Shown: positions 1 to 64,000 of the stretch, piece after piece
How the letters are laid out: each line of letters begins with the position of its first letter
Numbering within the stretch: position 1 is the stretch's first letter
Assembly (NCBI GenBank): GCA_902622795.1
Contig: CACNRD010000001.1
Span: forward strand, 248,001-312,000
Length of the DNA stretch: 64,000 bases
Direction: 5' to 3'
Source of the DNA: an uncultured Pelagibacteraceae bacterium
Lineage (GTDB): Bacteria > Pseudomonadota > Alphaproteobacteria > Pelagibacterales > Pelagibacteraceae
Notes under the pieces: model-generated
Told to the model about the DNA's origin: nothing
Database searches by the model: none
The model's input: only the letters and a program-made list of their open reading frames with translations
Made by a program: the position numbers and the translations under genes

Positions 1-425
1 ATTGAACTCATTTCTTTAGTTTTTTTAATTTCAGAACTAAAGTCATTTAAAATTAATAAATTCTTATTATTATTTTTTTCCGTAATTAGTGATGCTACAC
101 TCAATTTTTTTTCATTTTTATTTAATTTTCTTTTTTTGTAGGCTAGTTCGCCTTTTGGTCCGTGTGCTATACCACCACCAACAAAAATTGGAGCTTTTCT
201 ACTTGCGTGTCTAGCTCCACCCGTACCTTTCTGAGCATATATTTTTGATGTTGGGCCCCTTACTTCATTTTGCTGCTTAGTTTTTGCATGTCTACCTTTA
301 TAATTTGCATTTGTTTTATAAAGCACGCTGCTAACAAGTTTATTGTTTACTTTTGCTGAGAAAATTTTATCTAGCACCTCAATGCTATCTTTTTTTCCAT
401 CAATACTAATTTTATCTAATTTCAT
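1..425 (-). CDS. rplD: 50S ribosomal protein L4, partial (C-terminus beyond window)
   Basis: This is the N-terminal part of large-subunit protein L4, which binds 23S rRNA and lines the exit tunnel. The reading frame opens with ATG at 425 and stays open to the left edge, giving about 141 of roughly 205 expected residues. The loop segment PTSKIYAQKGTGGARH is the typical rRNA-binding extended loop of L4. The start codon overlaps the rplC stop by one base (TAATG), so the two are translationally coupled. The order rpsJ-rplC-rplD is that of the S10 operon. It is absent from the supplied ORF track because it is cut by the window edge. Confidence 0.93.
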   Translation of the reverse strand, partial: MKLDKISIDGKKDSIEVLDKIFSAKVNNKLVSSVLYKTNANYKGRHAKTKQQNEVRGPTSKIYAQKGTGGARHASRKAPIFVGGGIAHGPKGELAYKKRKLNKNEKKLSVASLITEKNNNKNLLILNDFSSEIKKTKEMSS

Positions 426-1135
426 TATTTTTTCTTTTTATCAGGTGTTTTTTTTGCTTGCTCAGCAGCAGCTAGTTTTTCATTTATAGTCATTTTACTA
501 ATATTTTTTACTGAACCCTTAACCAATACCTCTGAATTTTTTGAACCCGGAATTGATCCTTTTAAATAAAGTAGTTCGTTTTCTAAATCTGTTTTGATAA
601 TTTCTATATTTTGCATAGTTCTTAATTTATCTCCCATATGGCCAGCCATTTTCTTACCTTTGAAAACTTTTCCTGGATCTTGGCTATGACCTGTTGAACC
701 ATGTGCTCTGTGAGAAATAGATACTCCGTGACTAGCTCTTAAGCCACCAAAATTGTGTCTTTTCATAGCACCTGCAAAACCTTTACCTATAGTTTTTGAT
801 CTTGTATCTACAAATTTAGTATCCTTGAAAATTTCCAAACCAAACTCATTACCTTCTTTGTATTTAGAAGTGTCATTTACCCTAAATTCTTTCAATTTTT
901 TCTTTGCTTCAGTATTTTTTTTAGCAAAAAAACCTTTCATAGCTTTTGTTAGCTTGGAATTTTTAATCTTACCATATCCAAGCTGCACTGCTTTATATCC
1001 ACGGTTTTCTTCTTCAATAACTTGAATTACTCTAGCCTTCTCAACTTTTAAAACTGTAACTGGTACTATCTGACCAGATTTATAAAATTCTCTAGTCATT
1101 CCAATTTTTTTACCTATTAAAGCTATTTCACTCAT
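425..1135 (-). CDS. rplC: 50S ribosomal protein L3
   Basis: L3 is an early-assembly large-subunit protein that reaches toward the peptidyl-transferase centre. The N-terminus (IGKKIGMTREF) and the central GFAGAMKRHNFGG and HRAHGSTGHSQDPGKV segments are L3 hallmarks. At 236 residues it is longer than the usual 205-215, mainly through a lysine-rich C-terminal tail ending in KKTPDKKKK. It starts 2 bases after the rpsJ stop and its own stop overlaps the rplD start. It belongs to the S10 operon. The tail is the only unusual part; its role is unknown. Confidence 0.97.
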   Translation of the reverse strand: MSEIALIGKKIGMTREFYKSGQIVPVTVLKVEKARVIQVIEEENRGYKAVQLGYGKIKNSKLTKAMKGFFAKKNTEAKKKLKEFRVNDTSKYKEGNEFGLEIFKDTKFVDTRSKTIGKGFAGAMKRHNFGGLRASHGVSISHRAHGSTGHSQDPGKVFKGKKMAGHMGDKLRTMQNIEIIKTDLENELLYLKGSIPGSKNSEVLVKGSVKNISKMTINEKLAAAEQAKKTPDKKKK

Positions 1136-1137
1136 AA

Positions 1138-1446
1138 TTAAATTTTTATTTCCACATCTACACCAGAAGCTAAGTCTAACTTCATTAGTGCTTCTACTGT
1201 TTGTGGTGTTGGTTCAATTATATCTATTAATCTTTTGTGCGTTCTAGTCTCAAATTGCTCTCTACTTTTTTTATCAATATGAGGAGATCTTAGTACAGTG
1301 TATCTCTCTATCCTTGTCGGTAGAGGAATTGGTCCCTTAATTGTAGCGCCAGTTCTTTTGACTGTATTAACTATTTCTTCAGTTGATGCATCTAATACTT
1401 TGTTATCGTAGGCTCTAAGTTTAATTCTAATATTCTGTTTTTCCAT
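1138..1446 (-). CDS. rpsJ: 30S ribosomal protein S10 (NusE)
   Basis: S10 is a 30S head protein and, as NusE, a partner of NusB and NusG in antitermination. The 102-residue length is typical, and the sequence carries the family segments [16 protein letters not shown] and [12 protein letters not shown]. It lies 2 bases downstream of fusA. In many proteobacteria tuf sits between fusA and rpsJ; here it does not, so the str and S10 operons are directly joined. Probably co-transcribed with fusA and rplC. Confidence 0.97.
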
Positions 1447-1448
1447 AA

Positions 1449-3527
1449 TTACCCTGCAATCTTTTTAGTTACTTCATCCTGTACATTTTGTGGGACTTTA
1501 GAATAATGATCAAAAAACATAGAATATTGGGCTCTACCTTGTGACATTGATCTTAAATTGTTAATGTATCCAAACATATTTGCTAAAGGTACCATGGCTG
1601 TAATTACAGTTGCGTTTCCTCTTTGCTCTTGAGTGCTTATCTGACCTCTTCTACTATTTAGATCACCTATAACATCACCCATATAATCTTCTGGTGTTAC
1701 TACTTCAACTCTCATCACTGGTTCTAATAACTTTAAACCACCTTTTGTACACGCTTCTTTGAAACATGCTCTGCTAGCCAATTCAAATGCTAATACACTT
1801 GAGTCAACATCATGATGAAGTCCATCTAAAATAGTTACTTTGTAATCAATCATTGGGAAACCAGCTAAAATTCCACCATCTGATATTGTTTCAATTCCTT
1901 TTTCTACACCAGGTATAAATTCTTTAGGAATTGCTCCCCCTTTAATTTTGCTTTCAACTTCTCTTCCTTTGCCAGCTTCTTGTGGCTCAACTAATAATTT
2001 AACTTTAGCGAATTGTCCTGCTCCACCACTTTGTTTTTTGTGTGTGTATTCAACTTCAGAAGCGGCTTCAATTGTTTCTCTGTAAGCAACTTGAGGAGCA
2101 CCGACATTCGCTTCAACTTTAAATTCTCTTTTCATTCTATCAACAATAATATCTAAGTGTAGCTCACCCATTCCTTTAATAATAGTTTGACCAGACTCTT
2201 CATCGGAAGTAACTCTAAATGATGGGTCCTCTTTTGCTAATCTACCTAAAGCTTCACCCATTTTTTCTTGGTCAGCTTTAGTTTTTGGCTCTACTGCAAT
2301 TTCGATAACTGGATCAGGAAATTCCATTGGTTCAAGTAAAACAGAATTTTCCTCATCACATAAAGTATGACCAGTAATGGTATTTTTTAATCCAGCTAAA
2401 GCAACTATATCACCAGCATTAGCTTCTTTAATATCTTCTCTAGAGTTAGCATGCATTAGAAGCATTCTTCCAACTCTTTCCTCTTTTTCTTTTGATGAAT
2501 TAAATACAGCAGTTCCAGTTTTAACTGTTCCTGAATAAATTCTTATAAAAGTTAAAGAACCAACAAATGGATCGTTAGCAACTTTGAAAGCTAAAGCAGA
2601 GAATGGTACATTATCATCAAATTTCATTTCCATCTCATCTTCAGATCCTAATTTTGTTCCTTTGATAGAACCAATATCAACAGGACTTGGTAAGTAATGT
2701 ACAACAGCATCAAGTAAAGGCTGAACACCCTTATTTTTAAAAGCTGAACCTGTTAAAACTGGTACAAAACTAAAATTTAGAGTTCCACTTCTTATGCATT
2801 TAATTAAGTCTTCCTCTTTAATTTCATCACCGTTTAAATAAGCTTCCATAAGCTTTTCATCTTGCTCAACTGCTGTTTCAACTAATTCTGTTCTATATTT
2901 TTCTGAAATTTCTTTTAAATCATCTGGGATATCTTTATATTCCCACTCTGCTCCCAGAGCTTCATTTTTCCATACTTGTGCTTTCATTTTTACTAAATCA
3001 ACTACACCTGTTAATGAAGCTTCTGCACCTATCGGAACTTGAAGAACTAAAGGTTTTGCACCTAATCTATCTCTAATCATATCTACACATCTGAAGAAAT
3101 CAGCACCAGTCCTATCCAACTTGTTGACAAAACAAATTCGAGGAACTTTGTATTTATCTGCTTGTCTCCATACTGTTTCAGACTGTGGCTCTACTCCTGC
3201 TACACCATCGAATACTGCAACAGCTCCATCTAAAACTTTAAGTGATCTTTCAACTTCAATTGTAAAATCTACGTGACCTGGAGTGTCGATTATATTAATT
3301 CTATGATCGTTCCAAAAACAAGTAGTTGCAGCTGACGTTATTGTAATTCCTCTTTCTTGCTCTTGCTCCATCCAATCCATTGTTGCTGCACCATCATGAA
3401 CTTCTCCTATTTTATGGCTCTTACCTGTGTAATACAAAACTCTTTCAGTAGTAGTTGTTTTGCCAGCATCTATGTGGGCCATGATCCCAATATTTCTATA
3501 TTTATCTAAAGTATGAGTTCTAGCCAT
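1449..3527 (-). CDS. fusA: Elongation factor G
   Basis: EF-G is the GTPase that drives tRNA and mRNA translocation. The 692-residue protein has the full five-domain length. The P-loop AHIDAGKT lies at about residues 17-24, the G3 motif DTPGH near 81 and the G4 motif NKLD near 135. The later GxGELHLDI segment belongs to domain III, and the C-terminal domains IV and V are intact. It sits between rpsG (6-base gap) and rpsJ (2-base gap) in the str operon. The GTPase motifs match housekeeping EF-G; the factor-dependent recycling paralogue cannot be excluded, but the operon position makes that unlikely. Confidence 0.98.
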
Positions 3528-3533
3528 AATTTT

Positions 3534-4004
3534 TTACCACCTAAAATGTGCAAAAGCCTTATTAGACTCTGCCATTTTATGAACATCCTCTCTTTTTTTA
3601 ACTGCAGCACCTTTTTTTTCATATGCATCGAAAAGTTCATTAAAAATTTTATCTGACATATGTTTATCTTTTCTTTTTCTTGCTGAATCTACTAACCATC
3701 TAATTGCTAAAGCTTGTGCTCTTTTACTTTTTACCTCAACAGGTACTTGATAAGTTGCACCACCAACTCTTCTTGATCTAACTTCTACAGTTGGCTTGAT
3801 ATTGTTTATAGCTTCATTAAAAATATTAATTGGCTCGTCTTTACTTTTGGTTTTAATTTTATCTATTGCATCATAAACAATTTTAGCAGCAACACCCCTT
3901 TTGCCGTCGTACATAATATTGTTGATTAGTTTTGGAATTATTGTTGAGTTAAATTTTGGATCTGGAACAACATTTTTTTTTGGTTGAGTTTTTTTTCTAG
4001 ACAT
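3534..4004 (-). CDS. rpsG: 30S ribosomal protein S7
   Basis: S7 starts assembly of the 30S head and contacts the E site. The protein is 156 residues, the normal bacterial length. It carries the family segments VRSRRVGGATYQVPVEV and HKMAESNKAFAHFRW at the C-terminus. Its ATG overlaps the final base of the rpsL stop (TAATG), which suggests translational coupling. In E. coli S7 represses its own operon at the rpsL-rpsG junction; here the junction has no spacer, so that mode of control would have to differ (inference). Confidence 0.97.
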   Translation of the reverse strand: MSRKKTQPKKNVVPDPKFNSTIIPKLINNIMYDGKRGVAAKIVYDAIDKIKTKSKDEPINIFNEAINNIKPTVEVRSRRVGGATYQVPVEVKSKRAQALAIRWLVDSARKRKDKHMSDKIFNELFDAYEKKGAAVKKREDVHKMAESNKAFAHFRW

Positions 4005-4375
4005 TACTTACCTTTTTTTGTTCCGTACAAAGATCTTCTTTGTTTTCTGTTAGCAACGCCTTGAGTATCAAGATTACCTCTAAGGATATGATACCTAACA
4101 CCCGGTAAATCTTTTACCCTTCCGCCTCTAATTAGAACTACAGAGTGTTCTTGTAAATTATGACCTTCACCTGGAATATAAGCTGTAACTTCAAAACCAT
4201 TTGATAGTCTTACTCTTGCGACTTTTCTTAAAGCTGAATTAGGCTTCTTTGGAGTAGTCGTATAAACTTTAACACAAACACCTCTTTTCAAAGGTTGTTT
4301 TTGTAAAGCAGGAACTTTGTTCCTGGATACTTGTTTGACTCTTTTTTTTCTTAACAATTGGTTAATTGTTGGCAT
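4004..4375 (-). CDS. rpsL: 30S ribosomal protein S12
   Basis: S12 sits at the decoding centre and affects accuracy. It has 123 residues, with the conserved [19 protein letters not shown] region and the [10 protein letters not shown] loop; both streptomycin-interaction regions look wild type. It is the first gene of the str cluster, preceded by a 166-base spacer after rpoC that holds a putative promoter and a hairpin. The ATG at 4375 is the only sensible start, since [10 protein letters not shown] is the canonical N-terminus. Confidence 0.98.
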
Positions 4376-4409
4376 AAATTTTTAAAGTTAATTAGTTTAT
4401 TTTTAGATG

Positions 4410-4431
4410 AAAATAACTGACAGGTTATTTT
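4410..4431 (-). promoter_or_regulatory. Perfect inverted repeat in the rpsL leader
   Basis: An 8-base perfect inverted repeat (AAAATAAC, 6-base loop TGACAG, GTTATTTT) lies 35 bases before the rpsL start, inside the presumed leader of the str operon mRNA. The stem is AT-rich and has no following uridine run in the direction of transcription, so it is not a convincing terminator. It could be a leader structure for translational control or a chance repeat in AT-rich DNA. Confidence 0.35.
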
Positions 4432-4483
4432 GTGGCAGCGTTTAGTACTGTTAGAAGCACTACATTCCAACCAAAAACATCGC

Positions 4484-4512
4484 CAAATTACTTATTAATT
4501 AACTATTGTCAA
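4484..4512 (-). promoter_or_regulatory. Putative promoter for the rpsL-rpsG-fusA-S10 run
   Basis: On the minus strand a perfect TTGACA -35 hexamer (plus-strand tgtcaa at 4507-4512) lies about 130 bases before rpsL, in the only sizeable spacer between rpoC and rpsL. The matching -10 is weak: TAATTT-like sequence 16-17 bases downstream. No clear terminator follows rpoC, so readthrough from the rif operon is also plausible. Confidence 0.35.
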
Positions 4513-4541
4513 ACTAAAAGTTCAAGTATTAGGCGATTTTT

Positions 4542-7500
4542 TTACTGATTTGCTTGTGTTTCAGAAGGTTCTGAGCTCTCAATTTTTTCTTGTTCTGATA
4601 AGAACTCATTATCATCCTTAAGAGCTTTTTTGTTCCAATTATTTTTAATATTTCCAGTTCCAGCAGGTACCAATCTACCAACGATAACGTTCTCTTTAAG
4701 ACCGTTTAATGGATCAACTTTACCTTTAATAGCTGCATCGGTTAACACTCTTGTGGTTTCTTGGAATGATGCTGCAGAAATAAATGACTCTGTTTGCAAT
4801 GATGCTTTAGTGATACCCATCAATACTCTTTCACCAACAGCTGGGTTCTTGCCATCTGCAACTAATTTTTCATTTGTATTTTCAAATTTAATTCTATCCA
4901 CAATTTCACCCGGTAAATATGATGAATCTCCAGATACTTTAACCTCAACTTTTTTCAACATTTGTCTTAAAATAGTTTCAATGTGTTTATCGTTGATAAT
5001 TACACCTTGTAATCTGTAGACTTCTTGAACTTGATTGACAAAATATTCAGTTAATTCTTTAATACCCAAAATTCTTAGGATATCATGAGGTAATGGCTGA
5101 CCATCAAGAAGATATTCACCTTTTTGAATTTTTTCACCAGGGTTAAAGTTAATGTGCTTACCTTTTGGTATTAAATAATTTGAAGGTTCTGCTCCATCCT
5201 CAGGTACTATTGAAACTCTTTGTTTTCCTCTAACCTCTTTACCAAAAACTACTTGACCATCATTTTCAGCAATAATTGCACTGTCTTTAGCTTTTCTTGC
5301 TTCAAATAGTTCTGCAACTCTTGGAAGACCACCAGTGATATCTTTTGTTTTGGTAGTCTCTTTAGGTAATCTTGCAATAACATCTCCTGCAAAAACTTTT
5401 TGTCCATCTTTTATAGATAAAATTGAATCTGGTACTAAATAGTATCTTGCTTCATTATCATCTGCCTTTTTAATTACGTTTCCTTTTTCATCTCTTAAAG
5501 TAATTCTTGGTTTTAAATCAGTACTTTTTGATTGACCTCTCCAGTCAATTACAGATTTAGAAGATATTCCAGTTGCATCATCAGTAGTTTCTTGAATAGA
5601 AACACCGTCTATCAAATCAACAAAACTAGCTTCACCACTTTTCTCAGCTATAACCGGTGTTGTATATGGATCCCACTCACAAATTTTCGTATTTGCTTTA
5701 ACTTTATCACCATTATTAAAAAATAATCTTGAACCATAAGCAACTTTATAAACTGCTATTTGAACTCCATTGTCATCCTCAATAGAAAGCTGTGTATTTC
5801 TTCCCATTACAATTAAATTTTTCTTAGAGTCTTCAAGAATATTTGAATTTAAAATTTTTAATGTTCCTTCATTCTTAGTTACAATTTGAGAATCTTGTTT
5901 AACAGATGCTGTACCACCAACATGGAAAGTTCTCATTGTTAACTGAGTTCCTGGTTCACCAATAGATTGAGCAGAAATCATACCAATTGCCTCGCCCACA
6001 TGCACCATTTTACCTCTAGATAAATCTCTTCCGTAAGAAGTTGCACAGACACCCTCTTTAGATCCACAAGTCATTACAGAATAAACCTTAATTGCTTTTA
6101 CCCCTGCTGCATCAATTTTATCGCAGCCTGCCTCATCAATCATTTCTTCTTTTTTAATAATTACTTCACCTGTTAAAGGATGCTTAACTTCATCGAAAGT
6201 AACTCTTCCCAAAGCTCTTTCTGATAAACTAACTACAACGTTTCCACCCTCTAAAATTTCAGATAATTCAATGAAACCTGGTTTTTTACAGTCACATACT
6301 TTTTTAGTTACAGTTAAATCCTGTGCAACATCACAAAGTCTTCTTGTTAAATAACCGGAACTCGCAGTCTTAAGTGCGGTATCAGCTAGACCTTTTCTTG
6401 CTCCGTGAGTTGAATTAAAATATTCTAAAGCTGTTAAACCCTCTTTAAAGTTTGAAATAATTGGACTTTCAATGATTTCCCCAGATGGTTTTGCAATTAG
6501 ACCACGCATTCCAGCTAATTGTTTCATTTGGGCAGCAGAACCTCTTGCGCCACTATCAGCCATCATAAATACTGAATTAATTTTTAAACCTTCTGATGTT
6601 TTTTCAGTTGCAGAAATACCCTTCATCATTTCACCAGCTACTTTATCTGTACACTTAGACCAAGCATCAACAACCTTATTGTACTTTTCACCTCTTGTAA
6701 TTAATCCCTCTGCGTATTGTGTTTCATAGTCAGCAATTAATTTTTTAGTATCATCAATTAATTGAGTTTTACTTTCAGGGATTACAAGATCATCTTTACC
6801 AAATGATATACCTGCTTTAAATGCATGTTTAAATCCTAAATCTTTTAACTTATCGCAAAATATAACTGTAGTTTTTTGACCACAAAATCTAAAAACAACG
6901 TCAATAATTTCTGAAACTACCTTTTTAGGTAATAATCTATCTATTAAAGAGAATTTAATATTACTATTTTTTGGTAATAAATTTGCTAGTAAAAATCTTC
7001 CTGCTGTTGAAGTATATTTTTCAAATTTTTTATTTCCTTTATCATCTACAGTTTCAAATCTAGATATAATTGTACTGTGTACTTTTATCTGACCAGAAGA
7101 TAATGCAAATTCGATTTGATCAGAATCAACAAAATATCCTGCTGGCTTATCAGTAACTGGCTCTTGCGAAAGATAATAAATCCCTAAGATCATATCCTGA
7201 CTTGGAACGATAATAGGTTTACCATTTGATGGTGAAAGAATGTTATTAGTTGATAACATTAAAATTCTTGCCTCTAATTGAGCTTCTAAACTTAAAGGTA
7301 CGTGTACCGCCATCTGATCGCCATCAAAATCAGCATTAAATGCTGCACATGTTAGAGGGTGAAGTTCAATTGCATCTCCCTCAATTAATTTTGGTTCAAA
7401 TGCTTGTACACCAAGTCTATGAAGTGTTGGTGCTCTATTTAATAATACTGGGTGTTCTCTTACAATTAACTCAAGTGCATCCCAAACCGCATTGGTTTCC

Positions 7501-8720
7501 TTTTCGACAAGTTTTTTAGCCTGTTTAATTGTTGAGGCTAAGCCTAACTTATTTAATCTTGCATATAAAAATGGTTTAAATAATTCTAAAGCCATCTTTT
7601 TAGGCAAACCACATTCATGGAGTTTTAGATCTGGACCAACAACAATTACGGATCTACCAGAATAATCTACACGTTTTCCTAATAAGTTTTGTCTAAATCT
7701 TCCTTGCTTGCCTTTAAGCATTTCAGCAAGGGATTTAAGAGGTCTTTTTCCAGTACCAGTGATTACTCTTCCTCTTCTTCCATTATCAAATAATGCATCA
7801 ACAGACTCTTGAAGCATTCTTTTCTCATTACGAACAATAATGTCTGGAGCTTTAAGATCCATTAATCTTTTTAATCTATTATTTCTATTGATCACTCTTC
7901 TATAAAGATCGTTCAGATCGGAAGTTGCAAATCTGCCACCATCCAATGGAACAAGCGGTCTTAATTCTGGTGGAATTACAGGAACAACTGTCATAATCAT
8001 CCACTCTGGTTTTTGACCTGTTTCAATAAATGACTCTACAAGTTTTAGTCTTTTAATAGCTCTTTCTTCGTTAACTTTTGATTTTGTTTCTTTAATAAAA
8101 TTAACTAAATTTTTTCTCTCTTGTTCTAAATCTAAATTCTTAAGCATTTCAAGAACTGCTTCTGCACCTATTCCTGCAGTAAACGACTCTTCACCAAACT
8201 CATCTTGATATTTTGCTAATTCTTCTTCGTTTAATAATTGATTTTTTTGTAAACCAGTTAAACCTGGTTCTATGACAATAAAATTTTCAAAATATAGAAC
8301 TCTCTCTATCTCCTTAAGCTTCATATCAACAGCTAGTGCAATTCTGCTAGGGAGAGACTTTAAAAACCATATATGTGCTACAGGTGTAGCAAGATTAATA
8401 TGGCCCATTCTTTCACGTCTTACGTTTGATTTTGTAACTTCAACTCCACATTTTTCACAAATAATTCCTCTAAATTTCATTCGTTTGTATTTACCACACA
8501 AACATTCGTAATCTTTTATTGGTCCAAAAATTCTTGCACAAAACAAACCATCTTTTTCAGGTCTAAAAGTTCTATAATTTATTGTTTCAGGTTTTTTAAT
8601 TTCACCATATGTCCAGGATTTAATTTTTTCAGGACTAGCAAGAGAAATTTTTATACTGTTAAAATTTTGAGCCTCAGCTATCTCTGTATTTTTAAATAGA
8701 TCTGTTAATTCTTTTTTCAT
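4542..8720 (-). CDS. rpoC: DNA-directed RNA polymerase subunit beta'
   Basis: This is the largest RNA polymerase subunit, carrying the catalytic magnesium. The active-site motif NADFDGDQM is present about a third of the way in. The N-terminal zinc ribbon ([20 protein letters not shown]) and the second cysteine cluster (CDCKKPG, later CGSKEGVC) are intact. At 1392 residues it has normal proteobacterial length and is not split or fused. The ATG follows the rpoB stop directly with no spacer. A 166-base gap separates it from rpsL downstream. Confidence 0.99.
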
Positions 8721-11700
8721 TTAATTTAGCTCCACATTTAATGCTAATGATTTAATTTCTTTAACTAATACGTTAAAGGACTCAGGAATACCTGACTCGA
8801 AATTCTCTTCACCTTTGACAATAGTCTCATAAACTTTAACCCTTCCAGCGACATCATCAGATTTTACAGTTAAAATTTCTTGAAGGGTGTAAGAGGCACC
8901 ATAAGCCTCAAGGGCCCAAACTTCCATTTCACCAAATCTTTGACCACCAAGTTGAGCTTTACCTCCAAGCGGTTGTTGTGTAACCAAACTATAAGGCCCT
9001 GTTGATCTTGCGTGTATTTTATCTTCAACTAAATGATGAAGTTTTAACATATATATAATTCCAACTGTTACTGGTCTATCAAATTGTTCCCCTGTTCTTC
9101 CATCCCATAAAAATGTTTGTCCAGAACCTGGTAATTTTGCCAATTCAAGCATTTCGGTAACATTTTTTTCTTTTGCTCCATCAAATACTGGTGTTGAAAT
9201 TGCTATTCCATTTTGTAAATTTTCACACAAATCTTTAAATTCATTTTTACTTAATTTATCAACTTTATCGTTAAAAATTTCTTCTCCATAAACAGATTTT
9301 AAAAAACTTGCAATTTTTTCAGTTTTTTCAATTTTTTTACTATTTTCATTAACTAATTTTTTAACTTCCTCACCAAATTCTTTACAAGCCCAACCTAAAT
9401 GAGTTTCTAAAATCTGACCTACATTCATCCTGCTAGGAACACCAAGAGGATTTAGCACTATGTCAACTGGTCGGCCATCTTCACGGTAAGGCATATCTTC
9501 AACTGGAACAATTTTACTAACTACACCTTTATTTCCATGTCTTCCAGACATTTTATCTCCAGGTCTTAATCTTCTTTTAATAGCAACAAAAACTTTTACC
9601 ATTTTCATTACACTTGGAAGTAAGTCGTCTCCACTTCTAATTTTAAGAACTTTGTCCTCAAATCTTTCGGTAATATCTTGTTTTGCTTTATTGTATTGAT
9701 CTTTTAATTGTAAAAGCGTTGTTTCATTTGCTGCATTTCCATTTGAAATTTTAAAAACATCATTAATTGTAAGATTGCTTATAGCATCGAAATCAAGTTT
9801 TGTTCCTTCTGCTAAATCCTTAACTTTTTTAGCTAATGATGTTCCAGATAAAATTTGACCAGCTCTTTGCTTAATACTTCTCTCTAAAATTTCCTCTTCA
9901 ACTATTTTATCTTGTTGAACTTCTTCAATTTCAGCTCTTTCAATAGTTATTGATCTTTCATCTTTTTCGATACCGTGTCTGTTAAATACTCTTACATCTA
10001 CAATTGTTCCACTGCTTCCTCTAGACATTCTTAAAGATGTATCAGTAACATCAATAGCTTTTTCACCAAAAATTGATCTTAATAACTTTTCCTCAGGTCC
10101 TGATGCTGAATCTCCTTTTGGAGTAACTTTTCCAACAAGAATATCACCCGCATTTACTTCCGCACCAATGTAAACAACACCTGACTCATCAAGGTTTTTT
10201 AAAGCTTCTTCATTAACGTTTGGAATGTCTCTTGTAATTTCTTCTTCACCAAGTTTAGTGTCTCTTGCCATAATTTCATATTCTTCTATGTGAACGGAAG
10301 TAAATACATCATCTGTTACACATCTTTCTGAAATTAGGATTGAATCTTCAAAATTGTAACCTTGCCAAGGCATAAAAGCTACAGTCACATTTTTTCCTAA
10401 TGCTAATTCACCTAGTTTTGTTGATGGACCATCTGCAATTATATCTCCTGATTTAACTTTATCACCAACTCTAACTAGAGGTCTTTGATTTATACAAGTA
10501 TTTTGATTTGATCTTTTGAATTTTTGTAAATTATAAATATCAACTCCAGATTCACTAAATTCTGTTTCTTCTGTTACTTTAATAACAATTCTTTTTCCAT
10601 CAATTTTATCAACAATACCATCTCTTTTTGCTACAATTGTAACACCTGAGTCTAATGCAACATCACTTTCAATACCTGTTCCAACAAGTGGTGACTCCGG
10701 TTTTAATAATGGAACAGCTTGTCTCATCATATTTGAACCCATAAGAGCTCTATTGGCATCGTCATTTTCTAAAAAAGGAATTAAAGATGCTGCAACTGAA
10801 ACAAGTTGTTTAGGTGAAACATCAATATAATCAATTGTATCTGGCTTGGATAAAAGAAAGTTTAAATTTTGTCTGCATGAAACTAGATCTTCAACAATTT
10901 TTCCATTTTTATCAAGTTTGGTATTTGCTTGAGCAATAGTATATTTGGTTTCTTCCATGGCCGAGAGATATTCAACTTTATCTTGAACAACTCCGTCTTT
11001 AACTTTTTTATAAGGACTTTCAATAAAACCATACTTATTAATTTTTGCATAAGTAGATAAACTATTTATTAGACCTATATTTGGTCCTTCTGGAGTTTCG
11101 ATCGGACAAATTCTACCATAGTGAGTTGGATGAACATCACGAACTTCAAATCCTGCTCTCTCTCTAGTAAGACCACCTGGTCCTAAAGCTGATACTCTTC
11201 TTTTGTGAGTAATTTCAGAAAGAGGATTTGTTTGATCCATGAATTGTGAAAGTTGTGAACTTGCAAAAAAATCTTTTAAAGAAACTGTTAAAGGTTTTGC
11301 GTTAATTAAATCTTGTGGCATTGCAGATTCTACATCTAAAGTAGTCATCTTTTCTTTGATTGCTCTCTCCATTCTATAAACTCCAATACGAGCTTGGTTT
11401 TCAACCAACTCACCTACGGAACGAACTCTTCTATTTCCTAAATGGTCAATATCATCAACTTCATCTTTACCATCTCTCAAATCTAACATTTTATGAACAA
11501 TCGCTATAATGTCATCATTTCTTAGAATTGTAATTTTATCAGAACATTCTTGATTTAATCTAGAATTCATTTTTACTCTTCCTACGTCAGACAAATCGTA
11601 TCTGTCTGAGCTGAAGAATAAATTATTAAATATCTGAGTAGCAATTTCTATTGTTGGTGGCTCACCAGGTCTTAACATTTTATAAACCTCAGTTATTGCC

Positions 11701-12809
11701 TCCTCTTTTGTATTATTTTTGTCATTCAAAATTGTAGTAAGCAAATAAGGGCCTTTATTAATTGAGTTTGTAACTGAAATCTGAATTAAGTGAATATTTG
11801 CGTCTAAGATTTGTTGGATTACTGTATCATTTAATTCAGTACCAATTTTAAACGTTCCCTCTTCCTCGTCATTAACTTTAATATCTCTATGTAAAATTTT
11901 ACCAAATAAAGACTCTCTTGAGACTAAAATATCTTTTAATCCATCATTTGCTAATTTTTTAGCATTCAAGAAATTAATTTTATCACCTAATTTTATTACA
12001 ATTTCACCAGTTTTTGCGTCGATTACTTCCTCAGAAAAGTTTTTAGCTTTATAATTTTCAGGATTAAATTTTGTTTTCCATTTTTCTGTTTTTGTATCAT
12101 AAGTGTACTGTTCATTTTCATAAAACTCATCTGCAATTTCAGCTTTAGTATATCCAAGAGCTAAAAGTAAAGTGGATGCAAAAATTTTCTTTTTTCTGTC
12201 TATTTTAAAATATAAAAAATCTTTAACATCGTATTCAAAATCTAACCAAGATCCTCTGTTTGGTATTACTCGACAATTAAATAAAAGTTTACCACTTGCA
12301 TGAGTTTTCCCTTTATCATGATCAAAGAAAACACCAGGACTTCTATGCATCTGGTTGACTACAACACGTTGAACACCATTGGTAATAAATGTACCACTAT
12401 TTGTCATCATAGGAACTTCACCCATGTAAACTTCTTGTTCTTTAGCGGATAAAATATCTTTTGTGTTGTTATCTTGATCTATTTCATAAACAACTAATCT
12501 TAAAGTACACTTCAAAGCTGAAGAGTATGTAAGTCCTCTAGTAATACATTCGTCAACATCAAATTTTGGTTTTTCTAATCTATATGAAACATATTCTAAG
12601 GTTGCTTTGTCGTTTAAATCTTCAATAGGAAATATACTTTTAAAAACTCTATCAAATCCTTTAGTTAAATCAGCTGCTTCAGAATTAAATTCAGTTAATT
12701 CTTTATATGAGTTTTTTTGAACTTCTATTAAATTTGGTATTGATAAACTCTCTTTTAGTTTTCCAAAACTTTTTCTTATATTTTTCTTTTCAGTAAAAGA
12801 TAATTGCAT
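8721..12809 (-). CDS. rpoB: DNA-directed RNA polymerase subunit beta
   Basis: This is the second large RNA polymerase subunit, 1362 residues. The rifampicin-cluster segment reads [20 protein letters not shown] followed by [10 protein letters not shown], with the Asp, His and Ser that determine rifampicin sensitivity unchanged. The C-terminal MSGRHGNKG and [21 protein letters not shown] motifs are also present. It is separated from rplL by 56 bases that hold a perfect hairpin and is directly abutted by rpoC. Confidence 0.99.
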
Positions 12810-12820
12810 TTATATTTATT

Positions 12821-12846
12821 AATACTGATTAAAAATAATCAGTATT
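12821..12846 (-). promoter_or_regulatory. Perfect 11-bp hairpin between rplL and rpoB
   Basis: An 11-base perfect inverted repeat with a 4-base loop (AATACTGATTA-N4-TAATCAGTATT) fills about half of the 56-base rplL-rpoB gap. It is not followed by a uridine run on the transcribed strand, so it is not a classical terminator. In E. coli the same junction contains a partial attenuator and an RNase III processing site that set the ratio of ribosomal to polymerase output. The position argues for a similar role here (inference). Confidence 0.6.
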
Positions 12847-12865
12847 TGAATTCTTTCTTATTAAT

Positions 12866-13231
12866 TTATTTAAGTTCTACTTTAGCGCCTGCAGCTTCTA
12901 ACTTAGCTTTGATCTCTTCAGCTTCTTTTTTATTAACACCAGATTTAACTTCTTTTGGTGCTCCCTCTACTAGATCTTTAGCTTCTTTTAATCCTAATGA
13001 AGTAGCTGCTCTTACTTCTTTAATGACGTTAATTTTTTTATCACCAGCAGAAACTAACATGATAGTAAAATCATCTTTATCTTCTGCAGCTTCTGCACCA
13101 CCAGCTGCTGCTGGAGCTGCTGCGGCCATTGGAGTTACACCCCATTTTTCTTCTAATTGTTTTGAAAGTTCAGCTGCTTCTGCAACTGTTAAACTTGAAA
13201 GATCTTCAATGATTTTGTTAAGGTCTGGCAT
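12866..13231 (-). CDS. rplL: 50S ribosomal protein L7/L12
   Basis: L7/L12 forms the flexible stalk that recruits translation GTPases. The protein is 121 residues: an N-terminal dimerisation domain (about 1-35), an Ala-rich hinge ([12 protein letters not shown]) and a C-terminal factor-binding domain with [24 protein letters not shown]. It starts 5 bases after rplJ, as usual for the L10-L12 pair, and is followed by the hairpin before rpoB. Confidence 0.98.
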
Positions 13232-13236
13232 ATCAA

Positions 13237-13758
13237 TTACTCTTTGGGTTGTGTTTCAGAATTTTCTGCGGTCAAACTACTCATTTTTTCCGAATGTGCA
13301 AGTAAAATGCTAATTAATTTAGATGCAGGTGCATTTAAAATACCCACAATATTAGCTCTAGCTTCATCTAAAGTTGGTAAACTTGCTACATTTTGGACTC
13401 CTGCCTGATCTAGGACTTCATTATCCATTATGCCACCAATTAATTTTAAATTTTCGTTATCTTTTGCAAATTTTGAGAGAATCCTTGCTGACATGATTGC
13501 ATCTTCACCAAAAGCAACAGCTGTTGGACCATTAAATAAATTAGTCAAATCTTTGCATTTAGTTTTTTCTAATGCAAGTTTAGTAATTCTGTTTTTGGTA
13601 ATTTTAAAAACAATCCCATGCTCTCTCATTTTTGCTCTTAAATCATCTAATTGTGTCATAGTTAAGCCCTGATAATGAGTAACCATGACAGCATTGCTAT
13701 TCTCAAATTTTGAAGTCATTTCTTCAATATAATTTTTCTTTTGGTCTTTATTCATCAT
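13237..13758 (-). CDS. rplJ: 50S ribosomal protein L10
   Basis: L10 anchors L7/L12 dimers to the ribosomal stalk base. It is 173 residues, with the family segments [18 protein letters not shown] near the N-terminus and [12 protein letters not shown] in the middle. Two ATG codons occur in tandem at 13758 and 13755; either may be used. It lies 2 bases after rplA. No obvious L10-binding leader fits in the small gap, so autoregulation as in E. coli is not visible here. Confidence 0.96.
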
Positions 13759-13760
13759 AA

Positions 13761-14450
13761 CTATATCGACTTACCTAATTTTACTTTATAAGAAATACCC
13801 ATTGTTGAGGTTGCAAAAACATTTTTTATTAAATCCCCTTTTAGGGTATTATTTGATTTTTCTTTTTCTAGAGTTTCTATTATAGCGTTGTAATTTTTCA
13901 TTAATTGGTCATCACTAAAAGATTTTTTACCAATGCTTACACCTATATTACCGTCTTTATCATTTCTAATTTCAACTTGACCTGATTTTGCATTTGTTAC
14001 TGCTTCTTTAATATTGTCAGAGACAGAACCAAGTTTTGGATTTGGCATTAACCCTTTTGGTCCTAAAACTTTTCCTAATTTTGAAAGTTTTACCATCATT
14101 CCAGGTGTACAAATTAATTTTTGAAAATTTAATTCACCACCTTTAATTTTTTCAACAAATTCATCACTACCCACAATATCTGCTCCAGCATCTTTGGCCT
14201 CTTGAGCTTTATTATCTTCACAAACAACAGCGACTTTTACTTTTTTACCAGTACCACCTGGTAAATTAACTACTGTTCTAATATTAACTTCACTTTTCTT
14301 TTGTTTATTGTTTATTTGAAAACTTAAATCTAAAGACTCGTCAAATTTTGTGGTACAATTTTTTTTTAGCTCTGGTATCAATTTTTCGAAAGCTTCAGCG
14401 CTAAGATCTTTTGTTTTTTCTGGCAATTTTTTAAATCTCTTTGAAGGCAT
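13761..14450 (-). CDS. rplA: 50S ribosomal protein L1
   Basis: L1 forms the mobile stalk at the E site. The 229-residue length is standard, and the diagnostic block LGKVLGPKGLMPNPKLGSV is present, as is the later KSGQVEIRNDKDGNIGVSIG segment. Its ATG overlaps the rplK stop by one base, so L11 and L1 are coupled as in other bacteria. Confidence 0.98.
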   Translation of the reverse strand: MPSKRFKKLPEKTKDLSAEAFEKLIPELKKNCTTKFDESLDLSFQINNKQKKSEVNIRTVVNLPGGTGKKVKVAVVCEDNKAQEAKDAGADIVGSDEFVEKIKGGELNFQKLICTPGMMVKLSKLGKVLGPKGLMPNPKLGSVSDNIKEAVTNAKSGQVEIRNDKDGNIGVSIGKKSFSDDQLMKNYNAIIETLEKEKSNNTLKGDLIKNVFATSTMGISYKVKLGKSI

Positions 14451-14875
14451 TATTCTTTTACCTCTATACCCATTGATCTTGCTGACCCTGCTATAATTTT
14501 TACTGCTTCATTGATATCATGAGCGTTAAGATCATTCATTTTTTCTTTAGCAATATCCTCTAATTGTTTTTTAGAAATTGAAGCTACAATATTTCTTCCT
14601 GGTTCTTTTGATCCACCTTTAAGTTTTACTGCTTCTTTAATATAGTAAGATGCAGGTGGTGATTTAATCTTAAAGTCAAATTTTTTGTCTTTATATACCG
14701 TGATTTCAACTGGAACCGGTTTACCTGCCATTGATTTTGTTTTATCATTGAAAGCTTTACAAAATTCCATGATGTTTACACCCCTTTGACCTAAAGCAGG
14801 TCCTACTGGGGGAGCTGGGTTAGCTTGACCACCTTTAATTTGTAATTTTATAAATCCGCTAATTTCTTTTGCCAT
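14450..14875 (-). CDS. rplK: 50S ribosomal protein L11
   Basis: L11 belongs to the GTPase-associated centre and is needed for stringent RelA activation. It is 141 residues, with the N-terminal segment [19 protein letters not shown] and the C-terminal signature [16 protein letters not shown]. One-base overlaps with nusG upstream and rplA downstream put it in one transcription unit. Confidence 0.98.
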
Positions 14876-15405
14876 TAACTTGCTTTCTCAACTTGGTTAT
14901 ATTCTAAATCTACTGGTGTTGGTCTTCCAAATATAGAAACTGACACTTTAAGTCTAGACTTTTCTTCATCTATTTCTTCAATCATTCCACTGAATGAAGC
15001 AAAAGGTCCATCAACAACCTGAACTTTTTCACCAACGCTGTATTCTATACCAGATTTTGGCTGAGCCACACCATCTTTTATTTGTCCTAAAATCTTTTCT
15101 ACTTCCTTATCTGAAACAGGAACTGGAATACCCTTTGTACCAAGGAAACCGCTGACTCTTTTTATGTTTTTAATCATGTGATAAATATTATTATCCATCT
15201 CACTCTTTATTAATACATATCCAGGAAAATATTTCTTTTTTCTTTGAATTCTTTTACCTCTTTTTACTTCAGTAACATCATGAGTTGGAACAACAATTTC
15301 CTCAAATTTTTCGCTAATTTTAGCTTTATCTGCTTCTTCTTTGATTAATGAAGCAACTTTATTTTCAAAGCTAGAATGAGATTGAACAATGTACCAGTTT
15401 TTCAT
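14875..15405 (-). CDS. nusG: Transcription termination/antitermination factor NusG
   Basis: NusG binds RNA polymerase and links it to Rho or to S10 on the leading ribosome. The protein is 176 residues: an NGN domain (about 1-110, with [14 protein letters not shown] and [10 protein letters not shown]) and a C-terminal KOW domain (about 120-176, with [17 protein letters not shown]). It sits between secE and rplK with single-base overlaps on both sides. Confidence 0.98.
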
Positions 15406-15596
15406 TAAATGCTCACTTTAAGTAAAAGTTCTAAGAAAAACTTTAAAACCTGATCTAAAAGTAAAAAAAATAAAGACATAATTACAGCCATTGCAAATAC
15501 CATTAAGGCACCCTGTAAAGTCTCTTTCCAAGTTGGCCAAGTAACTTTAAATGCCTCTTGTTTTACCTCTTGAATAAATTTAATCGGGTTTCTCAT
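15405..15596 (-). CDS. secE: Preprotein translocase subunit SecE
   Basis: SecE is the essential clamp subunit of the SecYEG channel. This is the short single-span form (63 residues): an amphipathic stretch FIQEVKQEAFKVTWPTWKE, with the conserved TWP turn, then one transmembrane helix (about residues 30-55). The position between tRNA-Trp and nusG is the standard one. It overlaps the nusG start by one base. Confidence 0.96.
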   Translation of the reverse strand: MRNPIKFIQEVKQEAFKVTWPTWKETLQGALMVFAMAVIMSLFFLLLDQVLKFFLELLLKVSI

Positions 15597-15612
15597 ATTT
15601 TTTAGCTCTAAT

Positions 15613-15688
15613 TGGCAGGAGCGGAGGGACTCGAACCCTCAGCCTCCGGTTTTGGAGACCGGCGCTCTACCAATTGAGCTACACTCCT
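15613..15688 (-). tRNA. tRNA-Trp (anticodon CCA)
   Basis: On the minus strand the sequence folds as a cloverleaf with acceptor AGGAGTG, D-arm AGCTCAATTGGTAGAGC, anticodon loop CTCCAAA (anticodon CCA) and T-arm GGTTCGAGTCC. The 3' CCA is encoded. It lies 10 bases downstream of tuf and 16 bases upstream of secE, the classic position in the tuf-secE cluster, and is probably processed from a joint transcript. Confidence 0.97.
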
Positions 15689-15698
15689 ATTTATAGAG

Positions 15699-16889
15699 TT
15701 ACTCTATAATTTTAGTTACTACTCCTGCTCCAACAGTTCTCCCACCTTCACGAATAGCAAAATTTAATTTCTCAGCCATTGCAATCGGTGTAATTAATTT
15801 AACTGTGAATTTAGCATCGTCACCTGGCATAACCATCTCTGTTCCAGCTGGTAATTCTACTTCACCTGTTACATCTGTTGTTCTAAAATAAAACTGTGGT
15901 CTATATTTAGTAAAGAAAGGAGTGTGTCTTCCACCCTCATCTTTTTTAAGTACATACGCTTGAGCTTCAAATTTAGTGTGTGGAGTAATTGATCCAGGTT
16001 TACAAAGTACTTGACCTCTTTCGATATCATCTCTTTCTATACCTCTCAATAAAATTCCAACATTATCACCAGCTTCACCTGTATCTAAAAGCTTTCTAAA
16101 CATTTCAACACCAGTACAAACTGATTTTTTAGTTTCTTTTATTCCTACTATTTCAACTTCTTCACCAGTTTTAACTACACCTGACTCAACTCTACCAGTT
16201 GCAACTGTTCCTCTACCTGAAATTGAAAATACATCCTCAACAGGCATCAAGAAAGGTTTGTCTACCTCTCTAGCTGGTTGTGGAATGTGTTCATCAACAG
16301 CTTTCATTAATTCTAAAATTGAATTTTTTCCAATTTCATCATCTCTTCCTTCAACTGCTGCTAAAGCAGAACCTTTAACGATTGGTGTTTTATCACCAGG
16401 GTACTTATAAGAAGTTAAAAGTTCTTTAATTTCTTCTTCTACAAGTTCGATCATTTCTTTATCGTCAACTTGATCAACTTTATTAAGATAAACAACAATT
16501 GCTGGAATACCAACTTGTCTACCTAAAAGAATATGTTCTCTAGTTTGTGGCATTGGACCGTCTGCAGCATTTACAACTAAAATTGCACCATCCATTTGTG
16601 CTGCACCGGTAATCATATTTTTTACATAGTCAGCGTGACCTGGACAATCTACGTGAGCATAGTGTCTCTTTTCAGTTTCATACTCAACGTGAGCAGTTGA
16701 AATTGTTATCCCTCTTTCTTTTTCCTCTGGAGCTTTATCAATTTGATCGTAAGCAACCGCAGTTCCACCACCTGCTTGTGCTAACACATTTGTGATTGCA
16801 GCAGTAAGAGTTGTTTTACCATGGTCGACATGACCAATAGTCCCAATGTTACAGTGGGGTTTATTTCTTACAAATTTTTCTTTCGACAT
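15699..16889 (-). CDS. tuf: Elongation factor Tu
   Basis: EF-Tu delivers aminoacyl-tRNA to the ribosome. It is 396 residues, with the P-loop GHVDHGKTT near residues 18-26, DCPGH near 80, NKVD near 135 and the C-terminal barrel segment [14 protein letters not shown]. It lies between tRNA-Gly and tRNA-Trp (the tufB position of E. coli). The tufA position, between fusA and rpsJ, is empty in this window, so this may be the only copy. Confidence 0.99.
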
Positions 16890-16936
16890 TACTTTTTTAC
16901 CTCAGTTTTATTTGTTTCATTACTAATTTTATTTCT

Positions 16937-17010
16937 TGGAGCGGGTAAAGGGAATCGAACCCTTACATCCAGCTTGGAAGGCTAGCGTTCTACCATTGAA
17001 CTACACCCGC
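16937..17010 (-). tRNA. tRNA-Gly (anticodon TCC)
   Basis: On the minus strand: acceptor GCGGGTG, D-arm AGTTCAATGGTAGAAC, anticodon stem CTAGC with loop CTTCCAA (anticodon TCC), T-arm AGGGTTCGATTCCCT, and an encoded CCA after discriminator T. It lies 47 bases upstream of tuf and 46 bases downstream of tRNA-Tyr, as in the conserved Tyr-Gly-tuf arrangement. Confidence 0.97.
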
Positions 17011-17056
17011 ACAACCCCAAGAGTAACACTCCATTGCCACTTAAAATTCTACTGAA

Positions 17057-17142
17057 TGGTGGAGGGGGAAAGATTCGAACTTTCGAAGACCGAAGTCAAC
17101 GGGTTTACAGCCCGCCCCATTTGACCGCTCTGGAACCCCTCC
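17057..17142 (-). tRNA. tRNA-Tyr (anticodon GTA)
   Basis: This is a class II tRNA with a long variable arm on the minus strand. It has acceptor GGAGGGG, anticodon loop centred on GTA (GGGCTGTAAACCC), a variable arm after CCGTTGACTTCGG, T-arm AAGTTCGAATCTT and an encoded CCA. It is the first gene of the tRNA-tuf-rif transcription unit, with a promoter about 50 bases upstream. Confidence 0.96.
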
Positions 17143-17146
17143 TTTT

Positions 17147-17160
17147 GGGGAAGTGTCCCC
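17147..17160 (-). promoter_or_regulatory. GC-rich hairpin immediately 5' of tRNA-Tyr
   Basis: A perfect 5-base stem GGGGA/TCCCC with loop AGTG (self-complementary arms on either strand) lies 5 bases upstream of the mature tRNA-Tyr end, inside the presumed precursor leader. GC-only stems are rare in this AT-rich sequence. It may help tRNA 5' processing or keep the leader from misfolding with the acceptor stem (inference). Confidence 0.4.
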
Positions 17161-17189
17161 TGTTCAATAAAGCTTTAAACAACATGCGT

Positions 17190-17217
17190 CTTATATATTT
17201 TATTTATGCAAATGCAA
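17190..17217 (-). promoter_or_regulatory. Promoter of the tRNA-Tyr-Gly-tuf-secE-rif unit
   Basis: On the minus strand a TTGCAT -35 is followed after 16 bases by a TATAAG -10. The next bases are GACGC, a GC-rich discriminator before the expected start near 17183. GC-rich discriminators are a known feature of stringently controlled stable-RNA promoters, and the downstream genes are tRNAs, tuf and ribosomal proteins. The rlmB promoter on the other strand must share this 129-base region. Confidence 0.6.
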
Positions 17218-17271
17218 CACGTGATTTAATAGCCAAATATTCAAAAAAACGTGTAAAACTCGTGATAATTT

Positions 17272-18015
17272 ATGAACAAATCCTCATTTTTTATTGTTGG
17301 TCAACATGCTGTTATCGAGGCTCTTCGAAACCCACAAAGAAAGGTTTTAAGAGTGTTTTTAACTGAAGAAGCAAAAAAAAATATTCACAGAAAAAACCAA
17401 AGTAAAAATCTTCTAGAAGACGTTAAGGTTTATTTTAAATCAAAAAAAGAATTGGATAAATATTCCTCTAAAGAACAGTTAATGCATAATGGTTACGTTG
17501 CTGAAGTAGAGCATTTAGATCAACCAGATCTTAAACAATTTATAAAAAATAAAAATAATCTTACATTTGTGTGTTTAGATGAGGTGACAGACCCAAGAAA
17601 TATTGGCTCTTTAATTAGAAGTGCAGCTTCATTTAAAATTGATGGTTTAATAATAAAAGAAAGGCATTTTCCAAGTGATAGTAAGTTAATGTATAAATCT
17701 GCAAGTGGTTGTATGGAACATCTAAATATTTTTGAAGTATCTAATATAAATTCAACACTAAAAAATTTAAGAGAAAAAAATTTTTGGGTTTATGGTTTTG
17801 ATGCAAAAGGTGAAAAGGACTTTTCAGAAATCAAGTGGGAAGGAAATAATATTTTATTATTTGGATCTGAGGGTTTTGGTATGAGACAACATACAGGTAA
17901 ATATGCTGATTTCTTCGTTAAAATTAATATTAATGATCAGATTGAAAGTTTAAATATCTCTAATAGTGCTGCTATTGTCTTTCATCATTTAAGTTATATT
18001 AAAAAAAAGAGTTGA
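17272..18015 (+). CDS. rlmB: 23S rRNA/tRNA 2'-O-ribose methyltransferase, TrmH group 3 (RlmB-like)
   Basis: This is a SPOUT-class RNA 2'-O-methyltransferase; RlmB methylates a conserved guanosine (G2251 in E. coli) of 23S rRNA. The 247-residue protein has an N-terminal substrate-binding domain (about 1-85, starting VGQHAVIEAL). The SPOUT domain carries motif 1 DEVTDPRNIGSLIRSA, motif 2 LLFGSEGFGM and motif 3 ESLNISNSAAIVFHH. It is divergent from the tRNA-tuf operon and followed by tRNA-Thr. Group 3 members can also act on tRNA, so the exact substrate is inferred. Confidence 0.85.
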   Translation: MNKSSFFIVGQHAVIEALRNPQRKVLRVFLTEEAKKNIHRKNQSKNLLEDVKVYFKSKKELDKYSSKEQLMHNGYVAEVEHLDQPDLKQFIKNKNNLTFVCLDEVTDPRNIGSLIRSAASFKIDGLIIKERHFPSDSKLMYKSASGCMEHLNIFEVSNINSTLKNLREKNFWVYGFDAKGEKDFSEIKWEGNNILLFGSEGFGMRQHTGKYADFFVKININDQIESLNISNSAAIVFHHLSYIKKKS

Positions 18016-18048
18016 TTATTTAATAAATAGTTAATAATTATTGCGCAT

Positions 18049-18121
18049 GCCCTTGTAGCTCAGTTGGTAGAGCAATTGATTTGTAATCAATAGGTCCGCG
18101 GTTCGAATCCGTGCGGGGGCA
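18049..18121 (+). tRNA. tRNA-Thr (anticodon TGT)
   Basis: The cloverleaf has acceptor GCCCTTG paired with CGGGGGC (two G-T pairs), D-arm AGCTCAGTTGGTAGAGC, anticodon stem ATTGA with loop TTTGTAA (anticodon TGT) and T-arm CGGTTCGAATCCG. After discriminator A the DNA reads CCG, so the 3' CCA is not fully encoded, unlike the other four tRNAs here. It stands alone on the plus strand at the left border of an AT-rich surface-polysaccharide block. Confidence 0.96.
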
Positions 18122-18141
18122 CCGCTTATAAAATATAAATT

Positions 18142-19455
18142 TTAATTGTTTTTATTATCCCTATAAAATTTTACAAATTCATTAAGATTTCTTTTTTTAT
18201 CACAATTTTTTAAATAGAGATAGTAATATACATGTGTTTCAATTTCACTTAAATTTTGATTCTTTAAATGACATTTAAATTCTTTTATTAATTCAATTTC
18301 TATATCTTTTTTAAGATTTAGTGCTTCACTTCTATACAAAAAATTATCTTTAAAACTGATCAAAGTAAAACTTAAAATGAGAATAAGATAATTAAATTGT
18401 TTAATTTTAAATTCAAAATTTTTAAAGAAATAAAAAATATAGAAAATAAAAAAATAGACAAAACCAACATATACTCTTTCTGGTGGTAGTTTGTTTAATA
18501 AAACAAAAAATAAAAAAAAATAAAATATAATGTAATCAAAAATAATTAATTTTTTTCTTAAAATATTTTTAAATAAAATTAAAAAAGAAGTAAAAAAAAT
18601 AAAATATAAAATAAAATTATTTTTAACATCTATTATTAAATAACTGATGTTTCCAAATAAAGACATCCTATTTAATGTATAATCAAAATAAATCGCTTCG
18701 AAACCACTTGCATATATATTGGTAAAATTTTGAATAATATATTCTGAAACAATAGGTTTCATATCATAAATGCCATGAAGGTATAAGCCAGTTATTAAAA
18801 TCTGAATCGTGTTTAAAAAAATAAAAATTGATAGAAAATATATTAAAAAAAAAATAAATTTTTTATTGAAAGAATATGATTTAAAATTAAAGAATATAGC
18901 TAATATTATTGGTATTACTAAATACAAAGAAGAAATATTGTTGATAATTTGTAAAGCACAAATTACGAAGATAATCTTCAAATCAGAATCAATTGGCTTT
19001 GAGAAATTTTTAAATATTAAATAGAAAACATAACAAAATAATAAAGATGATATATAATAACCTCTTAGTAGATAAGAATAATCAAATAAAACTTCTGATA
19101 ACAAAAAAATTAAAAATAAAATATAGACTAAAAATTTTTTTTTAAATGAGTTGTATAATATTAATAATATCGTAGGAAATGTTAAAAAATTTAAAAATTT
19201 AAGAAAAACTATATTAGTACCAACCATAAATTCTGTGAGCATACCAATCAATGAAATATAAAAATGATTATTTGGAAAATTTTTTAAAAAAATTGACTCT
19301 TTATAATAATACGTTGTTAGATTTACTACCTCATCATGTTCAACATAGTGATAATTTAATATAAATATTTTAATTATTAAGAAAATTATTAAGCTAGAAA
19401 ATAAATATAAATCAATTGAAATATTTTTAACTTTATAGACTAAATCATTAAACAT
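18142..19455 (-). CDS. Polytopic membrane protein, GT-C glycosyltransferase-like
   Basis: This 437-residue integral membrane protein has about ten hydrophobic segments and a short soluble tail (from about 385). Just after the first membrane span, at residues 39-42, is EHDE. An acidic pair in the first extracytoplasmic loop is the usual catalytic signature of GT-C enzymes, which use polyprenyl-phosphate sugars. A specific family was not recognised. Very AT-rich composition and location beside epimerase and GT2 genes suggest a variable cell-surface glycan function. No donor or acceptor can be assigned. Confidence 0.6.
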   Translation of the reverse strand: MFNDLVYKVKNISIDLYLFSSLIIFLIIKIFILNYHYVEHDEVVNLTTYYYKESIFLKNFPNNHFYISLIGMLTEFMVGTNIVFLKFLNFLTFPTILLILYNSFKKKFLVYILFLIFLLSEVLFDYSYLLRGYYISSLLFCYVFYLIFKNFSKPIDSDLKIIFVICALQIINNISSLYLVIPIILAIFFNFKSYSFNKKFIFFLIYFLSIFIFLNTIQILITGLYLHGIYDMKPIVSEYIIQNFTNIYASGFEAIYFDYTLNRMSLFGNISYLIIDVKNNFILYFIFFTSFLILFKNILRKKLIIFDYIIFYFFLFFVLLNKLPPERVYVGFVYFFIFYIFYFFKNFEFKIKQFNYLILILSFTLISFKDNFLYRSEALNLKKDIEIELIKEFKCHLKNQNLSEIETHVYYYLYLKNCDKKRNLNEFVKFYRDNKNN

Positions 19456-19518
19456 TATTTATTTTTTCATTTTGTAAATAGCTAAAACAACTTTAATTTA
19501 ACTAGTTTCTTTCCTTAA

Positions 19519-22095
19519 TTACTCAATTTTAATTTTTTTTTGAAAGCTTATTTTGTTATTTTCTAAGGATTTTATGCTGATAAATTTTTTACCTAATTTA
19601 TTATTATTCTTTTTTATTGTTTTAAAAAAATTCCAAGCAAGTACTATGATTAGTGAAGAATTATTTTTTAATTTATTCTTAGAATAAATAGGTATATTTA
19701 AACCAGGTAAAAATTTTCCATGTTTTAGTTTGTTGTCTTCAATTATAAAATTAATTTCTGATGTAATGCCAAAATAATTTAATGCAGTCGTAGCTTTTGC
19801 TGGTGAGCCATAACCAATGATTGAATTAAATTTTTTTTTTAAAAAAAGAATATTTTTTTGAACGTTAATTTTTATATTTTCAACTTTCTTAGCAAATACT
19901 GCGAAAGTTTTAAATTTTTTTATTCCAAATTTTTTTTCTTCGTTAAGTATCTTATTTATACTAATATCTTTTCTTTTATTTAAATCTTTTGAGACATAAA
20001 TTCTTAAAGAACCTCCGTGGGTATCAATTTTTTCAGCTTTAAAAATATTTGCATTTAATTTTTGAAAAAAATAATTCAATGTAGTTAGTGACCAATAATT
20101 GTAGTGTTCATGATAAATATTATCAAAAGTTAAATCTTTGATGGTATTAATTAAATATTGAATTTCTATAATTGCAGTTCCTTTTTTTGAAAGGAGAGAC
20201 AGAATACATTTAGCCATCAAATTTAAATCATCTGAATGGGCAAATACATTGGATGCTAAAACTAAATCAGCCTTTTTTTTAATTTTATTCACACATTTTT
20301 TATCTAAAAATGAATTGATTACCTTAATTCCTTTTTTTTTTGAAATTTTACATAAATTAATTGCTGGTTCAACACCGAGAAGATTTTTATAACCTTTGTT
20401 CTTAAAAGGCATCAACCCAATTCCATCATTACTTCCAATATCAATTATAAAAGAATTTTTATTTAATTTTAAATTTTTAATAAATTTTGTAGCTGCTTTT
20501 TTGAAATGTTCTTGAAAAGGTTTGGAGGCAGATGAAAGATAGTAATATTTTTTGAACATTTTTTTAGAATCAACTGCCATAGATAATTGTACATTGTAAC
20601 AATTCTGACAAAAATTTAATTCTAATGGATATTTTTCTACTTTTTCTGAAGTTTTTTTTATTAAGTTGTTTGCTAAGGGTTGAAAACCCAAAGATAAAAT
20701 TCTTTTTAATTTATTATTACCACAACACCTACAATCAAATTTATAAAACTTAATTAAATTTTTACCTTCTTCATTATCTAATAATTTGTATGGCATAGTA
20801 TGCGTAATTCCATAATTTTTATGTTTTCTTTCTCCTCTCACTAAATTTAAAAAAGTGGAATTTTTGGTAAAAGCCATTGCATGAGCTACATTTGGTTTTG
20901 TTATAATTAAATCACCTTCATTAACTACATGAGTAATTTTTTCAGTTTTTTTATTTATTAAATCTTTATAAACACTTATAAATTGACCTTTTGTAAGCAA
21001 ACATTTTTGTTCTTGCACTGGATGAAAATGATTAGCTCTAATTGATCCTTTTTTTGACTCAATATGTCCAATTAAATTGATTGGCTCTGGTAATTCAAAA
21101 TTATTTATTTTTCCTCTACTATCTATGAATTGATCTTTTCCCTGAAATATATGTTCTAATTTATTTTCGTTTTTTTTAAAATTCCATTGTTGAAACATTT
21201 CTTCCAATGAGGGTTTAAGATTGTATAAAAATTTAAATCCTGTCTTTAGCAACTTTTTATTAGACAAAGTATAACCTAAATTAGGAGTTTCATCTTGCGT
21301 GTTTTGTAATGTAATCCTAGGATTTATCTTTTTACACAATTGAGCTACTTCTTTTACAGTTAGTTGTTCATTAACAATATGAAATGTTTCATTGTTAATT
21401 TTTTCATTTTCTTCCATAAATTTCATACATCTAACAACATCTATTATGTTAACTAAACTTTTGAGCTGTCTTCCTCCAGAAAAAAGTTTGATCGTTCCAT
21501 TTTGTGATGTAATTTTTGAAAATAGATTTGGCATGATATTTATTCTCATTGTATCTGAAGAATATCCATAAACAGATCCGAGTCTTAATATTATATATTT
21601 TTTATTTGAATTTTTAATATCAATTTCGTTTTGAACTTTACTAGTTGAATACATCAAAACTGGTTTTGTAAGATCATCTTCAGTTATATTTTTTTTAGCT
21701 TTTTGATATCCTTCAAAAACAACATGAGTAGAAGGAAATATAATTTTACAATTTGGTGATATATTATTTAAGATATTATTTGTTCCATCAATAGCTAAAG
21801 ATCTTATTTTCTCGTCCAATTCAGAGTTAGCTTCTGTTTTTACGTACGCTACATCAGTAACACCAGCTAAGTGATGAACTATATCAGCATCTACAAGATG
21901 TTTTTTTAAAAAATCATTATCAAGAATATGCCCTTGAAAAAATTCTATGTTCCAACTATTAAGTTGACTCACCCTCTCAGATACAAATCTATTATCTAAA
22001 GCTATAATCTTATTTCTCCAACTTTCACCAGAATAAATCTTACATAATTCTGTTCCTAAGTATCCTAAAGCACCTACAATGACGATTTTTTTCAT
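19519..22095 (-). CDS. Three-domain fusion: NAD-dependent sugar epimerase / cupin / SAM C-methyltransferase
   Basis: One uninterrupted 858-residue frame holds three enzyme-like units. Residues 1-305 are an extended short-chain dehydrogenase with the glycine motif GALGYLG (8-14) and catalytic YSTSK (149-153). Residues about 315-435 form a cupin resembling sugar isomerases/epimerases, with HFHPVQE (356-362) and His405. Residues about 450-858 resemble nucleotide-sugar C-methyltransferases: zinc ligands CRCC (455-458) and CQNC (496-499), SAM motif IDIGSNDG (551-558), and a C-terminal domain with GYGSPAKATTALN. All key residues seen are intact, so this is not a decayed gene. Likely role: making a modified, probably branched or methylated deoxysugar for a surface glycan. 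It is followed upstream by a GT2 gene 4 bases away. Confidence 0.8.
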   Translation of the reverse strand: MKKIVIVGALGYLGTELCKIYSGESWRNKIIALDNRFVSERVSQLNSWNIEFFQGHILDNDFLKKHLVDADIVHHLAGVTDVAYVKTEANSELDEKIRSLAIDGTNNILNNISPNCKIIFPSTHVVFEGYQKAKKNITEDDLTKPVLMYSTSKVQNEIDIKNSNKKYIILRLGSVYGYSSDTMRINIMPNLFSKITSQNGTIKLFSGGRQLKSLVNIIDVVRCMKFMEENEKINNETFHIVNEQLTVKEVAQLCKKINPRITLQNTQDETPNLGYTLSNKKLLKTGFKFLYNLKPSLEEMFQQWNFKKNENKLEHIFQGKDQFIDSRGKINNFELPEPINLIGHIESKKGSIRANHFHPVQEQKCLLTKGQFISVYKDLINKKTEKITHVVNEGDLIITKPNVAHAMAFTKNSTFLNLVRGERKHKNYGITHTMPYKLLDNEEGKNLIKFYKFDCRCCGNNKLKRILSLGFQPLANNLIKKTSEKVEKYPLELNFCQNCYNVQLSMAVDSKKMFKKYYYLSSASKPFQEHFKKAATKFIKNLKLNKNSFIIDIGSNDGIGLMPFKNKGYKNLLGVEPAINLCKISKKKGIKVINSFLDKKCVNKIKKKADLVLASNVFAHSDDLNLMAKCILSLLSKKGTAIIEIQYLINTIKDLTFDNIYHEHYNYWSLTTLNYFFQKLNANIFKAEKIDTHGGSLRIYVSKDLNKRKDISINKILNEEKKFGIKKFKTFAVFAKKVENIKINVQKNILFLKKKFNSIIGYGSPAKATTALNYFGITSEINFIIEDNKLKHGKFLPGLNIPIYSKNKLKNNSSLIIVLAWNFFKTIKKNNNKLGKKFISIKSLENNKISFQKKIKIE

Positions 22096-22099
22096 CTAA

Positions 22100-22789
22100 T
22101 CAAACAAATCTTCTTATCACTATTTGAAAAATTACTCCAAATATATGATAAAATTTTATTTTTTTTCCTTCATCTTTACTTCTTCCGTTATAATTTATTG
22201 GTACTTCATAAAATTTTTTTCCATTCTTAACAACTTTACATAATATTTCTGCATGTTGCTCAAAACCTTCTGTTTTAAGACCTGGAATATCTAAATTTTT
22301 TTTTTTGAAACATGCATAGCAAGAATAAATATCAGTAAATGTAGTATTATATAAAATATTAAATAAAGTTGTAATAAAGTAATTTCCAAACTTATTAAAA
22401 ATATTATGCGATCTAGTGTAGTCCGAATAATTGAACCTAGATCCTATTATTAAATCTGGTTCAAATTTTTCAATCAAATTAGAAAATTTTATAATATCAT
22501 TAGGATCATATTCTAAATCTGCATCTTGAAAAAAAATAAATTCACCAGTACTTATTTCTAAACCTTTCTTGACTGAATATCCTTTGCCACGATTAGTAGA
22601 ATTTGTTATCAAAAAATCATAAAGATTTTTGTTTTCTTCTAGGATATTATTAGTTTTATCATTAGATCCATCGTCAATAACAATTATCTCTAAATTTTTA
22701 ATAGAATTTTTAATTGGAGAAAGCTTATTTAAAATATCTAAAATTGTATTTTCTTCATTAAAACATGGAATTAAAATGCTTAATTTCAT
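22100..22789 (-). CDS. GT2 family glycosyltransferase (polyprenyl-phosphate sugar synthase-like)
   Basis: This GT-A fold enzyme of 229 residues has the N-terminus LSILIPCFNEENTI, the nucleotide-binding IVIDDGSNDKT segment and the metal-binding FFQDADLEYDPND region. That organisation resembles dolichol/undecaprenyl-phosphate mannose or glucose synthases without the C-terminal membrane domain. Such enzymes supply lipid-linked sugars to GT-C transferases, which fits the GT-C-like protein two genes downstream. It is transcribed just ahead of the fusion gene, with a 4-base gap. The sugar is unknown. Confidence 0.82.
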   Translation of the reverse strand: MKLSILIPCFNEENTILDILNKLSPIKNSIKNLEIIVIDDGSNDKTNNILEENKNLYDFLITNSTNRGKGYSVKKGLEISTGEFIFFQDADLEYDPNDIIKFSNLIEKFEPDLIIGSRFNYSDYTRSHNIFNKFGNYFITTLFNILYNTTFTDIYSCYACFKKKNLDIPGLKTEGFEQHAEILCKVVKNGKKFYEVPINYNGRSKDEGKKIKFYHIFGVIFQIVIRRFV

Positions 22790-22823
22790 ACAAGAGTGTT
22801 TAAATTATTCATAATTAAAATTT

Positions 22824-22961
22824 TTACCACGCAGTTAACTTCCAGCATTTATCTGCATCTTCAAGACGAACATAGCATCCCAAAAAAGACATTATTTTAA
22901 ATGCGAAAAAACCTCCTATTAAAATTATTACGATTAAAACAATTGGATTTATTTTTTTCAT
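22824..22961 (-). CDS. Small membrane protein, 45 residues
   Basis: This ORF is too short for the supplied track. It starts with ATG at 22961 and encodes MKKINPIVLIVIILIGGFFA and then a short polar tail ending CWKLTAW. It has a positively charged N-terminus, one transmembrane helix (about 6-24) and two cysteines. The ATG follows two bases after the stop of a 19-codon ORF, which itself begins right at the nadK stop, so coupling is likely. The function is unknown. The hydrophobic-plus-polar design looks like a real small protein rather than noise. Confidence 0.5.
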   Translation of the reverse strand: MKKINPIVLIVIILIGGFFAFKIMSFLGCYVRLEDADKCWKLTAW

Positions 22962-22963
22962 AA

Positions 22964-23023
22964 TTAGGTCTTCTTAACACCCATTGGGTGAGCAATTCCA
23001 TTCAAAACTAATTTATGTTCCAT
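22964..23023 (-). CDS. Possible 19-residue peptide ORF coupled to nadK
   Basis: Immediately after the nadK stop (TAA then ATG at 23023) lies a 19-codon frame encoding MEHKLVLNGIAHPMGVKKT, ending two bases before the start of the 45-residue membrane protein. It could be a genuine micropeptide, a coupling device that carries ribosomes from nadK to the next gene, or chance. The evidence is only its exact fit between two start/stop junctions. Confidence 0.3.
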   Translation of the reverse strand: MEHKLVLNGIAHPMGVKKT

Positions 23024-23794
23024 TTAATTTGTTTCACCTCTTAATTGTTCAATTTTAATTTTTTTTTGTAAACTTCGGTTTTTATCATAAAGTAGATTAA
23101 ACTTAATTTTGCTATTGGTTTTAATTGTTATCGACTTCGCGTTTCTTACTTCTAGATTATCAGCAACTGCACTTATGGGTCTTTTAACTGAATTTAAGTT
23201 AGTAATAGTGATTTTTGATTTATCATTAACAATCTTTCCTTTCCATCTTCTTGGTCTAAATGGGCTAATTGGAGAAATGGATAATTTTTTAGAATTTAAA
23301 CTTAATATTGGACCATGAACTGATAAATTATAAGCAGTACTTCCTGCTGGTGTTGATACTAAAACTCCATCAGAAACTAGGTTTTTAATTATTTGCCTTG
23401 AACCTTGTTTGATTGATAGTGATGCTGCCTGTCTGCTTTGTCTAAGAACAGACACTTCATTAATAGCTATTGATTTCTTTATTTTGTTATTCTTATTTTT
23501 AACGGTCATTTCTAAAGGAGAAATTGAGATCATATTGGCTTTATTTAAATTTTTAATAATATTTTTTGAGGAAAATATATTCATTAGAAATCCATAATTT
23601 CCAGAATTAATTCCATAAAATTGTTTTTTTGAATTTTTATTTTTTTTAAGCGTTTGAAGCATAAAACCATCACCCCCTATAACAATTACCAGATTAGATT
23701 TTTTAAATTGATTAGCTTCAATCTTTTTTATGAGTGTATTTTTAATTCTAAGAGATTTTTTATTTTTATCAGAAATAATTTGAGGATTACTCAT
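23024..23794 (-). CDS. nadK: NAD kinase
   Basis: NAD kinase phosphorylates NAD to NADP with ATP or polyphosphate. The 256-residue protein is slightly short for the family but has the GGDG motif (residues 40-43, in VIGGDGFML). It also has the conserved NE segment (AINEVSVLR) and the STPAGSTAYNLS substrate loop. The N-terminus begins MSNPQIISD at ATG 23794; tRNA-Leu starts 4 bases upstream on the same strand, so both may share a promoter beyond 23884. Confidence 0.93.
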   Translation of the reverse strand: MSNPQIISDKNKKSLRIKNTLIKKIEANQFKKSNLVIVIGGDGFMLQTLKKNKNSKKQFYGINSGNYGFLMNIFSSKNIIKNLNKANMISISPLEMTVKNKNNKIKKSIAINEVSVLRQSRQAASLSIKQGSRQIIKNLVSDGVLVSTPAGSTAYNLSVHGPILSLNSKKLSISPISPFRPRRWKGKIVNDKSKITITNLNSVKRPISAVADNLEVRNAKSITIKTNSKIKFNLLYDKNRSLQKKIKIEQLRGETN

Positions 23795-23798
23795 TTAA

Positions 23799-23884
23799 TG
23801 GTGCCCTCGGCCAGACTCGAACTGGCACTCCGCAAGCGGCAAGGATTTTAAGTCCTTTGTGTCTACCAATTTCACCACGAGGGC
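23799..23884 (-). tRNA. tRNA-Leu (anticodon TAA)
   Basis: A class II tRNA on the minus strand: acceptor GCCCTCG, D-arm with GAAATTGGTAGACAC, anticodon stem AAGGA with loop CTTAAAA (anticodon TAA), a long variable arm (TGCCGCTTGCGGAG) and T-arm CAGTTCGAGTCTG, with CCA encoded after discriminator A. It lies 4 bases upstream of nadK on the same strand. Confidence 0.97.
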
Positions 23885-23891
23885 ATTAATG

Positions 23892-23919
23892 AATTTCATG
23901 AGTGTTTATGCTAATATTT
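23892..23919 (+). repeat. Direct repeat copy 1 (28 bp)
   Basis: aatttcatgagtgtttatgc and the following 8 bases match copy 2 at 25 of 28 positions. The two copies start 77 bases apart in the 174-base spacer between tRNA-Leu and the TPR-glycosyltransferase gene. A TATAAT-like hexamer overlaps its right end. Possible duplicated regulatory site. Confidence 0.6.
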
Positions 23920-23968
23920 ATAATTGAACAAGTCTAATAAGTAAATTTTTTTTATTTTGTCTCCCTAA

Positions 23969-23996
23969 AATTTCACGAATGTTTATGCTTATATTT
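23969..23996 (+). repeat. Direct repeat copy 2 (28 bp)
   Basis: The second copy of the 28-base repeat (aatttcacgaatgtttatgc plus 8 bases) differs from copy 1 at three positions. It lies 62 bases before the start of the TPR-glycosyltransferase gene, with another TATAAT hexamer at 24009-24014. The rest of this spacer is plain AT-rich DNA with no ORF. Confidence 0.6.
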
Positions 23997-24058
23997 TGAA
24001 TAAATAATTATAATATGAAATTAAATAATCTCTATAATAATTAATTAAATAATTAAAA

Positions 24059-25795
24059 ATGGCTGATTTAAAAGAAATTGTAGATTGTATTAACAAAGGA
24101 AATTTAAAAGAAGCTTTAAAACTTTGTGATACTTATGAAAATGAGAAAAATAAAAAATTTATTTTAAACTTTAGGGGTGCAGTTCATTTAATTAAGGGAA
24201 ATTTAGATATTGCAGAAAAAAATTTTTTAGATGCTGCTAGAATTGACTCAAAGTTTATAGATCCTCTTAAAAATCTTTACTTAATATGTTTAAAAAAAAG
24301 AGATTATAAAGATCTGTTAACTTACGCTCAAAAACTGCTTGAGGCTGACAGATTGGAAAATGAACATAATTATAAACTAGCATATGCTTTTGAGCTAAAT
24401 AATAATTTAAAAGACTCAATTGAATATTATAAAAGATATGTCGATAAGAAAGGTAAAAATAGTAAACAAGCTTTTAATAATATTGGATGCATATATTTAA
24501 AAAGAAATAAGCCAAAGATTGCAATTAATTTTTTTAAAGATGGTTTAAATTTTGGAGAAGACAAAACCATAACCAATAATATTTTTAAATGTTACGTTTT
24601 ATTGAGAGACTTAGAGAATTCTGATTTTTACTATGATAAAGCGATAAAATTTGATGAAAATTATTTAGAGTTTAAACATACAAAAGCTAAATACTTTATT
24701 CTTAAAAATCAAATCACTGAAGCTATTGAAATTTTAATAGAAAATAAAGATAAACCAAGATTTTTAATTACTCTACTTGTTCTATATTTCAATCTTGGTA
24801 AAAATGAAGAAGGGATAAAACTTTTAAATCAGTCAAAAGATAAGATGAAAAAAGATCCTATCTATTACAATTATTTAGGGTTGAGATTATTATATGAAGG
24901 TGATTTCAAAGATGGCTGGAGGTTTTATGAACATAGAAATTCCAAAAAAGTTGATTTTTTTAAAGAAACAAAGGAATGGTCTGGTGAAACAATAGAAAAT
25001 AAGAATATTGTTGTTTTTACTGAACAAGGTTTAGGAGATGCTATACAATTTTCAAAGTATATAATTCCTTTATGCAAAATTGCAAAAAAAGTAACGTTTG
25101 TAACTAAGGACAGTATCAAACCCCTTTTCAAAGAAGAATTAGAAAATTTAACTATAGAAACTATTGAAAGTTGTAAAAATAAAAAGTTTGATCTTAAGAT
25201 AGCTCTTGGATCTTTAATAAAATTTTTTTTTGAAGAAAAATTCAGTAAAAATGAAAATTTAATTATATCAAATAAGGCCCTTGATTTAAAATGGAAAAAA
25301 AAAATACCACAAAATAAATTAAATATCGGTATAAGTTGGTCTGGAAGTTTTAATGGTCCTAATGAACCTTATCGGTCAATACCACTCCAAGAACTTGAAA
25401 AATTATTTTCTTTAGATGTAAATTTTTATTGCTTACAAAACGAAATTTGGGACAGAGATTTAGATTATTTTAAAACGCTAAACCTAACTAACTGTGGTGA
25501 ATATAAATTAACTGAAATAGCATCAATTATTCAGAATTTAGATCTTGTAATTACGAGTGATACTTCCTTGTTACATTTATCAGCTTCTTTAAATAAGCAA
25601 ACATGGGGGCTCTTAAGTTTGTATCCTGATTGGCGATGGAGTGAATTTAATAAAATTAATCCATATTCAAATTTAAAAATTTTTAAACAAAAATCCTTTA
25701 AGGATTGGAGTGAAATTGAGGAATTAGTTGTTACTGAGTTACAAAATAAAATTTATACCTTTAATAATTCCAATAAATCAAAGACTAATTTGTAG
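24059..25795 (+). CDS. TPR-repeat protein with GT9/GT41-like glycosyltransferase domain
   Basis: This is a 578-residue cytoplasmic protein with no signal peptide. The N-terminal half (about 1-280) is a chain of TPR-like helical pairs, for example FNNIGCIYLKRNKPKIAINF. The C-terminal half (about 310-560) resembles the glycosyltransferase-9 fold: an EQGLGDAIQFSKYI loop, then TSDTSLLHLSASLNKQTWGL and PDWRW near the end. Such TPR-GT proteins are common in marine bacteria; the acceptor is unknown. It is preceded by two 28-base repeats and followed, 38 bases later, by the glucosylglycerate genes. Confidence 0.75.
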   Translation: MADLKEIVDCINKGNLKEALKLCDTYENEKNKKFILNFRGAVHLIKGNLDIAEKNFLDAARIDSKFIDPLKNLYLICLKKRDYKDLLTYAQKLLEADRLENEHNYKLAYAFELNNNLKDSIEYYKRYVDKKGKNSKQAFNNIGCIYLKRNKPKIAINFFKDGLNFGEDKTITNNIFKCYVLLRDLENSDFYYDKAIKFDENYLEFKHTKAKYFILKNQITEAIEILIENKDKPRFLITLLVLYFNLGKNEEGIKLLNQSKDKMKKDPIYYNYLGLRLLYEGDFKDGWRFYEHRNSKKVDFFKETKEWSGETIENKNIVVFTEQGLGDAIQFSKYIIPLCKIAKKVTFVTKDSIKPLFKEELENLTIETIESCKNKKFDLKIALGSLIKFFFEEKFSKNENLIISNKALDLKWKKKIPQNKLNIGISWSGSFNGPNEPYRSIPLQELEKLFSLDVNFYCLQNEIWDRDLDYFKTLNLTNCGEYKLTEIASIIQNLDLVITSDTSLLHLSASLNKQTWGLLSLYPDWRWSEFNKINPYSNLKIFKQKSFKDWSEIEELVVTELQNKIYTFNNSNKSKTNL

Positions 25796-25833
25796 AATTG
25801 TTATTTATTTAAATATTTTATAAACATCGTTGA

Positions 25834-26640
25834 ATGGAAAAAGCATTCAAAGTTTTGATATTTACCGATCTTGATGGCTCACTTCTTCATAGAGATACTT
25901 TCAAATTTGATGAAATAAAAGACTATATGAAAGAATTAATATCTAAGGGTATTTTCATTATACCCAACACGAGTAAAACTGAAAAAGAAATTTTAGCATT
26001 TAACAACGAATTAGGCACAAGTTTACCTTACATCTCTGAAAATGGTGCTGCTATAAACGGTTTAGATTTATTAAATTCAAATTTACCTAAAGAATTAATA
26101 CTTAGTAGAGAAAAAGATAATCTTATAAAAATTTTTGAAAAATCAGTACCAGTAAATTTACAAAGTAAATGCAAATGGTTATCGGAAATGAATAAGAAAA
26201 AACAAAGCTTAATTTTTGGTTTAGAAGATGAAAAACTTAAAATGGCTTTAGATCGTAAATACACCATTCCTTTTATATTTGACGGAATTAAAAGTGAAAA
26301 AAATGAGTTGTTCAAAGTTGTTAAAAAAAAAGATTTAGCTTTACAGGAAGGTGGTAGAGTTATTAATTTAACTGATAAGGTAAATAAAGCTAAAGCACTT
26401 CAAGTATTTGTAAGATTTTTTAAAAAAAATAACAAAAATGTAAAAACAATAGCTGTTGGTGATAATTACAACGATTTAGATATGCTTAAAATTAGTGATT
26501 TTCCTTGTCTTGTCTTTAATGATAAATTTACATTAGATCAAATCCCTATAAATAATTTAATAACAACAAATAAGCCATCCCCTGAGGGCTGGGCAGATGT
26601 GGTCAAAATGGCTCTAGTTAAAGTAAATAAAAATTATTAA
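25834..26640 (+). CDS. Mannosyl-/glucosyl-3-phosphoglycerate phosphatase (HAD family)
   Basis: This enzyme removes phosphate from sugar-3-phosphoglycerate to give the compatible solute. The 268-residue protein has HAD motif I FTDLDGSLL (Asp12 and Asp14), a TSKTEKEI motif II region, the C2 cap and motif IV GDNYNDLDML. This layout matches the MPGP subfamily of HAD phosphatases, which includes both mannosyl- and glucosyl-specific enzymes. The synthase gene follows 8 bases later and looks like GpgS, so glucosyl specificity is favoured (inference from context). Confidence 0.85.
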   Translation: MEKAFKVLIFTDLDGSLLHRDTFKFDEIKDYMKELISKGIFIIPNTSKTEKEILAFNNELGTSLPYISENGAAINGLDLLNSNLPKELILSREKDNLIKIFEKSVPVNLQSKCKWLSEMNKKKQSLIFGLEDEKLKMALDRKYTIPFIFDGIKSEKNELFKVVKKKDLALQEGGRVINLTDKVNKAKALQVFVRFFKKNNKNVKTIAVGDNYNDLDMLKISDFPCLVFNDKFTLDQIPINNLITTNKPSPEGWADVVKMALVKVNKNY

Positions 26641-26648
26641 AGTTCATT

Positions 26649-27869
26649 ATGAGTGATTTTTCTCAAAATGGAATAATTTCTACACTTCATGATTTTGGAA
26701 CAAAATCTTTAGAGCAAATAGAAAAGGAGCTTTTAGGCTTTTCTGAAGAGAGAAAGATGGAGCTCATCTTACCATGTCTTTATTCAGAATTAAAAGGTGA
26801 TGCATTACCTAATATTGTAAAAGAGATAAGCAAAACAAATTATATACATCATATAATCATAGGCTTAGATCAAGCAAGCGAAGCTGAAGCAAGGAAAGCT
26901 TGGACTTTTTTTGAAAAATTAGAAACTCCTTTTACAATCCTTTGGAATGACGGTCCTAATTTAAAAAAATTAGACAAAGAATTACAAGAAAAGGGATTAG
27001 CGCCAAATGAATATGGCAAAGGAAGAAATGTTTGGTACTGCATAGGTATGTCTATTGCACGAGATAGCGCGCGGTCTGTTGCATTACATGATTGCGATAT
27101 CAAAACTTATGACCGAAGAATGTTAGCAAAATTATTTTATCCAGTTGTAAACCCTCTTTTTAACTTTGAATTTTGTAAAGGTTTTTATCCAAGAGTTGCT
27201 GACAACAAGATGAATGGACGTGTAGCAAGATTATTAGTTTTTCCCTTGTTAAATGCTTTAGAAAAAACTATTGGCAAGAGTGACTATCTAGATTTTATGA
27301 AATCATTTAAATACCCATTAGCTGGCGAATTTTCTTTTAGAAGAAATATTTTACCAGAACTTAGAATTTCATCTGACTGGGGTATAGAAATTGGAATTTT
27401 GTCAGAAATGCAAAGAAATTTTTCTCCTCAAAATATTTGCCAAGTAGATTTAGCAGATACTTATGACCATAAACATCAAGATTTATCTCTTGATGATGAA
27501 AAAAAAGGTTTATCAAGAATGTCTATAGATATTATAAAAACTTTTATAAAAAAATTAGCAACACAAGGTCATTCATTTAGTAGAGAACAATTAAGATCTT
27601 TGAAAGCAACTTATTACAGATCTGCTTTAGATCTTATAGATGCTTACAGAGCTGATGCTGAAATGAATGGTCTAAAATTTGACTCTCATACAGAAGAAAA
27701 AGCAGTTGAGTTATTTTCAAGTAATATAATTAGAGCTGGAGAAGATTTTTATCTTAACCCAATGGATGCACCTTTTATACCCACGTGGAGTAGAGTTAAA
27801 AGTGCAATACCAGATTTTCTAGTAAGATTAGAAAAGGCTGTTAATGAAGATAACAAACGTTATCTATAG
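26649..27869 (+). CDS. gpgS: Glucosyl-3-phosphoglycerate synthase (GT81-like)
   Basis: The enzyme transfers glucose from NDP-glucose to 3-phosphoglycerate. The 406-residue protein has a GT-A core with LILPCLYSEL near 39 and the metal-binding motif HDCD at 147-150. A helical C-terminal region runs from about 290. The segment FEFCKGFYPRVADNKMNGRV is typical of the GpgS/GT81 group rather than GT55 mannosyl enzymes. Placement directly after the phosphatase makes a two-step glucosylglycerate pathway. The sugar could still be mannose; only assay or close homologues can settle it. Confidence 0.8.
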   Translation: MSDFSQNGIISTLHDFGTKSLEQIEKELLGFSEERKMELILPCLYSELKGDALPNIVKEISKTNYIHHIIIGLDQASEAEARKAWTFFEKLETPFTILWNDGPNLKKLDKELQEKGLAPNEYGKGRNVWYCIGMSIARDSARSVALHDCDIKTYDRRMLAKLFYPVVNPLFNFEFCKGFYPRVADNKMNGRVARLLVFPLLNALEKTIGKSDYLDFMKSFKYPLAGEFSFRRNILPELRISSDWGIEIGILSEMQRNFSPQNICQVDLADTYDHKHQDLSLDDEKKGLSRMSIDIIKTFIKKLATQGHSFSREQLRSLKATYYRSALDLIDAYRADAEMNGLKFDSHTEEKAVELFSSNIIRAGEDFYLNPMDAPFIPTWSRVKSAIPDFLVRLEKAVNEDNKRYL

Positions 27870-27940
27870 CATTTTTAAGAAAATTGAAAATTACAATTCA
27901 ACTTCAAATTGATAGTATTTAATTTTTACCAAATATTTGC

Positions 27941-27960
27941 GACATGCTGTCAAATATAGT
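27941..27960 (+). promoter_or_regulatory. Putative promoter/operator of the sugar-transport genes
   Basis: In the 121-base spacer after gpgS, an inverted repeat GACA-TGC-TGTC (27941-27951) is followed at once by a TATAGT -10-like hexamer (27955-27960). A strong ribosome site AGGAGG lies just before the ATG at 27991. A repeat touching the -10 is where a repressor would act. No clear -35 was found. Confidence 0.35.
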
Positions 27961-27990
27961 ATTTTTTTTTAAAAAATCTCAGGAGGAGAA

Positions 27991-29319
27991 ATGAAAAATA
28001 TAGTTAAAATATTTTGCATAATTTCATTATTCATTACAAATGTCGTTTATGCAGATATTAAATTTTGGACTACAGAGGTCCAACCTGCTCGAATGGCTAA
28101 GCAAGAAGAAATGGCCAAAGCTTTTGAAGCTAAGACAGGTATTAAGGTTGAGGTAATTCCAATTGAAGAAAAGGAATTGGGTACTAGAGCCACCGCAGCA
28201 GCTGCTGCTGGCGACTTACCAGATGTGATTTATCACACTTTACAATATGTTTTACCTTGGGCGGAAGCTGGAATTCTAGATGTTGATGCCAATAACGCTG
28301 TGGTTAAAGCACTTGGTAAAAATACTTTTGCTCCAGGCGCTCTTAAAATGGCTAAGTCAGGATCAAAAATTGCTGCTGTCCCTGTTGATGGATGGACGCA
28401 AATGGTTGTTTATAGAAAGGATCTTTTTGAAAACGCTGATCTAGAACCACCAACAAGTTATGCTAACATTGTCAAAGCAGTTGAGAAATTATCAAAAGTA
28501 AATGGCGTGTTTGGTTTTGTAGCTGCTACTAAAACTGATGAGAATTTTATGAGTCAAGTTTTAGAACATGTTCTTTTAGCAAACGGGGTAAACATTGTTA
28601 AAAAGGGTGGTGTTAAGAAGCAAGGGAAAAAATTAAAAGAAGCATTAGAGTTCTATAAAGTCATTGCGAAGGCAAGTCCTCCAGGTGAACTTTATTGGAA
28701 ACAATCAAGAGCACTTTATTTTGCTGGAAAGACACCAATGATTATTTGGTCTCCCTTTATTATGGATGAACTTGCAGGTTTAAGAGATTCAGCTCCACCA
28801 ACAATTAATAGTGATCCAACTTCACCTGAATTAGCTTCTAAAACTGGTTTTATAACTAATTTCAGTGGACCAAGTAATAAAAAAGGTGCTGCGTGGGCTG
28901 ATATTAGATACTTTGGTATAACTGCTGATGCTGATACTGATGAAGCCAAGCAATTTATCATGTACTCTATGGATGAAGGTTACACAAGTACCTTATCAAT
29001 TGCTCCCGAAGGTAAATTTCCAGTAAGAAGAGGAAATTCGAGTGATCCTGAAGCATTTACAAAAGCTTGGAGTAAACTGCCAGTTGGAGTTGATAGAAAA
29101 GCTGCCTTGTCAGATCTTTATGACCCAGATGTTATAAATAACATTGTTGCAGGTTTAGATACTGCAAACAGATGGGGAGTTAAAGAAGGTGAACTATCTA
29201 GAGCATCTAAAATTATTAATTCACAATTCATGAACAGAATCACAAGAGAATATATCGATGATGAAATTTCTGTTGATGAAGCAGTTGATAAAATAAATGC
29301 TGGATTAGCTAGCTTCTAA
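27991..29319 (+). CDS. ABC transporter sugar-binding protein (CUT1-type)
   Basis: This is a periplasmic solute-binding protein of 442 residues. A signal peptide covers residues 1-21 (cleavage after VVYA, before DIKFW) and is followed by the SBP family 1 fold with AKAFEAKTGIKVEVI. It has the best Shine-Dalgarno in the cluster (AGGAGG), consistent with high expression. A terminator hairpin follows, then two permease genes. The ligand is probably a sugar or glycoside; the cluster suggests glucosylglycerate or a related molecule (inference). Confidence 0.85.
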   Translation: MKNIVKIFCIISLFITNVVYADIKFWTTEVQPARMAKQEEMAKAFEAKTGIKVEVIPIEEKELGTRATAAAAAGDLPDVIYHTLQYVLPWAEAGILDVDANNAVVKALGKNTFAPGALKMAKSGSKIAAVPVDGWTQMVVYRKDLFENADLEPPTSYANIVKAVEKLSKVNGVFGFVAATKTDENFMSQVLEHVLLANGVNIVKKGGVKKQGKKLKEALEFYKVIAKASPPGELYWKQSRALYFAGKTPMIIWSPFIMDELAGLRDSAPPTINSDPTSPELASKTGFITNFSGPSNKKGAAWADIRYFGITADADTDEAKQFIMYSMDEGYTSTLSIAPEGKFPVRRGNSSDPEAFTKAWSKLPVGVDRKAALSDLYDPDVINNIVAGLDTANRWGVKEGELSRASKIINSQFMNRITREYIDDEISVDEAVDKINAGLASF

Positions 29320-29340
29320 TAATTTAAATTAATTAAAAAA

Positions 29341-29370
29341 GCGGATAAGATTACTTGTCCGCTTTTTTTT
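29341..29370 (+). terminator. Intrinsic terminator/attenuator after the binding-protein gene
   Basis: A 9-base stem (GCGGATAAG, loop ATTA, CTTGTCCGC, one G-T pair) is followed by eight T residues. It lies 22 bases after the binding-protein stop, and its T-run directly touches the ATG of the next permease gene. It would let most transcripts end after the abundant binding protein while some continue into the permeases. Confidence 0.85.
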
Positions 29371-30630
29371 ATGAAAGATACTTTAGCAAATACTGAAAAG
29401 AAAACTGCTTATATTTTAACCTTACCTGCAGTGGCATTAGTCTTTGCAATAATTTTATTTCCTATTTTTGCAAATGTTTGGATTAGTTTTAAAGAGGTTG
29501 AGTTGAAAGATATAAGAATTCCTGAACCAAGAGCAAAAAAAATTGTTAAATCCATATCTGAAGATCCTTCAAAAATAAAAATTTTATATAAATTAAGAAA
29601 TAGCTCATTACTTCAAGAGATTAGGGACGTTTCATTTCAAGATAAATTTCCAAAAAATTTTGAAATTGAAGAATTAGACCCGCGTTGCGAATTCAAAAAA
29701 TATGCTTTAAAATGTAAATTTGGTAATTGGCCACCAAAATATAGAGAAAATTTTCAAGTAATATTCAAAAAAAATGATGGATCAAAAATAGATAAAAAAG
29801 AACTAAAATCCACAAAACCCAAATTAGTTGGTACCTCAGATAATGTACTGCTTAATACTAATTTTACTTTAAAAAACTTTAAGAAAGTTTTATTTGATAA
29901 TGAATTTGTAGATCTGCTCCTTACAACTTTTTACTACACCTTTTTTGGTACTGTTGGCTCTATCATATTTGGTATTTTAACAGCTCAAATGGTTAATCAA
30001 AAATTTTATGGAAGAACATTTATGCGAAGTGTTTTACTTTTTCCTTATGTTGCTCCAGTGGTAGCTTTAGCTTATACATGGGAACTTCTATTAGATCCAA
30101 ATAGTGGGACTTTAAATAGTTTGCTAATCAATTATCAGGTTATAGAGACACCGATAAATTTACTTGGACAAAAATACATTCAGATTAATTTTTTTGGTTT
30201 TGATTTCAAACTTAGATTAGCTCTTACGACGGTAATTATGTTTGAAATTTGGAGATATTTTCCTTTAGCTTTTTTATTTATTCTAGCAAGACTTCAGGCA
30301 ATTCCAAAAGAATTATATGAGGCAGCTGATGTTGATGGAGCGAGCCCATTTCAGAAGTTTTTTAATATAACACTCCCTCAAATTACTGCAGTTATATCGA
30401 TTTTATTTATGATAAGATTTATTTGGAATTTTAATAAGTTTGAGGATGTTTTCTTACTTACCGGTGGCGCTTCAGGAACAAGAACTTTACCCATAAATGT
30501 TTATCAACAAGGTTTTGCAATATCTGATATTGGAATGGGATCAGCTGTTTCAATTGTAATTGTCGTTTTGCTTTTATTATTTATGTTTTTTTATTTTAAG
30601 CTTTTAGGAAAGAGAGTCGATGAAAACTAA
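29371..30630 (+). CDS. ABC transporter permease, MalF/UgpA type
   Basis: This inner-membrane permease subunit of a CUT1 importer has 419 residues. The first membrane span is at about 12-32, followed by a large non-membrane insert (about 35-165) before the core of five further spans. The ATPase-contact EAA loop reads EAADVDGASPFQKFFNITLP. The insert is unusual in size for UgpA-like subunits and more like MalF P2. The ATG directly follows the T-run of the terminator, so it has no Shine-Dalgarno. It overlaps the next gene by 11 bases. Confidence 0.85.
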   Translation: MKDTLANTEKKTAYILTLPAVALVFAIILFPIFANVWISFKEVELKDIRIPEPRAKKIVKSISEDPSKIKILYKLRNSSLLQEIRDVSFQDKFPKNFEIEELDPRCEFKKYALKCKFGNWPPKYRENFQVIFKKNDGSKIDKKELKSTKPKLVGTSDNVLLNTNFTLKNFKKVLFDNEFVDLLLTTFYYTFFGTVGSIIFGILTAQMVNQKFYGRTFMRSVLLFPYVAPVVALAYTWELLLDPNSGTLNSLLINYQVIETPINLLGQKYIQINFFGFDFKLRLALTTVIMFEIWRYFPLAFLFILARLQAIPKELYEAADVDGASPFQKFFNITLPQITAVISILFMIRFIWNFNKFEDVFLLTGGASGTRTLPINVYQQGFAISDIGMGSAVSIVIVVLLLLFMFFYFKLLGKRVDEN

Positions 30631-31813
30631 AAATTTAATTTTATTTACATTAATATCATCATTTTTTTTAATTTTCCTAGTTTCTATATGGAAAATATTA
30701 GCGACTTTACAGGGATTAAATATTCAACATTTGAATTTACAAATAATTTTTATTTTTGGTCTCCTAATATCATTCGCTAATTTAAGAATAGGAAGCAAAA
30801 TTAAAATTTTTTACAAATCAATTATTTTTTCTTTAATTTTTGTAATCTGCGATGGCTATATTATTCAAAAACTACCATTATGGTACAACATTGGTATTTT
30901 CTTAATTTTATATTTTTTTGTTAATAAAATAAATAAATATAGTTTTGAAAATTTAAAAGAGGAGCACTCAACCCAAGTAATCTTTTTTGACTTTTTAACA
31001 TTGTTTGGCATTTTATTTTTCTCATTCGTAATACTTTTTCCTTTTTACATGATGTTAATAACAAGCTTTAAAACCCAAATTTCTTTATTGGTTAACCCTT
31101 TAGACTTTAGTATTAATTTTGGTCAAGATCTAAAGGATCTATTTAAATCCTATTTTGTAATTTTTAAGACTTATAAATTTGGTAAATATATTGTGACTAG
31201 TACTATTGTCTCTGTAGGTACAGTAATAATAACTCTTATTTTTGCTATTCCAGCAGCATATGCAATTGCTAGATTAAATTTTTTTGGAAAATCATTTATG
31301 TCAACATCAATATTGATAATTTATATGTTTCCAGCGATAGTCTTGGTAATTCCTTTGTATACAATTTTTAGTCAATTAGGCCTAAGAAACTCTATAGAAG
31401 GATTATTAATAGTTTATACAGCTACAACGCTTCCAGTAGCAATCTACATGCTTCAAGGATACTTTAAGAGTATTCCAAAGGAATTAGAAGAGGCAGCAAT
31501 ATTAGACAAACTTAGTTGGTTTGGAATAATTTCTAAAATTATAATTCCATTAAGTATTCCTGCAATTTCCTCTGTGGCTTTATATGTATTTATGATAGCT
31601 TGGAATGAATTTTTATTTTCTCTAATGTTTCTAGATAACCCTAATTCTTTTACTCTTTCAAGAGCCATACAATATTTGAGTGGTGATGCAGAAACACCAA
31701 GACAATATTTAATGGCTGGCTCAGTTATTGTAACTTTGCCTGTTTTATTTATTTTTGTTTATTTTGAGAAATATCTAGTTAGTGGTCTCACCGCAGGGAG
31801 TGTCAAAGGTTGA
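30620..31813 (+). CDS. ABC transporter permease, MalG/UgpE type, with extra N-terminal membrane segments
   Basis: This is the second permease subunit, 397 residues. Residues about 125-397 are the usual MalG-like core, with the EAA loop EEAAILDKLSWFGIISKIIIP. The first 115 residues add about four hydrophobic helices that normal MalG/UgpE proteins (about 280 residues) lack. It overlaps the upstream permease by 11 bases and the downstream hydrolase start by 4 bases. No ATPase gene lies in the cluster, so the pair must use an ATPase encoded elsewhere. Confidence 0.83.
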   Translation: MKTKNLILFTLISSFFLIFLVSIWKILATLQGLNIQHLNLQIIFIFGLLISFANLRIGSKIKIFYKSIIFSLIFVICDGYIIQKLPLWYNIGIFLILYFFVNKINKYSFENLKEEHSTQVIFFDFLTLFGILFFSFVILFPFYMMLITSFKTQISLLVNPLDFSINFGQDLKDLFKSYFVIFKTYKFGKYIVTSTIVSVGTVIITLIFAIPAAYAIARLNFFGKSFMSTSILIIYMFPAIVLVIPLYTIFSQLGLRNSIEGLLIVYTATTLPVAIYMLQGYFKSIPKELEEAAILDKLSWFGIISKIIIPLSIPAISSVALYVFMIAWNEFLFSLMFLDNPNSFTLSRAIQYLSGDAETPRQYLMAGSVIVTLPVLFIFVYFEKYLVSGLTAGSVKG

Positions 31814-33081
31814 AAAATAAATTAATAGAAAAAGCAAAAAAAGTTTTATTAGGGAATAAAAAAAGAGGTTACACATTACCTACAAATAACAAATTGTATC
31901 CTGCTCAATGGAAATGGGACTCTGGCTTTATTTCCTTAGGCTACTCATACTTTAATCTAAAGTATGCACTTGATGAAATAACAACTCTTTTAAGGGGTCA
32001 ATGGAAAGATGGTATGATACCTCATATTTTATTCCATGATTTAAAAACAAATTATTATCCAAACCACTCAGTATGGAATTGTGGAAACAAAATACATTCA
32101 TCAGGAATAACACAACCACCAGTTCTTGCAATTATGTTAAAGAAAATTATAGATAAAAATAAAATCAAAATTTCAGACAAAGTAAAAATTAAGTCAATAG
32201 TTCAAAAATTAAAAAAATATCATGAGTGGTTAATTAAATATAGAGACCCAAAAAATACAGGTCTAGTTTCAATATTACATCCTTGGGAAAGTGGATATGA
32301 TAACTCTCCACTTTGGGATTATTCAATGAAAGAAGTTAAGGTTGAAAAAAACTTAAAATACAAACGAGGAGATAATAAAGTTATAAATCCAGAATATAGA
32401 CCTTTAGACTCGGATTATGATAGATATGTAACAATTAAAAATCATTTAAGAAAAAATAAATACAATCCAAAAAAACTTTATAATAAATCAATGTTTAATG
32501 TTGTTGATGTTGGTTTTAATTCTATATTTTTGAGAGCAAATAAAGATTTATTAGAATTACTTAAATCATTCAATTTAGAGCACAATAAATTAAAAAAATT
32601 CATTTTAAAATCAGAAAATCAGATTGAAAAATTATATAATGTAAAAAAAGGAGTTTTTACAAATTATGATATAAGAAATAAAAAAAAAATTATTGTACCC
32701 TCAATAACAAATTATTTTATTTTATTTGCTGACTTAAAAAATCAAACTATTAATAAAAAAATTATTAAAAATTTAAAAAATCATAACCAAACAAGGAAAT
32801 ACATATTTTCTAGTATTAAGCCTAATCATAAAAACTTTGAGGAAAAGCGTTACTGGAGAGGTCCAGTTTGGATAAATTGTAATTGGATTATCTATCAAGG
32901 ATTAAAAAATAAAGATAAAAACTTTGCTAATAAAATTAAGGAAAAAACAATTAATCTAATTAAAAAAAATGGCTTTTTTGAATACTACAGTTTTAAAACT
33001 GGAAAAGCATTTGGAGCAAGTAATTTTTCTTGGACCGCTTCTTTATTTTTAGATTTGGTAATGGAAAAGAAATATAACTAA
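31810..33081 (+). CDS. GH63-type glucosylglycerate/mannosylglycerate hydrolase
   Basis: This is predicted to hydrolyse glucosylglycerate (or mannosylglycerate) to sugar and glycerate. The 423-residue (alpha/alpha)6-barrel-type protein has QWKWDSGF (Asp37), HPWESGYDNSP, RGPVWINCNWI, FFEYYS and GASNFSWTAS. These are the conserved blocks of the short GH63 MGH/GgH group. There is no signal peptide, so it acts in the cytoplasm after import or on the cell's own solute. It starts with TTG, overlapping the permease stop (TTGA). Its stop overlaps the convergent gene by 4 bases. Confidence 0.8.
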   Translation: MKNKLIEKAKKVLLGNKKRGYTLPTNNKLYPAQWKWDSGFISLGYSYFNLKYALDEITTLLRGQWKDGMIPHILFHDLKTNYYPNHSVWNCGNKIHSSGITQPPVLAIMLKKIIDKNKIKISDKVKIKSIVQKLKKYHEWLIKYRDPKNTGLVSILHPWESGYDNSPLWDYSMKEVKVEKNLKYKRGDNKVINPEYRPLDSDYDRYVTIKNHLRKNKYNPKKLYNKSMFNVVDVGFNSIFLRANKDLLELLKSFNLEHNKLKKFILKSENQIEKLYNVKKGVFTNYDIRNKKKIIVPSITNYFILFADLKNQTINKKIIKNLKNHNQTRKYIFSSIKPNHKNFEEKRYWRGPVWINCNWIIYQGLKNKDKNFANKIKEKTINLIKKNGFFEYYSFKTGKAFGASNFSWTASLFLDLVMEKKYN

Positions 33082-34373
33082 TTTAATAAATCATATTGGT
33101 AATTTCTTGCTTCGATCACTTCAGTTGGAAGATTTAACTCAACATCTTCAAGTCTAATAACTTCATCCTTACTTATATCTCTTTTTAATACAGCATTATC
33201 AGTAAGACCTAGAGGTAAGATCATTTCTTTTTTTGATTTTTGAGATGTAATTAATCGCCCTCTTGCACAGAAGCCTCCTTCTCCATCCAGTTTTTCACCT
33301 ACTTTTAAATCTTTCTTTGCTAAACTTGCAACATCAGCATTATAATTTTTTGTATATCCTGTTGCTCTATTGTCTAGAGCTATTGAGTAAACTGACTGTG
33401 CAAGCTCTAGTCCAATATAATGATAGGGCCTCCAAATAGCAGAATAGTTTCCAGATGCGTCTGTAACCATGCCGTAATCTTTAAAACAATTTTTTACATA
33501 TTCGTTCTGTGCTTTAATAACAATATAAACACCCCATCTTAAATCATTTAGAATATCTTTTTTTTCTAAATCTATACTTGAAATAACTTCAACTTGACCA
33601 TCAAATTCAATTAGACCACCATCATTTTTTGGGATCATTTTTTTTGCAATATCGTAAACACCAACTGGAGGAAAAGTTAACCCATTACTAGGACAGTTTA
33701 AGTTTGCTGCATTACTCACAGCGCACATTTCAATTGCAGACTTGTCTCCACATAAAAAACTATTAAACATTTTGGGATTCATTCCAGACTCTAACTCAGC
33801 TCGCTCTTTAGTTATGCCATAGTGACCCCAAACAGTGTCAGGTGTAGAATATTCAAAAGTTGGATGATATTTTGTTCCTTTACCAGCACAAACTACTGAA
33901 AATCCGTTTAATCTTGCCCACTCTATTTGTTCGAGAATTAAAGATGGTTGATCGCCATAAGCCATCGAACAAATAACACCTTTTTCTTTTGCAAGATCAG
34001 ATAAATATTTACCACAAGTTATATCTGCTTCAACATTGACTAATATAATATGTTTCTTACTTTTTAAAATCTTTGTTGCATGGACAGTTCCAACTATTGG
34101 GTTGCCTGTTGCCTCGATAAAAATTTCGATATCTCTATCTAGAACTTCCTCTAACGAATTTGAGAAATTTATTTGTTTAACTATTTGTTCATTCAATCCA
34201 CTTTTCAAACAATTTTTCTTTGCTTGATCAACATTAATATCAACTATGGAATCTATTTGAATTTTTTCTAGATGATTGTATTGAGCCAAAAACATACTTA
34301 CAAATTTTCCACATCCGATAAAACAAATTTTTATAGGATCTTTTCGATTTTCTAATTTTGTATGTAAAAACAT
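33078..34373 (-). CDS. COG4091-type NAD(P)-dependent oxidoreductase with SAF domain
   Basis: This 431-residue protein is related to the predicted homoserine-dehydrogenase-like group COG4091. An N-terminal Rossmann domain has ICFIGCGKFVSMFL and an ATGNP motif near 110. The C-terminal SAF domain (about 365-431) contains LTDNAVLKRDISKDEVIRLEDV. True homoserine dehydrogenase is unlikely because the catalytic domain differs. Members of this group often sit in sugar-acid catabolic loci. Here it converges on the glucosylglycerate hydrolase, which releases glycerate, but no link is shown. Confidence 0.7.
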   Translation of the reverse strand: MFLHTKLENRKDPIKICFIGCGKFVSMFLAQYNHLEKIQIDSIVDINVDQAKKNCLKSGLNEQIVKQINFSNSLEEVLDRDIEIFIEATGNPIVGTVHATKILKSKKHIILVNVEADITCGKYLSDLAKEKGVICSMAYGDQPSLILEQIEWARLNGFSVVCAGKGTKYHPTFEYSTPDTVWGHYGITKERAELESGMNPKMFNSFLCGDKSAIEMCAVSNAANLNCPSNGLTFPPVGVYDIAKKMIPKNDGGLIEFDGQVEVISSIDLEKKDILNDLRWGVYIVIKAQNEYVKNCFKDYGMVTDASGNYSAIWRPYHYIGLELAQSVYSIALDNRATGYTKNYNADVASLAKKDLKVGEKLDGEGGFCARGRLITSQKSKKEMILPLGLTDNAVLKRDISKDEVIRLEDVELNLPTEVIEARNYQYDLLN

Positions 34374-34381
34374 AATAAATT

Positions 34382-34783
34382 TTAAGGTTTCAAAGCGTTA
34401 TTAAGATATTTTTTATCAAGTTTACAATCTTTATATCCTCTTTTTACAACATTTAGATATCTTTCAGTTGGAAACTTAAATGGTGATTTTTTAACCATCG
34501 TGTAAGTCATTACTTTTTTTCCATAATAATAAAAATAATATTTCTTATAAAGTATTGGATAATCCTCATATACATCCAATTTTTTTTCATCACTTTTAGA
34601 AATTTCAAATAAACCTCCAGGAACAATTGAGTTTTTCTTAATTTCAATATCTGCAGCTCTATATTTACTTCTAAAAGTTAATTTAAAGTCTTTTAAATTA
34701 ATTTTTTTTATAAAAATGCTATCTTTGCATCTTCGTTTCATCTGGAAGTGATGCAGATTACTACCGTATGCAAAATAAAGCAT
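34382..34783 (-). CDS. Gamma-glutamylcyclotransferase-like (AIG2-fold) protein
   Basis: This 133-residue protein has the fold signature YFAYGSNLHHFQMKRRC at the N-terminus. The central PGGLFEISKSDEKKLDVYED block includes the acidic residue expected at the active site. The family includes gamma-glutamylcyclotransferases and gamma-glutamylamine cyclotransferases; the substrate cannot be told. Its start overlaps the last base of the CinA-like gene, so they form an operon, with the COG4091 gene 8 bases downstream. Confidence 0.75.
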   Translation of the reverse strand: MLYFAYGSNLHHFQMKRRCKDSIFIKKINLKDFKLTFRSKYRAADIEIKKNSIVPGGLFEISKSDEKKLDVYEDYPILYKKYYFYYYGKKVMTYTMVKKSPFKFPTERYLNVVKRGYKDCKLDKKYLNNALKP

Positions 34784-35532
34784 TACCTCTTTACTACTTC
34801 AATTTTTTTTGCATTAACAAATTTTAAAATTTGAGAATTACATAAATCTATTTTTGATTGATCCTCAGATCTAATTACAATTGAAACACCTAATTTTCCT
34901 GCATGGAAAAAAGGATAGCTCCCTATCTCAACATCTTGGTTATCATTTTGTACTTTAGTTAATGAGTTTGCTATTTCACTCTCGACAGTTCTTAAACTTA
35001 TTGTATGGCTTTTAATCGGTTCACCGCCAACTATAGTATTTGTTAAACCACCTAACATCGATTTTAAAATAGATGGTACACCTGGCAAACAAAAAACATT
35101 TTCAACATTAAATCCAGGTGCCCCACTTGTTGGATTTAAAATTAAATTTGCATTTTCAGGCATCCAGCACATTTTCTGTCGCCCCTCATTGAATTCACCT
35201 GGTTTGTAGTATGCCTCTAAAATTTTAAAAGCTTCTTTATGAATTTCGTATCTTATCCCAAAGGTTTTTGAAACAGACTCTGCTGTGATATCATCATGGG
35301 TTGGGCCTATACCTCCGGTTGTAAAAACATAATCATAAGTTGATTTTAATAAATTTAATGTGTCTATAATTGTTTTTTCAACATCAGGAATTACTCTAAC
35401 CTCTTCTACTTTAACACCAATTGAATTTAACCACACGGCTATTGTAGAAGTGTTGGTGTCTTGAGTTCTACCTGACAATATTTCATTGCCTATAATTAAA
35501 ATAGCTGCATTAACTTTTGTTTTTTTTGTCAT
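34783..35532 (-). CDS. CinA-like molybdopterin-binding domain protein
   Basis: This 249-residue protein is of the MoaB/Mog fold found at the N-terminus of CinA (COG1058). It has ILIIGNEILSGRTQDTN and the FTTGGIGPTHDDITAESV signature, and FCLPGVPSIL later. The C-terminal PncC nicotinamide-nucleotide amidase domain of full-length CinA (about 410 residues) is absent. COG1058 domains are linked to ADP-ribose/NAD repair, so a role in NAD metabolism is possible but not shown. Divergent from sfsA, with only 20 bases between the start codons. Confidence 0.8.
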   Translation of the reverse strand: MTKKTKVNAAILIIGNEILSGRTQDTNTSTIAVWLNSIGVKVEEVRVIPDVEKTIIDTLNLLKSTYDYVFTTGGIGPTHDDITAESVSKTFGIRYEIHKEAFKILEAYYKPGEFNEGRQKMCWMPENANLILNPTSGAPGFNVENVFCLPGVPSILKSMLGGLTNTIVGGEPIKSHTISLRTVESEIANSLTKVQNDNQDVEIGSYPFFHAGKLGVSIVIRSEDQSKIDLCNSQILKFVNAKKIEVVKR

Positions 35533-35552
35533 TTTATATATATAATTTAGTG
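35533..35552. promoter_or_regulatory. 20-bp divergent promoter core between cinA-like and sfsA
   Basis: The whole spacer is TTATATATATAATTTAGTG-like. A TATAAT hexamer (35541-35546) places a plus-strand transcription start about 7 bases on, at or near the A of the sfsA ATG (35553), with TTGTTT at 35517-35522 as a -35. The mirrored TATATA does the same for the minus gene. Both mRNAs are predicted to be leaderless or nearly so. Confidence 0.4.
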
Positions 35553-36251
35553 ATGGAATTTACCAAGTCTTTAATAAAAGGCAAATTAATCAAACGATAT
35601 AAAAGATTTTTTACTGATGTAAAGTTACAACGCGAGACTGTAACTGCTCATTGCCCTAATACTGGGTCAATGATAGGTCTGTTAGATGAAGGCAATGAAG
35701 TTTACTTACTTCCAAATAACGATCCTAAAAGAAAACTTAAATTTGGGCTAGAGATTATAAATTCAAGAAAAAATTTAGTTGGAATTAATACCCACATGGC
35801 TAATAGAATTGTACAGCATGGTTTAGAAAATAACCTGATCAGTGAACTTAAAAATAATGATTTTATCAAACCAGAAGTGTTTTTTAATAAAGAAACCAGA
35901 TTTGATTTCTTATTAGAAAAAAGCAGCCAAAAAAGCTTTTTAGAGGTTAAAAATGTCACTCTATTTAGAGATAAAAATACTGCTGAATTTCCAGATGCTG
36001 TAACATCAAGGGGGTCAAAACATTTATTAACACTTATTGATGCCATAAAAAAAGGCTATAAAACATATCTATTATTTTTAGTTCAAATTCAAAATATGAA
36101 ATATTTTAAAATAGCTAAAGATATAGATGAGCAATATTATAAAAATTATTTACTAGCTAAAAAAGCTGGAGTAATTTTTTTAGCTTACAGATGTAATATA
36201 AGTTCAAAAAAAATATTTATAGATAAAAAAATTAAAATAGTTGATGAGTGA
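35553..36251 (+). CDS. sfsA: SfsA family protein (sugar fermentation stimulation homologue)
   Basis: SfsA proteins have an OB-fold and a PD-(D/E)XK nuclease-like domain; the E. coli protein affects maltose metabolism, and the biochemical role is unsettled. The sequence holds TVTAHCPNTGSMIGL near the N-terminus, RFDFLLE and FLEVKNVTLF (the nuclease-like EVK), and ending segments near FKIAKDID. I chose the ATG at 35553 (MEFTKSLIKG), not the track start at 35517, because the added 12 residues are unlike the family and lie inside the divergent gene's start. 232 residues. It overlaps map by 8 bases. Confidence 0.88.
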   Translation: MEFTKSLIKGKLIKRYKRFFTDVKLQRETVTAHCPNTGSMIGLLDEGNEVYLLPNNDPKRKLKFGLEIINSRKNLVGINTHMANRIVQHGLENNLISELKNNDFIKPEVFFNKETRFDFLLEKSSQKSFLEVKNVTLFRDKNTAEFPDAVTSRGSKHLLTLIDAIKKGYKTYLLFLVQIQNMKYFKIAKDIDEQYYKNYLLAKKAGVIFLAYRCNISSKKIFIDKKIKIVDE

Positions 36252-37014
36252 TTATAAGGAAAAATTCGAAAAGATGAAAGTTGCAGGTAATCTGGCGGCA
36301 AGAACTTTGGATATGTTAACTGAAAATATAAAGGAAGGTGTAAGTACAGACTACATTGATAAATTAGGATATGAATTTATAAGAGATAATGGAGGGTACT
36401 CTGCTCCACTTTATTACAGGGGCTTTACAAAATCACTATGCACATCTTTAAATCATGTTGTCTGTCATGGAATTCCGTCAGATAGAATTTTGAATGAGGG
36501 AGATGCAGTTAATGTAGATGTTACTGCAATTGTTGATGAACATTATGGTGACACTAGTAGAATGTTTTGTATTGGCAAAACTCCAGTTAAATTAAAAAAT
36601 TTAATTGATACAACTTACGAGTCAATGATGAGAGCAATTAAAATTTTAAAACCTGGTATAAAATTAGGTGATATTGGATATACAATCCAATCATTTGTTG
36701 AAGATAAAGGTTTCTCTGTTGTTCGTGATTTTTGTGGTCACGGAATTAGTACAACTTTTCATGAATCTCCAAATATTTTACATTATGGAACCAAAAATAC
36801 AGGAATGGAACTTCGGCCTGGGATGACATTTACTATTGAGCCTATGATCAACTCGGGAAAATATGATGTAAAGATGTTAAATGATGGCTGGACAGCAGTT
36901 ACAAAAGATAAATCTTTATCAGCACAATTTGAACATACTTTAGGAATTACTGAAAATGGTTATGAAATCTTTACAGAATCTGCTAAAGGTTATTTAAAGC
37001 CTCCATACTTATAA
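36244..37014 (+). CDS. map: Methionine aminopeptidase, type I
   Basis: This enzyme removes the N-terminal methionine from new proteins using two metal ions. The 256-residue protein has LNHVVCHGIPSD (substrate-site His), VDVTAIVDEHYGDTSRMF (metal-binding Asp pair), GHGISTTFHESP (metal His) and FTIEPM (metal Glu), ending with FEHT. I used the ATG at 36244 rather than the TTG one codon earlier. It overlaps the sfsA stop and is followed 3 bases later by purB. Confidence 0.95.
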   Translation: MSDYKEKFEKMKVAGNLAARTLDMLTENIKEGVSTDYIDKLGYEFIRDNGGYSAPLYYRGFTKSLCTSLNHVVCHGIPSDRILNEGDAVNVDVTAIVDEHYGDTSRMFCIGKTPVKLKNLIDTTYESMMRAIKILKPGIKLGDIGYTIQSFVEDKGFSVVRDFCGHGISTTFHESPNILHYGTKNTGMELRPGMTFTIEPMINSGKYDVKMLNDGWTAVTKDKSLSAQFEHTLGITENGYEIFTESAKGYLKPPYL

Positions 37015-37017
37015 TTA

Positions 37018-38310
37018 ATGATTAAAAGATACTCGCGTAAACAATTAACTGATATTTGGTCAGAGGAAAATAAGTATAAAATCTGGTTAGATGTTGAAAT
37101 TGCTGCTGCAGAAGCCATGGAAAAACTGGGACAAATTCCAAAAGGAGTTTCATCTATTGTCAAAAAGAAAGCTAAAATTAATGTCTCAAGAATTCATAAA
37201 ATTGAGTCTGAAGTTAAACACGATGTGATAGCCTTTTTAACTTCAGTTACTGAAAAAGCTGGAATAAAAGCTAGATATCTTCACCAAGGCATGACTTCCT
37301 CTGATGTTTTAGATACTAGTTTCAACATTCAATTAGTCCAATCAGGAAAAATCATATTAGACGATATCGATCAAATTTTAAAAGTTTTAAAAAGACAGGC
37401 TAAAAAATATAAACTAACTCCGTGCATGGGACGAAGTCATGGGATTCATGCAGAACCAATTACTTTTGGTTTGAAATTAGCTTCATTTTATGAGGAATTT
37501 AAAAGAAATAGAAATAGATTAGCATACGCAATTGATGAAGTATCAACTTGTGCAATTTCAGGAGCTGTTGGGACATTTGCTAATATTAATCCTAATGTTG
37601 AAAAACATGTTGCAAAAAAATTAAGTTTAAAAATTGAGCCAATTTCAACACAAGTCATACCAAGAGACAGGCATGCATTCTATTTTTCAGTTTTAGGAAT
37701 TATTGCAGGTTCAATTGAAAGAGTTGCAATTGAAATTAGACACCTTCAGAGAACAGAAGTTTATGAATTACAAGAATTTTTTTCAAAAAAACAAAAAGGC
37801 TCTTCAGCAATGCCTCATAAAAAAAATCCTATTTTAAGTGAAAATTTGACAGGACTTGCGAGAATGGTAAGAAGCGCAGTTATACCTGCATTAGAAAATA
37901 TTGCTCTATGGCATGAAAGAGATATTTCTCACTCAAGCGTTGAGAGAAATATTGGCCCCGATGCTAATATAACAACAGACTTTGCTTTAGTAAGACTTAC
38001 AAATATTTTAGATAATATGATTGTTTATCCAAAAAAAATGCTCGAAAATTTAAATATAACCAAAGGTTTAATTTTTTCTCAAGAGATAATGTTAGAATTA
38101 ACAAAATCTGGGTTAAGTAGAGAAAAATCTTACAAAATGGTTCAAAGCTATGCAAAAAAATGTTTTGCAGAAAATCTTAATTTATATGATGTTCTTTTAG
38201 AAGATAAGTTGATCATATCTAAAATTTCTCAAAAAAAATTAAAATCTATCTTTAGTTACTCAAAACATTTTAAAAATGTAAATTTAATATTTAGAAGAGT
38301 TTTTAAATAA
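37018..38310 (+). CDS. purB: Adenylosuccinate lyase
   Basis: PurB splits SAICAR to AICAR and adenylosuccinate to AMP, both releasing fumarate. The 430-residue protein is of the shorter bacterial type. It has [13 protein letters not shown], the catalytic His region [10 protein letters not shown] and the signature loop [16 protein letters not shown]. It opens the purine block purB-purC-purS-purQ-purL. Its stop overlaps the purC ATG by one base. Confidence 0.97.
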
Positions 38311-39095
38311 TGAAAAAAGGAAAAAAATTATACGAAGGAAAAGCTAAAATTATTTATGCTACAAATGATAAAGATTTAGTAATTCAATATTTTAAGGATG
38401 ATGCAACAGCTTTTAATAATCAAAAAAAAACAACTATTGAAGGTAAAGGAGTTTTAAATAATAGAATTTCTGAACATATACTTTCAAGCCTTTCTCAAAT
38501 AGGTATAAAAAATCACTTAGTTAAAAGACTAAATATGCGAGAACAAGTTGTAAAACTTGTTGAGATTATACCCATTGAATTTATTGTAAGAAATGTTGCA
38601 ACTGGATCTTTAACAAAACGTCTTGGAATAGAAGATGGTACTATTTTGAAAGAACCTTTAATTGAATATTGCTTAAAAGATGACAAACTCGGTGATCCAC
38701 TTATTGCTGAAGAACATATTCTTACATTTGATTGGGCATCTAAAAAAGAAATAGAAAAAGTAAAAAAAATGATTTTAAGAATTAATGACTTTATGATTGG
38801 AATGTTTAGAGGTGTTGGGATAAAACTAATAGACTTCAAGTTAGAGTTTGGGAGAGTGGATACTAATGGAAAAAAAGATGTTATCCTAGCTGATGAAATA
38901 AGCCCTGATACCTGTAGATTATGGGACAGTTTAACTGACAAAAAATTAGACAAAGACAGGTTCAGAAAAGATCTTGGAGATTTAATCCCAGCATACACCG
39001 AGGTTGCAAAAAGACTTGGTATTCTTCATGAACAATCCAATCTAACTGCGGTAAATGTGACGAAACTGTCCTCAATTAAAAGAAAGCGTAAATGA
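38310..39095 (+). CDS. purC: Phosphoribosylaminoimidazole-succinocarboxamide synthase (SAICAR synthetase)
   Basis: PurC condenses CAIR with aspartate using ATP. The protein is 261 residues with [11 protein letters not shown] at the N-terminus, the VRNVATGSL segment and the signature [13 protein letters not shown]. It has a basic tail (KRKRK) where it overlaps purS by 4 bases (ATGA). The product is the substrate of PurB encoded just upstream. Confidence 0.97.
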
Positions 39096-39334
39096 AAATA
39101 TCAGTAATTATTACCCTAAAAAAAGATGTCTTAGATCCTCAAGGTAAAGTTATTCATCAAGCCCTGGATGGAATGGGATTTAGTGATGTCAATGAAGTAA
39201 GACAAGGTAAATATTTTGAGATTGATACTAAAGAAAACGACTCTAAGAAAGCAAAAGATAAAGTTGAAGAAATGTGCAAAAAACTTTTAGCTAATCTTGT
39301 AATAGAAAATTACAAAATTATAGATGCACAATAA
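39092..39334 (+). CDS. purS: FGAM synthetase subunit PurS
   Basis: PurS is the small subunit that bridges PurQ and the small form of PurL in formylglycinamidine ribonucleotide synthetase. The 80-residue length and the pattern [22 protein letters not shown] and VRQGKYFEI are typical. It overlaps purC by 4 bases and lies 3 bases before purQ. Its presence agrees with the short PurL encoded downstream. Confidence 0.95.
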
Positions 39335-39337
39335 TTA

Positions 39338-40021
39338 ATGAAATCAGCAGTCATTACATTTCCAGGTTCTAATTGTGATAGAGATATGGATGTTGCTTTA
39401 AAAAAATTTGGTTTTAAAAATAAAATGGTTTGGCATCAAGATGTTGAGTTACCTAAAAGTGACTTAGTAGTTTTGCCTGGTGGTTTTTCTTATGGAGATT
39501 ATCTAAGATGTGGCAGCATGGCTTCTAAATCTACGATTATGCAATCTGTAATTAATTTTGCAAATTCAGGTGGAATGGTGATGGGTATTTGTAATGGTTT
39601 CCAAATTTTAGTCGAAACAGGATTGGTGCCTGGAGTTTTATTAAGAAACAAATATTTAGAATTTATTTGTAAAAACGTTTTTGTAAAAATTAACAATAAA
39701 AATAATGGTTATTTCAAAAACATAAGTAACGATGTATTAGAGCTACATATCGCTCATAATGAAGGAAACTACTTTTGTACAAATGATCAATTAAAAGAAA
39801 TTGAGGACAACGCCCAGGTTGCGATCAATTATTGTGATCCTAATGGTAAAATTGAAGAACCATTTAATCCAAATGGGTCTATAAAAAATATTGCTGGAAT
39901 TTTTAATAAAAAAAAAAATGTTTTAGGAATGATGCCTCATCCTGAAAGAATGATTGATTCTTCTTTATCAGGTGAAGATGGCTCTTATTTTTTTAAAAAC
40001 TTAATTAATAACTTAAAATGA
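39338..40021 (+). CDS. purQ: FGAM synthetase subunit PurQ (glutaminase)
   Basis: PurQ is a class I glutamine amidotransferase that feeds ammonia to PurL. The 227-residue protein has [11 protein letters not shown] at the N-terminus, the nucleophile-elbow Cys in GICNGFQIL, and the catalytic His-Glu in MPHPERM. Its stop overlaps the purL start by 4 bases. Confidence 0.97.
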
Positions 40022-42210
40022 TTGTAAACGAAATAATAGCTATAGATCATGGATTAAAAAAAGATGAATACAAAAAAATCTGTGAACTTTTAAAAAGAAC
40101 ACCTAACATTACAGAATTAGGAATATTTTCTGCGATGTGGAATGAACACTGCTCTTATAAATCTTCAAGGCTACACTTAAAGAAATTACCAACCAAAGGT
40201 AAACAAGTTATTCAAGGACCTGGTGAAAATGCTGGTGTAGTTGATATTGGAGATAATGATGCAATAGTCTTTAAAATTGAAAGTCATAACCACCCTTCTT
40301 TCATTGAGCCTTATCAAGGTGCTGCCACAGGAGTTGGTGGAATAATGAGAGATGTGTTTACAATGGGTGCAAGACCAATAGCTAATTTAAATTCAATACA
40401 CTTCGGTTCTACACAACATAAAAAAACTAAAAATCTATTAAGAGGTGTTGTCCATGGAATTGGAGGTTACGGGAACTGCATGGGAGTACCAACTATTGCA
40501 GGACAAACAAGTTTTGACAGCTCTTATAATGGAAATATCTTGGTTAACGCAATGACTTTAGGATTAGTCAAAAAAGACAAGATTTTTTACTCAAAAGCAG
40601 CTGGTTTAAATAAACCTGTAATATATGTCGGATCTAAAACGGGTCGTGATGGTATTCACGGTGCGAGTATGGCATCTGCTAGTTTTGATGACAAAATTGA
40701 GGAGAAAAAACCAACAGTTCAAGTCGGTGATCCCTTTACAGAAAAACTTTTGCTTGAGGCGTGTTTGGAATTAATGGCAGGAGACTCGATCATTGCTATT
40801 CAAGATATGGGTGCAGCAGGTTTAACTTCTTCAAGTATTGAGATGGCTTCTAAAGGAAATCTTGGAATAGAAATTAATTTAAATAAAGTCCCGTGTAGGG
40901 AGACAAAAATGACACCTTATGAAATCATGCTTTCTGAAAGTCAGGAAAGAATGTTGATTGTTTTAGAAAATGGAAAAGAAGAGCAAGCCAAAACAATATT
41001 TGATAAGTGGAATTTAGATTTTGCTATAATTGGAAAAACAACCAAATCAAAGAAAATTGAACTTTATTTTGATAGTAAAAAAGTTGCAGATATTCCGGTT
41101 AATACTCTTGTTGAAAATTCACCGATGTATGATCGTAAATGGAAAAAAGCAAAACTTCCAAAGAAAAACAAAATTAATAAAAATGATATAAATAATTTAA
41201 GAATAATTGAAGTCCTAAAAAAAATTTTAGCTAATCCAAATATCTGCAGTAAAGAATGGATTTGGCAGCAGTATGATCATACAGTGATGGGAGACACCAT
41301 TCAAAAACCTGGAGGAGATTCTGGTGTGGTAAGAGTTCATGGCACCAATAAAGCAGTTGCAGCATCAGTAGACTCTTCAGCAGTTTATTGTTGGGCTCAC
41401 CCTCTTACAGGTGGAAAACAAGTGGTATGTGAAAGTTTTAGAAATTTAATATCTGTTGGAGCAAAACCAATTGCCATTACAAATTGTCTAAATTTTGGTA
41501 GCCCTGAAAATGAAGAGAATATGGGAGAGTTTGTTGAATGTGTTCAGGGTATTGGAGAAGCAAGCTCTTATTTAAAATTTCCTGTCGTTTCTGGAAATGT
41601 TTCTTTCTATAATCAAACAAAAGATCAGGGAATAAAGCCCACACCATCTATAGGCGGTGTTGGACTAATAAATGATTACACTAAAATGATTACTATGGAT
41701 TTTAAAGAAGTTGATAATGTTGTTTTAGTTATTGGTAAAACAGAAGGTCATATTGATCAAAGTTTATTTGCAAGAGTTATATTAAATGAAAAAAATGGCC
41801 CTCCACCAGAAATAAATTTATTTAACGAGAAAAATAATGGAGAAACACTCTTAAAGTTAATTGATGATAATTTAATTAAAAGTGCTCATGATATTTCTTT
41901 AGGCGGAATAATTACTGCATTATCAAAAATGTGTATTAAGGGTAATAAAGGTATTAAACTAAAAAAGCCAAAATACTTAATTAGTGAAATAGAATATTTT
42001 TTTGCAGAAGATCAAGGGAGATACATTGTTGAAATCAGTAAAAAAGATCAAAAAAAAGTCCTAGATATATTAAATAAAAATGCAGTTCATTATGATGAGC
42101 TTGGAACAATCAATGAAAATATGCTATTTTTGAATGAAAAGACAAAAGTTACAATTGACGAATTAAAAGGGTTTAATACAACGTGGTTAAAACAGTATAT
42201 GAGTAATTAA
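40018..42210 (+). CDS. purL: FGAM synthetase subunit PurL (small form)
   Basis: PurL is the ATP-dependent synthase subunit that converts FGAR to FGAM with ammonia from PurQ. At 730 residues it is the small type that needs PurS and PurQ. Visible motifs are [12 protein letters not shown] near the N-terminus, KIESHNHPS, the GTGVGGI-like phosphate loop ([10 protein letters not shown]) and [10 protein letters not shown]. Its stop overlaps the bolA start by one base (TAATG). Confidence 0.97.
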
Positions 42211-42440
42211 TGGCAATGAATTTGAACGAAATTGAGAGTTTAATTAAAGAGGCAATACCTGATGCAATTGTTGAAATACAAGACTTAGCTGGTGATGGAA
42301 ATCATTATTCTGCAACTATAACCTCATCTCAATTTTCAGGTAAAAGCAAAATTGATCAACATAAAATGGTATATAATTCTTTAAAAGGTAGAATGGGTAA
42401 TGAATTACATGCTTTAGCAATAAAAACAAAGGAAGATTAA
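42210..42440 (+). CDS. bolA: BolA family protein
   Basis: This 76-residue BolA/IbaG-like protein has the helix-turn-helix-like KH fold; the LAGDGNHYSATI segment carries the conserved His. BolA proteins pair with monothiol glutaredoxins to handle [2Fe-2S] clusters, and the glutaredoxin gene follows 1 base later. The first ATG (MAMNL) abuts purL; a second ATG two codons later is possible. The link to purine genes may reflect the Fe-S needs of PurF (inference). Confidence 0.92.
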   Translation: MAMNLNEIESLIKEAIPDAIVEIQDLAGDGNHYSATITSSQFSGKSKIDQHKMVYNSLKGRMGNELHALAIKTKED

Positions 42441-42441
42441 A

Positions 42442-42780
42442 ATGGACCAAGAAACAAATGATTTAATTAAAAAAGAAATTGAGAATAATGAAGTTTGCCT
42501 ATTTATGAAAGGAACTCCAGATGCTCCTCAATGTGGATTTTCATTGGCTACATCCAATATTTTAAAAGTATTGGAAGTAAACTTTAAAGGAATTAATGTT
42601 TTAGAAAATCAAAATCTTAGAGAAGGTATCAAGGTTTATAGTGACTGGCCTACTATTCCTCAATTATATGTTAAAAACGAATTTATTGGAGGATGTGATA
42701 TAGTTAAAGAAATGTTTGAAACTGGAGAGTTAGCAAAACTATTTGCAAGTAAAGGTGTAAATTTTAAAAGTAAAAATTAA
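42442..42780 (+). CDS. grxD: Monothiol glutaredoxin (Grx4 type)
   Basis: This is a 112-residue CGFS glutaredoxin with the active site QCGFS (Cys31), the FMKGTPD segment, the WPTIPQLYVKNEFIGGCDIV cis-proline and glutathione-binding region. Such proteins carry or deliver [2Fe-2S] clusters, often with BolA, whose gene is adjacent. Co-transcribed with purL-bolA. Confidence 0.96.
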   Translation: MDQETNDLIKKEIENNEVCLFMKGTPDAPQCGFSLATSNILKVLEVNFKGINVLENQNLREGIKVYSDWPTIPQLYVKNEFIGGCDIVKEMFETGELAKLFASKGVNFKSKN

Positions 42781-42799
42781 CTTTTTTCTTTCATAAAAA

Positions 42800-43066
42800 A
42801 TGAAACAATTCATTTATAAAACTATTATTGTAATAATTGCTATTGTTGCCATTTATGAATTTACTATTTCAAAACAAATCAAACAAATTACTGAGCAAAG
42901 TGAAATTTTACTGAGTAAAGAAGGACGAAAAGAAGGAATAGAAAAACTAAGAGATGAATTAAAAAAAGCCATTAAAAAAGAAAGATATCTATCAAAAGAA
43001 GACGCAAAATTAATTAAAGATTTTATTCAAAAAATTGCCATTGAATTAAAAGATGAAGAAAATTAA
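42800..43066 (+). CDS. Small single-span membrane protein with coiled-coil tail
   Basis: This 88-residue protein of unknown function has an N-terminal transmembrane helix (about 6-22, IYKTIIVIIAIVAIYEFTI). A Lys/Glu-rich, probably coiled-coil tail follows, which would face the periplasm or cytoplasm. It lies 19 bases after grxD. Its stop TTAA is shared with the convergent GT-C gene. Composition and the clean start support a real gene. Confidence 0.65.
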   Translation: MKQFIYKTIIVIIAIVAIYEFTISKQIKQITEQSEILLSKEGRKEGIEKLRDELKKAIKKERYLSKEDAKLIKDFIQKIAIELKDEEN

Positions 43067-44634
43067 TCACAATACCACGCAGATCCAACTTTAATTCGCT
43101 GATTGCTAAATAAATAATTGTAATTTTCAGAGACAATTAGTTTGCAGTCCTTTGGATCAGATCTTCTTAAATTTCTATGATTTTGCATAACATAGTAAGG
43201 TCGCTCTTTAGCAGCGTCTAATTCACTATACATTTTGAAGCATTTAAATTTTTGTCTCTCAAGATAAACCTTGGAATATAAGTCTCCATAAACACAATTA
43301 TTTTTATTAAAATTATTTTTTGAAGAATGTTCAACAATTGAAGTATATAAACTCTTATTACTAATTCCCCAATAATCTACTTCGAAATTTTTATTAATTT
43401 TATAAATCTTGGAAAGTGAATTCATCCAGGTATATTGATAAGGATTGATTGATATATTTTCTATAACAAAAAAAATAATCATAAAAATACTTGAAAAGTA
43501 AAAAAATTTTTTATTTAGTATGTATAAATTATTTAGTGAAATTAAAAATATTAATGGAATTAGAAACATAATATGTCTAATTTCATTATAAATTGCTACA
43601 TCAAATATTATAAAAAGAAATAATATTGAACTACAAGTAATAATTAATGAAAAAGTTAAAATTTTATTTAAATCATTTTTTGAAAATTTTTTCTCTACAA
43701 AAGGAAATAAAATAATTCCTAAAATTATTAAAATAGGTAACTTAAAAAAAAACCAAATAAAGTAATAACTTGATGGTAAATTAAGAGACTTCATGTATTC
43801 ACCAAGGGTCAAAGTACTCACATTTTGTTGATAATTACTCATCCATCTTACAGAATTAATTATTTCTTTTGGGTCATGCCAAAAAATTGGATTTAGCAAA
43901 TATGTAAAAAATGAAATAAAAAAAATAAATAAAAATAAATATTTGTAATTATCTTTAAGAATATTGAAAAAATTTTTCTTTTTAACTTCACAATAAGTAA
44001 AAATAAAAATTAAGTATTGTAATAAAATTAATATACCTAAAATTCTAATAGAAATAAGAAATGATGTGGATACAGATAAATATATTATAAAGCTAAGAGG
44101 AATTTTTTTCTTTTTAAAAAGTTTTTTTATAATCTTACACAAAATGTATGTGCTTATTATCCAGAACGCTAAAAAAGGAATATCTTTAGGATTCATTAAT
44201 GAGTGACCAAAAAAATATGGATATAGCAAAAATAAAAAAAGTGAAATTATTGCGATTTTTTCATTATTAAAAAAAATTAAACTTATTTTGAAAAAAAAAA
44301 GTCCTGATATAAAAAATAAAATAAAGATAACGGGATGTTTTGATATAAGTATGGATCCATATTCACTTATATTTAAGTAATTTATTAGTTCATCTTTTAT
44401 TAAATATTGAAATGGCTGGCTTAAAAAATTAAAACCAATTCCGTGATATCTATCTTTATATTCTAATAGATCTTTATATGTTCCAGTTCTAAAAAAATCT
44501 ACAATTGCCCCTAAATTTACTTCCCAATTAAGTTGTTCGTGAAATTCATCATGAGATATTCCAATATTTATACTTAAATAGATTCCTATGAATAGATAAA
44601 TTAATAGTAAAGTTATCTCTTTATATTTTTTCAT
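43063..44634 (-). CDS. Polytopic membrane protein, GT-C glycosyltransferase-like
   Basis: This membrane protein has about 523 residues from the ATG at 44634, with about eleven hydrophobic segments and a soluble C-terminal part (from about 410) with several cysteines. GISHDEFHEQ follows the first span (His28, Asp29, Glu30), the place of the catalytic acid in GT-C enzymes. The track start at 44688 is a TTG deep inside the methyltransferase gene, so I prefer ATG 44634, which overlaps by 14 bases. It shares its stop tetranucleotide with the convergent small-protein gene. Probably surface glycan assembly; substrate unknown. Confidence 0.62.
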   Translation of the reverse strand: MKKYKEITLLLIYLFIGIYLSINIGISHDEFHEQLNWEVNLGAIVDFFRTGTYKDLLEYKDRYHGIGFNFLSQPFQYLIKDELINYLNISEYGSILISKHPVIFILFFISGLFFFKISLIFFNNEKIAIISLFLFLLYPYFFGHSLMNPKDIPFLAFWIISTYILCKIIKKLFKKKKIPLSFIIYLSVSTSFLISIRILGILILLQYLIFIFTYCEVKKKNFFNILKDNYKYLFLFIFFISFFTYLLNPIFWHDPKEIINSVRWMSNYQQNVSTLTLGEYMKSLNLPSSYYFIWFFFKLPILIILGIILFPFVEKKFSKNDLNKILTFSLIITCSSILFLFIIFDVAIYNEIRHIMFLIPLIFLISLNNLYILNKKFFYFSSIFMIIFFVIENISINPYQYTWMNSLSKIYKINKNFEVDYWGISNKSLYTSIVEHSSKNNFNKNNCVYGDLYSKVYLERQKFKCFKMYSELDAAKERPYYVMQNHRNLRRSDPKDCKLIVSENYNYLFSNQRIKVGSAWYCD

Positions 44635-45316
44635 TTTTAAGAACACAAAATAAAGACTTACCAATTTTATTGAATGTAAAATAATCAATAAATTTTGATA
44701 TAGGAATTAATAAATTCCAAAAACTAACTTTAGTTTTTAAATTTGATTGATTTAACGAAAAAAACTTACTTATTATTAGTAGGAGAAAACCAATACTATC
44801 ATAATAAGACATGTTAATGATTTTAAATTTTGTTTTTTTTGACATTAAAAAAAAGTCTTTTTTATTGTATCTTTTAAAATGACCAACACTTTTATCAAAA
44901 TCATTATAAAACTGTTGATGGGCAGGAACATTTATAATCAAATATCCATCCTTATTTAATTTACTTTTTGCTATTCTTAATTCTCTTAAATCTTTTTTAA
45001 TATGCTCCAAAACGTCAAAATATATTATAACATCATATTTTTGATTAATATTTTCTAATAACGAATTTTTGATTATTATTTTTTTATTATTTTTAAATTT
45101 TTTTTTTAATGATCTATAAAGTTTTTTATCAGGTTCAATTAAGGTTATTTTTTTTAAATAATTTTTGTATAATTTAGTCATGCCACCTTGGCCAGGACCA
45201 ACTTCTAAAAAGGAACCTTTAAGGTATGGTTTAATTAATTGTAACTGGTATTTTCGAAAATTTTGAGCTGAGTCAAAATGTTCTAGTTCAAATCCATCAT
45301 ATTGGACTTGTTTCAT
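44621..45316 (-). CDS. Class I SAM-dependent methyltransferase
   Basis: This 231-residue protein has motif I FLEVGPGQGG, the post-I acidic LIEPDKKL, motif II VIIYFDVLEHIKKD and motif III KDGYLIINVPAHQ, which is the standard order for class I enzymes of the Methyltransf_11/12 type. It lacks membrane segments apart from a weak hydrophobic stretch near 175-190. It starts 2 bases after the rpsD stop and overlaps the GT-C gene. The pairing with a GT-C gene suggests modification of a surface sugar or lipid. Confidence 0.75.
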   Translation of the reverse strand: MKQVQYDGFELEHFDSAQNFRKYQLQLIKPYLKGSFLEVGPGQGGMTKLYKNYLKKITLIEPDKKLYRSLKKKFKNNKKIIIKNSLLENINQKYDVIIYFDVLEHIKKDLRELRIAKSKLNKDGYLIINVPAHQQFYNDFDKSVGHFKRYNKKDFFLMSKKTKFKIINMSYYDSIGFLLLIISKFFSLNQSNLKTKVSFWNLLIPISKFIDYFTFNKIGKSLFCVLKNEKI

Positions 45317-45318
45317 TC

Positions 45319-45936
45319 TTATCTTGAATAATATTCAATAACTAGATTAGGTTCCATTACTATAGGATAAGGAACTTCTTCAAATTTAGGGACTCTTATA
45401 AATTTAAATTTTTTGTTTTTTTCGTCCATCTGAATATATTCGGGAGCTTCTCTCTCTTTATTAGCAAGAGCAATATCAATAATAGCTAATTGTTTGGACT
45501 TATCTCTAATTTCAATTGAATCCTCTTCTTTAACTAAATAGCTTCCAATATTAACTTTTTTTCCGTTTACTTTAACGTGTCCATGATTAATTAATTGTCT
45601 TGAAGAAAAAATAGTCGTTGCAAATTTAGCTCTATAAATTACAGCGTCTAATCTTCTTTCTAGTAAGCCAATTAAGTTTTCGCCTGTGTCACCTTTAAGC
45701 ATAACAGCCTTTTTATAAATATTTCTAAACTGTCTTTCATTAATATTGCCATAGTATGATTTTAGCTTTTGCTTTGCTTGTAACTGAATTCCATAATCTG
45801 AAGGTTTAGATGATCTGGTTTGTCCGTGTTGGCCTGGTCCGTAAGCTCTAGTATTGAATGGACTTTTTGGTCTTCCCCAAAGGTTAACCTTTAATCTTCT
45901 ATCTACTTTATGTTTAGAGTTTAATCTTTTAGTCAT
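45319..45936 (-). CDS. rpsD: 30S ribosomal protein S4
   Basis: S4 is a primary 16S-binding protein. It is 205 residues with [14 protein letters not shown] and [10 protein letters not shown] near the N-terminus and an S4 RNA-binding domain (about 95-160) with [34 protein letters not shown]. The ending [16 protein letters not shown] is typical. It stands alone here, away from the other ribosomal protein genes, which is common in alphaproteobacteria. Confidence 0.98.
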
Positions 45937-45976
45937 TTGATAGAGGGGTTTATAAACTTACTCATTGTTTTGTCAA

Positions 45977-46690
45977 TCAGCGTTTTTTTCCTAAACTCGC
46001 AAATACACTTGATAAAATACGTGTTTCCTTTGAAGATAATTCCATCTTGTAAAAAATATTTCTCAAGTTCTGAAGCATTATAGCTTTTTTTTCCTTAGGT
46101 TTGAAAAACCCAATATCTTCTAAATTTTTAATACACAGATTAGTCATTGACAATATTTCTTTTTTTGAGGCTGACTTTACTTTTTTTGATTTTTTAAAAC
46201 TGGGAATCTTTGAATTAATGATGCTATTTACAACTTGAGCAATTATAATCAAACTGTGAGACAGGTTCAAAGATTTAAAATTTGGGTTAGTTGGGATCTG
46301 AAGGGTATAATTTGCATAACTTATCTCGTCATTTGAAAGTCCTGAAGCTTCAGATCCAAATAAGAAAGCCACTTTTTTTTTATAATCAATCTTCTTTAAA
46401 TCTTCTAATTGAATATGTTTGATATTTTTATTTCTAAACCTAGCTGAAGTAGCAATTACTACATCAATATTTTTTAAAGCAGACTCTAAATTATCAAAAT
46501 TTTTACTCTTACTTATGATATTTTTTGCTCCTACAGATGTAGCTAAAATTTTATCATTTGGGTAGATGGTCTTAGGATCCACAACAATCATTTTCTGAAA
46601 ATTAAAATTTTTCATAGCTCTTGCACATGCACCAATGTTTTCTGATAATTGAGGTTTGTGTAAAATGAATGAAATATTATTGTTTGACAT
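45977..46690 (-). CDS. trmJ: tRNA/rRNA 2'-O-methyltransferase, TrmJ type
   Basis: This SPOUT methyltransferase is predicted to modify position 32 of tRNA. The 237-residue protein has the N-terminal LHKPQLSENIGACARAMKNF motif 1, LFGSEASGLSNDEI motif 2 and SLNLSHSLIIIAQV motif 3, plus a C-terminal helical extension. That arrangement matches the TrmJ/LasT group (COG0565). It lies 2 bases after the DUF1989 gene and 40 bases before rpsD. Confidence 0.85.
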   Translation of the reverse strand: MSNNNISFILHKPQLSENIGACARAMKNFNFQKMIVVDPKTIYPNDKILATSVGAKNIISKSKNFDNLESALKNIDVVIATSARFRNKNIKHIQLEDLKKIDYKKKVAFLFGSEASGLSNDEISYANYTLQIPTNPNFKSLNLSHSLIIIAQVVNSIINSKIPSFKKSKKVKSASKKEILSMTNLCIKNLEDIGFFKPKEKKAIMLQNLRNIFYKMELSSKETRILSSVFASLGKKR

Positions 46691-46692
46691 AA

Positions 46693-47556
46693 TTAATCTA
46701 TGCCATGATTTCTGACATAATTTGAAATTTCAGATGTTGGTAAATCTCTTAAAAGTTTTTCATCTGTTTGCCATATACTCACTTTTAATGGATAACATTT
46801 TGCTACATCAGAAGAATGTTCAGATCCGCAATCTCCACCAGGGCAAGCTGATAAAGCTCCTAATAAATCAGTTTCTGCAAAAAATTCTAAGTAGTCGCCT
46901 GGTCTTACGGGACTAGCCTTCATAAAATATTGTTTAGTATCATTAGTAAATCCAGTTAACATAAAAACATTTAAAACATCGTGAACTATTTTTTCAGCTT
47001 CATCAATTTTAAGTTTTTTTTCTTTAACTAAAGCTCTAATTAGGTTTGAATGACAGCAATAATGATAGTCATTACCCGATAGAAGCTTTGAAGTATAAGG
47101 ATCACACCTAGTTCCAATTACATCGTGTACTGATCCACCGTCATCATCATAATCATACCAATCTAACGTATCCCATGTAATAGTTGCTAAAGATCTTAGA
47201 TAAGGAAAACAACTAAACATTTTATCTCCTACTGAAAGATGTGTTCCATAAAGTGCTCTTGTTTTTCCAGAATAAAATTTTTCATTTAAGTTATTCAAAT
47301 TAAAAAGATTTAGGTCCCCTACCTGGGGTCCTTCGACACTTTCTATTCTAAAGAATTCGCCACTTTTAACTTTAAATGTTTTAGCATCTCTTGGTGGAAT
47401 TATAATTTCATTTTTTTTAGTTAGATGTTTTCTTGCTAAATGTAAAATATTTAAGTTTTTTTCATCAATATTGTTATTTGGATAGCAAACAACTGTTTTT
47501 GCACCAACTCTTTCGTTAATATCTGATGGTTTGTTTGAAAACTTTTTAATCTTCAT
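46693..47556 (-). CDS. DUF1989 (urea-carboxylase-associated family) protein
   Basis: This 287-residue protein of the DUF1989 family is often found beside urea carboxylase or glycine-cleavage-T-like genes. Visible features are IPPRDAKTFKVKSGEFFRIE, the DLNLFN segment, SVHDVIGTRCDPYT, YCCHSNL and ACPGGDCGSEHSSD, which have the look of metal-binding Cys and His positions. No urea carboxylase genes are nearby; the neighbours are trmJ and cimA. Function uncertain. Confidence 0.78.
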   Translation of the reverse strand: MKIKKFSNKPSDINERVGAKTVVCYPNNNIDEKNLNILHLARKHLTKKNEIIIPPRDAKTFKVKSGEFFRIESVEGPQVGDLNLFNLNNLNEKFYSGKTRALYGTHLSVGDKMFSCFPYLRSLATITWDTLDWYDYDDDGGSVHDVIGTRCDPYTSKLLSGNDYHYCCHSNLIRALVKEKKLKIDEAEKIVHDVLNVFMLTGFTNDTKQYFMKASPVRPGDYLEFFAETDLLGALSACPGGDCGSEHSSDVAKCYPLKVSIWQTDEKLLRDLPTSEISNYVRNHGID

Positions 47557-47558
47557 GC

Positions 47559-49160
47559 CTAAAGACTAGCAGGTGCTTTATCTTTATATAGTTTGTAATC
47601 CAAACTATCGATTAGTGCTTTAAAGGATGCATCAATAATATTTGGAGAAACTCCTATAGTAAACCAATTTAATCCTTTAGAGTCTGTGCTTTCAATACTA
47701 ACTCTAGTAACCGCCTCTGTTCCTGTATTTAAAATTCTTACTTTATAATCGACTAATCTTAAATCTTTTAAATATTCAGAATACTTATCAAGTTTATTCA
47801 CGTTTTTTCTAATTGCGTTATCTAGAGCATTAACAGGTCCATTCCCTTCTCCCTCACACAATATCTTTTGGCCGTCCACTTCTAATTTAGCTTTAGCATG
47901 AGAAATAATTTCTCCTGATTTGTCTTTTTTAACAGAAACATCATATTCGTTAATTGAAATATATCTTGGTATGTCACCCATTAATCTTCTTGCAAGTAAT
48001 TCAAAAGAAGCATCAGCACCGTCGTAACTATATCCTATAAATTCTCTATCTTTTACCTCTTCAAGAAGTTTTTTTATTTTAGGATTATTTTTCTCTACCT
48101 TAATACCAATAGAATTTAATCTAGACACAATATTAGACTGCCCTGATTGGTCTGAGACTACTATATTTCTAGAGTTTCCCACCTCTTTGGGATTAATGTG
48201 TTCGTAAGTTTTTGGATCTTTTTGGACAGCAGACACATGCATTCCTCCTTTATGAGAAAAAGCAGATGCACCAACATAAGGTAAGTGTTTATTAGGTTTT
48301 CGATTGAGCAATTCATCTAACAACCTTGAGCATTGTGTTAAATTTTTCAAATTTTCTTGTTTAATATTAAGTTTATAATTTTCGTAAAAATCTTTTTTTA
48401 AAAAAAAAGTTGGGATCAGAGATGTTAAGTTTGCATTACCACATCTTTCCCCTAATCCATTTATAGTTCCTTGAACTTGTCTCACGCCGGCTTGAACTGC
48501 AATTAAACTATTTGCAACAGCATTTTCTGTATCATTATGAGCATGAATTCCTAAATTTTTTCCTGGTATATATTTTGTAATTTCTGAGACAATTTTTTCA
48601 ATCTCATGAGGAAGTGTTCCTCCATTTGTATCACACAAAACAATCCATCTTGCTCCGTTATCATAAGCAGATTTTAAGCAAGCAAGTGCATAATCAGCAT
48701 TTGCTTTATAGCCATCAAAAAAATGTTCAGCATCAAACATAAATTCTTTACCTGATTTAACAATATGTTTTGCACTTTCACTAATATTATTAAGGTTTTC
48801 CTTATTTGAAATACCAAGAGCTACGTCAACTTGGAAATCCCAAGATTTTCCAAACAAGCAAACTGATTTACTTTTTGAATTAATTAAAGAGGATAACATT
48901 GGATCATTTTCAGCGCTATGTTCTGATTTCTTGGTCATTCCAAAAGCAGTTAAGTTAGCTGATTTAAAATTATGATCTTTGTTAAAAAATTCTGTATCAG
49001 TTGGGTTTGCTCCAGGCCAACCTCCCTCAATATAATCAACACCGAGCTCATCTAGAGAAGAGGATATTTTCTCTTTGTCATCAATTGAAAAGTCTACACC
49101 TTGCGTTTGTGCTCCGTCACGAAGAGTGGTGTCAAATATATATAGTTGCTCTTTACTCAT
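47559..49160 (-). CDS. cimA: (R)-citramalate synthase
   Basis: This enzyme condenses pyruvate and acetyl-CoA to citramalate, the threonine-independent route to isoleucine. The 533-residue protein has an N-terminal HMGL-like barrel with FDTTLRDGAQTQG, HFFDGYKAN, LCDTNGG and HAHNDTENAVANS metal ligands. The C-terminal LeuA-type regulatory domain starts near 390. The length and motif 1 fit the CimA group rather than LeuA. It overlaps the cysS stop by 4 bases. Confidence 0.87.
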   Translation of the reverse strand: MSKEQLYIFDTTLRDGAQTQGVDFSIDDKEKISSSLDELGVDYIEGGWPGANPTDTEFFNKDHNFKSANLTAFGMTKKSEHSAENDPMLSSLINSKSKSVCLFGKSWDFQVDVALGISNKENLNNISESAKHIVKSGKEFMFDAEHFFDGYKANADYALACLKSAYDNGARWIVLCDTNGGTLPHEIEKIVSEITKYIPGKNLGIHAHNDTENAVANSLIAVQAGVRQVQGTINGLGERCGNANLTSLIPTFFLKKDFYENYKLNIKQENLKNLTQCSRLLDELLNRKPNKHLPYVGASAFSHKGGMHVSAVQKDPKTYEHINPKEVGNSRNIVVSDQSGQSNIVSRLNSIGIKVEKNNPKIKKLLEEVKDREFIGYSYDGADASFELLARRLMGDIPRYISINEYDVSVKKDKSGEIISHAKAKLEVDGQKILCEGEGNGPVNALDNAIRKNVNKLDKYSEYLKDLRLVDYKVRILNTGTEAVTRVSIESTDSKGLNWFTIGVSPNIIDASFKALIDSLDYKLYKDKAPASL

Positions 49161-50512
49161 TTAAATTTCCACGTGGTTTTACCATCTTTATCTTCTATTA
49201 AAACACCTTTGTCTAAAAGCTCTTCTCTTATTTTATCAGCTTCTTTATAGTTTTTATCTTCTCTAGCTTTATTTCTTTGCTCAATTTTGTCTAAAATTTC
49301 AGCTTCATTTATTGAAAGTTTATTTTTCTTAAATTCTAACCATTCGATTTCTGTTTCATTCAATAAACCTATAAAATTACATGCAGAGGTAAATAATGCT
49401 TTGTCAGTAGAATTACCTTTTTGTGCTTTCTCATACAATTTATGAAGGTTAGCAATATAACCTGGTGTATTTAAATCGTCATAAAGTGGTTTTAGAATTT
49501 CATCATCAACTTCTTCTTTATAATGATCAGATGAGTAAACATTATACCATTTACTAATTGTATTTTGACAATCATTTAAAAGTTTATCATTCCAATCTAA
49601 TGGTTGTTTGTATTGTGCACTCATTAAAGCCAATCTCAAAACTTGACCACTCACCTTGTTCCTAAAATCCTTTATTTTTAAAATATTTCCTTGCGATTTA
49701 GCCATTTTTTCATTCGACATTGTTATAAATGCATTATGCAACCAGTAATTTGCAAAAACTTTTGTATCATTTGCACATCTTGATTGCGCAATTTCATTTT
49801 CATGATGCGGGAACAATAAGTCTATGCCACCTCCATGTATATCAAACTCATTTCCAAGTAGTTTTTTTGACATAGCAGAACATTCTAAATGCCAACCAGG
49901 TCTTCCTTTGCCCCAAGGTGACACCCAAGAAGGCTCATCATCTTTAGAGGGTTTCCACAGAACAAAATCTTGTGAATTTTTTTTATTATCACTTACTTCA
50001 ACTCTTGATCCGGCAATTAATTCATCAAGATTTTTATTTGAAAGTTTTCCATAATCTTTAAATTTATTCACCTCAAAATACACATGCTGATTTTCTTCAT
50101 AAGCAAATCCTTTTTTTATTAATTCAGAAATCATTTCAATCATTATATCTATATGCTCTGTTGCTTTGGGTTGATGTGTAGGGATATCACAATTTAAGTA
50201 ATTACAATCTTTATCAAAATTCTTAATAACTGTATTGGTCAATTCAGAAATTGAAATATTTTTTTCCTTTGATGAATTTATAATTTTATCATCAACATCA
50301 GTTATATTTCTAACATAAGTAACTTTTGTATATTTTTTTTTAAAAATTTTATAAAGAATATCAAAAACAACAATTGGTCTTGCATTACCAATATGAGGAT
50401 CATCATACACGGTTGGACCACAAACATACATTCTAATATTTTCTTCATCTATAGGAACAAATTTTTCTTTTTTGTTGCTAAGATTATTGGTTAAAAAAAT
50501 ATCATTACCCAT
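49157..50512 (-). CDS. cysS: Cysteinyl-tRNA synthetase
   Basis: This class I synthetase charges tRNA-Cys. The 451-residue protein has the zinc ligand Cys31 in CGPTVYDDPHIGN and the HIGH-like HIGN (40-43). Further zinc ligands lie in WHLECSAM and HHENEIAQS, and the KMSKS-like loop is KMAKSQGN. The C-terminal DALR-type anticodon domain ends at WKFK. Start at ATG 50512, 45 bases after nadE stops. Confidence 0.97.
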   Translation of the reverse strand: MGNDIFLTNNLSNKKEKFVPIDEENIRMYVCGPTVYDDPHIGNARPIVVFDILYKIFKKKYTKVTYVRNITDVDDKIINSSKEKNISISELTNTVIKNFDKDCNYLNCDIPTHQPKATEHIDIMIEMISELIKKGFAYEENQHVYFEVNKFKDYGKLSNKNLDELIAGSRVEVSDNKKNSQDFVLWKPSKDDEPSWVSPWGKGRPGWHLECSAMSKKLLGNEFDIHGGGIDLLFPHHENEIAQSRCANDTKVFANYWLHNAFITMSNEKMAKSQGNILKIKDFRNKVSGQVLRLALMSAQYKQPLDWNDKLLNDCQNTISKWYNVYSSDHYKEEVDDEILKPLYDDLNTPGYIANLHKLYEKAQKGNSTDKALFTSACNFIGLLNETEIEWLEFKKNKLSINEAEILDKIEQRNKAREDKNYKEADKIREELLDKGVLIEDKDGKTTWKFK

Positions 50513-50557
50513 GAATTTAGGAATATACTTAAAAAATAGATTTGTGAATCTATTTGA

Positions 50558-51295
50558 TTAATTTGGAATTATGCATACTGGAATAGGCTCCATTTTATGC
50601 ATATTTTGTTTTCTTATAGTTTCGTATTTAGCTCGATTCGGAGAATTAGGATTGGCCATAGCTTCTTCTAATTCTTCATATTTAAGTCCTAGTTGACCTT
50701 CATCAGTTCTGCCATCATCCCACAATCCATCAGTTGGTGCAGCTTCAATTATTTCGTTTAGAATTCCAAGTTCTTTTCCTAATTCCCAAATTTGAGTTTT
50801 ATTGCAGTCAGCTATAGGTGATATATCAACTCCACCGTCTCCATATTTTGTATAAAATCCTACACCAAAGTCTTCGACTTTGTTTCCTGTTCCTACAACA
50901 ATACCTTTATTGGCTGCAGCTACCTGATAAAGAGTTGTCATTCTTAATCTGGCTCTTGAATTTGCCATTCCATGTTCATTATCAAATTTAGATAAACTGG
51001 CACTAAAAGCTAAAAATAATTCATCTAGATTAACTGTATGTCCTTCAACATTTTTAAAATTTTTTACTAACCATTCTTGATGTTTTAAACTTAAATCATG
51101 TTGGTGAGATTTTTGCTTAATTGGCATAGATAAAACAATTGTTCTTAAACCTGTCATTGCGCTTAATGTACTTGATACAGAGGAGTCTATTCCTCCAGAG
51201 ATACCTATAACTAAAGACTCTGCCTTTGATGGCATATTATTTGCATAATCTTTAATCCAATTAGAAATAAATTTTACTTTTTCAGAAGAATTCAT
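50558..51295 (-). CDS. nadE: NH3-dependent NAD synthetase
   Basis: NadE adenylates and amidates nicotinic acid adenine dinucleotide to NAD. The 245-residue protein has the PP-loop GISGGIDSSVSS near residue 30 and the GTGNKVEDFGVGFYTKYGDG substrate region. It lacks a nitrilase glutaminase domain, so it uses free ammonia. Together with nadK at 23 kb it completes NAD to NADP synthesis, though the genes are not linked. Confidence 0.94.
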   Translation of the reverse strand: MNSSEKVKFISNWIKDYANNMPSKAESLVIGISGGIDSSVSSTLSAMTGLRTIVLSMPIKQKSHQHDLSLKHQEWLVKNFKNVEGHTVNLDELFLAFSASLSKFDNEHGMANSRARLRMTTLYQVAAANKGIVVGTGNKVEDFGVGFYTKYGDGGVDISPIADCNKTQIWELGKELGILNEIIEAAPTDGLWDDGRTDEGQLGLKYEELEEAMANPNSPNRAKYETIRKQNMHKMEPIPVCIIPN

Positions 51296-51333
51296 AATGT
51301 TTAAATATTAATTATTTATGATTTTGCAATGTT

Positions 51334-52713
51334 TTAAGATGCCGCTCTATTTGCATTTTTTGAATAAGAGCTATTCTTTTTAATCTCATCAGATATCAAA
51401 AAAGCTAATTCCAAAGCCTGATTTGAATTCAATCTTGGGTCGCAATGGGTATGATACCTTGATGACAGATCTTGCTCAGATATTTTTTGAGCACCTCCGA
51501 TACATTCAGTTACATTTTGACCAGTAAGCTCAATATGAAGACCTCCTGCATAGCTTCCCTCACTTTGATGACAAGCAAAAACATCTTTAACTTCTTTTAA
51601 AACCCTATTGAAAGGTCTAGTTTTAAAACCTGTAACTGCTTGAATAGTATTTCCATGGCATGGGTCACACGACCAAATAACATTAAGTCCCTCTTTTTTA
51701 ATTGCTCGAATAAGTTTAGGCAAATGTTTTGATACGTTATCTGCTCCAAATCTTGATATTAAAGTAATTTTACCTTTTTCATTTGATGGATTGATTCTAT
51801 TACACAAATTAACGAGATCATCAGCTTTTAATGTTGGTCCACATTTAATTCCAATTGGGTTTTCTATACCTCTACAAAATTCAACATGTCCACCATCTAA
51901 TTGCCTAGTTCTATCTCCAATCCACACAAAATGTGCTGAAGTATCATGATACTCACCAGTAGTTGAATCTGTTCTTGTCATTGACTCTTCAAAAGGTAAT
52001 AATAATGCCTCATGTGACGTCCAAAAATTAACAGTGTACAGTCTATTATTAAAATCTGACGTAATTCCACATGCTCTCATAAAAGCTATAGCATCAGCAA
52101 TTTTGTCTTCTAGATCTTTAAATTTTTTAGCTTGTGGACTTTTTTTAATATAATCTAGGTTCCACAAATGTACTTTGTTTAAATCTGCAAAGCCTCCTTT
52201 TGAAAATGCTCTAATAAGATTAAGCGTTGCAGCTGATTGGGAATAAGCTTTAAATAATCTTTTAGGATCAGGAATTCTTGCTTTTTGGGTAAATTCCATT
52301 CCATTAATATTGTCTCCTAAATAACTAGGAAGCTCAACACCATTTTTTGTTTCAATTGGCGAACTTCTTGGTTTTGAAAATTGACCAGCTATTCTTCCAA
52401 GTTTCACGACTGGTAGGGAGGCTGAATAAGTTAAAACTAAAGACATCTGTAACAATAGTTTAAATGTATCTCTTATGTTATCTGGATTGAATTCAGCAAA
52501 ACTTTCAGCACAATCTCCTCCCTGAAGAAGAAAAGCTTTTCCATCTACAACTTCTGCAAGTTGATCTTTTAAATGTCTAGTCTCTCCAGCAAAAACTAAT
52601 GGTGGAAACGTTCTTATCTTATCCAAAACAGTATCTAATTCTTTTTTATCCGGATAAACTGGTATGTGTTTTACAGGATATTTTCTCCAACTATTTTTTT
52701 TCCAATTTTTCAT
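51334..52713 (-). CDS. aroG: Class II (plant-type) DAHP synthase
   Basis: This first enzyme of the shikimate pathway joins phosphoenolpyruvate and erythrose 4-phosphate. It has 459 residues from ATG 52713; the track start is a TTG two codons earlier. The class II blocks are LLQGGDCAESF, IAGQFSKPRS, RTRQLDGGHVEFCRG, GIKCGPTL and WSCDPCHGNT, including the metal Cys and His positions. It lies 35 bases after glmS. Class I enzymes (AroF/G/H) are unrelated in sequence. Confidence 0.92.
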   Translation of the reverse strand: MKNWKKNSWRKYPVKHIPVYPDKKELDTVLDKIRTFPPLVFAGETRHLKDQLAEVVDGKAFLLQGGDCAESFAEFNPDNIRDTFKLLLQMSLVLTYSASLPVVKLGRIAGQFSKPRSSPIETKNGVELPSYLGDNINGMEFTQKARIPDPKRLFKAYSQSAATLNLIRAFSKGGFADLNKVHLWNLDYIKKSPQAKKFKDLEDKIADAIAFMRACGITSDFNNRLYTVNFWTSHEALLLPFEESMTRTDSTTGEYHDTSAHFVWIGDRTRQLDGGHVEFCRGIENPIGIKCGPTLKADDLVNLCNRINPSNEKGKITLISRFGADNVSKHLPKLIRAIKKEGLNVIWSCDPCHGNTIQAVTGFKTRPFNRVLKEVKDVFACHQSEGSYAGGLHIELTGQNVTECIGGAQKISEQDLSSRYHTHCDPRLNSNQALELAFLISDEIKKNSSYSKNANRAAS

Positions 52714-52748
52714 GTGCAACCTGAAAGTGTTTTAACAGAGTTTATACT

Positions 52749-54569
52749 TTATTCAACAGTGACAGATTTAGCCAAATTTCTTGGCTTATCGATATCATAA
52801 CCTTTTTTAAGAGCTGAGTAATAAGCCAGTTTTTGAAGAGGTATAGTTAAAAGAAAAGGCAATAAGTCATCATTCGTATTTTCAACTTCAATCGTTTCCC
52901 AAATATTTTCAGAAATAATTTCATCTTTACTCTTATTGGTAATTAATAATACTTTAGCTCCTCTTGCTATTACTTCCTGCATGTTTGAAATAGTTTTTTT
53001 ATAATAACTATCTCTTGGGGCTAACACTACAACTGGCATTCCATTTTCGATCAATGCCAATGGACCGTGTTTCATTTCGCCAGCTGGATATCCTTCCGCA
53101 TGAACATAGGATAATTCTTTTAGTTTTAGAGCGCCCTCAAGAGCAATTGGGTATGAAAAACCTCTACCTAAAAACATTGAACCTTTTGCTTCATTAAAGG
53201 TAGAGGATATAGTTTGGATATCATTATCTATTAATAAAGATTTTTCAATTAAACTTGGTAAATTTAATAAGTCTTTAATCTTTTCTTTATAATTTACTTT
53301 ATTAACTTCACGTCTCAAAAATCCTAATTTTAATGCTAAAATATATAGAATAAGGATTTGGCCTAAAAAAGCTTTTGTTGATGCAACACCAATTTCTGGG
53401 CCACAATGAATTGGTAATACAAAATTTGCATCTCTTGCAATCGAACTTTCAATCACATTAACTACAGCACAAGTTTTCATATTATTTTTATTACATAGGT
53501 CTAATGCTGCGTAAGTATCTGCCGTTTCTCCAGATTGAGAGACAAATATATACAAAGAGTCATTTTTAAATCTATTTTTTCGATATCTAAACTCTGATGC
53601 GATATCTATAGACACATCAAGTTGAGTTAATTCTTCAAACCAATATTTGGCCATTAGACAGGAATGATAAGCAGTACCACAACCAATCAAAGTAACTGAA
53701 TTAATTTTATTTATGTCCCATGGGAAATTATAAATATTGATCTCTGAATTTGTTTTATCTACATATTCTTTTATTCCAGTCTTAATTGTTATTGGCTGTT
53801 CTTCAATTTCCTTAGCCATAAAATACTTGAATTCACCTTTTTCATAACTGGCTTCATCTGATGAAAGTTCTAAAATTTTTTTATTTATTTTTTTCCCATC
53901 TTCATTAAAAAAAAGGACTTGGTCCTTTTTAATAATGCAAAATTCACCATCGTCAAGATATGTAATTTTATTTGTCATTGACTTTAGTGCATAAGAGTCT
54001 GAACCTAGATAATTTTCATTTGGTCCATAGCCAACGGCTAAAGGTGAGCCCCTTCTAGCTCCAACTATTAAATCAGGAATATCTTTAAAAACAATACCTA
54101 AAGCAAAGCTACCATGAAGTTGCTTTAATGTTTTTGTAATAGCTTCTTCTAATTCATCAGTTTTTAAGTTTTCCGTAATTAGATGGACTATCACTTCAGT
54201 GTCAGTTTGAGATTTAAATTTGTGATTTTTTGTTGTTAAATATTTTTTTAATATTGTTGAATTTTCAATGATACCGTTATGAACAACAGAAACATTGTGA
54301 GATGAGTGTGGGTGAGCATTAACACTGTTTGGTACACCATGTGTGGCCCATCTAACATGACCAATTCCTATATTTCCTTTTAAATTTTTTAAATCAAAAT
54401 TTTGTTCTAGAGTATCTACTCTACCCTCAGACTTTACCTCTTTTATTTCGCCTTCAAAGAGCGTTGCTATACCAGCAGAGTCATAACCTCTGTATTCAAG
54501 CTTTTTAAGTGAGTTGATAATATTTCCAGAGACGGACCTATTACTTGAAATTCCAATGATACCACACAT
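52749..54569 (-). CDS. glmS: Glutamine-fructose-6-phosphate aminotransferase
   Basis: GlmS makes glucosamine 6-phosphate for peptidoglycan and lipopolysaccharide. The 606-residue protein has the nucleophile Cys2 in MCGIIGISSN and GHVRWATHG in the glutaminase domain (1-about 240). Two SIS domains follow, with SQSGETADT and GVASTKAFLGQ, and the C-terminus is DKPRNLAKSVTVE. It is followed 3 bases downstream of the GlmU-like acetyltransferase gene, a rational pairing because the acetyltransferase acts on glucosamine 1-phosphate. Confidence 0.97.
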   Translation of the reverse strand: MCGIIGISSNRSVSGNIINSLKKLEYRGYDSAGIATLFEGEIKEVKSEGRVDTLEQNFDLKNLKGNIGIGHVRWATHGVPNSVNAHPHSSHNVSVVHNGIIENSTILKKYLTTKNHKFKSQTDTEVIVHLITENLKTDELEEAITKTLKQLHGSFALGIVFKDIPDLIVGARRGSPLAVGYGPNENYLGSDSYALKSMTNKITYLDDGEFCIIKKDQVLFFNEDGKKINKKILELSSDEASYEKGEFKYFMAKEIEEQPITIKTGIKEYVDKTNSEINIYNFPWDINKINSVTLIGCGTAYHSCLMAKYWFEELTQLDVSIDIASEFRYRKNRFKNDSLYIFVSQSGETADTYAALDLCNKNNMKTCAVVNVIESSIARDANFVLPIHCGPEIGVASTKAFLGQILILYILALKLGFLRREVNKVNYKEKIKDLLNLPSLIEKSLLIDNDIQTISSTFNEAKGSMFLGRGFSYPIALEGALKLKELSYVHAEGYPAGEMKHGPLALIENGMPVVVLAPRDSYYKKTISNMQEVIARGAKVLLITNKSKDEIISENIWETIEVENTNDDLLPFLLTIPLQKLAYYSALKKGYDIDKPRNLAKSVTVE

Positions 54570-54572
54570 AAT

Positions 54573-55193
54573 TTATTTTTTTCTCTTATAATTTTTGATT
54601 TCAGTTTGTAAAGATCTAGTTAGTGCTAATGATTTTTTAGTTACATTTTTTGTAATAACTGATCCTGCTCCCACAATACTTTCATTCTCAATAGTAACTG
54701 GTGCAACTAATGAGGAATTAGACCCTATAAATACTTTATCCTTAATTTTTGTTTTATTTTTTTTGATACCATCATAATTACAAGTTATGGTACCAGCACC
54801 TACATTTACTGCTTTGCCAATTTCAGTATCACCGATATAAGATAAATGGCTTATCTTTGATTTTTTTCCAACAGTACTTTTTTTAACTTCAACAAAATTC
54901 CCTATTTTAGAACCCTCTTTCAGAATTGTATCAGGTCTTATTCGTGCATAGGGGCCAATTTCAACTTTATTTTCAATTTTACAGGCTTGTAAATGTGAAA
55001 AAGATTTAATTATAACATTGTTTCCAATTTTTACTTTTGGACCAAAAACAACATAAGGCTCAATCGAAACATTTCTTCCAATTTTTGTATCCATTGAAAA
55101 GAAAATTGTCTCAGGTCCTAACATTTTAACACCTGCTTTTAAAAATTTATTTCTTAATTTAATTTGAATTTTTTGTGAATTTAAGGGTTTCAT
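54573..55193 (-). CDS. glmU: GlmU-like glucosamine-1-phosphate acetyltransferase domain, stand-alone
   Basis: This 206-residue left-handed beta-helix protein carries hexapeptide repeats (IGRNVSIEPYVVFGPKVKIG). Features specific to the GlmU C-terminal half are RIRPDTILKEGSKIGNFVEVKKS, the acetyl-CoA region SHLSYIGDTEIG, GAGTITCNYDGIKK and the lysine-rich loop that follows. Full GlmU has about 450 residues, with an N-terminal uridyltransferase. Here that half is absent and ATG 55193 is a clean start. So the UDP-transfer step must be supplied by another protein. The upstream residue pattern is not truncated or frameshifted. Confidence 0.82.
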   Translation of the reverse strand: MKPLNSQKIQIKLRNKFLKAGVKMLGPETIFFSMDTKIGRNVSIEPYVVFGPKVKIGNNVIIKSFSHLQACKIENKVEIGPYARIRPDTILKEGSKIGNFVEVKKSTVGKKSKISHLSYIGDTEIGKAVNVGAGTITCNYDGIKKNKTKIKDKVFIGSNSSLVAPVTIENESIVGAGSVITKNVTKKSLALTRSLQTEIKNYKRKK

Positions 55194-55262
55194 TTAAATT
55201 TTGTTTACATTATGTATATGACTTAATTAATTCACAAATTATTTCTTTAAAATACTTTTATA

Positions 55263-55946
55263 ATGAAACAAATATTCACCATTTTATTTGATCTAGACGG
55301 TACTCTTGTTGATACTGCACCAGATTTAATGCTTGCTCATAATCATGTAATGAAAAAATTTGGTTATCCAACTAAATCTACAGAACAAATAAGAAATTTA
55401 GTTGGAAAAGGTGCGGGAGCTATGATTGGTAGATCTATTTGGGGTCAAGCTAAAAAAGAATTTAGTAAAGTCAATGATGAAAAAATTAAAAAAGAAATGG
55501 TTAGAGAATTTGTAGATTTTTATGGGAAAAATATAATTAATGAAAGTACATTGATTCACGGGGTCAAAGACTTTTTAAAATGGTGTAAAAATAAAAATAT
55601 ATCTATGGCTGTATGTACGAACAAACAAGAGCACTTATCAAATGATCTTTTAAAAAAAATAGGAATTTATGATTATTTTGAATATGTTGCTGGTTCAGAT
55701 ACTTTTGATTATTGTAAACCAGATCCTAGACACTTAACATCAGTTGTAGAAATTTTAGATGGAGAATTAAACAAAACAATAATGATTGGTGACAGTGAAA
55801 CTGACGCTAATGCAGCTAAATCTGCAGAAATACCTATGATATTATTAGAAGATGGTTATACAGAAAAAAAAATTGATGACATTTATCATAATTACCTAAT
55901 CAAAGACTTCATAGGAATTGAGAAAATAATAACTAAATATCTTTAA
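55263..55946 (+). CDS. gph: HAD-family phosphoglycolate phosphatase-like
   Basis: This 227-residue HAD hydrolase has motif I FDLDGTLVDTAPDL, motif II AVCTNKQ, a lysine in CKPDPRHL and motif III/IV IGDSETDANAAKSAEIP. The order and the TAPDL segment match Gph, which degrades 2-phosphoglycolate, but sibling subfamilies (sugar phosphatases) are close. It is divergent from glmU, with a 69-base spacer, and separated by 59 bases from prpB. Confidence 0.78.
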   Translation: MKQIFTILFDLDGTLVDTAPDLMLAHNHVMKKFGYPTKSTEQIRNLVGKGAGAMIGRSIWGQAKKEFSKVNDEKIKKEMVREFVDFYGKNIINESTLIHGVKDFLKWCKNKNISMAVCTNKQEHLSNDLLKKIGIYDYFEYVAGSDTFDYCKPDPRHLTSVVEILDGELNKTIMIGDSETDANAAKSAEIPMILLEDGYTEKKIDDIYHNYLIKDFIGIEKIITKYL

Positions 55947-56005
55947 TATTGATTAAATTTTTTTTACCATTAAAACAAAAGCTTAATATTTAAGGGATTA
56001 AGAAA

Positions 56006-56902
56006 TTGCATTTTGTAGAAAAAGAGCCTGCTCAAAAAAGAATAGATTTTAATGAAAAATTGAAATCAAATAAAATACTGAGAGTTCCAGGTGCTTATAA
56101 TCCTTTAACAGCAAAATTAATTGAAGAAATTGGATACGACGCTGTTTATGTATCAGGTGGAGTTATGGCAAATGATCTTGGTTTTCCTGACATTGGACTT
56201 ACAACTTTACAAGATGTAAGCACAAGATCTTACTTAATATCAAGAGTAACAAACCTTCCAACTATTGTTGATATTGATACGGGATTTAAATCTTGCAAAG
56301 AAACTATTGAAACATTTGAAGAATTTGGAATTACAGGAGTACATTTAGAAGATCAAATAGAGAGAAAAAGATGTGGACATTTAGATAACAAAGAATTGAT
56401 TTCAACAGAAGCAATGGTTAAAAAAATTAAAGAATGTGTTGCTGCTAAAAAAGATCCAAATTTCAAAATTATCGCGAGATCTGATGCAAAAAGTGTAGAG
56501 GGTATGGATAAAATGATTGAGAGATGTAAAGCATATGTTGATGCTGGAGCTGAGATTATTTTTCCTGAAGCTTTGTGGGATGAAAAAGACTTTGAAAAAG
56601 TAAGAAAAGAATTGAGTTGTTATTTACTAGCCAATATGACTGAGTTCGGAAAATCTAAATTATTTAATTTTAAAGAATTAGAAAATATAGGATTTAATAT
56701 TGTAATTTATCCTGTAACCACTCAAAGATTAGCAATGAAAAATGTAGAAGACGGATTGAGAGACATTTATGCTAGTGGACATCAAAATAATATTATAGAT
56801 AAGATGCAAACTAGGAAAAGACTTTATGAGCTTGTTGAATATGAAAAATATAATTCATTAGATGAAAAAATTTATAATTTTAGTACGGAAGGACATGAAT
56901 AA
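56006..56902 (+). CDS. prpB: 2-methylisocitrate lyase (PrpB, ICL/PEP mutase family)
   Basis: PrpB cleaves 2-methylisocitrate to pyruvate and succinate. The 298-residue protein has VPGAYNPLTAKLIEEIGYDAVYVSGG, VDIDTGF, the catalytic-loop KRCGH with LEDQ before it and an IIARSDA segment. These fit PrpB. The start is a TTG at 56006 (MHFVEKEPAQKR), with AAGGGA-like sequence upstream (TTAAGGGATT); no ATG is available before Met53. It overlaps prpC by one base. prpD and acnD/acnB are not in this window. Confidence 0.87.
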   Translation: MHFVEKEPAQKRIDFNEKLKSNKILRVPGAYNPLTAKLIEEIGYDAVYVSGGVMANDLGFPDIGLTTLQDVSTRSYLISRVTNLPTIVDIDTGFKSCKETIETFEEFGITGVHLEDQIERKRCGHLDNKELISTEAMVKKIKECVAAKKDPNFKIIARSDAKSVEGMDKMIERCKAYVDAGAEIIFPEALWDEKDFEKVRKELSCYLLANMTEFGKSKLFNFKELENIGFNIVIYPVTTQRLAMKNVEDGLRDIYASGHQNNIIDKMQTRKRLYELVEYEKYNSLDEKIYNFSTEGHE

Positions 56903-58026
56903 TGAGTGAAGATATAAAAAAAGGTTTGTTAGGTATAGTAGTTGATGAAACCGAAGTATCTAAAGTTATGCCTGAAATCAATTCTCTTACTTACAGAGGA
57001 TATGCTGCTCAGGATTTATGTGAATATTGCAGGTTTGAAGAAGTTGCATACTTAATACTAAATAAGGATCTACCGAATACTATTCAGCTAAGAAAATTTG
57101 AAAAGGAAGAAAAAAATAACAGAGAACTATCAAAAAACTTGTATGAAATAATCAAGCACATGCCAAAAAAATCTCACCCTATGGATGTTGCTAGAACAGC
57201 TGTAAGTGTTATGGGATTAGAAGACAAAGAAACTCAAGATTCTTCACATGAAGCTAATATGAGGAAAGCATTAAGAATTTTTGCAAAAACTCCAACCGCA
57301 TTAGCTGCTTTTTATAGAATTAGAAAAGGGAAAAAGATAATTAAACCAAAAAAAAATCTGACTTTTGCAGAAAACTTTTTTTATATGTGCTTTGGAAAAG
57401 TTCCACAAAAAGAAATTGTTAAGGCTTTTGATGTGTCTTTAATATTATATGCTGAACATAGTTTTAATGTTTCAACTTTTACTGCAAGAACTATTACAAG
57501 TAGTTTATCTGATATCCACGGTGCTATTACAGGAGCCATCGCAAGTTTAAAAGGACCGTTGCATGGTGGTGCAAATGAAGAAGTAATGCACATGATGAGC
57601 AAAATTAAAAAACCAGAAAATGCTCTTAAATGGATAAATGATGCTTTAAAAAATAAGGAAGTTGTCATGGGTTTTGGTCACAGAGTTTATAAATCTGGAG
57701 ACTCTAGAGTTCCTACAATGAGACAATATTTTGGAAAAGTTGCAAAACTTAAAAAAGATAAAAAATTTGAAAAAATATATGACATTGTTGAAAAAGTAAT
57801 GATCAAAGAAAAAAATATTCACCCCAATGTTGATTATCCAACAGGTCCAACTTATCATTTGATGGGTTTTGATACAGATTTTTTTACACCAATATTTGTT
57901 ATTTCGAGAATAACTGGTTGGTCTGCGCATATTATGGAGCAACATGCTGCAAATAAACTTATTAGACCTTTAGCCAGTTATAAAGGTAATAAACACAGAA
58001 AAGTTTTAGAATTAAATCAAAGATAG
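56902..58026 (+). CDS. prpC: 2-methylcitrate synthase/citrate synthase-like (PrpC)
   Basis: This enzyme condenses propionyl-CoA with oxaloacetate. The 374-residue protein is of the short type II citrate synthase family. It has SLTYRGYAAQDL, LHGGANEEVMHMM and GFGHRVYKSGDSRVP, covering the catalytic His residues, and a conserved WSAHIMEQ near the C-terminus. Coupling to prpB supports methylcitrate rather than citrate synthase. It ends 1 base before the convergent methyltransferase gene. Confidence 0.88.
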   Translation: MSEDIKKGLLGIVVDETEVSKVMPEINSLTYRGYAAQDLCEYCRFEEVAYLILNKDLPNTIQLRKFEKEEKNNRELSKNLYEIIKHMPKKSHPMDVARTAVSVMGLEDKETQDSSHEANMRKALRIFAKTPTALAAFYRIRKGKKIIKPKKNLTFAENFFYMCFGKVPQKEIVKAFDVSLILYAEHSFNVSTFTARTITSSLSDIHGAITGAIASLKGPLHGGANEEVMHMMSKIKKPENALKWINDALKNKEVVMGFGHRVYKSGDSRVPTMRQYFGKVAKLKKDKKFEKIYDIVEKVMIKEKNIHPNVDYPTGPTYHLMGFDTDFFTPIFVISRITGWSAHIMEQHAANKLIRPLASYKGNKHRKVLELNQR

Positions 58027-58027
58027 T

Positions 58028-58657
58028 TTAGTTTTTTTCTATTTTTGCAAATCTGTCGTTGCAAATAATCTGACATTTTAATTTATTAGCTATTGTGAAT
58101 TCGTCTATTGCCTGTTTAACGCCTGGGGCATAGCTTAAATCATAATCATCACATAGAATAATTCCATTATTGATTAAAACTTCATTACAACAATCTAAAT
58201 CATTCATCACTGTTAAATAATCATGTCCACCATCAAGAAATACATAATCAATTTTAGACATATCTATTTTTTTTAATATTGTATTGGAATTTCCTTTTAT
58301 CAAAGAAACATTATTTTTAAATTTTTTAAGCAAATCCTCCACTCCCTCGATACTGTATGGATCTAGTCTTTTTATGTAATTAAAATAAATTGTTTTTAAA
58401 GGATTTTTAAATTTTGTATTAGGTATAACTTCATTTATGGTTTCGTCTTTTTCTTCAAACAAATCTAGCCCTATATAATTGAAATCATTTCCATGTATAG
58501 AATATAGAAGCTCACAGACATTACGTGCTGTAACGCCATGAAAAACTCCTACCTCAAGAAAAGTTTTCGGTTTTTTTTGAGCTATTTCACTTAAAAAAAA
58601 GTCACCTACTCCTTTTTGCTTTAAGCTAGTTTTTCGAAAGTACTTTTTGTATCTCAA
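58028..58657 (-). CDS. Class I SAM methyltransferase (Methyltransf_24-like)
   Basis: This methyltransferase of about 209 residues has FLEVGVFHGVTARNV as motif I, YIGLDLFEE as the post-I segment, SLIKGNSNTIL and DYVFLDGGHDYLTVMNDL, an arrangement typical of small O-methyltransferase-like proteins. The track start (58726) is a TTG lying 68 bases inside nrdB. The TTG at 58657 follows the nrdB stop at once and removes the overlap, so I prefer it; neither is well supported by a ribosome site. The function is unknown. Confidence 0.65.
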   Translation of the reverse strand: MRYKKYFRKTSLKQKGVGDFFLSEIAQKKPKTFLEVGVFHGVTARNVCELLYSIHGNDFNYIGLDLFEEKDETINEVIPNTKFKNPLKTIYFNYIKRLDPYSIEGVEDLLKKFKNNVSLIKGNSNTILKKIDMSKIDYVFLDGGHDYLTVMNDLDCCNEVLINNGIILCDDYDLSYAPGVKQAIDEFTIANKLKCQIICNDRFAKIEKN

Positions 58658-58658
58658 A

Positions 58659-59690
58659 TTAACTAAATGCTTCGACCCATGTTCCTTGAGTAGATGCTTT
58701 AGAGTATTCTGTTGCGCGACCTTCAAAAAAGTTCATATGCTCTACAGCATTAAGCATAGTATCTAACCAGCCTAGAGGATTCTTATCAACATCATAAATT
58801 GCCTCTAAACCAAGTTGAACTAGTCTTCTATTAGCTATAAATCGAATATAATCCTTAACATCTTTTGCAGTTAAACCCTCCATTGGACCCATTTCAAAAG
58901 CTAAATCAATAAAAGCATCCTCATGCTCAATGATTGTTCTACAAGCTTCGTAAAGTTCTTTTTTCAACTTTGGTGTCCATATTTCAGGATTTTCATTAAT
59001 GAATTCTTTAAAAACTCTAATCATAGAATTACAGTGAAGAGTTTCATCTCTGACTGACCAAGTAACAATTTGGCCCATACCTTTCATTTTGTTATGTCTT
59101 GGAAAGTTTAGCAAAATTGCAAAACTTGCAAATAGCTGTAAGCCTTCTGTGAATGCACTAAATACAGCAACCGTTTTTGCAATATCCTCTTTGGAATTTA
59201 CATTAAAATTTTGCATGTAATCATATTTATCTTTCATTTCTTTATACTTCATAAAAGCAGAATATTCAGACTCAGGCATTCCAATTGTATCTAAAAGATG
59301 TGAATAAGCTGCAACATGAACTGTTTCCATTGATGCAAAAGCAGTCATCATCATTAAAACTTCCGTAGGTTTGAAGACTGTTGTATAGTGTCTCAAATAA
59401 CAATTGTTTACTTCAACATCAGCTTGAGTGAAAAATCTAAAAATTTGCGTTAATAGATTTTTTTCTGACTGTGATAAATTTTTTTGCCAATCTCTTACAT
59501 CGTCTCCTAAAGGAACTTCTTCAGGTAACCAGTGGATTCTTTGTTGAGTTAACCAGGCGTCATAACACCAAGGATATCTAAATGGTTTATAAACTGGGTT
59601 CTCTACTAATAATCCCATTTTTTTTGGTTGAACAATTTCCTTTTTTTCAGATTGAATAATTCCTGAACTTATTTTTTCAGCTACTGACAT
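58659..59690 (-). CDS. nrdB: Ribonucleotide reductase class I, beta subunit
   Basis: NrdB holds the diiron centre that makes the radical for deoxynucleotide synthesis. I start at ATG 59690 (MSVAEKIS, 343 residues), not the GTG three codons earlier. The metal ligands and tyrosine are in place: Asp91, Glu122, His125 and Tyr129 in METVHVAAY, then TEGLQLF and RDETLHCNS. The retained tyrosine argues for the class Ia/Ib radical chemistry rather than Tyr-less class Ic. It overlaps nrdA by 10 bases. Confidence 0.95.
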   Translation of the reverse strand: MSVAEKISSGIIQSEKKEIVQPKKMGLLVENPVYKPFRYPWCYDAWLTQQRIHWLPEEVPLGDDVRDWQKNLSQSEKNLLTQIFRFFTQADVEVNNCYLRHYTTVFKPTEVLMMMTAFASMETVHVAAYSHLLDTIGMPESEYSAFMKYKEMKDKYDYMQNFNVNSKEDIAKTVAVFSAFTEGLQLFASFAILLNFPRHNKMKGMGQIVTWSVRDETLHCNSMIRVFKEFINENPEIWTPKLKKELYEACRTIIEHEDAFIDLAFEMGPMEGLTAKDVKDYIRFIANRRLVQLGLEAIYDVDKNPLGWLDTMLNAVEHMNFFEGRATEYSKASTQGTWVEAFS

Positions 59691-61618
59691 GATAGACACT
59701 CCTCGTATTCTGTTTCTTCAGTTTTGGTTGATTTATTTTTGTAAACATTTGCCATAATATCTGTTGATTTTGCATCATTGATATTTTCAGCTCTTTGAAT
59801 TGATTTTGATCTACAATAATAAAGACTCTTCAGGCCTTTTTTCCAAGCATCAAAATGAATTTTATGAAGTTCTTTCTTATGAACATCGGCAGGTAAGAAT
59901 AAGTTCACTGATTGAGCTTGAGATATAAATGGAGTTCTGTCTCCACTTAACTCTATAATCCAATTTTGGTTTAACTCAAATGCTGTTTTAAAAACATCTT
60001 TTTCTAAATCAGTTAAGAAATCTAAATGTGATATTGAACCTTGATTAGTTGTAATACTTGACCAAGTTTCATCATCATTTTTGCCGTGGCTTTCTAATAT
60101 TTCCTCTAAATATCTATTTTTTACATTGAACGAGCCTGACAAAGTTTTATGTGTGTAGCTATTAGCGGCAATAGGTTCTACTCCTGGTGATGCTCCACCA
60201 CAAATAATAGATATTGAAGCTGTTGGTGCTATTGCAGTTTTGTTAGAAAATCTCTCTTGATAACCATATTCTGCAGCATCAGGACATGCTCCTCTTTCTT
60301 CTGCTAAATCTTTGGAAGCTTGATTTACTTTAGCATCTATATCTTTAAATATTTTTTTATTCCAAGACTTGGCCATTACAGATTCTAAAGGAATTCTATT
60401 TTTTTGAAGAAAAGAATGGAAACCCATTACACCTAATCCAACACTTCGCTCTCTTTCAGCTGAGTACTTTGCATCTTTAAATTGATCTGGTGCTTTGTTT
60501 ATGAAATCAGATAAAACATTGTCCAAAAATCTCATAACATCATTAATCATGTTTGGATCATCTTTCCACTCATCATATTTTTCTAAATTTAAAGATGATA
60601 AGCAACAAACTGCAGTTCTATCTCTACCATCTTTATCTATTCCTGTCGGCAAAGTAATTTCACTACATAGATTAGAAGTTTTAACTGTTAGATTTGCTAA
60701 CTTGTGATGCTGAGGAATTTGTCTATTAACCGTATCAATATAAATTATATATGGTTCACCAGTTTCAATTCTTGCAGTTAATAGTCTTATCCATAAATTT
60801 CTTGCAGAAATGGTTTGTTGGATTGTTCCATCTGCAGGACTTTTTAGTGCCCACTGTTCATCAGTTTCAACAGCTCTCATGAATGCATCTGAAACTAAAA
60901 CACCGTGATGTAAATTTAATGCTTTTCTATTTGGATCACCCCCTGTTGGTCTTCTCATTTCTATAAATTCTTCTATTTCAGGATGATCAATTGGAAGGTA
61001 ACAAGCAGCAGAACCTCTTCTTAAAGAACCTTGGCTAATCGCCATAGTTAATGAGTCCATAACTTTAATAAATGGAATTATTCCTGAAGTCTTTCCAACT
61101 TTACCAATTTTTTCGCCAATAGATCTTAGGTTGCCCCAATAACTTCCAATACCACCACCTTTTGCTGCAAGCCACACATTTTCACTCCATAAATCTAAAA
61201 TACCACCTAAACTATCTGATGCTTCATTTAAAAAACAAGAAATAGGTAAACCCCTTTTAGTTCCACCATTTGATAGAACAGGTGTTGCAGGCATAAACCA
61301 AAGATTACTTATATAATTATAAATTCTTTGTGCATGAAGGTTGTCATCAGCATATGAGCTTGCAACTCTAGCAAATAAATCTTGATAAGATTCGTTGTGA
61401 CCAAGATATCTATCTTTTAAAGTTGCTTTACCAAAGTCAGTTAAATTTGCATCTTTTGAACGATCAATCTTAATAATAATACCCTTGTCATTTTGAAATA
61501 GTTCTGTTTCGTTATTTAATGAGAAAAGATCAGGTCTTTTATCTTTTGAAACCTCACTAACTTGAGGGATGTATTCAGAGACAGCTTTCTTTAGGGCCTG
61601 CGATAAAATTTTGTTCAT
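59681..61618 (-). CDS. nrdA: Ribonucleotide reductase class I, alpha subunit (no ATP-cone)
   Basis: NrdA is the catalytic subunit that reduces ribonucleotides. It has 645 residues from ATG 61618; the track start at 61654 is a TTG inside the promoter region. Visible motifs are FMPATPVLSNGGTKRGLPISCF (catalytic Cys), TSNLCSEI (second Cys) and the C-terminal redox tail ECLSCQ. The N-terminus begins with a short 70-residue region and no ATP-cone, whereas E. coli NrdA has 761 residues. So allosteric activity control by dATP is probably lost. It is preceded by two NrdR-like boxes. Confidence 0.93.
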   Translation of the reverse strand: MNKILSQALKKAVSEYIPQVSEVSKDKRPDLFSLNNETELFQNDKGIIIKIDRSKDANLTDFGKATLKDRYLGHNESYQDLFARVASSYADDNLHAQRIYNYISNLWFMPATPVLSNGGTKRGLPISCFLNEASDSLGGILDLWSENVWLAAKGGGIGSYWGNLRSIGEKIGKVGKTSGIIPFIKVMDSLTMAISQGSLRRGSAACYLPIDHPEIEEFIEMRRPTGGDPNRKALNLHHGVLVSDAFMRAVETDEQWALKSPADGTIQQTISARNLWIRLLTARIETGEPYIIYIDTVNRQIPQHHKLANLTVKTSNLCSEITLPTGIDKDGRDRTAVCCLSSLNLEKYDEWKDDPNMINDVMRFLDNVLSDFINKAPDQFKDAKYSAERERSVGLGVMGFHSFLQKNRIPLESVMAKSWNKKIFKDIDAKVNQASKDLAEERGACPDAAEYGYQERFSNKTAIAPTASISIICGGASPGVEPIAANSYTHKTLSGSFNVKNRYLEEILESHGKNDDETWSSITTNQGSISHLDFLTDLEKDVFKTAFELNQNWIIELSGDRTPFISQAQSVNLFLPADVHKKELHKIHFDAWKKGLKSLYYCRSKSIQRAENINDAKSTDIMANVYKNKSTKTEETEYEECLSCQ

Positions 61619-61625
61619 AACTTTT

Positions 61626-61654
61626 ATTATAATTTGTTTATTTAACGAAAACAA
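61626..61654 (-). promoter_or_regulatory. nrdA: Putative nrdA promoter
   Basis: On the minus strand TTGTTT (61649-61654) and a consensus TATAAT (61626-61631) are 17 bases apart. The expected start, about 7 bases further, falls at 61619, one base before the ATG at 61618, implying a leaderless or nearly leaderless nrdA mRNA. The proximal NrdR-like box overlaps the -35. Confidence 0.45.
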
Positions 61655-61667
61655 CTACATGTTGTAG
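61652..61667 (-). promoter_or_regulatory. NrdR-like box, proximal
   Basis: On the minus strand this 16-base window contains CAACATGTAG, matching all six conserved core positions of the NrdR box C-w-A-n-A-T-n-T-w-G. Its centre is 31 bp from that of the distal box, the spacing of three helical turns seen in paired nrd boxes. NrdR is an ATP/dATP-sensing repressor of ribonucleotide reductase genes. Confidence 0.55.
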
Positions 61668-61682
61668 GCGTTTAGTGTTAAT

Positions 61683-61698
61683 ATACTATATAAACAGT
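61683..61698 (-). promoter_or_regulatory. NrdR-like box, distal
   Basis: On the minus strand ACTGTTTATATAGTAT matches about 12 of 16 positions of the NrdR consensus (acaCwAtATaTwGtgt), missing some outer positions. It is paired with the proximal box exactly 31 bp away. Each box alone would be weak; the pair upstream of nrdA makes chance less likely. Confidence 0.5.
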
Positions 61699-61797
61699 AA
61701 ATCAACAGAACATTTATAGAACATGAAAAATTATATTTCAATAAAAAAAATTAAAAAATTACAGTTAATTAACATAAAAGAGATAAGAAATTAACAA

Positions 61798-63252
61798 ATG
61801 ACACAAAATATTAAAATTGATCCCTATGGTTTCAGAGAATATGACGCTCGGTGGTTGTACGAAGAAAGCATAAATAAAGCAGGAATAGAGAATCTTGGAA
61901 AAGGTTTAGGAACACAGATAATTAATCATACCAAAAAAAATAATCCTACCGTTATAGTTGGTCATGACTATCGTTCTTATAGCGAGGAAATAAAAACAGC
62001 TCTTAAAAAAGGATTGCTATCAACTGGGTGTAATGTCGAAGATGTTGGATTATCGTTGTCACCTATGGTTTATTTTGCTCAATTTAATTTAAACTCTGAT
62101 GCTGTTGCAATGGTGACCGCAAGTCATAATGAAAATGGGTGGACTGGAGTTAAAATGGGTATCAAAAAAGGATTAACTCATGCGCCTGAAGAAATGAAGG
62201 AACTAAAAGAAATAACATTAAATCAAAAATTTATATCAGGTCAAGGAAGTGAAAAAGTAATTGAAAATTTCCAACAAGTTTACAAGGGAGATTTAATCGA
62301 AAATAATAAAATTAATAAAAAAATAAAAGTAGTTGTTGCATGTGGTAATGGAACTGCTGGTATATTCGCTCCAGATATATTAAGAGGTATAGGTTGTGAA
62401 GTAATCGAACTAGATTGCAATCTAGACTGGAACTTTCCAAAGTATAATCCTAATCCTGAAGATTTAGAGATGCTTCATGAGATAGCAAAATCTGTAAAAG
62501 AAAATAATGCAGATATTGGCTTTGGTTTTGATGGAGACGGTGACAGAGTTGGAGTGATAGACAACAAAGGTAATGAAATATTCTCAGATAAAATTGGTTT
62601 ATTAATTGCTAGAAATTTATCTAAAAAACATCAGAATTCAAAGTTTGTAGTAGACGTTAAATCTACAGGCTTATACTCAAAAGATAAGGTATTATTAGAA
62701 AACAAATGTAGTACCATTTATTGGAAAACAGGTCATTCACATATTAAAAGAAAAGTTAACACAGAAAAAGCTTTAGCTGGCTTTGAAAAAAGTGGACATT
62801 TCTTTTTTAATCAACCATTAGGTTATGGATATGATGATGGGATTAATTCAGCAATTCAAGTATGTCATTTATTAAATAATCAAAACAAAGAAATGAGTAA
62901 AATTATTGAAGAATTACCAATAACCTATCAATCCCCTACTATGGCCCCTTTTTGCAAAGATGAAGAAAAATATCAAGTAGTTGAAGAATTGGTAAAACAA
63001 GTTGAGCAAGTTAAAAATAATAAAATACCAATTGATAATCAAATTATTGCAGAGATTTTAACAGTTAATGGAATTAGATTTTCTTTTGAGGATGGCTCAT
63101 GGGGTTTAATCAGAGCATCATCAAATAAACCTTCTTTAGTAGTCGTTACTGAAAGTCCAACATCGAATGAAAGGAAAAAAAAAATCTTTGATTTTATAGA
63201 CGATTTACTTCAAAAAACAGGTAAGGTTGGTGAATATGACCAGAAAATTTAA
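61798..63252 (+). CDS. Phosphomannomutase/phosphoglucomutase (alpha-D-phosphohexomutase)
   Basis: This enzyme interconverts hexose 1- and 6-phosphates and supplies NDP-sugar precursors. The 484-residue protein has the phosphoserine loop TASHN (107-111), the magnesium loop GFDGDGDRVGV (about 240) and the sugar-binding loop GFEKSGHFFF. That fits the PMM/PGM (AlgC/ManB) group. It is divergent from nrdA, with a 179-base spacer, and shares its TTAA stop with the convergent coiled-coil gene. Its product can feed the surface-glycan and glucosylglycerate pathways elsewhere in the window (inference). Confidence 0.9.
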   Translation: MTQNIKIDPYGFREYDARWLYEESINKAGIENLGKGLGTQIINHTKKNNPTVIVGHDYRSYSEEIKTALKKGLLSTGCNVEDVGLSLSPMVYFAQFNLNSDAVAMVTASHNENGWTGVKMGIKKGLTHAPEEMKELKEITLNQKFISGQGSEKVIENFQQVYKGDLIENNKINKKIKVVVACGNGTAGIFAPDILRGIGCEVIELDCNLDWNFPKYNPNPEDLEMLHEIAKSVKENNADIGFGFDGDGDRVGVIDNKGNEIFSDKIGLLIARNLSKKHQNSKFVVDVKSTGLYSKDKVLLENKCSTIYWKTGHSHIKRKVNTEKALAGFEKSGHFFFNQPLGYGYDDGINSAIQVCHLLNNQNKEMSKIIEELPITYQSPTMAPFCKDEEKYQVVEELVKQVEQVKNNKIPIDNQIIAEILTVNGIRFSFEDGSWGLIRASSNKPSLVVVTESPTSNERKKKIFDFIDDLLQKTGKVGEYDQKI

Positions 63253-64000
63253 TTTTTTACATTATCGTAATCAGTTTTAGTTTCTAGGTTATCATCATTT
63301 TGATTATTTTCTTGTTCAGAAATTTCTTCACTATAAAATTTTTTAACTAACTCTTCCTCTTTTAATCTTTGCTCTTCGTCAAATTTTTTTTCCCACTCCT
63401 TCATTCGTCTATTTTCCTCATCAATTCTCTGTTTTTGAGCCATTTCACTTAATCGAATTCTTTCGTCTTCTTCTTCAATTCTTTTTTGTCTTTCCTCCTC
63501 CATTTTCAATTCTCTTTCTCTTTGACGCCTTTCATTTTCTTTACTTATTCTTTCACGTTCTGCTTCTTTAAGTTCTTTTTCTTTAATTCTTAATTCCTCT
63601 TCCTTGGCTCTTTGTTCGGTCTCTTCTTTTAAAATCTGCCTTTGAATTTCTTGCTGTCTTTCATTTTCTAGATCTCTTAATCTTTGCTCCATCTCTTTGA
63701 GTTTTTCTTGCTCATATTTCAATTTTCTAGCTGCCTCTCTTAATCTTTGTTCTTCCTCAAGTCGATTTTTTCTTTCAATTTCTTTTAATCTTAGTTTTTC
63801 TTGTCTTTCCTTTTCTTTTTCATCTCTTATCTTTTGAATTTCAAGTTCTCTATTTTTTAGCTGCTCCTCTTTAATCTTAAAATTTTCTTCTCTAATTCTT
63901 TGTCTCTCAAGCATTTTTAACCTTAAATCCTCTTGTTTAAGCTTTCTGGCTTCTTCTCTAAGTTTTTTAGTTTCTTCGTCTTTTATTTTTTTCTGTTCTA
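63249..64000 (-). CDS. Long charged coiled-coil protein, partial (N-terminus beyond window)
   Basis: The supplied track starts this gene at an ATG at 63914, but the same frame stays open from there to the right edge. It encodes EQKKIKDEETKKLREEARKL and similar residues before LRLKMLERQR, so Met at 63914 is internal. The visible 249 or so codons are almost wholly Glu, Arg, Lys and Gln with repeated EEQRLR/EKELKEAE patterns. This suggests a long continuous alpha-helix or coiled coil. The C-terminal 30 residues (from FYSEEISEQENN) are acidic and disordered-looking. No domain was recognised. Function unknown; it converges on the phosphohexomutase gene. Confidence 0.7.
   Translation of the reverse strand, partial: EQKKIKDEETKKLREEARKLKQEDLRLKMLERQRIREENFKIKEEQLKNRELEIQKIRDEKEKERQEKLRLKEIERKNRLEEEQRLREAARKLKYEQEKLKEMEQRLRDLENERQQEIQRQILKEETEQRAKEEELRIKEKELKEAERERISKENERRQRERELKMEEERQKRIEEEDERIRLSEMAQKQRIDEENRRMKEWEKKFDEEQRLKEEELVKKFYSEEISEQENNQNDDNLETKTDYDNVKN

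Follow-up and report, generated by a model that had tools for sequence, protein, structure and literature searches.

The locus analysed here raises the question of which sugar is made by a single protein that strings together three kinds of NDP-sugar enzyme, and for what use. It lies in a 64,000-nucleotide stretch of DNA (the window) from an uncultured member of the Pelagibacteraceae, whose genome comprises 1.02 Mb in 19 contigs and is 84% complete. SAR11 bacteria are among the most abundant cells of the ocean, their genomes are very small and their surface sugars are little known. That some 40% of sampled species, and phages besides, retain a 2.6-kb gene for one rare branched sugar points to a genuine function of that sugar at the cell surface, which may lie in recognition by phages.

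Architecture of the fusion protein

The gene (19519..22095, minus strand) opens with ATG and runs as an intact frame of 858 amino acids in the ORF list; a plus-strand reading of the same segment was rejected owing to its many stops and lack of a frame. The ORF, Pfam, an AlphaFold (AF2) model and full-length homologs together define it as a fusion of a short-chain dehydrogenase/reductase (SDR), a cupin and a C-methyltransferase (MT). A sequence-only reading of this DNA had described three enzymes in one frame with their key residues kept, and both statements hold. Every motif that it quoted was located, namely YSTSK (Y149, K153), HFHPVQE (356-362), CRCC (455-458), CQNC (496-499) and IDIGSNDG (551-558), the full-length protein is recurrent, and the catalytic and metal-ligand positions of these NDP-sugar enzyme families are retained in all or nearly all of the 90 copies. 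The AF2 model, built with 33 sequences, has a mean pLDDT of 82.9 and falls to low values at residues 308-311 and 422-430, near both of the linkers for which that reading had proposed structure prediction. In Foldseek searches with this model MtmC, KijD1 and TcaB9 rank first, followed by Cj1427 for the SDR.

The SDR domain (residues 1-311; 21163..22095, minus strand) carries GxxGxxG, D34, Y149 and K153 and matches PF01370 at residues 4-238 (E 3.9e-19). Its nearest solved relative by profile search is Cj1427 (8.8e-30, the next match being 6.9e-17), with Foldseek TMt of 0.84-0.86 and an identity of only ~24%; CapF is not among the profile matches at E<=1e-8, and many of these are 4-epimerases. 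Y149 and K153 are present in 89/90 copies, the remaining one having a gap, and the glycine motifs are invariant across the 90 copies, gaps aside. The Asp-Glu dyad of 4,6-dehydratases (S/T-DEVY) is missing, its place being taken by PSTHVVFEG, whereas RmlB neighbours of the fusion carry STDEVYG or SSDEVYG. The fused SDR was therefore rejected as a 4,6-dehydratase; it should not make a 4-keto-6-deoxy sugar as RmlB does, which leaves RfbG, RmlB or GMD as the necessary source of such a substrate.

The metal-type cupin (residues 312-447; 20755..21162, minus strand) stays below threshold when the full-length protein is scanned with Pfam, which finds the SDR and MT domains. Cupin segments taken alone weakly match Polysacc_synt_C (PF14667, to which the C-terminus of CapF belongs) and Cupin_2 (PF07883) in 17/17 aligned members, with best E of 7e-5 and 2e-4 respectively, both matches of the window copy lying under the curated cut-offs. 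CapF is the best cupin match by profile (E 0.05), and it supplies the top four Foldseek matches of a cupin-only model (pLDDT 81; E 1.8e-7 to 6.9e-7, 16-18% identity). The predicted CapF-type Zn pattern comprises H356, H358 and H405, kept in 90/90 copies, and E362, kept in 86/90 with Q in the other four; a D325-x-R327-G motif is also present. At E of 0.05 to 1e-4 the sequence support is weak. The domain resembles a metal-dependent epimerase of the CapF type more than the ketoisomerase implied by the isomerisation step that the sequence-only reading had proposed.

The MT domain (residues 448-858; 19522..20754, minus strand) is of the TylC3 type, whose members methylate C3 of a 4-keto sugar. Its zinc-binding subdomain (20554..20733, minus strand) matches PF08421 at residues 455-514 (E 1.9e-16), and the four zinc cysteines, 455, 458, 496 and 499, are present in 90/90 copies. 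PF13489 is also matched, as is the C-terminal PF08484 at 692-835 (E 8.9e-37), so that Methyltransf_13 with four Cys, a SAM domain and Methyltransf_14, the domain set of the family, are all present. The best profile match is MtmC (4rv9, 1.1e-84), KijD1 and TcaB9 being matched as well, and Foldseek of the MT part against these three gives TMt of 0.87-0.90. An active-site motif, YHEH (residues 661-664; 20104..20115, minus strand), is invariant in 90/90 copies and aligns with IYDEH of KijD1. Likewise invariant in 90/90 copies, Y519, H620, Y661, E663 and H664 correspond to Y76, H181, Y222, E224 and H225 of TcaB9, as deduced from the KijD1 alignment and from PDB titles that name the mutants. The C-methylation predicted earlier is thus strongly indicated by homology, and at C3.

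Distribution in SAR11 and phages

The fusion occurs at full length in 59/147 sampled Pelagibacteraceae genomes (60 matches, two of them in G029), and loci of ~80 other genomes hold the same domain order at full length, a recurrence that exceeds chance. An order-level search separated fused proteins (~250 bits, ORFs of ~850 aa) from stand-alone ones (mostly 20-64 bits, ~140 aa). Among the 289 genomes of the class-level sample the fusion was found solely in the host genome itself, a cupin-profile search covering 399 genomes from the phylum found stand-alone cupins only elsewhere, and the best 80 matches of a genome-collection scan with near-exact peptides were all from Pelagibacterales; outside Pseudomonadota, sampling was by pattern scans alone, so that copies in other phyla may exist. 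The plasmid collection yielded MT alone or cupin with MT, and not the full fusion.

Purifying selection acts on each of the three domains: dN/dS is ~0.01-0.15 per domain in ten closely related pairs, wherever dS could be calculated. The pairwise distances of the domains co-vary (r 0.81-0.90), which fits a single ancient fusion passed on whole. The idea of an error in assembly or sequencing, or of a gene in decay, deserves hardly any credence: some few copies are in pieces (L091 and L212, each with an apparent frameshift, L213 and G114), but single-cell genomes, MAGs and phage contigs, dozens of them and independent of one another, have intact ~850-aa ORFs, and the low dN/dS extends to every domain for which dS could be calculated. 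These independent intact copies refute an assembly artefact. Natural splitting of L212 and L213 was set aside, L212 looking like a frameshift and L213 being explicable by a one-base indel; in the latter phage copy (L213:2974-5534) two ORFs, SDR-cupin and MT, overlap at ATGA, which fits a natural split or such an indel. Of the doubts attached to the sequence-only reading, assembly error is thereby excluded and the architecture does turn out to be common in SAR11 and phages; the openly available papers that were searched contained nothing on this architecture, its characterisation or SAR11 sugar C-methyltransferases.

Separate genes of related kinds were also found. Two SAR11 loci (L157 and L158) carry GT17, an RmlB-type dehydratase, cupin, MT and Gfo/Idh in this order, all as separate genes, with 37% identity to the fusion in the cupin and 39-41% in the MT. 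Cupin and MT thus share family and order with the fusion, and the operon is likewise flanked by GT17; its SDR, unlike the fused type, is an RmlB-type 4,6-dehydratase with SSDEVYG. Cupin and MT are adjacent genes in other Alphaproteobacteria (L127-L129) and in other sampled Pseudomonadota (L161 and L163), and the host genome itself holds a separate set of MT, SDR, FdtA-like cupin and RmlD-like genes (L125).

Phage copies were recovered from nine contigs in a first viral scan and from 41 distinct IMG/VR contigs in an alignment-based scan that required a fusion ORF no shorter than 780 aa. Genuine phages are among them, with contigs that encode T4 Gp23 and portal proteins (L086/G987), Gp23 with SbcC/SbcD-like recombination proteins (L087/G988), or a phage DNA polymerase and clamp loader (L089/G990), and a 642-kb phage genome, LR756502, carries the fusion at 55% identity. 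Phage and SAR11 copies are separated in the tree by a fully supported branch (100/100), so that recent exchange is not indicated. By fold, the best viral match is to Klosneuvirus KNV1, whose 743-aa methyltransferase (BFVD A0A1V0SJ68) aligns with the fusion from end to end (E 1.2e-42). LPS-related genes are reported in pelagimyophages, and a mention of the fused enzyme was not found there (PMC7029224).

Further phages (L217-L226, L234 and L235) hold a close MT (47-58% identity), mostly beside a different SDR, and a cupin gene was not detected in the stretch around it; the cupin step may therefore be dispensable for some products. On the phage contig of L089, an S-adenosylmethionine synthetase and an adenine phosphoribosyltransferase (L171:6314-7267) lie ~10 kb from the fusion, and the former possibly supplies the methyl donor.

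Genomic context and proposed pathway

In the window, a GT2 glycosyltransferase resembling polyprenyl-phosphate-sugar synthases (22100..22789, minus strand; PF00535, 2.7e-28) lies upstream in the same operon, its stop 4 bp from the start of the fusion; AglJ, PpgS and dolichyl-P hexose transferase models are among its matches, all below cut-off. Starting 63 bp downstream of the fusion is a multi-pass membrane protein (18142..19455, minus strand) with seven hydrophobic segments and an early EHDE motif, which has no Pfam or NCBIfam match and which we infer from hydrophobicity and this one motif to be a candidate GT-C glycosyltransferase. Only two relatives of it were found in 117 other genomes. 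Periplasmic glycosylation systems are laid out with a GT2 and a GT-C enzyme (PMC11127046). A three-component system of this sort would combine a polyprenyl-phosphate sugar synthase, a flippase and a GT-C; the GT2 is present here and the GT-C is a candidate, and a flippase was not identified next to them.

Across the 90 copies the commonest of these neighbours is a GT17 glycosyltransferase (PF04724), found near 57 of them, followed by GT2 (9 copies), RmlB-like genes (8), GMD (5) and Gfo/Idh (3), counts that are not independent since many SAR11 copies sit at one lon-nuo site. GT17 is also found near the fusion at other SAR11 sites (the L006 group, L019, L030 and L041) and in the T4-like phage L087, and lies directly upstream of it in LR756502. 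Copies linked to GT2 are scattered within the SAR11 part of the tree.

Other regions of the host genome were noted in passing. Its lon-nuo site (L124:6653-11418) has an RfbF/RfbG/RfbH-like CDP-sugar cluster in place of the fusion. In the window, 24059-25795 encodes a protein in which TPR repeats precede a stretch of GT9-type glycosyltransferase, and 25834-29319 holds mannosyl-3-phosphoglycerate-phosphatase-like, glucosyl-3-phosphoglycerate-synthase-like (GpgS model, below cut-off) and solute-binding protein genes, which probably serve compatible-solute synthesis and sugar uptake. An AT-rich segment (43063-45316, ~21% GC) has a 541-aa ORF with no NCBIfam match beside a weak RsmA-like methyltransferase.

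As regards the source of the 4-keto sugar, no one dehydratase type goes with all copies of the fusion. RmlB stands beside it in L041, L047 and L083 and GMD in five phage contigs; GMD lies within ~3 kb of it in 9/41 phage loci. RfbG is present in 40/59 genomes with the fusion against 27/88 without (p=1e-5), and RfbG or GMD in 50/59 against 54/88 (p=0.003), while co-occurrence of GMD in SAR11 genomes is not significant (38/59 against 45/88, p=0.13); the test ignores phylogeny in all three comparisons. A strong match to the GDP_Man_Dehyd family was found in 19/20 tested genomes with the fusion. In G042, a 93%-complete MAG with the fusion, a 4,6-dehydratase was not evident; MAGs lose islands. A pathway through CDP-sugars only, which would be vinelose-like, was rejected, as RfbG is absent in 19/59 fusion genomes and RmlB or GMD stands beside other copies.

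Taken together, the three-module enzyme would, as we see it, probably convert an NDP-4-keto-6-deoxyhexose to an NDP-3-C-methyl-6-deoxyhexose for a surface glycan, module activities, substrate, step order and product all being predicted. A separate 4,6-dehydratase (RfbG, RmlB or GMD) would supply the 4-keto sugar, the metal cupin would epimerise the carbon or carbons beside the ketone, and the MT would then transfer a methyl group from SAM to C3 via an enolate. The SDR would reduce C4 last with NAD(P)H, and a neighbouring glycosyltransferase (mostly GT17; here GT2, possibly with its GT-C partner) would put the sugar into the glycan. The order follows the analogy with CapF, in which the Zn cupin first epimerises what CapE, the preceding enzyme, has made, and the SDR then reduces it with NADPH (PMC5393024); the cupin would thus epimerise and the SDR reduce, with methylation in between. 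Reduction had been named as the first step by the sequence-only reading; a reductase role does appear the likelier one for the SDR, but more likely as the last step, unless the domain is an oxidase.

The oxidase is the serious minority candidate. A Cj1427-like SDR could make the 4-keto sugar from an ordinary NDP-hexose, after which the cupin would epimerise, the MT methylate and an outside reductase (e.g. Gfo/Idh or RmlD) finish, giving a product that would retain its 6-OH. Cj1427 itself oxidises C4 before a C3/C5 epimerase and a C4-reductase act (PMC10680097), and this working direction leaves the proposal real weight, together with the clear lead of Cj1427 among solved SDRs, the Gfo/Idh genes near some copies (L030, L041 and L061) and MAG G042. 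Its standing is lowered by the low identity to Cj1427, by the RmlB or GMD genes adjoining several copies and the 4,6-dehydratase-family matches in nearly all tested genomes, and by the required downstream reductase, which is not consistently linked to the fusion. It is improbable that the SDR is an epimerase or catalytically minor and that the MT performs both C-methylation and ketoreduction. MtmC, to which the MT is nearest among solved structures, combines ketoreductase and methyltransferase functions (PMC5103430), and reduction by the MT part is accordingly conceivable; 4-epimerases are moreover frequent among the SDR matches. Yet TcaB9 and KijD1 match the fold just as closely and are listed plainly as C3-methyltransferases, and the YxxxK and glycine motifs of the SDR are invariant bar gaps in a domain under purifying selection.

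A bolder reading is, in our judgement, rather doubtful. It would make the fusion a self-contained three-step enzyme, common to SAR11 and T4-like phages and absent from the other genomes sampled, that passes the keto-sugar between its modules towards an undescribed C-methyl-branched surface sugar; the phages would carry it alongside GMD and GT17 genes of their own so as to modify the glycans of host or virion. One protein permits direct testing of branched-sugar synthesis and of possible channelling, which the sequence-only reading had supposed for an unstable keto-sugar intermediate.

Relation to known systems

The MT shares its whole fold, four-Cys zinc site, SAM motif and Y/H/E/H active site with MtmC, TcaB9, KijD1 and TylC3; those are separate proteins of actinobacterial antibiotic pathways, whereas the fused MT forms the C-terminal half of a protein of SAR11 and phages. 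CapF (Cap5F) of Staphylococcus aureus likewise joins an N-terminal SDR and a C-terminal metal cupin in one chain and takes its substrate from a preceding enzyme, as proposed for the fusion, and its cupin is the nearest by Pfam, profile and fold. Unlike the fusion, it handles UDP-N-acetyl sugars and has no methyltransferase, and the fused SDR is closer to Cj1427. The latter, the GDP-heptose C4-dehydrogenase of Campylobacter jejuni and nearest solved structure to the fused SDR, has a C3/C5 epimerase as a separate pathway partner and is itself a stand-alone, oxidising enzyme. Tightly bound NADH, re-oxidised by alpha-ketoglutarate, and oxidation at C4 are its marks.

The virenose pathway proposed in silico for Coxiella burnetii, with a 4,6-dehydratase and a TylC3 homolog (PMC3539893), offers a Gram-negative surface 3-C-methyl-6-deoxy sugar like the proposed product, though its genes are separate. 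The RmlC/RmlD fusion of Prymnesium parvum and the trifunctional plant RHM (PMC6556577) are precedents for joining the epimerase and reductase steps of NDP-sugar pathways, but they make rhamnose and lack a C-methyltransferase. Each module is therefore of a known kind and pairwise epimerase-reductase fusions are known (CapF; RmlC/RmlD, PMC6556577); the SDR-cupin-C-methyltransferase fusion is a new combination of them.

Follow-up and report, generated by a model that had tools for sequence, protein, structure and literature searches.

The window, i.e., the whole 64,000-nucleotide stretch of DNA analysed here, comes from a member of SAR11 (Pelagibacteraceae) with an assembly of 1.02 Mb. Among named genomes, the nearest to it are single-cell genomes of Pelagibacteraceae, likewise of SAR11, with NrdA identities of up to 99%. 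Two genes of class I ribonucleotide reductase (RNR) were found as open reading frames on the minus strand: nrdA for the alpha subunit (59681..61618, 645 aa, ATG at 61618) and nrdB for the beta subunit (58659..59699). Since nrdB overlaps the 3' end of nrdA, the two genes are likely to form an operon. NrdA scored 1011 bits against the NCBIfam equivalog PRK09102 (cut-off 620) and NrdB 564 bits against PRK09614.1-5 (cut-off 237). In the Pfam search, NrdA contained the domains Ribonuc_red_lgN and Ribonuc_red_lgC only, and an ATP-cone was detected in neither NrdA nor NrdB, which bears out an earlier note on this DNA in which NrdA was described as lacking that domain; transcriptional control may, as was also suggested there, carry more weight for this reason. 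A phosphomannomutase/phosphoglucomutase-like open reading frame (61798..63252, plus strand) is divergent from nrdA and has the intergenic region in common with it. The control region upstream of nrdAB in SAR11 is compact, at about 180 bp. NrdA matches were absent from some genomes of the same genus rated as 95-96% complete (G004, G103, G114, G126 and others), probably as a result of gaps in single-cell assemblies. Elsewhere in the window, positions 4396-4486 on the minus strand matched Rfam family RF01823 (rpsL sRNA family) with 91.6 bits.

Two NrdR-like boxes with centres 31 bp apart had been noted earlier upstream of nrdA, the proximal one with a full core, and both the coordinates and the matrix scores agree with that description. 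The proximal box CTACAACATGTAGTTG (61652-61667, minus strand) carries all six core letters of CnAnATnTnG, and the distal box ACTGTTTATATAGTAT (61683-61698, minus strand) has one good half-site. The matrix was derived from box pairs upstream of nrdA in other Alphaproteobacteria, a set independent of the window. With it, the proximal box ranked first among 63,984 window positions and the 31-bp pair first among 63,953, the matrix being biased toward the CnAnATnTnG core because its training boxes were picked by the same core. The distal box is weak when taken alone, its score being reached at 540 of the 63,984 positions in the window. Across 37 non-redundant SAR11 sequences the proximal box is conserved, and the two offsets with the best mean scores were exactly those of the proximal and distal boxes, the distal one being second-best. 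NrdR box pairs were also present before nrdA in 52 of the 86 upstream regions surveyed in other Alphaproteobacteria. It was reported that NrdR binds best when the spacer between boxes is 15-17 bp (PMC12051234), with which the 31-bp centre distance agrees, and the spacers of the E. coli NrdR boxes are 15 bp (PMC12176259).

The nrdR gene, which the earlier proposal of NrdR repression presupposes, is encoded elsewhere in the genome (contig C1, 198455-198889) and is intact, with both a Zn-ribbon (PF22811) and an ATP-cone (PF03477). It was detected in 55 of 61 relatives, including all 18 of the near-complete ones. Boxes before other nrd genes had been envisaged as well, but in this genome the strong motif was found only at nrdA: the proximal motif ACAACATNTAGTTGT, with at most one mismatch, has a single occurrence there, the strong motif search yielded no further NrdR targets in the genome, and no convincing 31-bp box pair was found near nrdR. 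An intact nrdR, a unique and conserved box, the 31-bp phasing and the pairs in other Alphaproteobacteria make NrdR control of nrdA a well-supported prediction. The box pair with its promoter thus holds up and repression of nrdA by NrdR is likely, but the earlier reading of the region was incomplete, a LexA box at 61708-61722 having been omitted.

This LexA (SOS) box, GTTCTATAAATGTTC on the minus strand, is of the type GTTC-N7-GTTC, which is the LexA operator of Alphaproteobacteria as stated for Caulobacter (PMC12700426). It is the only exact match in the window, a count that is unremarkable against the 0.73 expected in 64 kb; remarkable are its place and its conservation. The box was found in 146 of 147 SAR11 nrdA upstream regions and is the best conserved element of the region, the set spanning five genera with related members, so that the counts are not independent; a sixth SAR11 genus (g5) also has the box at nrdA. 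In the 37 non-redundant SAR11 sequences both GTTC half-sites were invariant across genera. The distance from the box to the proximal NrdR core was 58 bp (142 regions) or 59 bp (4 regions), and that to the nrdA ATG was 93-111 bp. The stretch between the two half-sites is occupied by the -10 of a predicted distal promoter, P1 (TTGAAA-N17-TATAAA, minus strand; -35 at 61736-61741, -10 at 61713-61718), from which an mRNA with about 90 nt of leader is predicted. In 34 of the 37 non-redundant sequences a -35 of the TTG type occurs at 16-18 bp, against 1.9 expected. The candidate promoter P2 (TTGATT-N16-TATTAA, minus strand; -35 at 61700-61705, -10 at 61678-61683) is speculative and its weak -10 runs into the distal NrdR box; its TTGA, just after the LexA box, is conserved in nearly all of the 37 sequences.

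Lying in a divergent intergenic region, the LexA box could serve the mutase gene instead of nrdA or as well. The mutase is the divergent neighbour of nrdA in every SAR11 genus examined, which agrees with such a role, so synteny cannot separate the two genes as LexA targets. It is nevertheless very improbable that the box serves the mutase while nrdA is under NrdR only. Its distance from the NrdR core is fixed at 58-59 bp, whereas that from the mutase ATG varies from 26 to 76 bp; the promoter within the box, P1, points toward nrdA; and in other alphaproteobacterial families with a LexA box before nrdA, the neighbour genes are different. Among 84 nrdA upstream regions of other Alphaproteobacteria, GTTCN7GTTC was found on the coding strand in nine, against 0.5 expected from first-order shuffles, and control patterns with shifted spacing gave 0-1 matches in the same 84 regions (one region, L234, was left out of the class survey). 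In four of these nine, the start of the LexA box is 30 bp ahead of the distal NrdR core.

In three of these Alphaproteobacteria (L206, L231 and L244), the product of the divergent neighbour of nrdA begins with MCGRF, and the intergenic region between the two genes holds both the LexA box and the NrdR pair. This neighbour looks like an SRAP (SOS-associated) gene, and the LexA box may therefore serve that gene there. In a sister family of the same order (f2), the RNR is a 1200-aa class II reductase (nrdJ); LexA control of this gene was considered and rejected, because the search before nrdJ revealed only an NrdR pair and a LexA box was not found. Downstream of this pair comes a leader of some 150 nt, which contains the conserved pieces TCTAGAAAGTTACTCA, CTGGCA and CCGGTCGA and gave no Rfam match at gathering score.

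The promoter next to nrdA, P3, is the TTGTTT-N17-TATAAT of the earlier note and is present on the minus strand with its -35 at 61649-61654 and its -10 at 61626-61631. Its predicted start falls at 61618-61619, i.e., the mRNA would be leaderless; the 7 nt between the -10 and the ATG are the right distance for transcription to begin one base before the ATG. With 3/6 consensus letters the -35 is weak, the TTGTTT is wholly accounted for by the NrdR box, and P3 was not listed by a generic promoter scan, which demands a T ending the -10 and at least 4/6 letters per hexamer. Conservation is also wider for P1 and for the TTGA of P2 than for P3. These facts would fit an nrdA mRNA that is leadered and made from P1 or P2 only, with the TATAAT before the ATG arising by chance in AT-rich DNA. 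Such an explanation is rather unlikely, however, because, of the 40 non-redundant SAR11 linkers without a Shine-Dalgarno sequence, 26 carry TATAAT (at least 5/6 letters) at a spacing of exactly N17, against 2.0 expected (13-fold), while spacings other than N16 and N17 were near expectation and, of the neighbouring ones, only N16 showed the signal. Moreover, the P3 -10 at N17 was absent from the relatives bearing a Shine-Dalgarno sequence (0 of 13 testable linkers; 16 were non-redundant and 13 long enough). Chance had been considered the explanation on account of this absence, and was rejected when the spacing test reversed it for the window's clade.

In the window's clade the -10 and the ATG are 6-10 nt apart and there is no Shine-Dalgarno sequence, whereas other SAR11 clades have GGGAG before the nrdA ATG and no P3-type -10, but keep the LexA box. 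Leaderless nrdA is therefore not general to SAR11, and the few sequences with neither the P3 -10 nor a Shine-Dalgarno sequence must use P1 or P2. It is plausible that the nrdA mRNA made from P3 is leaderless in the window's clade and that the mRNA is leadered elsewhere. The leaderless mRNA proposed earlier thus finds comparative support within this clade, but it does not extend to all SAR11, and P3 is unlikely to be the sole promoter in view of P1. The distribution of P3 also bears on the question of whether NrdR might act alone, on a single leaderless promoter, with the GTTC repeat being incidental or a promoter element only. Both the NrdR pair and P3 have good support, and the TATAAA in the box could be kept purely as a -10. 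On the other hand, both GTTC half-sites are invariant, yet the -10 is formed only by the seven bases between them; patterns with shifted spacing give few or no matches in other Alphaproteobacteria; and there are SAR11 clades that have retained the LexA box but lack P3. Control by NrdR alone is accordingly regarded as improbable.

The LexA protein of the genome is intact, with DNA-binding and S24 peptidase domains, and lexA is itself preceded, just upstream, by a LexA box, GTTCTATAAAAGTTC, which shares 14 of 15 letters with the nrdA site. Six exact GTTCN7GTTC matches were found in this genome, among which only those at lexA and nrdA are intergenic. Similarly, of the 13 exact matches in a closed SAR11 genome (G012), 10 lie within genes, and the other three are intergenic and stand before umuD, nrdA and lexA. 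In the latter genome the LexA box directly adjoins the umuD ATG, and the umuD mRNA may therefore have a very short leader. For recA, a variant LexA site, GTAC-N7-GTTC, was present in nine of nine SAR11-order genomes checked. In these genomes the one-letter operator variant GAACAAAATGTGTACA hardly varies and lies 54-64 bp upstream of recA, and it is kept even in the sister family whose RNR gene is without a LexA box. Judged from such sites, the SAR11 LexA regulon looks minimal, with lexA, umuD, nrdAB and, through the variant site, recA, and RNR would therefore be a core member of it.

Based on the sites, spacing and conservation observed, together with intact lexA and nrdR genes, it is probable that nrdAB is under two promoters and two repressors, LexA responding to SOS and NrdR to dNTP levels. 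It was reported that NrdR binds with dATP plus ATP and is released with ATP (PMC12051234). When dNTPs are plentiful, NrdR with dATP and ATP would bind the 31-bp-spaced pair and block transcription, and P3 and P2 should therefore be shut at high dATP. LexA bound to GTTC-N7-GTTC would cover the -10 of P1, blocking P1 and perhaps P2 until the SOS response, in which RecA on damaged or stalled DNA would cause LexA to cleave itself and P1 to be freed. With the LexA operator over the P1 -10, nrdAB is thus proposed to belong to the SOS genes and at the same time to be under dNTP feedback. P1 would then give a leadered, SOS-inducible mRNA, and in the window's clade P3, whose -35 overlaps the proximal NrdR box, would give a housekeeping mRNA that is translated without a leader. 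More tentatively, and with somewhat less confidence than an even chance would imply, the LexA operator and NrdR pair on a class I RNR might be an old alphaproteobacterial device by which dNTP supply is drawn into the core of the SOS response, and from which one SAR11 clade evolved a two-promoter switch, leadered and LexA-controlled for damage or phage and leaderless and NrdR-controlled for growth.

SAR11, which has few regulators, is among the most abundant bacterial groups. Should the RNR promoter be one of only some four that are under SOS control, the supply of dNTPs would be a core part of the SAR11 damage response. LexA control, if true, would also explain the rise of host nrdAB during infection by a phage without its own nrdAB. 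In Pelagibacter ubique, lexA, recA and mucA mark a late iron-stress cluster (PMC2864753), and the proposed control may link iron stress to RNR, a class I enzyme that probably needs iron. Control of nrdAB by LexA has been sought in Vibrio and was not found; SAR11 offers a direct test. The SAR11 clades with and without P3 also form a natural pair for studying the origin of leaderless starts.

In strain HTCC1062 infected by phage HTVC027P, RNA-seq at 9-15 h showed increases of 3.1-8.9 fold for nrdA and 2.5-5.8 fold for nrdB, and recA, lexA, umuD and umuC were also up (PMC12753301). Many host genes rose in this infection, and the authors treat the upregulation of nrdAB and that of the SOS genes as separate effects and do not link nrdAB to LexA (PMC12753301); the LexA box could account for both, the joint rise being a correlation in another SAR11 strain. 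Neither a SAR11 transcription start map nor an earlier report that LexA controls nrdAB in any alphaproteobacterium, or does so jointly with NrdR, was found in the open literature, the coverage of which was incomplete.

The NrdR part of the region resembles the RNR operons of E. coli, Listeria and Streptomyces, with two 16-bp palindromic boxes, a spacer of about 15 bp, overlapping promoter elements and nrdR in the genome (PMC12176259, PMC12051234). It differs from these in that the SAR11 distal box has one good half, a LexA box is added and the proximal promoter may be leaderless. Other factors listed for the E. coli RNR promoters are DnaA, H-NS, Fur, IscR and Fnr, and LexA is not named among them (PMC12176259). 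As in the SOS regulon of Caulobacter crescentus, the operator is GTTCN7GTTC, LexA is intact and sites precede lexA and umuD; unlike in SAR11, however, no nrd gene is named in the main text of the Caulobacter paper (PMC12700426). In Vibrio cholerae, nrdAB is induced by DNA damage and its promoter has a LexA-like sequence close by, but no binding of LexA to the nrdA promoter was seen in EMSA (PMC5963079); the SAR11 nrdA site, by comparison, is an exact and conserved consensus of a different type. The region is best described as one of probable joint control of nrdAB by LexA and NrdR, a novel arrangement of known types of regulation.
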